Assembly: GCA_015232535.1 (NCBI GenBank)
Contig: JADFZM010000005.1
Span: 1 to 49,452 of the forward strand
Length of the DNA: 49,452 nt
Source of the DNA: Candidatus Omnitrophota bacterium
Lineage (GTDB): Bacteria > Omnitrophota > Gorgyraeia > Zapsychrales > Zapsychraceae
Reading direction: 5' to 3'
Shown: piece by piece, positions 1 to 49,452 of the stretch
Layout: the number at the start of each line of letters is the position of its first letter
Position numbering within the stretch: position 1 is the stretch's first letter
Made by a program: the position numbers and the translations under genes
Notes under the pieces: generated by a model
Database searches by the model: none
Told to the model about the DNA's origin: nothing
The model's input: only the letters and a program-made list of their open reading frames with translations

Positions 1-278
1 GGCTTTCGGCGGCCCCAGCGGGTCCGGGTATTGTCGGAGCTGTAACCTATGAGCGGGTCGGAAAAAGCATCGAGAAAACGCGGTATAGCGCCGATTGTGC
101 CGACCAAAGCGGGATTGACGCCTAACCCGAGGTTCAGGACAAGTATCAAGCTTCCCATCGCGGCGCCGGCGAACTGGTTAACGAAAGACCCCATCCCATA
201 GATGAATTTTTGAAAGAAAGAAATTCGGTCGGCTTGGGCGGTCACATGGTGGGTGGATGAGTTCTTGGCTTGTTCCAT
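1..278 (-). CDS. GPH/MelB-like MFS sugar:cation symporter, N-terminal part (truncated by window edge)
   Basis: Reverse-strand translation MEQAKNSSTHHVTAQADRISFFQKFIYGMGSFVNQFAGAAMGSLILVLNLGLGVNPALVGTIGAIPRFLDAFSDPLIGYSSDNTRTRWGRRKA; the DPLIGY-SDNTRTRWGRRKP-type signature is typical of the GPH family; RBS cggagg upstream of ATG. Not in the ORF track because it is open at the edge. Confidence 0.88.
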   Translation of the reverse strand, partial: MEQAKNSSTHHVTAQADRISFFQKFIYGMGSFVNQFAGAAMGSLILVLNLGLGVNPALVGTIGAIPRFLDAFSDPLIGYSSDNTRTRWGRRK

Positions 279-646
279 TAATAACCTCCGTTTAATTTTT
301 TAGAGTTGAAAACCATTGTAACGCAATTGTTTTTAACCCAAATTTTGAATTTAAATTTGAACATTGTTTTTTGATACCTGAAGTCAAGGAACGAAATTTT
401 GGTAACCCCGCGTTCTTTTCTTATTCCATAAAGCAGAAAAAATTGGCGGCCCTTTGGGCAGATTTTGCTATTGAAAAATCAGGGTTTAACCGTAACAAAA
501 ACAGCTTTTTTTGCACAAGTGTCGCATTATAACAAACAAAATTCGCCCATACAATAATTATTCTTGATTTTGACTGGCGGAATAAACAATAATTTTTATT
601 CTGTCGAATATTATAGTATTAAACGACAATATGCCCTAGTTCATGA

Positions 647-675
647 TTGACTTGGAATATACGAATAAGTATAAT
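647..675 (+). promoter_or_regulatory. Predicted sigma70-type promoter (TTGACT-17 bp-TATAAT) for the ABC importer operon
   Basis: TTGACT at 647-652, 17-nt spacer, TATAAT at 670-675, upstream of ATG 734. Confidence 0.65.
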
Positions 676-733
676 AGCGCATGTTTGTCTTTCTCTTATA
701 TTAGGAGTTTAATTTGAAGGAATAGAGCTATTT

Positions 734-2059
734 ATGAATAAAATCTCCGCTGGTATCATCGTTTTCTGCCTTTTTATCGGGCTTATCATTTTAAACAAAG
801 ATAAAGTAAAGGAAAAAAGCCCGGATAAAGTTATTCTCTGGCATTGGCTGACCGACCGCGATAAAGTTTTGCAGGAGCTTGCCCGGAAATATAAAGAACA
901 AACCGGGGTAGATGTAGTGGTTGAGTTATACGCTCCGGCCGATTCTTATGTAAGAAAAGTTACAGCCGCCGCACAGGCTAAAATGTTGCCGGACATTTAC
1001 GGAAATGTTGACACAAAAGAAACCTTTGCAAATTATATACGAAGCGGCCAGGTTGCCGATTTAACAAGTTATTTTCAAGCCGACAATCAAGCTTGGGAGG
1101 CAAGCCTTTTCCCAAAAGCGCTGGAGGGAAACCGTTTTTACGAGGATAATATTTATGGAGTAAAGCCCGGTATTTACGGGGTGCCGATAGATGTGACCAA
1201 TATGCAGCTTCTTTATAACAAAAAGCTTTTGGCCAAGGCCGGCTTTCAGAATCCTCCTAAAGATTTCGCGGAATTCATCGGGATGCTGAAGGCCTTGAAG
1301 CGCATCGGTATTCCGGGTTTTGTTTCGGGATGGGGCGAGCTTTGGCTGGTTGATTGTTTTTCTTCAAATTATGCCTTTAACATAATGGGCGAAGCGAAGG
1401 TTATGGCGACATTAAAAGGCGACGTCCCTTATACGGACCCTGACTGGGTCAAGGTGTTTATGGTTTTCAAGGAAATGAAAGATTCCGGGGGATTGGCAGA
1501 AGGGATTATCACCAAGCCTAATAAATATGCCGAGCAGGATTTTGCGCTGGAAAGGGCGGCTTTTGCTTTTAACGGTTCCTGGTGCGTTAATGTTTATTAT
1601 AAGATGAATCCCCGCCTTTCGTACGGGGTTATGCTGCCGCCTCCGGTAAACGATAAATTTCCGATGATGATTTGGGGAAATGGCGGGTCTTCTTTTTCTG
1701 TTAATTATCGCTCAAAGGTAAAAGAGAGGGCCGTTGATTTTCTTAAGTGGATGACGGCAAAAGAACAGCAAGCGCTTTTGGCCAAGGAAACGATGAATCT
1801 CCCCTCAAACCGCGAGGCTGTTGCGGATATTCCTTCGGTCTTGTCCGATTTTACCATGGCTATGGACGCGACGACTCATCCTACCGTATGGAAATATAAC
1901 GAGAACCCGATCGTAGTCGAGCGTTTTTACAAAGGAGTGCAATCGATAATCCTGGGAGACAAAACTCCCGAGACAGTTGCGCAGGAAGTTCAGGAAGAAA
2001 AACAAAAACAGATCGAACGCGAAAAAAGAATTAATAATAGGAAGAACAGGGCGAAATGA
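734..2059 (+). CDS. ABC transporter extracellular sugar-binding protein (family 1-like)
   Basis: 441 aa; N-terminal hydrophobic segment, typical SBP pattern (ILWHWLTDRDKVLQELARKYKEQTGVDV; LLYNKKLLAKAGFQNPPKDFAEF); followed by two permeases. Confidence 0.88.
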   Translation: MNKISAGIIVFCLFIGLIILNKDKVKEKSPDKVILWHWLTDRDKVLQELARKYKEQTGVDVVVELYAPADSYVRKVTAAAQAKMLPDIYGNVDTKETFANYIRSGQVADLTSYFQADNQAWEASLFPKALEGNRFYEDNIYGVKPGIYGVPIDVTNMQLLYNKKLLAKAGFQNPPKDFAEFIGMLKALKRIGIPGFVSGWGELWLVDCFSSNYAFNIMGEAKVMATLKGDVPYTDPDWVKVFMVFKEMKDSGGLAEGIITKPNKYAEQDFALERAAFAFNGSWCVNVYYKMNPRLSYGVMLPPPVNDKFPMMIWGNGGSSFSVNYRSKVKERAVDFLKWMTAKEQQALLAKETMNLPSNREAVADIPSVLSDFTMAMDATTHPTVWKYNENPIVVERFYKGVQSIILGDKTPETVAQEVQEEKQKQIEREKRINNRKNRAK

Positions 2060-2976
2060 CAGACTCTTTTCCTAAAAAGCTTGTCTTCAAAGATTCGCTG
2101 AAAAATTTCCTTTTTGCCTTTCCCGCGATTGCTATATTCTGCATTTTTTATATTGTACCTTTCATTGAGGTTTTTCGGCTGTCTTTAATGGAGTGGAACG
2201 GCACTTTCCCTCCGCCGGAGTTTATCGGCGCGGATAATTTTATCGAGCAGGCCCAAGATAAATTGTGGTGGGGATCGATGGTCAATGCCGGTTTTATAAC
2301 CATTATCGCCCTTACTTTTCAGAATATATTGGCTTTTGCCCTGGCATTGGCTTGCGACCGGGAAATAAAAGCCCGGAGGTTTTACCGGGTTGTTTTCTTT
2401 ATACCTCCGGTCCTTTCGGAAATCGTCGTTGGTATTATCTGGCAGTGGATACTTTATTCGGGGATGCAGGGAGGAGAGCATATCGGGCTTTTAAATTATC
2501 TTTTGGCAAAGACGGGCCTGCCGCACTTAGTTCATAATTGGCTTTCCGACCCTAAAACCGCGCTTGCCTGCATTTCTATCGTACATTGCTGGAAGGGGTT
2601 CGGCTGGGGTTTTGTCCTGTTTTTGGCGGGGCTGCAGACAATTGACAAACAACTTTACGAAGCGGCCAAGGTCGACGGAGCGGGAGGCTGGAATGTATTT
2701 AGGCATATCACTGTTCCGATGATGGCGCCGATTATTGTTGTTGTTATGATATTAACCGTATTGGGTTCGATGCAGATCTTTATTGTGATGATAGCCATGG
2801 TCGGGCAGGGAGGCTTGGCTGATTATACCAGCGTGCCTGTTCTGCAAATATTGTTCTCTATGAACGGCGCCAAGCGTTTCGGCTATGCTTGTTCCCAGTC
2901 GATAATTTTTGGCTTGATATTAATATGTGTTTCGGCGTTTTTTAAAATTATTTCAAACCGCGTAAAGCAGGCATAA
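2056..2976 (+). CDS. ABC sugar transporter permease (MalF/UgpA-like)
   Basis: 306 aa, multiple TM segments, EAA loop 'YEAAKVDGAGGWNVFRHITVPMMAP'; overlaps preceding stop by 4 nt. Confidence 0.9.
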   Translation: MTDSFPKKLVFKDSLKNFLFAFPAIAIFCIFYIVPFIEVFRLSLMEWNGTFPPPEFIGADNFIEQAQDKLWWGSMVNAGFITIIALTFQNILAFALALACDREIKARRFYRVVFFIPPVLSEIVVGIIWQWILYSGMQGGEHIGLLNYLLAKTGLPHLVHNWLSDPKTALACISIVHCWKGFGWGFVLFLAGLQTIDKQLYEAAKVDGAGGWNVFRHITVPMMAPIIVVVMILTVLGSMQIFIVMIAMVGQGGLADYTSVPVLQILFSMNGAKRFGYACSQSIIFGLILICVSAFFKIISNRVKQA

Positions 2977-2979
2977 GGA

Positions 2980-3825
2980 ATGAAAACAACCAATTACCGG
3001 GCGATCAACACCTTCAAGTCGGTGGCCTTACATTCGTTTTTAATTTCGGTGGCGCTAAGCTGCCTTTTTCCTCTTATTTGGATGGTCCGCTCCTCTTTGA
3101 TGGACCCGGAAACTATTTTCACCGAGAAATCCTTGTTCCCTAAAGCGATTAGGCTTGTAAATTATTATAATGCCTGGGCGGAAGGCAATTTTGGGGTTTA
3201 TTTCCTTAACAGTGTTTTGTATACTACGGCGGTTGTGGTCGGCATAGTATTTATCTCGTCTTTAGCCGCTTATGCTTTTTCCCGGCTTAGCTTCCCGGGC
3301 AAGAATATTTTCTTTTACATGTTTGTGGGCGCGATGATGATACCTCTTCCGGGCAGCTTTGTCCCTTTGTATGTTTTAATGAGCAAGCTCGGTTTGCTAA
3401 ACTCCCGGCTGGGATATATACTTTGCATGATAAATGTCGGCTTGCCTTTGAGCATCCTTTTGCTTAAAACATTTTTTGATAAGATGCCTCCGGACTTGGA
3501 GGACGCGGCCCGCATCGACGGCTGCGGCCGCCTGGGAATCTGGTGGCATGTGGCGCTGCCTTTAGCGCGGCCGGCGCTAGCCGTTATTGTGATCTTTAAT
3601 TCTCTAAACGTTTGGAACGAATTTATTTTGGCTATGCTTTTATTGAACGATAAAGCGAAGATGCCTTTACAATTGGGCATAATGACTTTCCAGGGCGCGC
3701 ACAGCGTAGATTATCATCTTTTGATGGCCGGGTTGACGATATCCTCTATACCGGTCATTTTAATCTATCTGGCGATGCAAAAACATATTATAAAAGGCTT
3801 GGCATCAGTGGGGGTCGTCGGGTGA
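2980..3825 (+). CDS. ABC sugar transporter permease (MalG/UgpE-like)
   Basis: 281 aa, EAA loop 'LEDAARIDGCGRLGIWWHVALPLARPALAV'. Confidence 0.9.
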   Translation: MKTTNYRAINTFKSVALHSFLISVALSCLFPLIWMVRSSLMDPETIFTEKSLFPKAIRLVNYYNAWAEGNFGVYFLNSVLYTTAVVVGIVFISSLAAYAFSRLSFPGKNIFFYMFVGAMMIPLPGSFVPLYVLMSKLGLLNSRLGYILCMINVGLPLSILLLKTFFDKMPPDLEDAARIDGCGRLGIWWHVALPLARPALAVIVIFNSLNVWNEFILAMLLLNDKAKMPLQLGIMTFQGAHSVDYHLLMAGLTISSIPVILIYLAMQKHIIKGLASVGVVG

Positions 3826-6233
3826 GAAAATACGCAATTTCCTTCTTTTCCTTAACCGTTCTATTTTGTTTTTTATCTTTTAATGCATGCTCACAGGGTA
3901 ACGCCGAAGTGAGTGTTGATATGACAACGCGCGCTTCGCCGAAAGTTAATCTGGATGAGGGCCTGCAGGCCGGCACAGATTATTCCTCGGAGGTCAAAAA
4001 GCCGGAAATAACTTCCCAGGAACTGATCAAGCAATTATGGGACGCGAATTCGCAGAACAATTTGAAGAAGGTCGAGAAACTGACCGCCAAATGCCTTTCT
4101 TACTACGGCGCGGAAGCCAAAAAAGAGCAAACTCTTTTGAAAGGATTTCCGGCGCGGGGAGAAGAAGATGTTTATCAGTCGCTTAACGACGTGGGGGGCT
4201 GTTTGTTTATTCACGCCGAGGAGCTTAGGGATAACGGGAAAAAGGAGGAAGCCATAAAAGAGTGCCAGGACGTTATAGATAATTACGGCTGGTCTCAGCA
4301 ATGGGACCCTTCGCGCGGCGCGTGGTGGTCGGTCGCCCAAACCTGCCAGGATTTGATCGACGACTTTAACTTTGACGAAACAAAGGAAGAGGCAAAGACC
4401 GAGCGGAAAGAAATCGTCAAGCCGGCACTTTCTGCTCCGGGCAAAGAAAAAGTAATCGATTATACCAAATACGGAAAGTTCAAAGACGTCGGCAAGCCGA
4501 CTTATAAATATTCCATCGCCGATGTCGATGGCTTATCGGCGGCAGTCGGAGAAGGGATTTATCCTAACACATCGGATGTTTACAACAACCCCCGCTATAA
4601 AGAGGTAAAGGCCTCGGGAAGGATGGAAGGCTCTCATTGGGATTTTGTCCGCTCTCCTGATTTGGAGGCGGCTTATTTTAAATGGTCTACCGCGCCTGAG
4701 CCGTGGGGCGTTAAGCTTTTTTATCTGGGATTGATCTTTGAGAAAGCGCAAATGTGGCATGAGGCTTTAAAATCTTACCATTCGATAATAGTACACTTTC
4801 CTAAGACCGTCGCTTGGACTTATTGGCAGACCCCCTGGTATCCGGGGCAGGCGGCTATTGCCAAAATTCGGCATATTCTTAGGATACATCCCGAATTGGG
4901 CTTGGCGGAAAAATGGATGAAGATAGACGTAAAAAACGGTTTTGATAATGACCCAAAAAACGACGAGATCATCACTTTCCCGGGGAAAATAGTAAAAGAG
5001 AACATAATTGACCAAACAAAGGCGCGTTTTAATATCAGGAAAAAAGTCGCCCTAAGGAAAATAAAGAAGACTGTCGGGAAAGGAAAGATAGTCCTTGTAC
5101 AATATGAGAATAACCATTGGCAGTTAATGGTAGCGGGCAAGCCCTATATTATCAAAGGCATAACTTACGCCCCGACGAAAATCGGGCAAAGCCCCGATAA
5201 AGGCACTTTGAAGAATTGGATGGAAGAGGATTCCGACAATAACGGCAAGATAGACGGGCCTTATGACAGCTGGGTTGACGCGAATAAAAATAATCTGCGA
5301 GACGCGGATGAGCCGGTAGTCGGCGATTTTCAATTGATGAAGGAAATGGGAGTTAATACCATCCGCGTTTACGATCAGCCCAATTATAAGGTAAACAAAA
5401 GGCTTCTCAATGATATGTTTAAGAGTTACGGTATAAGGGTTATCTTGGGGAACTTTCTAGGTAAATACGCCATCGGTTCCGGGGCTGATTGGAGCGAGGG
5501 CACGGATTATGATAATCCGACGCATAAAAAGAACATGCTGGAAAACTTGAAAAAAATGGTGCTTGAGCATAAAGACGAGCCGTATCTTCTGATGTGGCTT
5601 TTGGGGAATGAAAATAATTACGGCGTTGCCAGCAATGCCGACAAAAAACCGGAAAGTTATTATAAGTTCGCCGATGAAGCGGCGAGAATGATAAAGAAAA
5701 TAGATCCGAACCATCCGGTCGCGTTAAATAACGGAGATACCCAATATTTGGATATCTTTGCCAAAAATTGCCCGAATGTGGATATATTTACCGGCAATGT
5801 TTACCGCGGCGATTACGGCTTTGGCTCTTTTTGGGAGCAGGTGGCCGATTCCAGCGGCAAGCCGGCCTTTATTACCGAATACGGTTGCCCGGCTTATGCC
5901 GCCCATTTACAACCCGAAGAAAGGGATGAGGCGCAAGCAGAATACCATCGCGGGAACTGGCTGGACATTTCAGATAACAGCGCCGGGTATAGAGACGGCG
6001 TGGGTAATGCCCTGGGCGGCGTTGCTTTTGAGTGGCTGGATGAATGGTGGAAAAATTACCAGCCATACCGGCACGACCGTAAATCAGAGGCGATCGGGCC
6101 TTTCCCCGGAGGTTATTACTTCGAGGAATGGTTCGGGCTTATCAGCCAGGGCAAGGGACAGCACAGCCCGTTTTTGCGCCAGCCGCGGAAAGTTTATTAT
6201 CTTTATAAAGATTTATGGAATGAGGCGAAATAG
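3822..6233 (+). CDS. Lipoprotein with TPR-like Trp-rich N-terminal repeats and a C-terminal clan GH-A (GH2-like) glycosidase domain
   Basis: 803 aa; lipobox-like FNAC; 'LLMWLLGNENNYG' (acid/base Glu region) and 'PAFITEYGCPAY' (nucleophile Glu region); overlaps the upstream permease gene by 4 nt. Confidence 0.75.
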   Translation: MRKYAISFFSLTVLFCFLSFNACSQGNAEVSVDMTTRASPKVNLDEGLQAGTDYSSEVKKPEITSQELIKQLWDANSQNNLKKVEKLTAKCLSYYGAEAKKEQTLLKGFPARGEEDVYQSLNDVGGCLFIHAEELRDNGKKEEAIKECQDVIDNYGWSQQWDPSRGAWWSVAQTCQDLIDDFNFDETKEEAKTERKEIVKPALSAPGKEKVIDYTKYGKFKDVGKPTYKYSIADVDGLSAAVGEGIYPNTSDVYNNPRYKEVKASGRMEGSHWDFVRSPDLEAAYFKWSTAPEPWGVKLFYLGLIFEKAQMWHEALKSYHSIIVHFPKTVAWTYWQTPWYPGQAAIAKIRHILRIHPELGLAEKWMKIDVKNGFDNDPKNDEIITFPGKIVKENIIDQTKARFNIRKKVALRKIKKTVGKGKIVLVQYENNHWQLMVAGKPYIIKGITYAPTKIGQSPDKGTLKNWMEEDSDNNGKIDGPYDSWVDANKNNLRDADEPVVGDFQLMKEMGVNTIRVYDQPNYKVNKRLLNDMFKSYGIRVILGNFLGKYAIGSGADWSEGTDYDNPTHKKNMLENLKKMVLEHKDEPYLLMWLLGNENNYGVASNADKKPESYYKFADEAARMIKKIDPNHPVALNNGDTQYLDIFAKNCPNVDIFTGNVYRGDYGFGSFWEQVADSSGKPAFITEYGCPAYAAHLQPEERDEAQAEYHRGNWLDISDNSAGYRDGVGNALGGVAFEWLDEWWKNYQPYRHDRKSEAIGPFPGGYYFEEWFGLISQGKGQHSPFLRQPRKVYYLYKDLWNEAK

Positions 6234-6268
6234 CGTTCTTTGGTTCTTTGGATGGAAATATAAAAATC

Positions 6269-6296
6269 TTGTTTTATTTCCAATATGTTTTATACT
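6269..6296 (+). promoter_or_regulatory. Predicted promoter TTGTTT-16 bp-TATACT upstream of the mosaic-protein gene
   Basis: Shares the exact 12-mer ATGTTTTATACT with the promoter candidate at 11968-11996. Confidence 0.35.
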
Positions 6297-6505
6297 TAAA
6301 TCAACTTTGGATAGCGCAGTTTCTTATAAGGTGTTGACGGTTTTAACAAAAGACAGCCACGGTCTTTTATCCCTAATGTCAGCTTAGTTTAGATGAAAAA
6401 GGGATAAACGATTCCGCCCCAAGCGGATTCTTGATTGTCAAAACCGGTAAAGCGGTGAATCCCCATTGACAGCTTTTACAATTCAATTTTAAAAAAGGAC
6501 AGAAA

Positions 6506-9500
6506 ATGTTCATTAACTCCCAAAGGAAATGCTTTTTTTCGGCAATAGTCAGGTGTTTGCTGCTGACAACGTTCGTCTCAACGGCAATTATCCCTAACAG
6601 TTACGCTCAAAGCATCGATGCGATAAGCTTGCCGGCGGCGGGCGCGATTGTAAATCCTTCGGGGGCTTTTGTGCCGGTGCTTTTGAGGGGGCTAACCGTT
6701 CATCCCGAAAATCCTTTTCGTTTTGATTTTATCGTCGATAGCGGGAATACGGAACTTAACAATGACGAGCTAAAAGCCGAATCACAAAGGCTGGTCAAAT
6801 ATTTTCTCGCCTCAATGACAATTCCCAAAGATGATTTATGGGTCAATCTCTCTCCTTATGAAAAGGGACGGATAATCCCCGATGAGCTTGGTAAAACCGA
6901 GCTCGGACGCGACCTCTTGGCTCAGGATTACCTTTTAAAACAGCTGACAGCCTCTTTGATGTACCCGGAAAACGAATTAGGCAAGAAATTCTGGGAAAAA
7001 GTTTACGCCCGGGCGAAGGAAAAGTTTGATGTGACCGATATCCCGCTTGATACCTTCAATAAAGTCTGGATACTCCCTGATAGCGCCACCGTTTATGAAA
7101 ACGGCAAAAGCGTTTATGTGGTTGAAAGCAAGCTTAAAGTCATGCTGGATGAAGATTACGTAGCAATGGCTAATCAGAAAGCCGTTGAGGAGTCCTTTGT
7201 TTTTGAAAAGGAGGAGTCTAGCAAAGAATCTAAAAACACAATGAAGCAAATTATCCGTGATATTATTTTGCCCGAAATAGAGAAGGAAATAAATACCGGA
7301 AAGAATTTCGCCTTGCTCCGCCAGGTTTACAATTCGCTTATCCTAGCGAAATGGTACAAAGAAACGGTCAAGAAAAGTATTTTAACAAAGGTTTATGTCG
7401 ATAAAAACAAACTAAGCGGCGTCGAGCTGGAGGATAAAAGCTTTAAGGAGCAGATTTATGCCCGTTATATGGAGGCATATAAAAAAGGCGTCTACGACTA
7501 TATAAGGGAAGATTATGATTTGGTAAAAAAGCAGGTTATCCCGCGCAAATATTTCTCCGGCGGATTTAAAAACAGCGATGTCGCTATGTCCGCGACCGGA
7601 GATAGGAGGAGGATTTCCTCCTCAAAGATCGGCGAGCAGTTTAATTTAGGCATTGTCGTCGAGCCGGAAGGGGAGACGGATAAGTCTATGCTGGGCGATG
7701 AAGGGTATTTATTCGAATTCTTTGAAGGGCTCGGGGTATTATCGGAAGGATTAACCGACCAGCAAAAACGCAAAGAAGTGATAAATTTGTTAAATCCTTC
7801 TCCGGCTAATCCTGCCTCGGAGGAAGAAATTTCTCAAGTAATAGCTTCGGATTATTTCAGCGGACCGTATAGAAAGGGCGACACAGAAAATATGGAGCGC
7901 TGGGACAAAGATATCCAATATATGAAAGGTTTATTCGACCGGGAATTGCAAAAGATAAAAGCGGCTGATGGCTTAAATATAGATGAAGATAAAGCCAGAG
8001 GGACATATAGCAAATTAATCGACGCTTTGATTTCGCTAAAAGATTCTTTTGGCAATTCTTATTACTCCGGCCTCACTAATGTTGTTTCAAACAGGATAGT
8101 GACCAGGTTGACAAATTTTGTGTTGCATGGGGTTTCAGAAAACCAGCAGGGAAGTGAAATATTTTCCTCCGTCGCGAGTAAGGCGAATGAAATTGCCCGC
8201 GAAGCACTTAAAAATAGTTTGTTTTCTCAAAAGTTGGAACAATTCTTGCAATCCCGGGATATTGAGGAAAAAACGCACCTGCTTCAAGAAGCGATTCAAA
8301 TTGCCTTATTCGCGGCGGCCCCAAAGGTCTGGTTTTCCGACGTTAATGTCCAAAGAAATACAGGGGAAGCAATAGAACATGTTAGGGCTTTGCAGAAACA
8401 GGCATTGAATATACCTCTTGCTTTAAATTCCGTCAGGCGGTTTATTGAGGAGGTTTTATCCCCGGCAAAACAAAAGGATGTCTTCAAAATTGTCTATTTT
8501 ATCGATGACAACGGCGATTCCATATACCATCTGCATTTTATTCAGGCCTTTCTTAAGGAAAATCCCAATTTGCGGATTTCGGTTGTTGCCAAGAGCGAAA
8601 GAGTCGCGATTGATACCACGGTTGAAGATCTTGATAATGAACTTAAATCTCCGGAGTTTTCATACCTAAAAAGTGAGGTTGGGAAAAGGCTGGTTCTTAT
8701 AAGGGAAGGGCCGTCATACGGCGGAGTGGATTTAAGGCAATCTTCGAGAGAAATGAACCAAGCGCTTATAGAATGTGATGTTGTTGTGGGGGTCGGACAA
8801 ATGGTTACCGAAACTTTGAACGGTATTAAAAAACCTGCTTATCACCAGAGCTATGTTGATTCACAAGTTCATAGAGAAATTACCGGGCTGCCAAGGGGAG
8901 CGTTATATTTTTACAGGGTCTCGCCTGATGCAAAATATTTTGTCGGGTATCCCGTGCAAAAAACACTTTTAGCCGTGGCAACAGATAAGGGTGAGGGCCC
9001 GCGGAACGAGGAAGCCGCACCGCGAGAAGAGGTTGGCTATAAAGCCGAGTCGCCGGTAGAGGCAGATGGCACCGACAAATCGATGCTCAGCATAAGCGCC
9101 CCTTCTCTTTTATTCGCTCCTGACCTTGACGACAAAGTCAGCCCGGAGCAAGTGGAGCAAATTGTTCAACAGGTGGGAATTGGTGGGGTTGAAGTTGCTG
9201 TTATCGCTACCATAGGATTGGGATTAGCAGCTTATATAAATTATTGGGCCAGTCGGAATATGGGTAGAGGCCTGGTTAAAGATTTGCAGGATCCCGAACT
9301 TAAGAAAGAAATTGACCGTGCCCAACTCTCTGAACCCGGAGAGAAGGACACGTCTAATACTACAAGGGTCAATGCCGCCCAGCTGTCTCCGTCTCTGTTA
9401 GAGGCATTAAGAGAATCTGTTATATTGGGAGGAAAATTAGAAGAACAACCGCTGGCGATTAAGCTCAATGATGCAGGGCATTCATTTCCTGATATTCAGC

Positions 9501-11836
9501 ATATTTTAGATGAAAAACCGAAATACTTATTTGAGCGGTCAGAAAAGTTATTATTGCAGGAAGATATAGTGCGGCTTTTTCAAGCCTATATGATTGCCGG
9601 ACAAATAATTGACAGAGTGCGGCAGGGCGGTAATTTAGAAAAAGACTTGGAATATTTTCTTGGCTTAAGAGATTCAGCTTATTATTTTGCTATGGATTTA
9701 TTAGCGGTTATGCTTGATTTGGATAATGAGGCCGTTGAGAAGTTTCTAAGCAGCCTTATAGAGAAGAAAATCGCAAGGGTTAAAAAAGAAGTTATCGAAG
9801 CGAATATAATTTTAGCGTCCCAATCACCTCGGAGAAAAGTCCTTTTAAAAGAAATGCTTATTGTTCGTGAATTTGAGGCGGCCGCTGCGGATATAGATGA
9901 GCATGTATCAGGAGTTTCAACGTATGAAGCGGCTATGCGTGCGATATCCGTTGAGAAAGCATTATCTGTTGCGCAACAAAGAAATGACGGAATCGTGATC
10001 GCGAGTGATACAACGATGTATGTGGAAGGAGATGTTTTGGGCAAGGTGGCGGATGATATAAGTTTTGACGATTATTTAACGGCGCTTGTCGGTTTTGAAA
10101 GAGATCCCGTTAAGGTTGTTTCAAGCGCGGTTGTTTTTGATATTGATAAGGCAACAGTAAGAATAGGCTATGAACAGGCATTTATCAAATTAAGAAACCC
10201 CGAAGAAAGCCTTACCAAGGATGAGTTGGATCTTTTAAGGAAGCTATCCTCTGAAGAGGAATATAAATATTTAAACGATGTCTTATCTTATGAGAATTGG
10301 AGAGTGAAAGATGTCCTTTATGCTTATTGGCAGAAAGGAAAACATAAAAATAAAGCGGGAGGTTTTGGGGTTCAGGATAGGGAATTCTTTCTTGCAGTCA
10401 GTAAGATGACAGGCAATCCTTTTGTTGTTGTGGGCTTTCCGACAAGAATACTGGCCGAATATCTGAAAGGCTCAAATATTATTGTTAGAGACAACTTTGA
10501 AGAGAGCGGAATTATTAGCATGTGGCCTTCTAAGGATGAGCAAGAAAGGATTGTTTCTGGATTATCCGACCGGGCTCAATTATCCAACCCTCCCGGCGGG
10601 ATCGATAAAAACGAGGTCAATATCACTTATACCGGCAAAGACTCCGCGATGTTCGCGGCAATCGAAAGCAGTGATTTTAGGAGGATTTTCCAAGAAGAAG
10701 TTAACGCGGGCAAGGCAAGTTTCGCCCTGATTATGCCGGATGGCTTAGGACAGTCTGAAGAAATAATCGAAGCTTTGAGCCGGGCAGGTTTTGATGCCAG
10801 TTACGGGCCGGTAATGTTTTTTTCTGAAAAGATGGCCGAGGAGTTCTACCAAGGACGGGAGGGAAATCCTTTGTTCGCGAAAATGGTTAAAAAGATTACC
10901 TCTAACGGAGTGGTTCCGCTTTTTGTTTACTCCCAATCCACCGGCACGGCTGACAGATTAAAAGAGGCAATTAACGAGCTTGGTATTCAGGCTCACAACG
11001 GAAAGGCCGATGTATTGATCCAAGCCGCGAGTTCGGTCGAAACAGCATTGAAAGAAGCGGAATTGATTTATGGCTTTATTGATAAGAAAATATCTCAAAG
11101 AAATAATGTAACCTTGACAAAAGACACTGAATCCCGGCTTATAAACGAATATATCCGCCGATTGCGTTCTTTTGTTTACGAATTGGATGAAGGACCCTGT
11201 TTATTTGATAAGGCCAATGCCATAGTAAGCCTGGGGGAAATAGGCTCGGCCGCGAAAGAAGCGGTGCCTGATTTGGTTAGTATAATCCTGGAAAGCAGTT
11301 CCTTTATTTTAAGAGCGCACGCTATTTCTACGCTGGGGAAAATTGGAGTTGCTTCGGAGGAAGTAAAAGAAGCCATATTGAAAGTTATCCAAGAGCACGG
11401 GTCGGACAGCTTAGGAGAAATTGCGATTGGTGTTTATATGGATTTACTAAGACGACCAAAACAGCCCCCATTAGACCAGGCGATGCTGGGGGCCTCTGAG
11501 GATGTTACGCTGATCGGCGCTCTTCAGGATAAAGTAATTTCTGTCCATGCCGCAAATGCGAAAGGATCCGATAAATCTGAAAGCAAGAAAGACGAGGCAA
11601 TGTTGACAGAGAATAAAAGTGTCGGCGGGATCGATATGAACGAGATAAATATCAAGCATAGCGGCAATGGGGCGGAGATTGAATTCTTTCCGCAAGGGCC
11701 GGGTAATATAATGCTTGATAATATCGAAGGGTTTAAACCGGTTATCATACATTTAACTCCGATCCAAAGCGTATTGCCGATTTTAGGATTGGAAGAGCCG
11801 AAAGAGGAAAAGGAGGAAATGCTGGCGGCGATATAA
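6506..11836 (+). CDS. Exported 1776-aa mosaic protein with DUF89-like, Maf-like, NDP-kinase-like and HEAT-like segments separated by D-x-[AS]-[MQ]-[LF] motifs
   Basis: Single long ORF; N-terminal signal peptide (CLLLTTFVSTAIIPNSYAQS); segment patterns and repeated hexapeptide read from the translation (see findings). Confidence 0.85.
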   Translation: MFINSQRKCFFSAIVRCLLLTTFVSTAIIPNSYAQSIDAISLPAAGAIVNPSGAFVPVLLRGLTVHPENPFRFDFIVDSGNTELNNDELKAESQRLVKYFLASMTIPKDDLWVNLSPYEKGRIIPDELGKTELGRDLLAQDYLLKQLTASLMYPENELGKKFWEKVYARAKEKFDVTDIPLDTFNKVWILPDSATVYENGKSVYVVESKLKVMLDEDYVAMANQKAVEESFVFEKEESSKESKNTMKQIIRDIILPEIEKEINTGKNFALLRQVYNSLILAKWYKETVKKSILTKVYVDKNKLSGVELEDKSFKEQIYARYMEAYKKGVYDYIREDYDLVKKQVIPRKYFSGGFKNSDVAMSATGDRRRISSSKIGEQFNLGIVVEPEGETDKSMLGDEGYLFEFFEGLGVLSEGLTDQQKRKEVINLLNPSPANPASEEEISQVIASDYFSGPYRKGDTENMERWDKDIQYMKGLFDRELQKIKAADGLNIDEDKARGTYSKLIDALISLKDSFGNSYYSGLTNVVSNRIVTRLTNFVLHGVSENQQGSEIFSSVASKANEIAREALKNSLFSQKLEQFLQSRDIEEKTHLLQEAIQIALFAAAPKVWFSDVNVQRNTGEAIEHVRALQKQALNIPLALNSVRRFIEEVLSPAKQKDVFKIVYFIDDNGDSIYHLHFIQAFLKENPNLRISVVAKSERVAIDTTVEDLDNELKSPEFSYLKSEVGKRLVLIREGPSYGGVDLRQSSREMNQALIECDVVVGVGQMVTETLNGIKKPAYHQSYVDSQVHREITGLPRGALYFYRVSPDAKYFVGYPVQKTLLAVATDKGEGPRNEEAAPREEVGYKAESPVEADGTDKSMLSISAPSLLFAPDLDDKVSPEQVEQIVQQVGIGGVEVAVIATIGLGLAAYINYWASRNMGRGLVKDLQDPELKKEIDRAQLSEPGEKDTSNTTRVNAAQLSPSLLEALRESVILGGKLEEQPLAIKLNDAGHSFPDIQHILDEKPKYLFERSEKLLLQEDIVRLFQAYMIAGQIIDRVRQGGNLEKDLEYFLGLRDSAYYFAMDLLAVMLDLDNEAVEKFLSSLIEKKIARVKKEVIEANIILASQSPRRKVLLKEMLIVREFEAAAADIDEHVSGVSTYEAAMRAISVEKALSVAQQRNDGIVIASDTTMYVEGDVLGKVADDISFDDYLTALVGFERDPVKVVSSAVVFDIDKATVRIGYEQAFIKLRNPEESLTKDELDLLRKLSSEEEYKYLNDVLSYENWRVKDVLYAYWQKGKHKNKAGGFGVQDREFFLAVSKMTGNPFVVVGFPTRILAEYLKGSNIIVRDNFEESGIISMWPSKDEQERIVSGLSDRAQLSNPPGGIDKNEVNITYTGKDSAMFAAIESSDFRRIFQEEVNAGKASFALIMPDGLGQSEEIIEALSRAGFDASYGPVMFFSEKMAEEFYQGREGNPLFAKMVKKITSNGVVPLFVYSQSTGTADRLKEAINELGIQAHNGKADVLIQAASSVETALKEAELIYGFIDKKISQRNNVTLTKDTESRLINEYIRRLRSFVYELDEGPCLFDKANAIVSLGEIGSAAKEAVPDLVSIILESSSFILRAHAISTLGKIGVASEEVKEAILKVIQEHGSDSLGEIAIGVYMDLLRRPKQPPLDQAMLGASEDVTLIGALQDKVISVHAANAKGSDKSESKKDEAMLTENKSVGGIDMNEINIKHSGNGAEIEFFPQGPGNIMLDNIEGFKPVIIHLTPIQSVLPILGLEEPKEEKEEMLAAI

Positions 11837-11967
11837 AAAAACAAGAAGTTAGGCAATGATGCAATGAGGCAAAGAAGTAAAGAAGGAAAGAAATACGGAA
11901 TAAAGGAAAAAAGTAATCAAATTATCAGAAGTATGTTTAAGCTCACATGGCGAAGGATTAGAATTAT

Positions 11968-11996
11968 TTGCAAAAACAGGAAAAATGTTTTATACT
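11968..11996 (+). promoter_or_regulatory. Predicted sigma70-type promoter TTGCAA-17 bp-TATACT
   Basis: TTGCAA 11968-11973, 17-nt spacer, TATACT 11991-11996, 56 nt before ATG 12052. Confidence 0.55.
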
Positions 11997-12051
11997 CACC
12001 TGTACCGAAATTAACTTTAATACCCACAATAATAGACAGGAGGATTACAGA

Positions 12052-12909
12052 ATGAAGAAATTTTTAACAATTTTGGCTGTGCTTACCGGAATAATTGTCC
12101 CGGTTATGGCTTCGGCCGCGGTCAATTTCGGAGATTATCGCTCTGAAACGTTGGCGACAAAGGCCTGGGGCGCTTTAGCGCAAGGTGATACTCAGGCGGT
12201 TTTGGCCTACACTAATAAATGCCTCGAGCTTTACGCAGAGCAGGCCAAGAAAATGCAGGACAGCCTTACCGATTATCCTAAAGGCGACAACGAGAAAGTT
12301 TTCAGCTATTGGGCTTTGAACGATGTGGCCACTTCCCTTTTTATCCAGGGAGAGGCTCTGCGCCGGGCAAATATGGAGGAAGAAGCCGTAGTTGCCTTCA
12401 AGAAAATCATAAGCGATTATTCTTACGGTCAATGCTGGGACAGTAACGGATGGTTTTGGAAGCCGGCCGAAGCGGCTAAAGAAAAGTTAGCCATGATTGA
12501 TTCCGGTTTATTTTTAGATTTCGGCGATTATAGCTCATCATTTATGGCCACCCAGGCGTGGAAGGCTTTTGAAGACAATAAGCTCGACGCCGTGTTAGCC
12601 TACACCAATAAAGTCATCGAGCTCTATGCCGAAAAAGCCAAGGAAATGCAAGCTTCATTGACGGAATATCCCTGGCAGTCGAGAGAGCAGATTTTTAAAT
12701 ACTGGGCCTTGAATGACGTCGGAACAAGCTATTACATACAGGGCGAGGCCTTGAAAAAAGCCGGCAAAATAGAAGACGCGAAAAAGGCATACAGCGAGCT
12801 TATAAAGAATTATTTCTACGCTCAATGCTGGGATCCGAAGGGATGGTTCTGGAAACCTTCCGAAGGCGCTCAGGAAGCTTTAGACGCTTTAGGAGAAGTT
12901 AAGAAATAA
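12052..12909 (+). CDS. Exported protein with two tandem Trp-rich TPR-like repeats (QCWDxxGWFWKP motif)
   Basis: Preferred start ATG 12052 after AGGAGG; signal peptide MKKFLTILAVLTGIIVPVMASAA; two approx 125-aa internal repeats. The ORF-track start at 11968 overlaps the predicted -35 element. Confidence 0.85.
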   Translation: MKKFLTILAVLTGIIVPVMASAAVNFGDYRSETLATKAWGALAQGDTQAVLAYTNKCLELYAEQAKKMQDSLTDYPKGDNEKVFSYWALNDVATSLFIQGEALRRANMEEEAVVAFKKIISDYSYGQCWDSNGWFWKPAEAAKEKLAMIDSGLFLDFGDYSSSFMATQAWKAFEDNKLDAVLAYTNKVIELYAEKAKEMQASLTEYPWQSREQIFKYWALNDVGTSYYIQGEALKKAGKIEDAKKAYSELIKNYFYAQCWDPKGWFWKPSEGAQEALDALGEVKK

Positions 12910-12911
12910 AT

Positions 12912-12940
12912 TTGACATCCGCAAACTTTTGGTCTAACAT
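12912..12940 (+). promoter_or_regulatory. Candidate promoter TTGACA-17 bp-TAACAT
   Basis: TTGACA 12912-12917, spacer 12918-12934, TAACAT 12935-12940; upstream of the 13025 gene. Confidence 0.45.
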
Positions 12941-12970
12941 CTTATCTTGCCGATGAGATGTTAGACCAAA
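12928..12970. repeat. 19-bp inverted repeat (one G-U/T-G position) with 5-nt loop
   Basis: TTTGGTCTAACATCTTATC-ttgcc-GATGAGATGTTAGACCAAA; no following T-tract. Confidence 0.85.
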
Positions 12971-13024
12971 TCTCTCCGAGCAGTTCTCCGTCAAATAAAA
13001 AGTTTATTATCGAAAGGCATTTTT

Positions 13025-13726
13025 ATGAGCAAATATTTTCTACTTGTTTTAATTTTTGTTTTATCGATAACCGGGTGCAAAGGGTTGAACGATAATACTG
13101 CAGGACAGTCAATTGATCCGGAAATAAAGGCTGAGGAAGAAGTTAGCGAATCATACGAAGAGCCGGCAATTGTATCCGAGGGGGAAGACACCCCGGCCGT
13201 GCAGGGCTTTAACTCTTTTTACGTTTATTCCGATAAGGGGGCGAGGACAAACCATTATATCCCATCCGGTTTCATGCCTAACGGAAACTGCCTAAGTTTT
13301 AACGATTCCTGGACCGAGGATTGCGCTCTCGGCTCCAGCTGTATCAAAATAGAATACGATGTCGCCTGTTCGAGGGCCGACGCTAAGTGGGCCGGCATTT
13401 ATTGGCTTAACCCTCCAAACAATTGGGGAAGCAGAAAAGGCGGGTTTAATTTGACCGGCGCTAAGAAGTTAACCTTTATGGCCAAAGGACAAAACGGAGG
13501 CGAGCAAATCCAGGAATTCACGATAGGCGGAATTGAAAGCACTTATCCGGATTCGGATAAAATCGTCATCGGCCCGGTAATATTGACTCCCGAGTGGAAA
13601 GAATATACTATCGACTTGAGCGGGAAAGACTTAAGCTACATCAGCGGAGGGTTTGCGTGGAGCACCAGCGAAGACGTAAATCCGGATGGCTGCACTTTCT
13701 ATTTAGATGAAATAAAATTTGAATAA
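13025..13726 (+). CDS. Lipoprotein with a beta-sandwich/carbohydrate-binding-like domain
   Basis: Lipobox SITGC; C-terminal pattern 'KKLTFMAKGQNGGEQIQEFTIGG...TPEWKEYTIDLSGKDLSYISGGFAW...FYLDEIKFE' typical of galactose-binding-like CBM folds. Confidence 0.65.
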   Translation: MSKYFLLVLIFVLSITGCKGLNDNTAGQSIDPEIKAEEEVSESYEEPAIVSEGEDTPAVQGFNSFYVYSDKGARTNHYIPSGFMPNGNCLSFNDSWTEDCALGSSCIKIEYDVACSRADAKWAGIYWLNPPNNWGSRKGGFNLTGAKKLTFMAKGQNGGEQIQEFTIGGIESTYPDSDKIVIGPVILTPEWKEYTIDLSGKDLSYISGGFAWSTSEDVNPDGCTFYLDEIKFE

Positions 13727-13765
13727 CTCATTTTCAGATAACAATTTATAAACCTATTAAAATAA

Positions 13766-13812
13766 GCCGCTTTGTTTGCCCTTTTGACTTTGGCAGGCAA
13801 AGCGGTTTTTTA
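13766..13812 (+). terminator. Rho-independent terminator
   Basis: CCGCTTTGTTTGCC...GGCAGGCAAAGCGG stem followed by TTTTTT. Confidence 0.85.
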
Positions 13813-14232
13813 TTTCTTAAAAAAAGTTTATAGGCTAAATAGGTGATTCCCCGGGATTGACTAAAGCCCGAGCATAGTTTTTGCGCGCAAATTTATCAAG
13901 GGGAACCATACTTCAATACGCAGGGAATTTACATCAAGTTGAAAGGCGAAGCACCTCTCAAAGATATCTTCAAAAGGGCCGTCGGTGCACAGGAAGGAGA
14001 AAAAAACGGGTACAAACGGGTAATGATAAATAGCCTTAAAGAATGCCGCCTAATTAAAGGGGTAGATGTTTGCAAAAAAAAGTAGAATTGTGCTTGTTTT
14101 GAGAAAAATACTTTGTTATATTCATAATAATTATTGAGAGTACTGGCAGTGGGGATTCCTGTCATCTAAAAAAGGGTATGATTTCACTCTTCTTCCGAGA
14201 GAGTAAATCATAGCTACCGATAAGGAGAGGAA

Positions 14233-15510
14233 ATGTCCAAGGCGTCAAAGCAAAGCATTATTTTGCTCATCTTCTTGTTATTTGTCAGTATCGCCTTCAG
14301 CGGGTACCTCGTTTTCGAAAAACAAAAGACAGAGCAGGACAAAAAGACAATAGAGCTGCAGCTTGAAAAGGTTAAGAAAACCGAAAAGGAAAAAGATGCC
14401 CAGATCAAGGACGCCAATGAAAAGCTTCTTTTAGCGCATGAAGAGCGCGCCAAGTTTGAAAAGGAGAACGCCGAGACTAAAGCCAAGGCCGGTGAGTGGG
14501 CAGCCAAGATGGATGAGATTACCAAAGACCGCGATAAATTGAAGGCAAGGATCGACGAGGTAAGCAAGGAACGGGACGATTTGGTTGGAAAAATGCAGGC
14601 GATGATAGCGGATGGCGGAATCGTTAAAGAGCCCTCCGATGGAACGCCTTTGTCCGATGATCTCAAGAATATGGGGGTCAGCCAAAGCGATGAATATTGG
14701 GCCTCTGTCCTGAAGGAAAAGGCATCTTTACAGGCAAAGCTCGACTCGATCAAAGAGGACCTTTCGAAAAAGACAATGGAAATAGTGGAGGTGAAGCAGG
14801 GCAATGCCGATATCTCTCTTGAAATGGACACCCTCGCGAGGAAGAAAGATGAACTGGTGCGCGAGATTAAACATAAAGAAGACATGATCAATAATCTGTC
14901 TTTGGAATTAGCCAGGACGAAAAATGATAAGAAATATATTGCCGATAGGATAATTTCCCTGAATCAGGAGAACGCTGATCTGCGTTCTTCGGTGAAGCAG
15001 CTTATTTCGACCAAAGGGGCTTTAGAGAAAACTATCGTCCAGGTAAAAGAAGATAAGATGAAATTAGAAAAGCGCCTCAGCGAGACCGACAGCCTTGTGC
15101 AGAATAAAATCGACGAAATATGGGCGATCAAAGAAAGCCTGGATAGGGCGTTTCAAAAGACAAGCTTGAACCCCACCTCCAGCATTAATCTTGAAAAAAT
15201 CGTTGTAAGCCAGAACCGGGGGGATGTTATAGAGGAAAATAAAGAAGAACCCACAGAATCATTTCCTCTCGGGGCGGAATCGGCTTTGCCCGGATTTAAT
15301 GGCAAAGTGGTCAGCGTTAACGAAGAAAATAATTTTGCGATAGTTGATATCGGTGAAGAAGCAGGGATAAAGATGGGGGATATTTTAAGCGTCTACAAAG
15401 GATCGAATTATACTGCCCGCCTGGAAGTCATACAAGTGAGAAAAGACATATCCGCGGCGGATATAAAAGAGCAGTGGTCTAAGATAAGCGTCGGCGATAC
15501 CGTAAAGTGA
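14233..15510 (+). CDS. Membrane-anchored coiled-coil protein with C-terminal beta-rich domain
   Basis: N-terminal TM (IILLIFLLFVSIAFSGYLVF), long heptad-like coiled coil, C-terminal 'FNGKVVSVNEENNFAIVDIGEEAGIKMGDILSVYKG'. Confidence 0.75.
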   Translation: MSKASKQSIILLIFLLFVSIAFSGYLVFEKQKTEQDKKTIELQLEKVKKTEKEKDAQIKDANEKLLLAHEERAKFEKENAETKAKAGEWAAKMDEITKDRDKLKARIDEVSKERDDLVGKMQAMIADGGIVKEPSDGTPLSDDLKNMGVSQSDEYWASVLKEKASLQAKLDSIKEDLSKKTMEIVEVKQGNADISLEMDTLARKKDELVREIKHKEDMINNLSLELARTKNDKKYIADRIISLNQENADLRSSVKQLISTKGALEKTIVQVKEDKMKLEKRLSETDSLVQNKIDEIWAIKESLDRAFQKTSLNPTSSINLEKIVVSQNRGDVIEENKEEPTESFPLGAESALPGFNGKVVSVNEENNFAIVDIGEEAGIKMGDILSVYKGSNYTARLEVIQVRKDISAADIKEQWSKISVGDTVK

Positions 15511-15514
15511 TTTC

Positions 15515-16531
15515 ATGACCGAAGAAAAAGCGAAGAAACGCATAAGCATAGAAGATGTGGCAGAGCGGGCAAAAGTTTCGATAACAACTGTTTCCCGCGT
15601 AATCAATAATGTCGCGACGGTCTCTCCTAAAAACCGCGCTCGGGTTGAAGAAGCGATCTCCGCCCTCAAATTCAAGCCTAATATCAGCGCCCAGCGCCTG
15701 GCGACCGGGGTCAACAATTCCGTCGGATTGGTTATGCCCGGCTATCCCGGCATATTCCATTCTTTTTACGCGATAGAGCTTATCCGCGGGGTGGGGCATG
15801 CCTGCGAAGCATTGCATCTTGATCTAGTTTTTCATATAACCAACGGTTTTAATCCGCTTAATACAAATAATGTCGGCGGGGTTATATTCGCTGATATCAT
15901 CGAGAACAGAAAGCAGGTAGAAAGCGCTTTATCTGTCGGGACGCCTTGCATGGTCATTAATAATAAGGCGGATGATATGGATGTTGATTATATCGCTATA
16001 GATAATGCCCTGGGGGGCAAAATAGCCGCGGATTACCTTATCAGCCTGGGGCATAAAAATATCGCTATTATTACCGGGAATTTAAGCACGCAAGCCGGGG
16101 CTTTTCGCCTTGCGGGTTTCAAGAAAGAGCTGGAGGCCAGGAAAATCCAATTGGCTCCGGAGAATATATATGAAGGGGATTATTCGAGGCGCTCGGCCCA
16201 TTCCGCCGCCGAGAAGTTATTTGCCTTGCCTAACCGCCCGACGGCGGTTTTTGCCTGCAGCGATGATATGGCGTTAGAGGCGATGACAGTCGCTATAGAA
16301 TTGGGTATAAAGATCCCGGATGAATTATCGATAGTCGGTTTTGACGACAGCCCGGCCTGCCTTTACAGCTCGATCGGATTAACCACCGTCAAACAGCCTT
16401 TGTTCGAAATGGCCGAACAGGCGGTAAAGATTTTGCATCAGATAGTAAACGAAAAACATAAAGGAAGAGCCAAAGAAATCCTGCCTCCAAAACTTATTAT
16501 CCGCGAGTCCTGTTCCGCTCCCAGAAGTTAA
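15515..16531 (+). CDS. LacI-family transcriptional regulator
   Basis: HTH 'ISIEDVAERAKVSITTVSRVINN' plus periplasmic-binding-like domain ('VGFDDSPACLYSSIGLTTVKQP'). Confidence 0.95.
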   Translation: MTEEKAKKRISIEDVAERAKVSITTVSRVINNVATVSPKNRARVEEAISALKFKPNISAQRLATGVNNSVGLVMPGYPGIFHSFYAIELIRGVGHACEALHLDLVFHITNGFNPLNTNNVGGVIFADIIENRKQVESALSVGTPCMVINNKADDMDVDYIAIDNALGGKIAADYLISLGHKNIAIITGNLSTQAGAFRLAGFKKELEARKIQLAPENIYEGDYSRRSAHSAAEKLFALPNRPTAVFACSDDMALEAMTVAIELGIKIPDELSIVGFDDSPACLYSSIGLTTVKQPLFEMAEQAVKILHQIVNEKHKGRAKEILPPKLIIRESCSAPRS

Positions 16532-16657
16532 TATTCGATAGATTCTTAATTCTTAAAATCACAAGATTACCGGCAAAGGACGCAGTTCTTGACAGAAGGA
16601 CATTTTCCAGCTATGTTTATTCTTCGACGATGTAAAGAAGTCATTGACTAAAAAAGT

Positions 16658-18559
16658 ATGAATAAAGAATACGATATTATAGTAATAGGCGCGGGCCATG
16701 CCGGTTGCGAGGCCGCCTTAGCCGCGAGCCGAATGGGCTGCCAAACTCTTTTGGTCAATCTTCGCTTTGATACGATAGGCGAGATGAGCTGCAACCCGGC
16801 TATAGGCGGAGTGGGCAAGGGACAGCTGGTAAAAGAAATTGACGCCTTAGGCGGCGCGATGGGAATTGTCACCGATAACTCCGGCATACAATTTCGCCAG
16901 TTAAATTCCTCGAAAGGGCAGGCGGTGCGCTCTTCCCGCGCCCAGGCCGACCGCAAGCTTTATCGCCAATTTATGCAGCGACTTATTAGGGAACAAAATT
17001 ATCTGAATTTCCTTGAAGATCAGGTTTCCGGGATAAGCGTAAAAAACGGTTGCGTAAAAAGTATCTCGACTTTAAAAGGGGAAAATATATTTTGCCGTGT
17101 TCTGGTGATCGCCGCCGGCACATTTCTCGACGGAAGAATCCACGTCGGTCCCGCGATCACGCCCGGCGGGCGTATCAATGAGCCGAATTCCACGGAATTG
17201 GCTAAGTCCGTGCGCGATATCGGCCTAAAGATGGTTTATTTTAAGACCGGCACCCCGCCCCGCCTCGACGGTAAGACGATAGATTTCAGCAAGCTCGAAG
17301 AGCAGGTTTCAGATGCTCCGCCGGCCCCTTTTTCGTTTAAGACAAAGGAAATACCCAAAGAACAAAAACTCCTTCCCTGTTATATAACGCACACAACGGC
17401 CAAAACTCACGAAATAATCAAGGCCAATATGCATTTATCTCCGATGTATTCCGGCCAGATCAACGCGACGGGGGTGAGGTATTGCCCGTCGATAGAAGAT
17501 AAACTAAAGAAATTCGCAGACAAAAAAAGCCATCAGGTGTTTTTAGAGCCCGAGGGGCTGGACACAGACCTTTATTATCCAAACGGCATCTCGACGGGGT
17601 TACCGGCCGAGGTGCAGGAGGAGTTTGTGCGCACTATAAAAGGGCTCGAGAAAGCCAAGATAACCCGTTACGGTTATTCCATCGAGCACGGTGTTATCCC
17701 TCCGACGGGATTGAAACACACCCTTGAAACCAAGGCGGTAAAGAATTTATTTCTGGCCGGACAATTAAACGGCACAACCGGCTATGAGGAGGCGGCCGGC
17801 CAGGGGATAGTCGCCGGGATAAACGCCGCTTTAAGCGTTTTAGGCAAAGAGCCTTTTACTTTGGCCCGCGATGAGTCTTATATCGGGGTTCTTATAGATG
17901 ACCTGGTGACCAAGGGCACAGAGGAGCCTTATCGGATGTTCACATCTCGGGTCGAGTACCGCCTTCTTGTCCGAGAGGATAATGCGGATAAAAGGATGTG
18001 CGAATATGCGAAAAAGTTCGGGTTAATATCCCCTAAGGAATACGATAGGATTAAGCGGAAATATGAGAAAATAAAAAGCACTATAGAATATTTAAAGCAA
18101 ACCAGGCCGGGTAACCTCAAGCTGCTTAATCAGGAATTAGAGAAGATAAACGGCAATGCCTTGCGGCAGCCTCCGACTCTTTATTCTTTGCTCAAGCGCC
18201 CGGAAGTCGGTTGGGAAATGCTGGGAAAAATCGACGAAAGATTATCCGAAGAAGAAAAAGAGATAACCGAACAGATAGAATACGAAACAAAGTATGAAGG
18301 CTTTATCGCCCGGCAGTTGAAAGATGTCGAGAAATTCCGGCATATTGAGAATATAAAAATACCGGCGGCCCTTAATTATGACGAGGTGCCGAACCTTTCC
18401 AATGAAATAAGGCAGAAATTAAAGTTTCATCTTCCGGAAAACTTAGGGCAGGCCAACCGCATATCGGGAGTGACCCCGGCGGCTATTTCTATCTTGATGA
18501 TTTATTTAAAAAAACTCAGCCGGGAGAGAAGCGGGAGAAAGGGTAAGAATGACAAATAG
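16658..18559 (+). CDS. mnmG: tRNA uridine-5-carboxymethylaminomethyl modification enzyme MnmG (GidA)
   Basis: 'DIIVIGAGHAGCEAALAASRMG', 'SCNPAIGGVGKGQLVKEIDALGG', 'PPTGLKHTLETKAVKNLFLAGQLNGTTGYEEAAGQG'. Confidence 0.97.
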   Translation: MNKEYDIIVIGAGHAGCEAALAASRMGCQTLLVNLRFDTIGEMSCNPAIGGVGKGQLVKEIDALGGAMGIVTDNSGIQFRQLNSSKGQAVRSSRAQADRKLYRQFMQRLIREQNYLNFLEDQVSGISVKNGCVKSISTLKGENIFCRVLVIAAGTFLDGRIHVGPAITPGGRINEPNSTELAKSVRDIGLKMVYFKTGTPPRLDGKTIDFSKLEEQVSDAPPAPFSFKTKEIPKEQKLLPCYITHTTAKTHEIIKANMHLSPMYSGQINATGVRYCPSIEDKLKKFADKKSHQVFLEPEGLDTDLYYPNGISTGLPAEVQEEFVRTIKGLEKAKITRYGYSIEHGVIPPTGLKHTLETKAVKNLFLAGQLNGTTGYEEAAGQGIVAGINAALSVLGKEPFTLARDESYIGVLIDDLVTKGTEEPYRMFTSRVEYRLLVREDNADKRMCEYAKKFGLISPKEYDRIKRKYEKIKSTIEYLKQTRPGNLKLLNQELEKINGNALRQPPTLYSLLKRPEVGWEMLGKIDERLSEEEKEITEQIEYETKYEGFIARQLKDVEKFRHIENIKIPAALNYDEVPNLSNEIRQKLKFHLPENLGQANRISGVTPAAISILMIYLKKLSRERSGRKGKNDK

Positions 18560-19214
18560 GAAGTTCATTGTTTTCTTAATTGTCCTTGCGGTATGGATAG
18601 CCCTGGGAATATTTTTTCGCGTCGACCTAAGCGGTTTTAAGCAATATCTGGATAGCTTGCCGTTATGGGCGTCAGGGGTGATCTTCATTGTTTCTTATGT
18701 TACGCTCACATTTATCGTCCTTATCGGGCCGAAAGATGTTTTTAAAATAATCGCGGCGCTTATTTACGGAGCTTATATCAGCACCGCTTTTGTTTATGCC
18801 GCGGAGATGGTAAATTTAATAGTCCTTTTTACTTTCAGCCGGCGGCTGGGCAGGGATTATATCGCCCTTAGGCTAAAGGGGAAGATGCAAAAGATCGACG
18901 ATTATTTATCGCAAAGCGGTTTTTGGAGCATATTCTTCTTAAGGCTTTTCCCTATTGTGCCTTTTCGTTTTCTTGATTTGGGGATGGGCTTGACTAAGAT
19001 CGGCTTAGGTAAATATTTTTTGATATCTGCCGTAGCATCGCTTCCGAGAATATTCTTTATTCAGTTTTTCCTTACCCTGGGCTTAGACGTAGTTTTAAAC
19101 CCGGTTAAGCTAAATGAATACCTTACCCGGAACCCGCAGGTAATGTATTTAAGCTTCGCTTATTGCCTTTTGGCGTTTATTTTTTTGCTTTTCTGGAGGA
19201 AAAGAAAAGCTTAG
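18549..19214 (+). CDS. TVP38/TMEM64 (VTT/DedA-like) membrane protein
   Basis: 221 aa multi-TM; 'FFLRLFPIVPFRFLDLGMGLTKIGLGKYFLISAVASLPRI'; overlaps mnmG by 11 nt. Confidence 0.7.
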   Translation: MTNRKFIVFLIVLAVWIALGIFFRVDLSGFKQYLDSLPLWASGVIFIVSYVTLTFIVLIGPKDVFKIIAALIYGAYISTAFVYAAEMVNLIVLFTFSRRLGRDYIALRLKGKMQKIDDYLSQSGFWSIFFLRLFPIVPFRFLDLGMGLTKIGLGKYFLISAVASLPRIFFIQFFLTLGLDVVLNPVKLNEYLTRNPQVMYLSFAYCLLAFIFLLFWRKRKA

Positions 19215-19250
19215 AATATACTATCGGCCTTTTGCAAAACGGCATTTTCC

Positions 19251-19343
19251 CGTCATTCTGACCCTGAGCTTGTCGAAGGGGAAGAATCTCCAAATAGTTA
19301 TATTATGTCATTAGATATCCTTCGCGTTGCTCAGGATGACGAA
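19251..19343. repeat. Interspersed palindromic (REP/MITE-like) element
   Basis: CGTCATTCTGACCCTGAGCTTGTCGAAGGGGAAGAATCT ... AGATATCCTTCGCGTTGCTCAGGATGACG imperfect inverted arms. Confidence 0.75.
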
Positions 19344-19349
19344 GACACC

Positions 19350-19955
19350 CTAATCTTGTAATGCCAATTTAAGGGCTGTTTCCGCCATCAAAGCCGCGCA
19401 GAGGGTGACACGTGGCGCGAGGGGAGGGTTGTTTTTATCTACACCGGTCTTACCGTCTCCGGCGAAGAAAATATTACCGACCCTTCTCATGCAAAGCGGG
19501 AAGTTTCCCGAAATTCCCGCCAAGCCGTTTCCGCTGATAACAAATTTCGCTTTATCCTGATAAAATTCCACGAAGTCCCGCTTATATTTAGCATTGTCAA
19601 ACGCTTCGATCACGATATCACAATCAACAAAGTAAAGATTTCCGTCTTTTGCCGACCATTCTTTTTGATAAATTTTAATTTCGGAGGAAGGATTAATATC
19701 GAGCAGCCTCTTTTTAAGCACTTTAACTTTTGGCTTGCCGATTTCCTTAAAGAAGTATTGCTGGCGGTTAAGATTTGAGAAATCGATTTTATCTTTGTCG
19801 ATGACCTCGAGATTCCTAAAGCCGCTGCGGATAAGCATTATCGCGATATTCGAGCCCAATCCCCCGGCGCCGCCTATGCCGAGTTTAACCCTTTGAATTT
19901 CCCCGAGCTGTTTCTTCGTTAAGTATTTAAGTAAATTATTTTCGAAAGAGTTCAT
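19350..19955 (-). CDS. thiF: Sulfur carrier protein ThiS adenylyltransferase ThiF
   Basis: 'GIGGAGGLGSNIAIMLIRSGFRNLEVIDKDKIDFSNLNRQQYF' E1-like; in thi cluster. Confidence 0.9.
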   Translation of the reverse strand: MNSFENNLLKYLTKKQLGEIQRVKLGIGGAGGLGSNIAIMLIRSGFRNLEVIDKDKIDFSNLNRQQYFFKEIGKPKVKVLKKRLLDINPSSEIKIYQKEWSAKDGNLYFVDCDIVIEAFDNAKYKRDFVEFYQDKAKFVISGNGLAGISGNFPLCMRRVGNIFFAGDGKTGVDKNNPPLAPRVTLCAALMAETALKLALQD

Positions 19956-19958
19956 TGT

Positions 19959-20978
19959 TTATTGTTGCCGGTTAATTGACCGCCAGTCGGTAAGAATCGG
20001 ATCAAAGCCTTTTGCCTTAAGCAAAGCCATTATTGCTTCGGCCGAACGGCTGTCTTTAATGTCAAATTGCGGTTCTTGCGAATTTGCGGGATTAATATCA
20101 TACCCTCCGACGGAAGTGTTCGAGCCGGCGGACATGCGGGTTACGCCTATCCCCAAAAGATTGTCGCGCATATTTTGATTTTCCCGGGTTGAGAGGTTTA
20201 TTCCTACTCTGGGGAAATTTATTCGGGCTAGGCAGATTATTTTAAACAGTGTTATATCGTCTATATCCGAGCGGGCGAATTCTTTTCCTTTGATATTCCT
20301 TAAGCGGGGGAAAGAGAGGCTGTATTCAACCCCGGGATAAGTTTTTTCCATATATTCCAAATGGCGGAAAAGCTCTAAAAGGTCCTCGGCCGCATCCGAC
20401 AGGCCGAGCAGTATGCCTAAAGTTATATAGCGCATTCCGGCTGCGGCCGCCCGCTCGGGAGCGTTGAGCCTAAAGTTATAATCGCTTTTTTTCCCGGATA
20501 AATGCACTTCTTTGTAGCGTATAGAATCGTAAGTTTCCTGATAAATAGTAATGCCGTCGACTCCGCTTGAAAAAAGCTCCCGGTATTCAGCTGTTTCCAT
20601 GGGGTGAACTTCGAGGGAAATTACGGAAAAATATTCCTTGGCGGCATTGACCGCGGCCTTTAAATATTCGAGCGGGGTGGCTTCGTAGGATTCTCCGGTA
20701 AGAAGCAGGATGTGTTCAATACCGGTTGCGGATACCTTCTCCATTTCCCGGCGCATTTCCTCTAGGGATAATTTTATCCGTTTTATTTTGTTGTGGCTGT
20801 TAAAACCGCAATAGGTGCAATGGCTGCTGCAATAATTAGAAAGATAAATGGGCGTATAAAGAGAAATAGTCCTTCCGAAGAATTGTTCGGTGATAGACTT
20901 GGCTTCCCCGGCAAGCTTCTCGGTTAAAAGGCGGTCGCTATTTAAAAGGATATTTTTTATTTCTTTAATGGTTAACAT
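19959..20978 (-). CDS. thiH: 2-iminoacetate synthase ThiH (radical SAM)
   Basis: 'NYCSSHCTYCGF' radical SAM Cys motif; ThiH C-terminus 'NTSVGGYDINPANSQEPQFDIKDSRS'; start taken at MLTIKEIKN, downstream of the ORF-track Met. Confidence 0.93.
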   Translation of the reverse strand: MLTIKEIKNILLNSDRLLTEKLAGEAKSITEQFFGRTISLYTPIYLSNYCSSHCTYCGFNSHNKIKRIKLSLEEMRREMEKVSATGIEHILLLTGESYEATPLEYLKAAVNAAKEYFSVISLEVHPMETAEYRELFSSGVDGITIYQETYDSIRYKEVHLSGKKSDYNFRLNAPERAAAAGMRYITLGILLGLSDAAEDLLELFRHLEYMEKTYPGVEYSLSFPRLRNIKGKEFARSDIDDITLFKIICLARINFPRVGINLSTRENQNMRDNLLGIGVTRMSAGSNTSVGGYDINPANSQEPQFDIKDSRSAEAIMALLKAKGFDPILTDWRSINRQQ

Positions 20979-21790
20979 TGCTTCTTTCGGGCTATGGCGA
21001 TCACGTGAAGCCCCCACCAATGTTTTAAAAGCAGGCTTATCGGCGCAACCGACGGGTCATGGCAGTAAACAGAAGCGTCAAAATCCTTTAAAAGCCTCTT
21101 AAGCCGAGCAGGGGTTGTGATATTACAATGCCTTTTTTTATGCGTTTCTCCCCGGTTTATTATTATCCGTCCGAAGATCTTATGCATAATATCCCCGAAT
21201 CCGGAGTATTTGTATTTGCCGCGGAATATCCGAAGCGGCCATTTGATCATTTGAAAAGGGATATCAAGAAATCTTTTTAACGGCTGGAGGTATTTTTCGT
21301 AATAGTAATTAGGGGTGATGATTATGATGCGTCCCTTATCGGACAATAAACCGCCAAGGCAGGAAAGAAGTTTTTCCAGTTGCCAGTCGTGCATATGTTC
21401 GGCAACCTCGAGCATGAAAACAACGTCGAGCTTGCGGTTGAAAACATAATCTGTAGCGTCGGCGCAGTAGGCTTCAGCTTTGTCTTGCAAATCAACCGGG
21501 AGCTTTTTGATCGTCTCTTTGGCGATTTCTATCGCGTCTTTGCTGTAATCCAGCCCGATCGCCTTTGCCCCTTTCATGACGCTGTAGAAGACAAGCTCGC
21601 CTCTTCCGCAGCCTATATCCAGCACTGATTCGCTGTGTTTTATATCTGCTATCTCGAGAGCCATTTTATATAGAGGGTGAGTTGCATTGTCCAGCCCCGA
21701 AAAATATTCCCGGTGGCCTTCGCAGTCGGATAGATAATATTCCTTTGTGTATAAATCAGGGGATACGATAATTTTTCTTAGTTCAGCCAT
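20972..21790 (-). CDS. Class I SAM-dependent methyltransferase
   Basis: 'VLDIGCGRGELVFYSVMKGAKAIGLDYS' motif I; 'LDVVFMLEVAEHMHDWQLEKLLSCLGGLLSDKGRIIIITPN'; overlaps thiH start by 7 nt. Confidence 0.88.
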   Translation of the reverse strand: MAELRKIIVSPDLYTKEYYLSDCEGHREYFSGLDNATHPLYKMALEIADIKHSESVLDIGCGRGELVFYSVMKGAKAIGLDYSKDAIEIAKETIKKLPVDLQDKAEAYCADATDYVFNRKLDVVFMLEVAEHMHDWQLEKLLSCLGGLLSDKGRIIIITPNYYYEKYLQPLKRFLDIPFQMIKWPLRIFRGKYKYSGFGDIMHKIFGRIIINRGETHKKRHCNITTPARLKRLLKDFDASVYCHDPSVAPISLLLKHWWGLHVIAIARKKQC

Positions 21791-21808
21791 AGGAATTTAT
21801 TCGAAAAT

Positions 21809-22615
21809 TTATTCGTATAGAAACCCGCTTAAAGGGGATGAGGCATTGCCTTTGTTTTTTTCTTTGGGAAGCTTCCCTAAATAAGCCAAGCGGCCGGCTT
21901 CGACGGCTAGCGAAAATGCCCGGGCGATAGAAACCGGGTCGGAAGCCGTCGCGATTGCCGTATTAACCAAAACAGCATCCGCGCCTATTTCCATGGCATA
22001 TGCGGCTTGGGAAGGCGAGCCTATTCCCGCATCGACGATAATAGGCAAATCAATTTCATTGATCAAAACTTTAATAAATTCCTCCGCCTTAAGCCCTTGA
22101 TTGCTGCCGATAAAAGAACCCAAAGGCATAACGGTTGCCGCTCCTGCTTTTACAAGCTCGCGCGCGGCGTAAAGGTCGGGGAACATGTATGGGAGGACGA
22201 CAAAGCCTTCTTTGGATAATATTTCGGTTGCCTTGATCGTCTCGTTATTGTCGGGCAAAAGGTATTTGGAATCGTTCATTATTTCTATCTTGACCCAATT
22301 CCCGTATCCGGCTTCTTTGGAAATCCTGGCGATACGTATTGCTTCCTCGGCGTTCCTCGCCCCTGAGGTATTGACTAGAAGTTTCACGCTATGCGGAATA
22401 TATTCCAGGATGTTTTCTTCGTGCCGCTCCAGGTCGATGCGGCGAAGGGCGACTGTGACGATCTCGATCCCTGTTTTTTTAATACAGGTTTCCAATTCCT
22501 GTTTGCTTTTGAATTTGCCGGTTCCCAGGAAAAACCGGTTATTGAAGATCGTATCGGCGATAATAAGCGGCTTATCGTCGACATTTTCTGCCGGATTATT
22601 TCTGACGTTTTCCAT
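21809..22615 (-). CDS. thiG: Thiazole synthase ThiG
   Basis: '[33 protein letters not shown]', '[28 protein letters not shown]', '[32 protein letters not shown]'. Confidence 0.96.
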
Positions 22616-22617
22616 GC

Positions 22618-22818
22618 CTAACCGCCTCCGACGAAAGTTACGAGCTCGATTTTATCGTTCTCTTGAAGGCTGAAATTTTCCCAGTTTTCGGATCTGATGA
22701 TCTTGCCGTTCACCTCCGAAATGACATGCTCCGGATCAGTGCATGATTCTTTGATCGCGTTCGCCAAATTATTCGGGCCCAGAAGTTGTTTTTCTTTTCC
22801 GTTTATGATAATCTTCAT
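22618..22818 (-). CDS. thiS: Sulfur carrier protein ThiS
   Basis: 66 aa, ends VTFVGGG; directly upstream of thiG. Confidence 0.92.
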
Positions 22819-22905
22819 ATTGTTACTTAATCGATTTTAATAGAAGTAATATTAAAACACTTTACGGGAAAAAGCAAACTAAATCAAAGAGCCCGGAGCT
22901 AGGCG

Positions 22906-23103
22906 ATGCCCGAATATATTTGTCCGAACTGTAAAAACGTTATTTATGATGAGGATGCGCTCTTGTGCCATTTCTGCGGGGAGAGTTTAGGAAAAGCTGG
23001 ACGAGGATTTATCGGGCGGATTAGATATCAAAACAAAAAAATCATTTGGTATTTTATAATATTTTTGATATTATTAATCTTCATTTTTACCGGATTAAAG
23101 TAG
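22906..23103 (+). CDS. Small zinc-ribbon protein with C-terminal TM helix
   Basis: CPNCKNVIYDEDALLCHFCGE zinc ribbon; hydrophobic tail 'IIWYFIIFLILLIFIFTGL'. Confidence 0.7.
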   Translation: MPEYICPNCKNVIYDEDALLCHFCGESLGKAGRGFIGRIRYQNKKIIWYFIIFLILLIFIFTGLK

Positions 23104-23199
23104 AAAATAATTTAAATTATTTATGTTAATTCATTTTGAATATTATATAATTACTATTGTAATCAACAAACAAATTACGAAAGCGAGTGTGAGGTTTAA

Positions 23200-23655
23200 A
23201 TGAACCAGAAAGCGTTTGGTTATCAGCTGTTGTTGGATCTCTACGGATGTAAAAAGGGTGTCTGCGAGGATTTGTCTTTGTGTTATCAATTCCTTGATGA
23301 TATCGTATCAGCCCTCGGCATGGAGAAGCAGTCTCCGCCGAGTATTTTTAGGAGCGATGCGGTACGTTTTCCCGATAAGGCCGGGCTTTCGGGATGGGCG
23401 CCTTTGATCGAAAGCTCTATAGTCATCCACACGCTTTCTCCGACTGATTTTATCTCGGTTGACGTGTACTGTTGTAAGAAGTTCGCCAATTCAACCGCTG
23501 TTGATATCTGCAAAAAGTTTTTTGAACCGAAGAAGATCGATATGCAGTATATCGAGCGCGGCATGGATTATTATAAGGTAGACAGCACTTATCATACCCT
23601 TACGGTCGATAAAAGCGAAGCGGACAAGCCGGAAGTGGTCATCTGCCAAAAATAA
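23200..23655 (+). CDS. S-adenosylmethionine decarboxylase-like protein
   Basis: 'GYQLLLDLYGCKKG' and 'SGWAPLIESSIVIHTLSPTDFISVDVYCCKKF' match the AdoMetDC (SpeH-type) pattern ESH..IHT..D.(F/Y).C. Confidence 0.8.
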   Translation: MNQKAFGYQLLLDLYGCKKGVCEDLSLCYQFLDDIVSALGMEKQSPPSIFRSDAVRFPDKAGLSGWAPLIESSIVIHTLSPTDFISVDVYCCKKFANSTAVDICKKFFEPKKIDMQYIERGMDYYKVDSTYHTLTVDKSEADKPEVVICQK

Positions 23656-23699
23656 GTTGCTTTCAACCGAGCGTTGTAGCTATAATCTAGTAGTTTTGT

Positions 23700-23742
23700 A
23701 AAAGGGAATAGTTTGGAATTTAAGCTATTCCCTTTTAAATTT
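23700..23742 (+). terminator. Rho-independent terminator
   Basis: AAAAGGGAATAG...CTATTCCCTTTT perfect 12-bp stem followed by T-rich sequence. Confidence 0.75.
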
Positions 23743-23749
23743 TTAAAAA

Positions 23750-23914
23750 GTCATTGCGAGGAACGAAGTGACGAAGCAATCCGGCGTTTTTTGTCGTCCT
23801 GAACGAGCAAAGCGAGTGAAGGATCTCATAATAGATCCTTCGCTTCGCTCAGTATGACCACAAAAACGTGGTCAGATTGCTTCGCTAAGGCGAAAAAGAG
23901 TCGCTCGCAAGGAC
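23750..23914. repeat. Outer palindromic MITE-like element (GTCATTGCGAGGAACGAAGTGACGAAGCAATC ... GATTGCTTCG...CTCGCAAGGAC)
   Basis: Imperfect terminal inverted arms read directly; encloses a second palindromic unit. Confidence 0.8.
23793..23858. repeat. Inner palindromic element nested in the outer MITE-like element
   Basis: GTCGTCCTGAACGAGCAAAGCGAGTGAAGGATCT-cataat-AGATCCTTCGCTTCGCTCAGTATGAC; same family as the 19251-19343 element. Confidence 0.8.
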
Positions 23915-23927
23915 AGAAAGTATTTTT

Positions 23928-26408
23928 ATGCCTTATACCATCCACGAAATTAAAAGAATAGAAAAGAAATGGCAGGAGTTCTGGAGGGATAACAAAACCT
24001 TCAAAGCCGAAATCTTCGGAGATAAACCGAAATATTATGTCCTCGAGATGTTTCCTTATCCGTCGGGAAAGATCCACATGGGCCACGTGCGCAATTATAC
24101 GATAACCGATGTGGTCGCCCGTTTTAAAATGATGCAGGGTTTTAACGTCCTTCATCCGATGGGTTATGATGCCTTCGGGCAGCCGGCGGAGAATGCCGCC
24201 ATAAAAAGAGGCGTCGACCCGTCTTCCTGGACATATAGCTGTATAAGCGATATGCGCGAGGGTTTAACTAAGATGGGTTTTTCATATGACTGGGACAGGG
24301 AATTCGCCACCTGCGACAAGGAATATTATAAATGGAATCAGTGGATATTCCTTAAGATGCTTGAGCGCGGCTTGGCTTATAAAAAATCTTCTTTCGTTAA
24401 TTGGTGCCCGAGCTGTGATACGACGCTCGCCAATGAGGAAGTTATCAACGAGGAATGCTGGAGGTGCAAGGCAAAAGTCGAGCAAAAGGACTTGGATCAA
24501 TGGTATTTAAAGATAACTGCCTACAGCGAGAGGCTTTTGGACGACCTAAAAACTTTAGATAAATGGCCCTCTCGGGTGATTGCCATGCAATCTAATTGGA
24601 TCGGCAAAAGTTTTGGCGTCGATATCTGTTTCCGGGAAAAAGACACTAATGAGCCCCTTACGGTTTTCACCACCCGCCCCGATACGATTTTCGGCTGCAC
24701 TTATGTTGTCTTGGCCCCGGAGCATCCTTTGGTCGATAAATTGATCAAAGGAAGTAAGAATGAGCAAGACGTCAGGCAATTTATCGATAAGGTTAAAAAA
24801 GAAAGCAAAACCGAAAGAGCTTCGGCCGGGAATAAAAAGCAGGGTATTTTTACCGGAAGGTATGCAATTAATCCGGTCAATAACGAAGCTGTTCCGATTT
24901 GGCTGGCTGATTATGTTTTGATGGATTACGGAACGGGAGCGATCATGGCGGTTCCGGCACACGACCAGAGGGATTTTATTTTTGCAAAGGAATATAAGCT
25001 TCCTTTAAGGATTGTTATCGAAGACCCCAAGCGCCGCGATTTAAAGGAAAACGAACTCGAGCAGGCTTTCGTCGACGAAGGAGCATTGGTTAACTCCAAA
25101 CAGTTTGATGGGTTGAATAATATTAAGGCGATAGAAAAGATCGGTTCCTGGATGGAAGAGGATAAAATCGGCAAAGTCTCCGTCCATTGGCGATTAAGGG
25201 ATTGGCTGATATCCCGCCAGAGATATTGGGGGACCCCTATCCCCGTAATTTATTGCCCCAAATGCGGCACGGTCCCGGTGCCGGAAAAAGACCTGCCGGT
25301 CGAACTTCCCGCCAAAATAAGGATTACCGGCGAAGGAGGAAGCCCGTTAAATTATGTGAAAGAATTTGTTATCGTTCCTTGCCCGGAATGCAAGGGAGAA
25401 GCTCGGCGGGAAACCGATACCATGGCGACGTTCTTTGATTCGTCCTGGTATTTCCTGCGCTATTGCTCCGCGCGAAACGGGGCCCAAGTATTTGATAAAA
25501 AAGAAGCCGCGTATTGGATGCCCGTCGATCAGTATATCGGCGGTATAGAACACGCCATTTTACACCTTTTATATTCGCGCTTTTTTACCAAGTTCTTCAA
25601 GGACCTGGGGATGATCGCTTTCGACGAGCCTTTTACCCGGCTGTTAACCCAGGGGATGGTTTTAAAAGACGCGGAGGTCATGTCAAAATCGAAGGGAAAC
25701 GTAGTTGACCCGGATCTGATAATCGATAAATACGGGGCTGATTCGCTAAGGCTATTTATTCTTTTCGCAGCGCCGCCCGAGGACCAGCTGGAATGGAATG
25801 ACAGCGCTATCGACGGTTCGTGGCGTTTCCTCAATCGCGTCTGGAATTTGGTCGAATATAAATTCAAAAAAGAAGCCGGATTTAATCTCCCGTCCGAATT
25901 AGATAAGGAAGACAAAGAGTTTGAGCGTATCAGGAATGCAACTATAAAGAAGGTAACAGAAGATCTCTCGGTCGGATTGAAATTCAATACAGCGATAAGC
26001 TCAATTATGATTTTTATGAACGCGATCGATAAATATAAAGTTACCGACGATGACGCTCGCAAGCAAGCGATATTGAACCTTTCAGTTCGGACGATGACTC
26101 TTTTGCTGGCGCCTTTTGTGCCGCATTTCTCCGAGGAGCTTTGGCAAGCCTTGGGCGGCAAAGAAAAGACAGTTGCATTCTCCCTTTGGCCGGAATATAA
26201 TGAAGCGTCTTTGGCGCAGGAGTCGATTCAAGTTGTTGTGCAGATAAACGGCAAATTGCGCGCGAAGCTGGATGTCTCAGCCGATATCTCGGAAGAAAAA
26301 CTAAAGCAGTTTGTTTTATCCGACGGAAAGGTTAAAGATTTTATTCAGGACAAGCCGGTGCGGAAGTTTATTTATGTGCCGGGCAAGCTGGTGAATTTAG
26401 TAATCTAA
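23928..26408 (+). CDS. leuS: Leucyl-tRNA synthetase
   Basis: 'MFPYPSGKIHMGHVRNYTITDVVAR' (HIGH-type motif), 'VMSKSKGNVVDPD' (KMSKS-type), LeuRS C-terminus. Confidence 0.98.
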   Translation: MPYTIHEIKRIEKKWQEFWRDNKTFKAEIFGDKPKYYVLEMFPYPSGKIHMGHVRNYTITDVVARFKMMQGFNVLHPMGYDAFGQPAENAAIKRGVDPSSWTYSCISDMREGLTKMGFSYDWDREFATCDKEYYKWNQWIFLKMLERGLAYKKSSFVNWCPSCDTTLANEEVINEECWRCKAKVEQKDLDQWYLKITAYSERLLDDLKTLDKWPSRVIAMQSNWIGKSFGVDICFREKDTNEPLTVFTTRPDTIFGCTYVVLAPEHPLVDKLIKGSKNEQDVRQFIDKVKKESKTERASAGNKKQGIFTGRYAINPVNNEAVPIWLADYVLMDYGTGAIMAVPAHDQRDFIFAKEYKLPLRIVIEDPKRRDLKENELEQAFVDEGALVNSKQFDGLNNIKAIEKIGSWMEEDKIGKVSVHWRLRDWLISRQRYWGTPIPVIYCPKCGTVPVPEKDLPVELPAKIRITGEGGSPLNYVKEFVIVPCPECKGEARRETDTMATFFDSSWYFLRYCSARNGAQVFDKKEAAYWMPVDQYIGGIEHAILHLLYSRFFTKFFKDLGMIAFDEPFTRLLTQGMVLKDAEVMSKSKGNVVDPDLIIDKYGADSLRLFILFAAPPEDQLEWNDSAIDGSWRFLNRVWNLVEYKFKKEAGFNLPSELDKEDKEFERIRNATIKKVTEDLSVGLKFNTAISSIMIFMNAIDKYKVTDDDARKQAILNLSVRTMTLLLAPFVPHFSEELWQALGGKEKTVAFSLWPEYNEASLAQESIQVVVQINGKLRAKLDVSADISEEKLKQFVLSDGKVKDFIQDKPVRKFIYVPGKLVNLVI

Positions 26409-26471
26409 CCCCCTTTTTTCTTAGGAAATTATCTCGCTCGATTTCCCTCCCAAGAAGGATCTTATCTAATA

Positions 26472-26828
26472 ATGTTTTTCTTGAACAAACAAGAAAGGAT
26501 TTTTCTCTTTTGTGTCTGCTTCGGCTTGTTATGCGGAATAACCGCCGATATCCTGCTTAAAGAACATCCTGCCTTGAGGGATATCGTCAATTTAGTTGAC
26601 GGCGACCGGCTAATTAATAAACTTGACATCAACACCGCGACAAAACAGGAGTTGATTGACCTCCCCTATATAGGAAATTATACCGCCGAGGCGATTTTAC
26701 GTTACAGGGAAGACAAAGGGGCTTTTACAAACCTCGAAGAATTGAAAGGTATAAAAGGCATAAGGGAGAAAAACTTTACTAAATTCGTCGATTTCTTGGA
26801 GATAAAAGATGGGGAAAAAGTCCCATAG
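26472..26828 (+). CDS. ComEA-like helix-hairpin-helix protein
   Basis: 'LDINTATKQELIDLPYIGNYTAEAILRYREDKGAFTNLEELKGIKGI' HhH; N-terminal TM; next to comEC. Confidence 0.85.
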   Translation: MFFLNKQERIFLFCVCFGLLCGITADILLKEHPALRDIVNLVDGDRLINKLDINTATKQELIDLPYIGNYTAEAILRYREDKGAFTNLEELKGIKGIREKNFTKFVDFLEIKDGEKVP

Positions 26829-28374
26829 GCCTTTTATGGTTATTTTTATCGCTTTTGCCTTCGGAATTATTGCCGGAGAACATTTTTCCGCGTCGCCGGG
26901 ATTTATTTTGCCCGCGGCATTTTGCCTTACGGTTTTGTGTTTTTTCCTGCGGGGTTTTCCTAAAGCATTTGATCTGGCACTGGGCTTATATTTTGTTTTG
27001 GCCGGATTTATTTATATTCAGGACAGGAAGATGTTATCCCCGGATGATATATACCGCTCATCTAGCCATTTCTTCGGGAGGGAGGCGACAGTTGAGGGTG
27101 TTATTACCACTGACCCTTCCAGCGTAAAATTCAGAAGCGGCACCAAAACCTCTTTTGCCCTGCGAGTTCTTAGGGCCCGAACCTCATGGGGGGATAAAAA
27201 GGTGTCCGGTACAATATTGGTGAATATTTTCTCGCATGTAGATTTCTCTTTCGGGGACCAAATAATCGTAAAAGGCAAGCTTCACGAGCCTTTTGAATAT
27301 TTCGACGACAATGTATTTTCTTACCGCGATTATCTGAGGCACCGCGGTATCAGGCTTATTTGCAGTGTTAAGAAAATTAATCCTCCGCAAAGGGTTGGGG
27401 TAAAAGCGGCCAATCCTTTTTCGGCTAAAATCTACAAACTGCGCAATGCCCTAAAAGAAAAATTGGATCAATTCCTGACGGCGAATGAATCGGCTATTAT
27501 GCGCGATTTCTTGCTGGGCGACCGTACCAGCCGCCCTAAAATAATCGATGAGCTATTTGTTAGGACCGGAACCGTCCATATATTGGCGATAAGCGGGCTG
27601 CATGTTGTTATTGTTTCTTCGGTTGTCCTTTTTATTTTGAAAATGTTCCCTTTGGATAGAAGGATAAGCTATTTGCTGACGATCCTAGCTGTCTTGTGCT
27701 ACTGCCAGATCGCGCAATCCCGCCCTTCGGTTGTAAGGGCAACGATAATGATCTGCGTTATTTTGATCGGGCTGATAATCGAGAAAGACAGCGATATTTT
27801 AAACAGCTTGTTTTTATCCGGGTTCATTATTTTGTTGTTTAACCCTTTTAATATTTTTGATGCGGGATTTCAGCTTTCTTTTATCTGTGTCCTGGCGATC
27901 ATTTTGTTTTTTCCGGAGATACATTCCTTGATTCTTGCGAAGGTGCGGGCGCAGGGAATTTTTAGCAGGGCAGTCATTGAAAGCATAAGCTTGTCTGTAG
28001 CTGTTTGGCTCTCTGTTTTGGGGTTGATCGCTTATTGTTTCAGGATAATCACTCCGGTAACGATTTTAGCTAATCTTATTGCCGTGCCGATATCCTATGT
28101 TTTGCTTGTACTGGGGGTTGCTTTGCTGTTGGTTTCTTTCCTTAACCCTTGGCTGGCATCGATTGTGGCGGTGTTGGTCAAAATCTCCCTGAATTTAATG
28201 GTGGGGTCGGTATTTCTCTTGAGTAAGATCCCTTTTGCCTATATCAAGCTTAAAGGCTTTGATAAGTTCCAATTGTTTATCAGCTATTTAATTGTCCTTT
28301 TGATATTGTGGCTGATAAAACGGCTAAATAGAAAACAAAACATTCCGCTTAAAGATACCGGGCAGATGATTTGA
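26809..28374 (+). CDS. ComEC/Rec2-family competence protein (membrane channel domain)
   Basis: 521 aa; 'FLLGDRTSRPKIIDELFVRTGTVHILAISGLHVVIV' ComEC signature; no C-terminal metallo-beta-lactamase domain seen. Confidence 0.88.
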   Translation: MGKKSHRPFMVIFIAFAFGIIAGEHFSASPGFILPAAFCLTVLCFFLRGFPKAFDLALGLYFVLAGFIYIQDRKMLSPDDIYRSSSHFFGREATVEGVITTDPSSVKFRSGTKTSFALRVLRARTSWGDKKVSGTILVNIFSHVDFSFGDQIIVKGKLHEPFEYFDDNVFSYRDYLRHRGIRLICSVKKINPPQRVGVKAANPFSAKIYKLRNALKEKLDQFLTANESAIMRDFLLGDRTSRPKIIDELFVRTGTVHILAISGLHVVIVSSVVLFILKMFPLDRRISYLLTILAVLCYCQIAQSRPSVVRATIMICVILIGLIIEKDSDILNSLFLSGFIILLFNPFNIFDAGFQLSFICVLAIILFFPEIHSLILAKVRAQGIFSRAVIESISLSVAVWLSVLGLIAYCFRIITPVTILANLIAVPISYVLLVLGVALLLVSFLNPWLASIVAVLVKISLNLMVGSVFLLSKIPFAYIKLKGFDKFQLFISYLIVLLILWLIKRLNRKQNIPLKDTGQMI

Positions 28375-28389
28375 CAAAGGGGCCGCACT

Positions 28390-29364
28390 ATGATAAAGTT
28401 GGCGATGATGAATAAGACTATAAATATACTCATATTAATATTACTTAGCTTCCTGTTCGGTTCTGTTTGCCACGCTTTTTGGATATGGACCCCGGAAACA
28501 AACAAATGGGTCAACCCGAAGTACGCGGTCAAGGACACCCCTTTTGAACAACTGTCTTTCGGAACGGAATTATTTAACTCCGGAAAATATGACGAAGCTG
28601 TCAGGGAATTCCGCAAGCTTATCAGGCATTTTCCTAAAGCTGTCGAGGCTCCGGAAGCGCAATTTTTTGTAGCCCGCAGCCTGGAGGAGCAGAAAAAACT
28701 GTTTGAAGCTTTCAAAGAGTATCAGCTGGTAATAGACAAATACCCTTTTAGCGAGAGATCGGGAGAGATAGTTGAAAAGCAGTATAATCTGGGTTTGAAA
28801 CTTTTGGACGGCAAGCTTGGTAAAAGCGGTTTTAAGGATTTTATGCTGGGAAGGGATTATGACCCGATCGAGATCTTGAGGGCTGTTATTAAGAATTCAC
28901 CATACAGCAAATACGCGCCCGCCTCGCAGTATAAGATAGGGCTATATCTTCTTGAGAAAGGCCTCTACCAGGAATCGCGCGATGAGTTTGAAAAGCTGAT
29001 CAATGATTATCCGGCAAGCGAGGAAGCAAAGTTAGGTAAATACCAGATCGCTTTGGCGGACACGAAAAGATCGACGGAAGCCCCTTACGACCAGAAAGTG
29101 ACCGAGAACGCGTTAAAAGAGCTCGAAGAGGCCTCCGAAAGCTACCCCGAAGCTGATTTGTCCGAACAGGCCCAGCAAAATATTCTTAAATTAAAGGAAA
29201 AAGAAGCGGAAAGTAATTTTATTATCGCCCAGTTCTATGAAAAGCAGAAACAATTTGAGTCGGCTAAAATATACTACAGAATAGTCGCGGATAATTATCA
29301 AAACACAAAATGGGCGGCAAAAGCTTTAGAGCGAATTCAAACTATAACTCAGGGGAAGAAATGA
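28390..29364 (+). CDS. BamD-like outer membrane assembly TPR lipoprotein/exported protein
   Basis: TPR pattern 'ELFNSGKYDEAVREFRKLIRHFPKAVEAPEAQFFVARSLEEQKKLFEAFKEYQLVIDKYPFSE'. Confidence 0.75.
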   Translation: MIKLAMMNKTINILILILLSFLFGSVCHAFWIWTPETNKWVNPKYAVKDTPFEQLSFGTELFNSGKYDEAVREFRKLIRHFPKAVEAPEAQFFVARSLEEQKKLFEAFKEYQLVIDKYPFSERSGEIVEKQYNLGLKLLDGKLGKSGFKDFMLGRDYDPIEILRAVIKNSPYSKYAPASQYKIGLYLLEKGLYQESRDEFEKLINDYPASEEAKLGKYQIALADTKRSTEAPYDQKVTENALKELEEASESYPEADLSEQAQQNILKLKEKEAESNFIIAQFYEKQKQFESAKIYYRIVADNYQNTKWAAKALERIQTITQGKK

Positions 29365-29891
29365 AAGCCCGACTTTTTAGCCTATTTCCCGCTTTTTTTT
29401 TATTGTTTTTTATAGGATGCGGCTACACGACGAAATCAAACCTAAGCGGCAGTCTTCGCACCGTTTATGTCGATTCCTTTGAGAACAAGGTTGATTTTAC
29501 TTCAGACGGCAATAGAAACATCTACTTGCCTTTGTTGGAGGTTAAGCTCAGGAACGAGGTCATATCGCGATATCAATTTGACGGAAATCTGCGGGTCGGC
29601 CCAGAGGCGGAGGCAGATTTGGTGTTAAAAGGAAGTTTGAAGAATTATGAAAGAGAAGGCCTGCGTTACACCGATAACGACGATGTTGAGGAATACTTGG
29701 TCAGGGTAACGGCGGATCTGGAGCTCAAGGATAATCGAAACGGCAATGTTTTATGGACGGAAACGAATTTCGCGGGGGAGAAATCTTATTTTGTCACGGG
29801 GGTTAAAGCTACGAGCGAAGAAACCGCGATTTCCGGCGCAATAACCGACCTGGCCAGAAGAATAGTCGAGAGAACAATCGAAAACTGGTAA
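29361..29891 (+). CDS. LptE-like LPS-assembly lipoprotein
   Basis: Start at ATG 29361 (ATGA overlap with upstream stop); lipobox FFIGC; 'GCGYTTKSNLSGSLRTVYVDSFENK...LEVKLRNEVISRYQFDGNLRVG'. Confidence 0.75.
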   Translation: MKARLFSLFPAFFLLFFIGCGYTTKSNLSGSLRTVYVDSFENKVDFTSDGNRNIYLPLLEVKLRNEVISRYQFDGNLRVGPEAEADLVLKGSLKNYEREGLRYTDNDDVEEYLVRVTADLELKDNRNGNVLWTETNFAGEKSYFVTGVKATSEETAISGAITDLARRIVERTIENW

Positions 29892-29900
29892 TATGCGAAG

Positions 29901-30581
29901 ATGGTATATTTACTGATAGGAGAAGATAATTCCGAGAAGGATAAGATAATTTCGGAGTTTAAAGATAAGGTTTTTTCCTCCCCCGGCATCCTCAATTTTG
30001 ATTATGAAGTCTTGCGTTTTCCAAAGCTCGAACCCGCCGAATTAAAGAAATCTTTAGTCTCCCTTCCGGCGATTTCCGAAAAGCGGCTTGTTGTGATTAG
30101 GGGTATTGAGAAGCTCGGAGCAAAGAAGGCCGCGGATGTTCAGTGCCGGCAGATACTTTTAAATTACTTTGATGACCAGAACAAAAAAGCCGATGTTATT
30201 TTGGATTTTTTCGGTTACGATAAAAAAAACTCTTTCTTGTCAGCCCTAAGAATCAAGGCTAAAACCATAGAATGCGGAATAAAGAAAGCGCCGGACGCCT
30301 TTGAGGTCGGAAGGGCGATCGAAAAAGGGGATGCGCCTAGGGCTTTGGAAATCCTTAATGAGTTATTTTCTTGCGGTGAGGCCCCGGCCTCGGTAATAGG
30401 GGCGCTTATCTGGTCCTGGACCAACGAAATAAAAAGAAAAATACCAAAATCAGGTTATATAGACGGATTAGAGGCGATACAAAAAGCGGATCATAGCATT
30501 AAACGCGGCGGTTCAAGCGGTTTAGCCCCGACAGAAGCGGTAGAGATTTTAGTGGTTAAGCTATCGTCGCTAGCAATCTAG
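29901..30581 (+). CDS. holA: DNA polymerase III delta subunit (HolA-like, short)
   Basis: 'LKKSLVSLPAISEKRLVVIRGIEKL' and 'GEAPASVIGALIWSW...' pattern; located before rpsT as commonly seen. Confidence 0.75.
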   Translation: MVYLLIGEDNSEKDKIISEFKDKVFSSPGILNFDYEVLRFPKLEPAELKKSLVSLPAISEKRLVVIRGIEKLGAKKAADVQCRQILLNYFDDQNKKADVILDFFGYDKKNSFLSALRIKAKTIECGIKKAPDAFEVGRAIEKGDAPRALEILNELFSCGEAPASVIGALIWSWTNEIKRKIPKSGYIDGLEAIQKADHSIKRGGSSGLAPTEAVEILVVKLSSLAI

Positions 30582-30819
30582 CATAACGGGATTTGCGGCG
30601 GGATGCGGTGTTGACTTTGAGCATTTTACGCTTGGCGGCTTTATCCAATTTCTTATAAACCAGCTTCAGGTTAGCTTGCGCTGAGTCTTTGTTCTTCTCG
30701 TTCACCGAAGCTAAAAACTGCTTAATAGTATGCTTTAGGTCCGACTTAATATCTAAGTTGTGCATCTGTTTGCGGTAATTCTTTCTTAGATCTTTTATTC
30801 CGGCTTTTCTTTGTGGCAC
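30556..30819 (-). CDS. rpsT: 30S ribosomal protein S20
   Basis: MPQRKAGIKDLRKNYRKQMHNLDIKSDLKHTIKQFL...KLDKAAKRKMLKVNTASRRKSRYARLLA. Confidence 0.93.
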   Translation of the reverse strand: MPQRKAGIKDLRKNYRKQMHNLDIKSDLKHTIKQFLASVNEKNKDSAQANLKLVYKKLDKAAKRKMLKVNTASRRKSRYARLLATIA

Positions 30820-30867
30820 TTAGTGCTCCTTTCATTGAGAGTGTAAATATAGCAAAAAGGTTTTTAT

Positions 30868-32424
30868 ATGTCAACTGATAAATCTATACACCGGCAGATC
30901 ATGAAGTCATCGGCGGTTGTTTCCTGCGGTATATTGTCCTCGAGGTTGTTGGGTTTTATCCGTGATATTATCTTTGCCGGACTATTGGGTACCGGATTTA
31001 AGGGGGAAGCTTTTTTTGTCGCATGGAGGATACCGAATATGTTCCGCGATTTAATAGGTGAAGGGGCGGCGAATTCGGCGGTTATCCCCGTTTTATCGGA
31101 ACACAAACAAAAAGAGGCTAAAGAAGATTTTTGGCGATTGGTTAATGTTGTTCTGGTCTTGTTTTTTATCGGCTTATCCGCAGTGACGGTTTTAGGAATT
31201 GCTTTTTCTGGCCAAATCGTAAAAATGCTTGCCCCCGGATTTATTGCCGATCCGGGAAAATTGAGCCTGGCAGCCGATTTGACCGTGGTATTGTTTCCGT
31301 ATTTGATCCTCATCGGCTTGGCCGCTTACTTGGGGGCTGTTCTAATATCTTTCCGGTCTTTTTCCGCCGCCTCTTTCAGCCCGTGCCTGCTGAACATTTC
31401 AATAATCGTCAGCGCGGTCGCGGCAAGATTCATAAAAACAGAACCGGTTTATGTTTTATCTCTGGGCATATTGATAGGAGGGATACTGCAGCTTTTGGCC
31501 CTGTTGCCGGATCTTTATAAAAAAGGTTTTAGGCTCCAAATACCGCTTTCCTTGGCTCATTCCGGGGCAAAAAAGATCGGAAGGCTTTTAGCCCCGCGCC
31601 TAATCGGTACAAGCGTTTATCAGCTCAATGTTTTTGTCGATACGCTTTGCGCTTCTTTGTTCTTTTGGGTCGGCCCGGGTGGAGTTTCCGCGCTATATTA
31701 TTCCAACCGCATTGTTCAGCTGCCTCTGGGTGTTTTCAGCACTTCTTTGGCGGCGGCCATATTGCCCACTCTTTCCGATTTGCATATTAAGGATGATAAA
31801 AAATCCTTTCAAAACGCCCTTATTTTCTCCGTTGAGAACATGATATTCCTGATGCTGCCGATAACATTAATAATAATGTTTACCGCTTATCCGCTTATCA
31901 GGGTATTGTTCGAGCGGGGTGAATTCAACAGATATTCGACTTATATTACCGGATCAGCCCTTTCTTTTTATGTTATCGGATTGTTTGCTTTTAGCGCGAA
32001 TCGTTTAATAGCTTCCGCTTTTCATTCTATGCAGGATACGAAAACACCCGTTAAAATAGCCGCCTGGAGCTTGGCTTTGAATACGGTGTTGGTTTTTATT
32101 TTTATGTGGCCTTTTAAAATTGCCGGGATATCTTTAGCGAGTGCAATATCGAGCATTTTTAATTTTCACATGCTTTTAAGGGAGTTTGATCGCAGGCACG
32201 GGGAAACCGGCACAGCGATACGGAAGTTTTTGTTCAAGAACCTTATTGCGGTATTGGTTTGCGGCTCGGTTGTGTTTTTGCTTTTGAAGGCGGTAACGAT
32301 AAAAAATGATATTTGGTATATAATTTTTTGCGGAACTTCCGTTTTGATATTATATTTCATCATTTCTCTTTCCCTGAAAATTGAGCAGGCGAATACTATT
32401 AAGCGATTTTTAAAGCTGCCCTGA
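30868..32424 (+). CDS. murJ: Lipid II flippase MurJ (MviN)
   Basis: 'SRLLGFIRDIIFAGLLGTGFKGEAFFVAWRIPNMFRDLIGEGAANSAVIPV' and 13-14 TM pattern. Confidence 0.95.
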   Translation: MSTDKSIHRQIMKSSAVVSCGILSSRLLGFIRDIIFAGLLGTGFKGEAFFVAWRIPNMFRDLIGEGAANSAVIPVLSEHKQKEAKEDFWRLVNVVLVLFFIGLSAVTVLGIAFSGQIVKMLAPGFIADPGKLSLAADLTVVLFPYLILIGLAAYLGAVLISFRSFSAASFSPCLLNISIIVSAVAARFIKTEPVYVLSLGILIGGILQLLALLPDLYKKGFRLQIPLSLAHSGAKKIGRLLAPRLIGTSVYQLNVFVDTLCASLFFWVGPGGVSALYYSNRIVQLPLGVFSTSLAAAILPTLSDLHIKDDKKSFQNALIFSVENMIFLMLPITLIIMFTAYPLIRVLFERGEFNRYSTYITGSALSFYVIGLFAFSANRLIASAFHSMQDTKTPVKIAAWSLALNTVLVFIFMWPFKIAGISLASAISSIFNFHMLLREFDRRHGETGTAIRKFLFKNLIAVLVCGSVVFLLLKAVTIKNDIWYIIFCGTSVLILYFIISLSLKIEQANTIKRFLKLP

Positions 32425-32427
32425 TTT

Positions 32428-33669
32428 ATGAGCCTAAAAGAAACGATCCTCAAAATACCTCTTGTTTGCGGGGTTTATCTGATGAAAAGCAAACAGAGGC
32501 AAGTAATCTATGTCGGAAAAGCGGTTAATTTACGGCGGAGGGTGCAATCTTATTTTAAGGAAAATCATCCTGACCCCAAGACCGGTAAGTTGGCCGCCGA
32601 TATCTCTTACGTCGATTTCATTGAAACATCCTCCGAGGCTGAAGCGCTTATTTTAGAAGCGAGCCTGATAAAGAAATACGCTCCGAAGTATAATATCGAC
32701 CTGAGGGATGATAAGAGTTTTCCTTACATTGAAATTACAGGAGATGAATTCCCGCGGATTTTTTTATCACGTCCCAGGAAAAAAAACAAGACAAGCAAAT
32801 ATTTCGGGCCTTATACCGAGCCGCGCTTAGCCAGAGAAGCCCTGTCTTTGATAAGGAAGATCTTTCATTTCCGAAGCTGCAAAGCTCTTCCCGGGAAGGT
32901 GTGCCTCGATCATCATCTCGGCCTATGCGACGGGCCCTGCGAGGGGAAGGTTTCTAAAGAAGAATACAAGATGATCGTTAAAAAAATATCTTTGATCCTT
33001 GAGGGAAAGAAGGACGACCTTTACCGCGGGTTGAGTAAAGAAATGGATAAAGCCGCGCAAAATGAAGATTTTGAACTGGCGGCTAAGGCAAGGAATCAAA
33101 TGCTCGCTTTAGGGGCCTTGTATTCGGGCGCCAAGGACATGAACTATTATAAGGAAGCGGAACAGCTAAAAATGGTTTTAGGGCTTAAAAATTCCCCGCT
33201 GAGGATAGAGGCTTTTGATATTTCAAATACAATGGGCGCTCAATCGGCGGGTTCGATGGTATCTTTTTTTAACGGTAAGCCTGATAAATCAAACTACCGG
33301 CGTTTCAGGATAAGGGAAACCGAGGGGATAGATGATTATAAGATGATATCCGAAGTTGTTCGACGGAGATATAAGAGGGTCAAAGAAGAAAAAGGCCTTC
33401 TCCCTGATTTGATCGTTATCGACGGTGGCAAGGGCCAGCTTTCCGCGGCGCAAAAAGAATTAGCGGCCCTGGAATTGAATGTTCCCATGGTTTCTTTGGC
33501 TAAACAGGAAGAAGAGATATATTTGCCTAACAAATCGCGTCCCGTTAAAATGCCCCCGGATTCTTTGGGATTGCAGCTTCTGCAAAGAGTGAGGGACGAG
33601 GCCCACCGCTTTGCTTTGGGGTATCACCGGAAGCTCAGGTCAAAAAATGTTTTTAAGATTGGGGTATAA
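32428..33669 (+). CDS. uvrC: UvrC-type excinuclease subunit, shortened form
   Basis: GIY-YIG domain (GVYLMKSKQRQVIYVGKAVNLRRRV), Cys cluster, UVR motif (FELAAKARNQM), RNase H-like domain (IEAFDISNTMG...LIVIDGGKGQL...RDEAHRFALGYHRKLR); 413 aa. Confidence 0.9.
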   Translation: MSLKETILKIPLVCGVYLMKSKQRQVIYVGKAVNLRRRVQSYFKENHPDPKTGKLAADISYVDFIETSSEAEALILEASLIKKYAPKYNIDLRDDKSFPYIEITGDEFPRIFLSRPRKKNKTSKYFGPYTEPRLAREALSLIRKIFHFRSCKALPGKVCLDHHLGLCDGPCEGKVSKEEYKMIVKKISLILEGKKDDLYRGLSKEMDKAAQNEDFELAAKARNQMLALGALYSGAKDMNYYKEAEQLKMVLGLKNSPLRIEAFDISNTMGAQSAGSMVSFFNGKPDKSNYRRFRIRETEGIDDYKMISEVVRRRYKRVKEEKGLLPDLIVIDGGKGQLSAAQKELAALELNVPMVSLAKQEEEIYLPNKSRPVKMPPDSLGLQLLQRVRDEAHRFALGYHRKLRSKNVFKIGV

Positions 33670-33981
33670 ATGAAGTTTAAAAAGAAAGACAAACTTACTA
33701 AATTCCAGTGGCAAGTTTTAAAAGAAGCGACTAAAATACCTTTGGGTTGTACCAGAAGCTATAAGTGGATCGCCGAGAAAATCGGCTGCCCTAAAGCCGT
33801 CCGCGCGGTAGGGCAGGCTTTAAAGAAAAACCCGTATCCGCTGATAATTCCCTGCCACCGGGTAATTAAATCCGACGGCAATCTCGGCGGATATGCCGGA
33901 AAACATAACGGAAGAAAGAAATTTATCCTGAATAAGGAAAAAGAAATATTAAAACAATTTAAGGAGCCGGGAAAGACATGA
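33670..33981 (+). CDS. One-domain O6-alkylguanine-DNA alkyltransferase-like protein
   Basis: 'IPLGCTRSYKWIAEKIGCPKAVRAVGQALKKNPYPLIIPCHRVIKSDGNLGGYAGK' with PCHRV active-site Cys; starts the base after the uvrC stop. Confidence 0.9.
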   Translation: MKFKKKDKLTKFQWQVLKEATKIPLGCTRSYKWIAEKIGCPKAVRAVGQALKKNPYPLIIPCHRVIKSDGNLGGYAGKHNGRKKFILNKEKEILKQFKEPGKT

Positions 33982-35057
33982 AATTAAGAGAGATCTTGGA
34001 AATCATGGTAAAAGAGGAAGCTTCGGACCTTTATTTGCGCACCAAGGCTAAGCCGCGGGCAAGGATCAACGGGGCGGTCGAGATAATCATGTCGGAATAT
34101 TTGACCCGGGAAAACATGTTGGAGATAACCAATACCCTTTTGACCGAAGAAAGGCACCGGAGGACGTTTGTCGATAATTATGATGTCGATTTTATCCATG
34201 ACGAACCGGGGGTAGGGAGGTTTCGCGTAAACATTTTCATGCAAAGAGGTACTCCGGCGGTTGTTGCGAGGCATGTATTGACCCATGTAAAAACATTCGA
34301 AGAGTTGAACCTTCCCGTTGAGCTTTGCAAACTTTTTGCCGAGGAGTCAAAGGGCCTGCTTCTTGTCTGCGGCCCCGCCGGTAACGGGAAATCGACCGCT
34401 ATCGCCAGTATGATCGAATACGTGAATATGATCAGCTCGAAGCATATCATAACCATTGAAGACCCGATAGAATTTCTTTTCGCGGATAAGCAAAGTATTA
34501 TAAACCAAAGGGAGATCGGTTTTGACGTCCCTAACTTCCCCTCGGCCTTGAAGCATGTTACGCAACAAAGCCCGGATATAATCTATATCGGTAATATCCG
34601 CGACGAAGAGACAATGCGCGCGGTCATAAACGCGACCGAATTAGGCGCGTTTGTCATGACCACGTTCCACACTATAAACGCGACCCAGACTTTAATGCGT
34701 ATGGTCAATTTTTTCCCTCCTCACTTGCATGATGAGGTTAGGTCCCAGCTGTCTATGATTCTAAGGGGCGTTATATCCCTGCGCCTTTTACCTTGCCGCG
34801 GAGGGCTTGGCCGCGTTCCGGCGTATGAGACTATGGTTGTCACCCCGACCGTATCCCGCCTTATCAGGGAGAACCGGATTAAAGAAATACAGGACTATAT
34901 TGACGACGGGAAGCTTTTCGGCATGCAATCATTCAAGCAGTCTTTGGTCAAGCTGGTCAAACAAGGCGTTGTCGATGCCGATGTTGCCCGGTATTATGCC
35001 GATAGTAAAGATGATTTCGATTTGGAACTGAAGGGTATCAGGCGGGCCATAAGCTAA
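33978..35057 (+). CDS. PilT/PilU-like type IV pilus ATPase
   Basis: 'LLLVCGPAGNGKSTAIASMIEYVN', 'IITIEDPIEFLF', 'MTTFHTINATQTLMRMVNFFPP'. Confidence 0.9.
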   Translation: MKLREILEIMVKEEASDLYLRTKAKPRARINGAVEIIMSEYLTRENMLEITNTLLTEERHRRTFVDNYDVDFIHDEPGVGRFRVNIFMQRGTPAVVARHVLTHVKTFEELNLPVELCKLFAEESKGLLLVCGPAGNGKSTAIASMIEYVNMISSKHIITIEDPIEFLFADKQSIINQREIGFDVPNFPSALKHVTQQSPDIIYIGNIRDEETMRAVINATELGAFVMTTFHTINATQTLMRMVNFFPPHLHDEVRSQLSMILRGVISLRLLPCRGGLGRVPAYETMVVTPTVSRLIRENRIKEIQDYIDDGKLFGMQSFKQSLVKLVKQGVVDADVARYYADSKDDFDLELKGIRRAIS

Positions 35058-35090
35058 TCCGCATTATCCGCCTGTCGGATTTATTCCCAT

Positions 35091-37529
35091 ATGGCAAAAA
35101 AACCACCGACGATAATATTATTCTTGGCTTTTCTTTTCGCAGCGGCTACTTTTACTTTATTGATGGCCTGGCAAAGGTGTTTTTCTTTTACCCTGGGAAG
35201 GGACGCTTTGTCTTCCTGCTCGATATTAGCGTCTTTTTTCTTTGGGATAGGCTTGGGGAGTTATTTTTGTTCCCGCCTCACAAAGAAGTTTAACCGGGAG
35301 AGATTATTCTTCGGGATATCAGTTGTTTTTTCCGGCCTATATGGGGTTGTGCTTTTATCAATTTTGAAACAGGATCCGATTCCTCTTTCAGGCAAGCTTT
35401 TTGCCATTTCGGGTTGTGTAAAGTATTTTCCGACTGAATTATTGTTAGTACTCTTTTTATCTTTACCCGGGACTTTCGCTGCCGGTAGCGCCGTATCGGC
35501 TTTTATTAACATTGCCTGCAAAAACTATTCGGAGCCGGGCAAGGAAGTTTCTTTAATCTTTGGGACGAGCGCTTTGGGCGCTTGTACGGGGTGTTTATTC
35601 TTCGGATTTATCATGATGCCTATTGCGGGCATTGAGCAAAGTGCTTTTATCGCATTATTAATAAATGTTTTTATAGCTCTTTTCTTTGTTGTCAAAGCTG
35701 ATGTAAGCGAAAAAGGACATGAAGCGGCTCGGCCGGTATCCGCTCTTATCGAGGGGAATAAATGGCTTCTGAGCTTGTTTTTTTTGAGCGGTGTTTTAGT
35801 TTCCGGATATCACACAACATGGCTGAGGGTCTTAAGTTTTTACAGCCCTAGCCGGGTTGTCAATAGCCTATGCGCTGTCTCGGTATTTTTATCGGGCATC
35901 GCCATAGGCTGTATTTTTTTATACGCGCAGATAAGAAAGATGTTGAATAACAAAGAAATGCTTGTACTCTCATGTATCGGGGTCGGGTTGGCTTGCCTAG
36001 TAACCGTTCCTCTATGTTATTCTTTCCCGTCAATTGCTCAAGGCCTTCTTTATGGGCAAAGAGATATGATATCGAGCGTTTCGGCTTTTAAACTTTGGCA
36101 GGTTAATTTCATTTTGTCTTTTTTATCAATATTCCTTCCCTCTCTTTTTATCGGCCTGGGGATTCCTTGCGCTTATGATATGTTCGAAAAAGAGAAAAAA
36201 TATTATTCTTTGTTTACGGGCCTAATTTTGCCGCTTGCTTTTTTGGGTATGGGGGCGGGCGTATTGATTTTTGTTTATTTAGTCCTTCCCTGCTTTGGCC
36301 TTCACGGCAGCCTGGGGATGCTCTCTTTTTGCTGTATCCTCTGCGGATTAGCGGCGGCTTATATTTTGAAGATAAATATTAAGGGGCCGGAGAGGCTGCT
36401 TATCTATCCGTCTTTGATAATTGCCATGTTCTTTGGGATCGGGGGACTTCCTTTTGTCAGGGATAATGTGACCATGAAAAAGAAAGGCGCTTTTTTTAAA
36501 TATGAACGTGCTCGAAAAAGAAGGATGGCCTTGCCGGTAGAACAGAGGTTGCTTCATTATAAAGCTTATCCCGGGCATACTATCTCGGTGTTGGAAGAGG
36601 AAGTCAAAGAAGTAGAGGCGCAAAGGACCTTGCAGGCCGATTCTAACATTATAGGGGCTACCGATTTTTATTCTAGGGCAGAGGCAAAGCTGACGGGGCA
36701 TATACCGCTGGCTTTGAATCTATATGCAAAGGATATATTGCTTTTTGGTTTCGGGACAGGTGAAGCCGCGGCTTCTATTCTTTTATACGATGTCGCTTTG
36801 GACTGTGTCGAGGCCGAAAGGGGTATTTTAAAGGCGCAAGATTATTTTAAAGCGGAGAATAAGGGCGTTTTAAAAAATCCCAGGCTCAAGATGATCGTGA
36901 ATGACCCGCGAAGGTACCTAAATTTTACGGATAGGAAATATGACGTCATTGCATTGTCATCTTCTTTGTTTTACGAAAAGAGCCCCGGATTTTATACTCG
37001 CGAGTATTTTTTGCTGATAAAAAGACATCTAAATAGAAACGGCATAGCCGCGGTGTGGATACCTCTTTCCGGAGAGAGCAATTTTGACTCAAGGGTCATT
37101 ACCAGGTCTTTTTTGTCCGTTTTTCCTAACACCACTGCTTGGTACGCAGGCGGAAGGCATTTACTTCTTGTATCTTCGGAGGGAGAACCAAGCGTCGATT
37201 ATTCTAAGCTAAATGAAATTTTCAGCCGCTCGGAGCTTAAGGATGATTTGGCGCAAGCTGAGATTTTAAGCCCGGTAGGCTTCGTTAAGTTATTTCTACT
37301 AGATGAAAAAGAGATTAAGAATTATTCCGACTCAGCTTTTATAAACGAAGACAATTTCCCTTTTCTTGATACTCTTGGCATTGAATCCGTTTATGATAAT
37401 AGAAATAAAACGGCCGAACTTTTCTACTTTGCTAAAGGCAATAAATTTGATTATATTAAAAATGCCGGGAAGGAAGAAAGGCGGGAGCTCTTAAAAGCCC
37501 TGATGCCCAGGCTGGTCAATCAATTTTGA
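35091..37529 (+). CDS. Multi-TM protein fused to a spermidine synthase-like domain
   Basis: N-terminal ~430 aa multi-TM; C-terminal 'DILLFGFGTGEAAASILLYDVALDCVEAERGILKAQDYF...DPRRYLNFTDRKYDVIALSSS' SpeE-like Rossmann pattern. Confidence 0.8.
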   Translation: MAKKPPTIILFLAFLFAAATFTLLMAWQRCFSFTLGRDALSSCSILASFFFGIGLGSYFCSRLTKKFNRERLFFGISVVFSGLYGVVLLSILKQDPIPLSGKLFAISGCVKYFPTELLLVLFLSLPGTFAAGSAVSAFINIACKNYSEPGKEVSLIFGTSALGACTGCLFFGFIMMPIAGIEQSAFIALLINVFIALFFVVKADVSEKGHEAARPVSALIEGNKWLLSLFFLSGVLVSGYHTTWLRVLSFYSPSRVVNSLCAVSVFLSGIAIGCIFLYAQIRKMLNNKEMLVLSCIGVGLACLVTVPLCYSFPSIAQGLLYGQRDMISSVSAFKLWQVNFILSFLSIFLPSLFIGLGIPCAYDMFEKEKKYYSLFTGLILPLAFLGMGAGVLIFVYLVLPCFGLHGSLGMLSFCCILCGLAAAYILKINIKGPERLLIYPSLIIAMFFGIGGLPFVRDNVTMKKKGAFFKYERARKRRMALPVEQRLLHYKAYPGHTISVLEEEVKEVEAQRTLQADSNIIGATDFYSRAEAKLTGHIPLALNLYAKDILLFGFGTGEAAASILLYDVALDCVEAERGILKAQDYFKAENKGVLKNPRLKMIVNDPRRYLNFTDRKYDVIALSSSLFYEKSPGFYTREYFLLIKRHLNRNGIAAVWIPLSGESNFDSRVITRSFLSVFPNTTAWYAGGRHLLLVSSEGEPSVDYSKLNEIFSRSELKDDLAQAEILSPVGFVKLFLLDEKEIKNYSDSAFINEDNFPFLDTLGIESVYDNRNKTAELFYFAKGNKFDYIKNAGKEERRELLKALMPRLVNQF

Positions 37530-37625
37530 TTTCTTTACTTTCACGACGAAAATTAATGCTAGTATTTTGAACTAATTTTGATATTATAACTGATACTATT
37601 ATAAGACGAAATAACCAGAGGATTT

Positions 37626-38712
37626 ATGTTCGAGAAGATAAAGGCCATCGAAGAAAAGCTTAGCCAGCTGAGGGGGTATCTTTGACCTTCCGCAGAAAGA
37701 GAAGTCTGTGCGGGAGATACAGGAGAAGATGAACCAGCCTAACTTCTGGGACGATTCAAATTCCGCCAATAAGTTAATGAAGGAGCTCAAATACCTCAAG
37801 AATTGCGTGGAACCTTTCGAGCGAAATCAAAGCAAGATCAAGGATCTCAAGGAATTACTGGAATTATCCGCCGAAGACGAGGCTATGAAACAGCAGATAT
37901 CGGATGAGATCGTAGGCGTTGAAACCGAGGTCAATACCCTTGAGCTGCAAAGCCTGCTTTCCGGGCAGTTCGATAAAAATAACGCGATACTCAGCATTAA
38001 TGCCGGAGCCGGAGGGACCGAATCGTGCGACTGGGCGAGCATGCTGTTGAGGATGTACGTGCGCTGGGCGGAGGACAAGGGGTACTCGGTAAAAAGCCTT
38101 GATATCCTATACGGAGAAGAAGCGGGGATAAAGAATGTCACGATCGGCATCGAGGGCGATATGGCCTACGGTTATCTTAAATGCGAAAAAGGTGTCCATC
38201 GCTTGGTAAGGATCTCTCCGTTTGACTCGAATAAAAGGAGGCACACTTCCTTCGCCTCGGTCGACGTGATACCGGAGATAGAGGAGGATATCGAGGTGCA
38301 GTTAAACCAGGAAGACCTAAGGATCGATATCTACCGCTCTTCCGGGCCCGGAGGACAGAGCGTGAATACGACCGACTCCGCGGTCAGGATCACGCATATA
38401 CCGACGGGAATAGTTTCTCAGTGCCAAAACGAGCGCTCCCAGCTGCAGAATCGGCAAAAGGCGATGAAGATATTGAAATCCCGGATTTACGAAAAAAAGA
38501 TGAAAGACCAGGAAGAGCTGATGAGCAAGGAATACGGCCAGAAACAAAAAATAGAATGGGGCAGCCAGATAAGAAGCTATGTCATGCACCCCTATTCGAT
38601 GGTTAAGGACCATCGCACCGAATTTGAGACAGGGAACGTCCAAAAGGTCATGGACGGGGACATAAATTCATTTATTGAATCATATTTGAAGTTAAAACCG
38701 GAAGACAGGTAA
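37626..38712 (+). CDS. prfB: Peptide chain release factor 2 with programmed +1 frameshift at 37680-37686
   Basis: Zero frame [22 protein letters not shown] then +1 frame [16 protein letters not shown]...; AGGGGG SD-like + CTTTGAC slippery/stop; '[23 protein letters not shown]' GGQ motif. ORF track shows only 37708..38712. Confidence 0.95.
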
Positions 38713-38716
38713 CAAT

Positions 38717-41707
38717 ATGTACGATTTTCTCTTTAGAAAAGCGATAATTAAAAGAGCCCAAAGCTATATTGATAAATTGCGGCCTAAGGTCAGTGTTTTT
38801 ATCCATGATGAAATACCTCTTCCGTCGATAAAGATCATTAAGCGCCAGGCGCAGGTAGCCGCTAAGATAAATGCGATGGAGGATGCGATAGCGCGGATGA
38901 GCGACGAAGAACTGCGAAATAAGACTTCCGAATTCAAGGCGAGGTACCACAGCGGGGTAAAAGACAAAAAGCAGGAACTTGCACAGATGGAACAAGCTTT
39001 AAGAGAGGCACCATCGGAAGAGGAAAAAAAGGCGCTGACCATTCAACTTGAGGAGAAGGATAAGGAGTTGGTAAAGCTCAAAAGGTCTGTTTTGGACGGG
39101 ATTTTGCCGGAGGCCTTTGCGGTAGTCAGAGAATCGGGCAAAAGGACCCTTAAAATGCGGCATTTCGACGTTCAGCTCATAGGCGGCATGGTCCTTCACG
39201 AGGGCAATATCGCGGAGATGACGACCGGGGAAGGAAAGACGCTTGTGGCGACTTTGCCCGCTTATCTTAATGCCTTGACCGGGGAAGGGATTCATATCGT
39301 CACGGTAAATGATTATCTGGCGAAGAGAGACCGGGAATGGATGGGCCCGATCTATGAATTCCTGGGTTTAAAGGTCGGAGTTATTTATCATGACATGGAT
39401 TTTCGCGACAAGAAAAGCGCTTATGACTGCGACATTGTATACGGGACTAACAGCGAATTCGGATTTGATTACCTGCGCGACAATATGGCTAATTCGGTCG
39501 AGGATATGTTCCAGCGCCGGCATTATTTCGCGATCGTCGATGAGGTGGACAGCATTCTCGTTGATGAAGCCCGGACGCCTTTGATTATCTCGGGGCCGGC
39601 GGAGGAGTCGACGGATAAATATTACCGGGCGAACGAGATTTCAAAGAAACTCAAAGGCCGCCGGGTCACCGAATCCGAGGAGATCGACGCGAAAAGAAAA
39701 GAGATCGACCTCTCTAAAGGTGTTGATTACACGGCTGATGAGAAGGCGAAATCGGTGTCGATGACCGAGGAAGGCGAAAAAAGGGCCGCCGGGCACTTCG
39801 GCATAGATAATCTGCACGACATGGAGACAATAGAATACCGCCATCATATACTGCAGGCGATAAAAGCGCATGAGTTTTTTAAGCGGGACGTTGATTATGT
39901 GGTGAAAGACGGCCAGGTAATAATCGTCGATGAATTTACCGGCAGGCTGATGCCGGGGCGCAGGTGGTCGGACGGTCTGCACCAGGCAGTTGAGGCGAAA
40001 GAGGGGATCAAAATCGAGCGCGAGAACCAGACACTGGCGACGATAACCCTCCAGAATTATTTCCGTTTTTACGAAAAACTTGCCGGCATGACGGGAACCG
40101 CCTACACCGAAGTCAATGAGTTTAAGAAGATTTACAACCTCGACTGTATCGTTATCCCTACCAATAAAAAGTTGCAGAGGGTGAATTATCCCGACAGCAT
40201 TTATAAGACAACCGCGGAGAAGTATTCGGCGGTCGTCGAGGAAATAGCCGAAAAGAATAAAAACGGCCAGCCGGTATTGGTCGGCACCATATCCATAGAA
40301 AAGTCCGAAATTTTATCCCGCATGCTCAAACAAAGAGGCATCACGCATCAGGTTTTGAACGCCAAATACCATGAAATGGAAGCGCACATTATCGCCCAGG
40401 CCGGGCGTTACAAGGCGGTAACTATAGCGACCAATATGGCGGGCCGCGGAACCGATATTATGCTCGGAGGCAATGCCGAATATTTGGCGAAGAGCCTGGC
40501 CAGGGAACAATTGAAGGATGAAGAGGATAAATCAAAATCGGAGGAGATGATAAAAAGGTTTGTCGAGCAATTCCGCGTCCAGGTGAAAGAAGAGCACGGA
40601 AAGGTTGTCGCTTCGGGTGGCTTGCATGTTATCGGCACCGAGCGGCATGAGGCGAGGCGTATCGATAATCAGCTGCGGGGGCGCCAGGGCAGGCAGGGTG
40701 ACCCGGGCTCATCGCGTTTTTTTATCTCCCTTGAGGATGATCTGATGCGGCTTTTCGCATCGGACAGGATAATCTCGCTTATGAACACCCTCGGCATGGA
40801 GGAAGGCCAGGTCTTAGAGCATCCTTGGCTGACCAAGGCGATTGAGACGGCGCAAAAACGCGTCGAGAATTATAACTTTGAGATCAGGAAACACCTTTTG
40901 GATTTTGATAATGTGATGAACAAGCAAAGAGAGGTTATCTATGACCTTAGGCGGGATATACTTGAAAGCAGCGATGTAAAAGAGATGGTCGTCGCGGCCA
41001 TGCGCGATTTGGTCGCCAGGGTGGTAAAAGAGTATCTATATATCGAGAAGCCGGAGAACACCTGGGATATTGAAGGCTTACAGGCTTATCTTAAGCATAC
41101 GTTCGATTACGATATTTCGGCAGAAAAAGAGTCCCTGCCTTCTCTCTCCCAACAAGAGATACAGGACCTTGTCCTTGATGCTTTAATGCAAATTTACAAA
41201 AAGAAGGAAGAAGAGTTTGGGATAGACAACCTCAGGCATCTTGAGAGGATGTTCTTGCTCCATACGATCGACACCAAATGGAAAGACCATCTTTATGCCA
41301 TGGATCAGATCAAAGAAGGGATCGGGCTGCGTTCTTACGCGCAAAGAGACCCTTTAGTCGAGTATCAAAGAGAAGGCTTCGCGATGTTTCAGGCGATGTA
41401 TGATTCTATTAATCAGGAAGTAGCCGAGATAATTTTTAAGATACAGCCCGCCGGAAAAGAGGCAAGGCTAAGAAGCGTTTTTAATTCGATCCCGCAGAAT
41501 TTTGTACATAACGAAATCTCGGGCATGGACGAAGCAAAGATGAGGGCTTCCCGGATGGCGCAAGAGGCGCAGGAACAGGACAATGAACTCCCCTCCCAGG
41601 GAGCATCTTCGGTAAGCACGCAAGTTAACTCCGGCCCGAAAGTCGGAAGAAACGAGCCCTGCACCTGCGGCAGCGGCAAAAAATATAAAAAATGCTGCGG
41701 AAAGTAA
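38717..41707 (+). CDS. secA: Protein translocase subunit SecA
   Basis: '[20 protein letters not shown]', '[21 protein letters not shown]', C-terminal SEC-C '[20 protein letters not shown]'. Confidence 0.98.
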
Positions 41708-42234
41708 ATAAAGAAAATTCTCCGGGGATAAATCTGTTCGCTTTTCTGCTTATTCTGGCCTCATATAACAAGCTCATCGGTTTTTTAAACTTTTCATATT
41801 ACCGGTTTATGTTTCAGGGCCTTTCCGAAGACATGCAACTTGCCCGGTACATATTTTCCGTAACTTTAAGGATAGTCGGTATAATTGTGGGAATAGGGCT
41901 TTTGTACCGAAAAGAACTTTTCCGGAAAGTTTTTCTTGTTCTTTGCCTGGCTACGGTAATTTCATTGCCGTTTAAGCACCCTTTTTCGGTTTTTAAAAAC
42001 ATCGCTATTTACCGCGAATATCAGCAGGGTATCAACATCCTTCCCGAGGGGACAAAAACGGCAAATTTGAAGTATCCTGTTTTTCCCAAGGGATTGAAAG
42101 ATTACACCCTTAAGTTTCCTAGTTTTCCGTTTATTTCCATGGCCTCTTTTATGGCCGTTGATGCTGTTTTTGCCATTGCCGGGATTTTGTTTTTCCGCCT
42201 GCCGCGGGTGAAAAAATGTTTTGAGGGCAAATAG
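41692..42234 (+). CDS. Small multi-TM protein of unknown function
   Basis: 180 aa hydrophobic, start overlaps secA end by 16 nt, stop abuts lnt start. Confidence 0.6.
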
Positions 42235-43773
42235 ATGATAATTTCTTCCCCAAAAATCCGCGATATTTTGTTGTGCCTGGCCTCCGCCGCGTTAATAACA
42301 CTATCTTTCCCTAAAACCGACTGCTGGATTTTGGCTTGGGGGGCTTTGGTGCCTTTTTTCTTCGCCATTGAAGGCAAGAAGCCGAAAGAGGCGTTTAAGA
42401 CCGGATTTTTATTCGGGGCCTTGTTATTTCTTGGCACCCTCTACTGGTTTTTTAATATTACCCGTTGGTTTTCTTTTATCGCCGGATTTGGAGTGGGTTT
42501 GCTTATCTTGTATTTAGCGCTTTATCCCGCATTTTTTGGGTTATTTTATACCTATTTCTCAAACAAAAAAATATTCGGGAAATTGATATTGATCCCGTGC
42601 CTTTGGGTCGCCTTGGAATTCATCCGCGCGAGGGCGTTAAGCGGTTTCGGGTGGGTTTCTTTTGGGTACAGCCAATACCGGAATCTATACTTTGCCCAAA
42701 TTGCCGATATGACCGGCGTGTACGGAGTTTCTTTCGCTATCGTTTTAACGAACGTGGCTTTGAAAAGCGCGATTAGCGAATATATGGCCGGAAAAAGCGT
42801 TCTAAAAGCCGCGAAAATTATTTTACCTGCTCTTGTTATTTTAGCGCTTGTTTTTTCTTATGGGTACTTTAAGGTAAAGCGGGACAATAACGCTATCAAA
42901 AACAGGAAAACACAGAGAGTGGGAATAGTTCAGCCTAACATTCTCCAGGATGATAAGTGGCATCAGGAAAAGTGGGAAGGTATTATCGGGAAGCTGGATT
43001 CTCTTTCCTCCTCTTTTGTGCGGGGGGATGTTGAAATGATAGTTTGGCCGGAATCGATTGTCCCGGCTGTTTTGGAAGACGATATTGCCCTTAAGGGCCG
43101 GTTACACGATTTTGTAAGTGATAAACAGATTCCGCTTTTGTACGGGATAAATACGCGGGAAGGAGATAAATATTATAACTCGGCTGTTCTTTTGTCGGCG
43201 GATTCACAGCAAATCGCCAGCTATTCAAAAATACACCTTGTCCCTTTCGGGGAATACCTTCCTTTTAGAAAAGAATTGCCTTTTCTTTCCGATTTAGTAC
43301 CGATAGGAGATTTTACTTTCGGCAAGGAATATGTACTCTTCCCTTTTCCCGGGGAGAAAGAGTTGTTTTTTTCGGTATTGATCTGCTTTGAAGATACCGT
43401 CGAAACTTTGGCGCGAAAAGCTGTGCAAAAAGGAGCGGGGTTTTTGGTCAATATCACAAATGATGCCTGGTTCGGGGACTCTAAGGAGCCGTTCCTGCAC
43501 CTTCAGGCGGCGGTTTTCCGGGCGATAGAGAACAATCGCTTTATGGCCCGTTCGGCCAATACGGGGGTCAGTTGTTTTATCGATAATATGGGCCGTGTTT
43601 ATAATGCGGTTTCATCAAAGGGGAAGAGGCTTGTTTATTCCGACGGGACTTCTGCCGGCGGAGTTATTTTTATCCGCGAAATGACTTTTTACACAAAATT
43701 CGGAGATATTTTTACATATTTGTGTTTTGGATGTATACTAATATCCGTAATCCTAAAATTGAGGAAATTTTAA
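42235..43773 (+). CDS. lnt: Apolipoprotein N-acyltransferase
   Basis: 'VGIVQPNILQDDKWHQE', 'MIVWPESIVP', 'LICFEDTVETLARKAVQKGAGFLVNITNDAWFGDSKEPFLHLQAAVFRAIENNRFMARSANTGVSCFID'. Confidence 0.95.
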   Translation: MIISSPKIRDILLCLASAALITLSFPKTDCWILAWGALVPFFFAIEGKKPKEAFKTGFLFGALLFLGTLYWFFNITRWFSFIAGFGVGLLILYLALYPAFFGLFYTYFSNKKIFGKLILIPCLWVALEFIRARALSGFGWVSFGYSQYRNLYFAQIADMTGVYGVSFAIVLTNVALKSAISEYMAGKSVLKAAKIILPALVILALVFSYGYFKVKRDNNAIKNRKTQRVGIVQPNILQDDKWHQEKWEGIIGKLDSLSSSFVRGDVEMIVWPESIVPAVLEDDIALKGRLHDFVSDKQIPLLYGINTREGDKYYNSAVLLSADSQQIASYSKIHLVPFGEYLPFRKELPFLSDLVPIGDFTFGKEYVLFPFPGEKELFFSVLICFEDTVETLARKAVQKGAGFLVNITNDAWFGDSKEPFLHLQAAVFRAIENNRFMARSANTGVSCFIDNMGRVYNAVSSKGKRLVYSDGTSAGGVIFIREMTFYTKFGDIFTYLCFGCILISVILKLRKF

Positions 43774-43786
43774 ACGGAGGAAAGAA

Positions 43787-44512
43787 ATGTTTAAGAATAA
43801 GCAGATGAACATTAAAACAATCGGTTACACCCTGGCGGTGCTCTACGCGCTTTCCTTATGGGCTTTTGTTATTTTTATCCAAATCCCCGACTATACAAGC
43901 CGCATTGTGGTCTATTTCTTGCTTTTTGTCGCTTTGTTCGTCGGGTCGATTGCGGTTATCCGGATGCAGGAATGGGGGAGGAAGCTTTTAGTCGCAATTA
44001 ACGCCGCTATGTTTATAGTCCTTTTTATAAAATTCATCCCTAAGGTAAACATAGTGCCTCTGTCTTATTTTATCCTTAATGCTGTTGTTTTCCTTTATTT
44101 CAACCAAGCCCGAGTTAGGATTCAGTTTGCGGGCAAAAAAACCAATGAATGGAAAAGCATTCTGGTTGTAGACGATGATATTTCCATTATCAAGATAATA
44201 CGCCCGATACTGATGTCGAACGGCTATTCTGTTTTGACCGCCCAAACCGGCGAAGAAGGCATCCAGATTGCTAAGCTGCAAAAGCCGGATTTGGTACTTC
44301 TTGACGTTATCCTGCCCGGGATTAAAGGAAGGGAAGTTTGCAAGCAGTTAAAGAGCGATCCTCTTATGAAGGACATCCCCGTTGTTTTCTTAACGTCCAA
44401 AGATTCTCCGGACGATATCCAAGCGGAAATGAGCCTGGGCGCCAGCGGGCATTTGACAAAACCGGTCAATGCCAAAATCCTTATCTCGACGATCCAGAAA
44501 ATTTTAAGCTAA
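43787..44512 (+). CDS. Membrane protein with C-terminal response-regulator receiver (REC) domain
   Basis: Several TM helices, then 'SILVVDDDISIIKIIRPILMSNGYSVLTAQTGEEGIQIAKLQKPDLVLLDVILPGIKGREVCKQL...VVFLTSK...GHLTKPV'. Confidence 0.88.
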   Translation: MFKNKQMNIKTIGYTLAVLYALSLWAFVIFIQIPDYTSRIVVYFLLFVALFVGSIAVIRMQEWGRKLLVAINAAMFIVLFIKFIPKVNIVPLSYFILNAVVFLYFNQARVRIQFAGKKTNEWKSILVVDDDISIIKIIRPILMSNGYSVLTAQTGEEGIQIAKLQKPDLVLLDVILPGIKGREVCKQLKSDPLMKDIPVVFLTSKDSPDDIQAEMSLGASGHLTKPVNAKILISTIQKILS

Positions 44513-44554
44513 CCTGCATAAAACCTTTTTATTCTCCATTAGGCGAAGGCGATA

Positions 44555-45490
44555 ATGAAGGCAAAAGAGCTATTAAAGAATTTTCAACGCGGTTTGGCCC
44601 GAAACGGCCTTAAGGCTAACTGTTATCTGATGGACCGCCTGCCTTACGTTATTTTTTATGTGATAGCACATATTTTTATGGCAATAGCTTATATATTTAT
44701 CGTGAGGCACAAAAGGATAGCCAAGGAAAGCTTGGATATCGCTTTTGGCGGCACCAAGACGGAAAAAGAAAAAAGGTTCATTATAAAGAAATGTTTCTAC
44801 GAGTTCGGTTACGGGATGTTCGAGGTGCTTTACTGCCTTTCCAATCCCGGGAGAATAGACGAGAAAATCACTATTGAGGGCGAGGAAAAGCTCATATCCG
44901 CCCTGGATAAAGGAAAAGGCGTTATAGCGGTAACCGCGCATTTCGGAAATTTCCCTTTGATGATGCTTTATTTTGCCCATAAAAAATATCCGGTCAGCTG
45001 CATTATCCGCCCGACCCGCGACGAAGAATTGACGCGTCTTCTGCACGAGAAAAGGGAAAAGGCCGGCCTGAAAACGATTTATGCCGCGCCGAAAACCGAA
45101 TGCGTCGCCGCGACGATAAAAGCCCTTAGGAATCAGGAGGTCGTCTTTATTCCCATCGACCAGAATTTCGGCGCGCAGGGCGGGGTTTACGTCGAGTTTT
45201 TCGGGCAAAAGGCGGGAACGGCTACGGGGCCGATAGTATTTGCCCGGCGGACGGACGCGGTTATTCTGCCTATGTTTATCGTCGGGGAAGGTAAGGACCG
45301 GCACCGTATAATAATCGAGGACCCCGTATTGATAGAAGAAAAGGAAGACGAGAAAGCGACCTTGACTTATAATATGGCGTTTATAACAAAAACAGCCGAA
45401 CGATATATAAGAAAATACCCTTATGAATGGGCTTGGATGCACAGGCGTTGGAAAAGCCAGCCGCTAAAGAGCCAAAGAGAAGAGGATTAG
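44555..45490 (+). CDS. Lysophospholipid/lipid A acyltransferase (LpxL/HtrB family)
   Basis: 'KGVIAVTAHFGNFPLMMLYF...FIPIDQNFGAQGGVYVEFFGQKAGTATGPIVFARRTDAVILPMFIV...YPYEWAWMHRRWKSQP'. Confidence 0.88.
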   Translation: MKAKELLKNFQRGLARNGLKANCYLMDRLPYVIFYVIAHIFMAIAYIFIVRHKRIAKESLDIAFGGTKTEKEKRFIIKKCFYEFGYGMFEVLYCLSNPGRIDEKITIEGEEKLISALDKGKGVIAVTAHFGNFPLMMLYFAHKKYPVSCIIRPTRDEELTRLLHEKREKAGLKTIYAAPKTECVAATIKALRNQEVVFIPIDQNFGAQGGVYVEFFGQKAGTATGPIVFARRTDAVILPMFIVGEGKDRHRIIIEDPVLIEEKEDEKATLTYNMAFITKTAERYIRKYPYEWAWMHRRWKSQPLKSQREED

Positions 45491-45493
45491 CCA

Positions 45494-45673
45494 ATGTCAC
45501 AGGATAAAATTCGCTCGAAAGCTTTAAAGCTTATTATCGGATTTACGCTTGTTGTTTTGGGCGTAAGCTGTATCCTAGTTTTCTGGAAAGACGTTGTTAG
45601 CGTTTTTAAAGGTTTCGGCGGTATTGTTTTGGCCTTGTCTGGGCTTTTGGCCATGTATACTGCTAAAGATTAA
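45494..45673 (+). CDS. 59-aa small membrane protein
   Basis: MSQDKIRSKALKLIIGFTLVVLGVSCILVFWKDVVSVFKGFGGIVLALSGLLAMYTAKD; 3 nt after previous stop; below ORF-track length cutoff. Confidence 0.6.
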   Translation: MSQDKIRSKALKLIIGFTLVVLGVSCILVFWKDVVSVFKGFGGIVLALSGLLAMYTAKD

Positions 45674-45717
45674 AAAGCCGTTTTTTTGGCCTATCCTTTA
45701 AAAACAGAATAGTCTTA

Positions 45718-45745
45718 TTGGCATATCCTTTATTTTTGCTAAAAT
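45718..45745 (+). promoter_or_regulatory. Candidate promoter TTGGCA-16 bp-TAAAAT
   Basis: Just upstream of the DUF502 gene. Confidence 0.35.
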
Positions 45746-45769
45746 AATGCGGAAGGAGTTTAAGGAAAA

Positions 45770-46375
45770 ATGAAAGATTTTTTAATCAGATTAAGGAAAT
45801 ATTTTATCACCGGGCTGATATTTTTTCTACCGCTTGCTTTGACAGCCTATCTTTTTATTGCCTTGCTTGGCGTGACTGACGGTTTGACCCGCCGTTTCGT
45901 CGAGCCGTACTTCGAGCAGAAATTCGGTTTTTATTTCCGGGGTATCAGCACGTTAATAAGCGTGTTTTTGATTATTATTATCGGATTTATCATGACGCAT
46001 TTTATGCCGCGCAAGATCCATGAGTTCTTTGAAGGCTTAATGCTCAAAGTGCCGTTTTTTAAGCAGGTTTATCCGGCGATAAAAGAGATGGCCTTATTCC
46101 TTTTTTCCGGGGACCAGCTGAAATCTTTCAAGCAAGTGGTCTTGGTCGAGTACCCCAGAAAAGGCGTATATTCGATAGGCTTTTTGACCAATGACGCGAC
46201 AGAGGCCTTAAATCACCTTGCCCGAAACGAGCTTTGTAATATTTTTATCGGTTCAACCCCCAATCCGTTAACCGGATTTGTCATTTTAGTCCCCAAAAAA
46301 GAGATAATTTTTACCGATATGAAAATTGAAGAAGCCTGCAAATTTATCGTATCCGGAGGAGTAGTTAATCCTTAA
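45770..46375 (+). CDS. DUF502-family membrane protein
   Basis: 'GLIFFLPLALTAYLFIALLGVTDGLTRRFVEPYFEQ', 'VVLVEYPRKGVYSIGFLTND', 'PNPLTGFVILVPKKEIIFTDMKIEEACKFIVSGGVV'. Confidence 0.88.
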   Translation: MKDFLIRLRKYFITGLIFFLPLALTAYLFIALLGVTDGLTRRFVEPYFEQKFGFYFRGISTLISVFLIIIIGFIMTHFMPRKIHEFFEGLMLKVPFFKQVYPAIKEMALFLFSGDQLKSFKQVVLVEYPRKGVYSIGFLTNDATEALNHLARNELCNIFIGSTPNPLTGFVILVPKKEIIFTDMKIEEACKFIVSGGVVNP

Positions 46376-46419
46376 TAAAATAAACGTGATGATTCTAATA
46401 AAGGAAAGAGGTTAGATCT

Positions 46420-46500
46420 ATGTCAAAAAGAACAAGAAGAGGAAAGCTTAGCTGGAGGTCAAAAAAGGCAAATCACGGTTCAAAACCGACCCGCGGGTGA
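46420..46500 (+). CDS. 26-aa basic microprotein MSKRTRRGKLSWRSKKANHGSKPTRG
   Basis: ATG preceded by AGGAAAGAGG; short ORF missed by ORF track; strongly basic KKANHG-x-KP motif. Confidence 0.55.
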   Translation: MSKRTRRGKLSWRSKKANHGSKPTRG

Positions 46501-46504
46501 TTTG
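46469..46504. repeat. 8-bp perfect inverted repeat overlapping the microprotein stop codon
   Basis: CAAATCAC...GTGATTTG. Confidence 0.6.
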
Positions 46505-46539
46505 AAATATTTGAAAAATAATAAAAAAGGAGAGTAGTT

Positions 46540-48873
46540 ATGGAAAATTTAAACTTTACTCCGGGAGTATGGTGGATTGCGCCGATCGGCAGTATTTGCG
46601 CGCTCATATTCGCGGTATGGTGCTATTTCGCCATGAAAAGCGCCCCGGAGGGAAACGACCGCATGAAGGAGATCGCCGGATACGTTAAAGAAGGAGCGAT
46701 GGCTTATCTTAAGAAGCAGTATCGGACAGTAGGCATTGTATTTGCCGTTCTTGCCGTCATTTTTTGCGTTTTGGCCTTTTTTGGCATACAGAATCCTTTT
46801 GTTCCGGTCGCTTTCTTGACGGGCGGTTTTTTCTCCGGCCTTTGCGGGTTTATCGGAATGAAAACGGCAACCGCCGCATCAAGCCGCACTGCTTTCGCGG
46901 CGACAAAGAGCCTCAACGGCGCTTTGCAGGTCGCTTTCCGCTCCGGCGCGGTCATGGGTTTGGTTGTTGTCGGTTTCGGCTTATTGGATATTTGTTTATG
47001 GTATATAATCCTTGATAAAATCGTGTATACACCGGTACATATGGCCGAGGGGCTTAAAATATTCGGGCTGACTTTGGTTCATCCCGGGACTGATGTATTG
47101 AAGAAAATTACGGATATCACCATAACTATGCTTACTTTCGGGATGGGCGCATCTACTCAGGCCCTTTTTGCCCGCGTCGGCGGAGGGATTTTCACCAAGG
47201 CCGCTGACGTCGGAGCGGATCTTGTCGGAAAAGTCGAAGCTGGGATTCCGGAAGACGACCCCAGGAACCCGGCCACGATCGCTGACAATGTCGGGGATAA
47301 TGTCGGAGATGTCGCGGGTATGGGCGCTGACCTTTATGAATCATATTGCGGCTCGATTTTAGCTACAGCGTCGATCGGCGCTTCAATTGCTGTTAGTTAC
47401 GCGATGGATGACCCTACCTATGATTTTAATAAAGGGATTATGATGGTCATCGCACCGATGATAGTAGCCGGTATCGGTAATATTTTGTCGGTTCTCGGGA
47501 TATTTATGGTTCGTTGCAAAGAGGAGGCTACACCTAAGAATTTACTGAACGCTCTTTTAACCGGTACTTTGGGAAGTTCTATTATCATTTTGATAGCTTT
47601 AGCCTTAATGGCAAAAATGGGCTTGGTTAGCTGGGGGATTTTCGGGGCGGTCGCATCGGGCCTTATCGCCGGAGTAATTATCGGCCAATCGACGGAATAT
47701 TTCACCTCCAGCAGTTATGGCCCGACAAAAGATTTAGCGGCTCAGGCCAAAATGGGGCCGGCGACGGTCATTATCGGCGGCTTAGCTTCGGGGATGTTCT
47801 CCGCTTGGGTCCCGGGAATAGTTATTATTATCGGCATGCTTTTCGCTTTCGCCTTGCCGGGCGGTTTTAGCAATATTGCCGTCGGTTTATACGGTATAGG
47901 GTTTGCCGCGGTCGGTATGCTCTCAACTTTGGGTGTCACTTTAGCGACCGATGCTTACGGGCCTATCGCTGATAATGCCGGAGGAAACGCGGAGATGTCC
48001 GGCCTTCCTCACGAAGTAAGGGAAAGGACCGATGCTTTGGATTCTTTAGGCAATACGACAGCCGCGACGGGAAAAGGTTTTGCCATAGGTTCTGCGGCTT
48101 TAACCGCTTTGGCTTTGATCGCCGCTTGCATTGAAGAGGTTAAAATGTGGGTCGGAAATTACGCGAGAAGCGAAGGCGGTTTTACCATTGGATCAACCGT
48201 ATTTCAATATGAGCAGGTTTTAAGGTTGGGGGTTATTGATTTTATTGAGCTGTTTAATATACATTTAATGAACCCGCTGGTTCTCTCGGGGATGTTTTTG
48301 GGCGCGATGATGCCGTTTTTATTCTCGGCGATGGCAATGAAGGCCGTCGGTGTTGCGGCGGGCGAGATGGTTGAGGAAGTCAGGCGGCAGTTTAGGGAAA
48401 GGCCGGGTATTATGCAGGGAACAGAAAAGGCCGATTACGCCCGCTGTGTCAGTATCTCGACTGCCGGCGCGCAGAAGGCGATGGTCGTTCCCTCTTTGCT
48501 GGCGATTGCCATTCCTGTTACGGCAGGCCTTGTTCTTGGCGTCGGAGGGATAATCGGGCTTTTAGCCGGGGCTTCCACGACCGGATTTATTTTTGCGACG
48601 ATGTTGAATAATGCCGGCGGGGCATGGGATAACGCCAAAAAGTATATCGAGGCCGGGAATTTCGGAGGGAAGAAGCTCCCCGACGGAAGCAAGAACCCGG
48701 TTCACGCGGCGGCTGTCATCGGGGATACGGTCGGCGACCCGTGTAAAGACACAAGCGGCCCTTCGTTGAATATATTGATTAAACTGATGACCATGGTTTC
48801 GATTGTTTTTACGCCGGTTATAGTTAAGTTTTCACCGTCGATACAGAAGTTTTTAGGGATTATGATGAAATAG
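46540..48873 (+). CDS. hppA: Membrane-bound ion-pumping pyrophosphatase (HppA)
   Basis: '[47 protein letters not shown]'; '[49 protein letters not shown]'. Confidence 0.98.
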
Positions 48874-48885
48874 CTTATATCTTTT

Positions 48886-48917
48886 GGGGGCACGTACCAC
48901 TTCTGGTACGTGCCCCC
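48886..48917. repeat. Perfect 14-bp palindrome with 4-nt loop (terminator- or REP-like)
   Basis: GGGGGCACGTACCA-cttc-TGGTACGTGCCCCC, right after hppA. Confidence 0.9.
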
Positions 48918-48947
48918 GGGGTTATATTTATTCTTTAGGAGGAGTGA

Positions 48948-49349
48948 GTGTCTTTTTTAGCCATAAAAAATAAATTCTTAAGGTTTATCGCGGTATTAGC
49001 CATTATGCTTTCGGCGAACGGGTGCATATATATCGTCGTCGGAGGAATAGGGGTCTTAGGGGGATATGTCGTCAGCCCCGATACGGTTGAGGGAATGACC
49101 GAGAACGATTTGAATTATGTTTGGGAAACAATCGTTGAAGTCGCCTCGATAATGGGAACTATACAGGACCAAAGCGAGGAAGGCGGATTGCTCAAAGCGA
49201 ATATCCAAGGCTCCAAAATCACGGTAACTGTAAGCCGTATTAATGAAACAACCACCCGTTTGACGGTCAAGGCCAGAAAATCTTTGTTCCCCAAAATTAC
49301 TCTCGCCCAGGATGTTTTTGTCAAGATCATGAGCCGGCTTAAAAATTAA
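48948..49349 (+). CDS. DUF3568-like putative lipoprotein
   Basis: Lipobox LSANGC; '[43 protein letters not shown]'; GTG start after AGGAGG. Confidence 0.6.
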
Positions 49350-49452
49350 TCTCGGGCAAAGAATGCCAAACCTAACAGGCCAAGTAAACAATATTTTCCT
49401 GACTTCCGCAATGAGGCACCCAATTATTTTTGAGTATGAACAATATTAAATA

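Follow-up and report, generated by a model that had tools for sequence, protein, structure and literature searches.

Omnitrophota are abundant uncultured bacteria that are suspected to be predators or symbionts. Giant ORFs of more than 20 kb have been published from this phylum and called poorly understood or obscure; those treated there have TM helices and adhesion or dockerin domains, and little else in them is annotated (Seymour et al. 2023, PMC10066038). In eukaryotes, TPI-GAPDH fusions combine two enzymes with mitochondrial targeting (PMC3527533), and hexokinases of microsporidia are secreted by signal peptides and are thought to act on host metabolism (PMC6460350). The gene studied here lies in a stretch of 49,452 nucleotides from a Candidatus Omnitrophota bacterium (contig JADFZM010000005.1, positions 1 to 49,452, hereafter the window); its host belongs to the same phylum as the published giants, but its ORF spans 5.3 kb, short of the >20 kb by which they were delimited. 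A first-pass annotation made from the DNA letters had noted eight in-frame hexapeptides in this ORF under the pattern D-x-[AS]-[MQ]-[LF]-[SGTA]. All eight were found exactly where it had placed them, and the pattern with D in first place describes seven of them and does not fit NAAQLS (9371). The features of the gene are:

6506..11836, plus strand: giant mosaic protein gene, an open frame of 1776 aa from ATG to TAA
6506..6607, plus strand: predicted signal peptide, aa 1-34, cut predicted after SYA and before Q (sequence, homologues, model)
6608..7564, plus strand: conserved N-terminal domain, aa 35-353, ending RKYFSGG (homologues, profile and fold searches)
7679..7696, plus strand: seam motif DKSMLG in a predicted disordered stretch behind the N-domain (sequence, pLDDT)
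8123..8839, plus strand: ARMT1/DUF89-like module (damage-control phosphatase-like), aa 540-778 (Pfam E 1e-11)
9074..9091, plus strand: seam motif DKSMLS (sequence)
9173..9229, plus strand: possible TM helix, aa 890-908, the sole strongly hydrophobic internal segment (sequence)
9314..9331, plus strand: seam motif DRAQLS (sequence)
9371..9388, plus strand: degenerate seam motif NAAQLS (sequence)
9803..10465, plus strand: Maf-like module, aa 1100-1320, in two matched halves (Pfam 8e-25, aa 1100-1229 and second half)
10568..10585, plus strand: seam motif DRAQLS (sequence)
10586..10639, plus strand: putative internal remnant of a C-terminal tail, NPPGGIDKNEVNITYTGK, also given as NPPGGIDKNEVNI (sequence; cf. 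A3)
10640..10657, plus strand: seam motif DSAMFA (sequence)
10718..10930, plus strand: NDPK-like module, aa 1405-1475, homologous to modules in giants L022 and L091 (Pfam NDK 2e-7)
11210..11395, plus strand: HEAT-like repeats, aa 1569-1630 (Pfam HEAT_2 1e-5, under its curated cut-off)
11474..11491, plus strand: seam motif DQAMLG (sequence)
11591..11608, plus strand: seam motif DEAMLT, 11 residues upstream of the C-terminal tail (sequence)
11624..11833, plus strand: conserved C-terminal tail GGIDMNEINI...KPVIIHLTPIQSVLPILGL..., aa 1707-1776 (homologues)

The hexapeptides start at aa 392, 857, 937, 956, 1355, 1379, 1657 and 1696, and the model gives a pLDDT below 50 for aa 374-402 around the first of them. 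The segments named in the first-pass annotation are real, as Pfam places ARMT1/DUF89, Maf, NDK and a sub-threshold HEAT_2 where it had put them. Its reading of the protein as signal-peptide-bearing also stands at the level of prediction: the N-terminus reads ...NSYA/QS (slash at the predicted cut) with a hydrophobic stretch at aa 9-27 and a predicted SPase I site, the modelled structure has a helix at 3-28, and A34 and Q35 of this site are near-invariant, being kept in at least 90% of 81 homologues. The Maf-like module keeps SQSPRR and SDT, and the ARMT1/DUF89-like module recurs in another giant, L032. The NDPK-like module (10718-11086) has lost the HxSDS motif with the catalytic His, which is kept in L022 and L091 (a by-eye comparison with P0001 is among the bases of this statement), and this suggests that some cargo is eroded or exapted. 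The tail remnant directly behind a seam motif suggests, moreover, that the window protein arose from an old fusion of two giants. Directly upstream of the gene, window positions 734-6230 hold a sugar-type ABC transporter (binding protein and two permeases) and, behind it, a GH2/GH72-like protein; downstream lie a LacI-type regulator and mnmG.

It is also evident that the motif is not a matter of one protein, to which the first-pass annotation had confined it; it belongs to a large family with conserved ends. Members share an N-terminal region of about 350 aa, signal peptide included, and a C-terminal tail of about 70 aa, and both ends are carried by 70 of the 83 complete ORFs that have either one. 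The N-domain consensus runs from WVNLSPYE... through to RKYFSGG, and that of the C-tail is GGID[LMF]N...PVIINITPI..LPLLLG, with charged residues after LLG and without a basic end. About twenty such genes occur in the genome of the window and hundreds across the phylum. The C-terminal 81 aa of the window protein match 20 places in its own genome, nearly all of them long frames (401-4763 aa), and about 20 genes, additional to or overlapping with these, align to the first 360 aa or so at 44-66% identity. Complete members span 706-4558 aa; one longer frame, of 8222 aa, holds an embedded PGK. In a slice of 10 kb, L083 (G000:C124) is a frame open at both ends with more than 3333 aa and several motifs, an even larger giant whose ends are missing from the slice. 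A scan of 85,462 species genomes with the N-domain gave more than 500 confirmed matches, and 78 of the best 80 among these lie in records named Omnitrophota or its candidate genera, the lineage being read from record names and checked for one locus. In a sample of 286 genomes of the phylum the N-domain is found in 90, and in almost all of those from the same order; of 29 genomes from the same family, 28 have the C-tail, with up to 36 copies each. The N-domain matches no Pfam or NCBIfam model in profile searches, and although its own predicted model is good (pLDDT 77, pTM 0.75), that model matches no PDB fold at E ≤ 0.001; as far as found, it appears to be specific to Omnitrophota. The C-tail has no Pfam match, and its model is weak (131 residues, pTM 0.21, no strands, no confident fold). 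A viral origin of the N-domain was rejected, only three IMG/VR contigs carrying it. These contigs (L187, L188 and L189) have the Omnitrophota N-domain at 53% identity, and it is probably host sequence or the flank of a mis-called provirus.

Between these ends lies swappable cargo, which in the window protein consists of the DUF89/ARMT1-, Maf-, NDPK- and HEAT-like modules. Across the scanned giants, the cargo comprises PGI, PFK, class I and class II aldolase, TIM, GAPDH, PGK, enolase and PGM, together with PPDK, isocitrate lyase, malate synthase, a UDP-glucose pyrophosphorylase-like module, acyl-CoA dehydrogenase and an HMGL-like module. It also includes NAD synthase, CMP kinase, NDK, Maf, Nudix, ARMT1, ABC1 kinase, methyltransferase and aminotransferase, as well as MutS-V, M48, LysM, FHA, HEAT, WD40, ankyrin and GH116. 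In some relatives PGK, enolase, GAPDH, TIM, the aldolases, PGI, PPDK, isocitrate lyase and malate synthase are whole. An embedded enolase keeps the equivalents of E168, E211, D246, E295, D320, K345 and K396 together with SHRSGETED (alignment read by eye), and the second GAPDH of L117 keeps NASCTTN (SCTTN) and TTVH with the catalytic His; cargo enzymes with such residues are plausibly active. One giant (L125, 4486-15672) holds malate synthase and isocitrate lyase, that is, both enzymes of the glyoxylate shunt. Among the 55 genomes of the order, nearly all have a cytosolic PGK and at least nine have a giant-embedded PGK besides; GAPDH and TIM follow the same pattern, with rarer embedded copies. 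The embedded PGKs are divergent and patchily distributed and form several long branches in the PGK tree. A recent duplication of the cytosolic PGK was rejected as their source, since a branch supported at 97/96 divides the two kinds in the tree. An ATP/ADP translocase, which would hint at energy parasitism, had no match in the 55 genomes of the order or in control genomes.

The first-pass annotation had proposed to weigh the motif against shuffled proteins and to scan related genomes, and in both comparisons it is in large excess: the giants of the same genome hold 58 matches in 31 paralogous ORFs (56,370 aa), where shuffles give 1.03 and at most 4, and giants of other Omnitrophota hold 41 in 160,269 aa, where shuffles give 3.2 and at most 7. 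In the latter the core D-x-A-M occurs 158 times versus 19 in shuffles, whereas ordinary ORFs of the same loci are at chance level (4 versus 3.1). A genome-wide DNA pattern for D-x-A-M-[L/F]-[SGTA...] gives 55 matches and its reversed control 1; judged from their contigs and positions, all but one of the 55 (54) belong to giant ORFs, some of these giants being cut at both contig ends. The core is better written as D-x-[AS]-[MQ]-[L/T/V/M]-[S/A/G/T], with Q instead of M at position 4 in about a fifth of copies, and conservation is limited to these six residues without conserved flanks. The median spacing of 387 aa corresponds to a domain-sized unit. Position 5 differs between genomes: among unrelated giants its identity is 0.44 within a genome versus 0.15 between genomes (0 of 200 permutations), and 0.19 versus 0.12 when the genome of the window is left out, which is weaker (6 of 200 permutations).

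The earlier proposal that the motif lies between unrelated domains, and not within folded cores, holds up as well. None of the 53 motifs of the middle regions lies inside a Pfam domain, whereas 11.9 would be expected (P = 1.4e-6) with 22.5% of these regions taken up by domains (domain limits from Pfam matches, one GAPDH limit from a paralogue alignment). Alignments between giants end within 5 aa of a motif in 19 of 169 cases, as compared with 2.6 ± 1.8 in 500 randomisations (maximum 10), and domain edges in general are enriched about twofold near motifs (11 versus 5). The flanks of the motif are low in order-promoting residues (0.24 versus 0.32). Individual junctions show the same. L117, from Candidatus Zapsychrus exili, runs N-domain, DQAMVA, GAPDH, GAPDH, DQAMVA, PGK, DQAMTT, enolase, DKAMVA and then a class II aldolase-like stretch, and the motif begins where the native C-terminus of PGK ends (cytosolic ...LPGITALADKK and stop, embedded ...LPGIVALSDKA-DQAMTT). 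L028, in the genome of the window, passes from PGK to enolase as ...LPGISVLT-DAAMLS-SLGGTKLAKFEASETMDSR; in L136 TIM reaches as far as 815, and DSAMLS, from 817 on, stands before an isocitrate lyase-like module. A module common to L029 and L031 is flanked by motifs on both sides in each, and L125 has about a dozen copies of D-x-A-[MQ]. L033 (1-5235) consists of near-identical internal blocks, every one ending ADAAGKSASSG-DPAMLS, so that the motif forms part of the module that was duplicated in tandem. At seams the motif is enriched in part: it is found at 10 of 19 N-junctions and 9 of 20 C-junctions in the genome of the window, and at 54 of 95 and 33 of 81 in other genomes, and is thus missing from about half of them. 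Because many junctions lack it, as do both edges of the embedded PGKs of L090, L158 and L170, cutting at the motif cannot be universal.

The architecture itself, with export signal, twin ends, cargo modules and seam motif, is highly probable from the sequences. A predicted signal peptide and the conserved N-domain open the chain and the conserved, apparently unfolded tail closes it; between them stands interchangeable cargo, including many whole central-carbon enzymes of cytosolic type, some of which keep their catalytic residues; and predicted exposed linkers with D-x-A-M-(L/T/V)-(S/A/G) often join the modules, the motif being found behind the N-domain and before the C-tail as well. Once the protein is exported, the ends may serve as targeting elements. 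A trans-acting factor encoded in the genome, most likely a peptidase, would then read the seam and release the cargo, and the enzymes so released would act in the periplasm, at the surface or in a partner cell; work outside the cytoplasm is suggested because separate copies are retained in the cytosol. A fifth residue that is shared within a genome and differs between genomes is expected of a co-evolving reader (a peptidase or a binding partner), although module exchange within genomes could also produce it. Together with the evidence that the seam is maintained at the protein level, this favors cargo release by a trans-acting peptidase after export. The cutting itself is a step that we infer, and for all steps together, in which polyprotein-like carriers of cargo are exported and such a peptidase reads their exposed seams, our probability is about 0.45.

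The main rival is a seam that stays uncut, the giants being stable multi-enzyme or structural scaffolds (coat, adhesin or predation apparatus) and the motif a preferred hinge or docking site. This is possible, if less probable than release: the motif flanks are linker-like with predicted disorder, scaffold-type repeats (HEAT, WD40, ankyrin, LysM) are among the modules, some enzyme modules are degenerate, and the report on Omnitrophota giant ORFs proposes them as adhesins or coats (PMC10066038). A plain hinge, however, needs neither D at position 1, a fixed M or Q at position 4 nor a genome-specific fifth residue, and the conservation ends sharply at six residues. A second alternative is that the exchange of modules took place at seams in the DNA and left the hexapeptide as a scar, an inherited memory at the codon level that does little for the protein. 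The codons of the motif do carry more G/C at third positions than each gene's own usage predicts (163 versus 111.5 expected, z 6.5; z 4.4 in other species), with the consensus GAC NNG GCG ATG CTG; the excess includes the free x codon and is limited to the motif, the 20 codons on either side being exactly at expectation, and alignment blocks between giants stop at the motif. Yet 43 of 44 motif 18-mers are distinct, the DNA flanking the copies is at random identity (0.26-0.29), and conservation across genera in fast-diverging proteins requires constraint. Moreover, the word GAYNNNGCNATG is in frame 0 in 65 of 65 cases; as it occurs almost solely in that frame, selection acts on the protein, and a scar is improbable. 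A DNA repeat or mobile element was rejected on the random flanks, the single frame and the distinct 18-mers, with the codon bias left over; repeats of the Rickettsia palindromic-element type are conserved in DNA beyond the peptide and have copies in several frames, unlike the seam motif in both respects. The bias may reflect a codon memory of common origin or a constraint at the nucleotide level; it hints at a nucleotide-level history that the cargo-release model does not need.

Very improbable is the use of the motif M as an internal translation start from which modules would be made separately as cytosolic proteins too. The motif does stand directly before the native start of some modules (the PGK of L117), but this reading was rejected since Shine-Dalgarno-like words are not in excess upstream of motif M (8.6% versus 11.6% for other internal M); in addition, Q replaces M in the fraction of copies given above, and separate cytosolic copies exist. 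That these are ordinary multidomain secreted proteins in which the motif recurs by chance or composition, as short motifs do in long proteins, has next to no probability and is refuted by the shuffles (58 versus 1.0), the control ORFs and the enrichment in proteins not used to draw the motif.

A more far-reaching version of cargo release holds that exported polyproteins cleaved at D-x-A-M supply the surroundings of the cell, or the interior of a partner cell, with a second central carbon metabolism (PGI, PFK, aldolase, TIM, GAPDH, PGK, enolase, PPDK, isocitrate lyase and malate synthase), by way of the N-domain and C-tail as an export pair and a dedicated peptidase; this we regard as unlikely. 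In any case, part of the cargo of the giants becomes recognisable as metabolic enzymes behind signal peptides, and their function becomes directly testable through cutting at D-x-A-M, through their destination and through the role of GAPDH, PGK and enolase outside the cytoplasm. Literature searches, in which subscription journals were thinly covered, found no description of the twin-ended family, the seam motif or exported glycolytic cargo, in line with the first-pass annotation, which knew of no system of this type.

Polyproteins, viral and others, are similar in having several functional modules per chain and a short recurring motif in exposed linkers; the giants differ by a predicted signal peptide and dedicated end sequences, in the chain of the window protein no protease domain was recognised (M48 peptidase-like modules occur in a few giants), and cleavage would be a matter of the model. 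Sorting systems such as the T9SS CTD, PEP-CTERM/exosortase and LPXTG/sortase likewise combine a short conserved C-terminus and a signal peptide with very diverse cargo. However, the tail of the giants has no LPXTG or PEP motif, TM helix or basic tail, and as regards the Ig-like beta fold of the T9SS CTD it has no Pfam match, and its weak model shows no strands and no confident fold of this kind. The TPI-GAPDH fusions share with the giants consecutive glycolytic enzymes in one polypeptide and an N-terminal targeting signal (PMC3527533), whereas the giants have a predicted export signal, up to four or five domains of glycolytic type, unrelated modules and the seam motif. With the microsporidian hexokinases (PMC6460350) they have in common a signal peptide, predicted in the giants, for the export of otherwise cytosolic enzymes; the hexokinases are single enzymes of a eukaryotic parasite, and the analogy is one of function without homology. 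The published giants of the phylum itself are also very long ORFs predicted to be extracytoplasmic and many per genome, although the available part of that report describes no twin-terminus family, seam motif or central-metabolism cargo (PMC10066038); among these obscure giants, the N-domain, C-tail and seam motif mark out a defined and searchable family.
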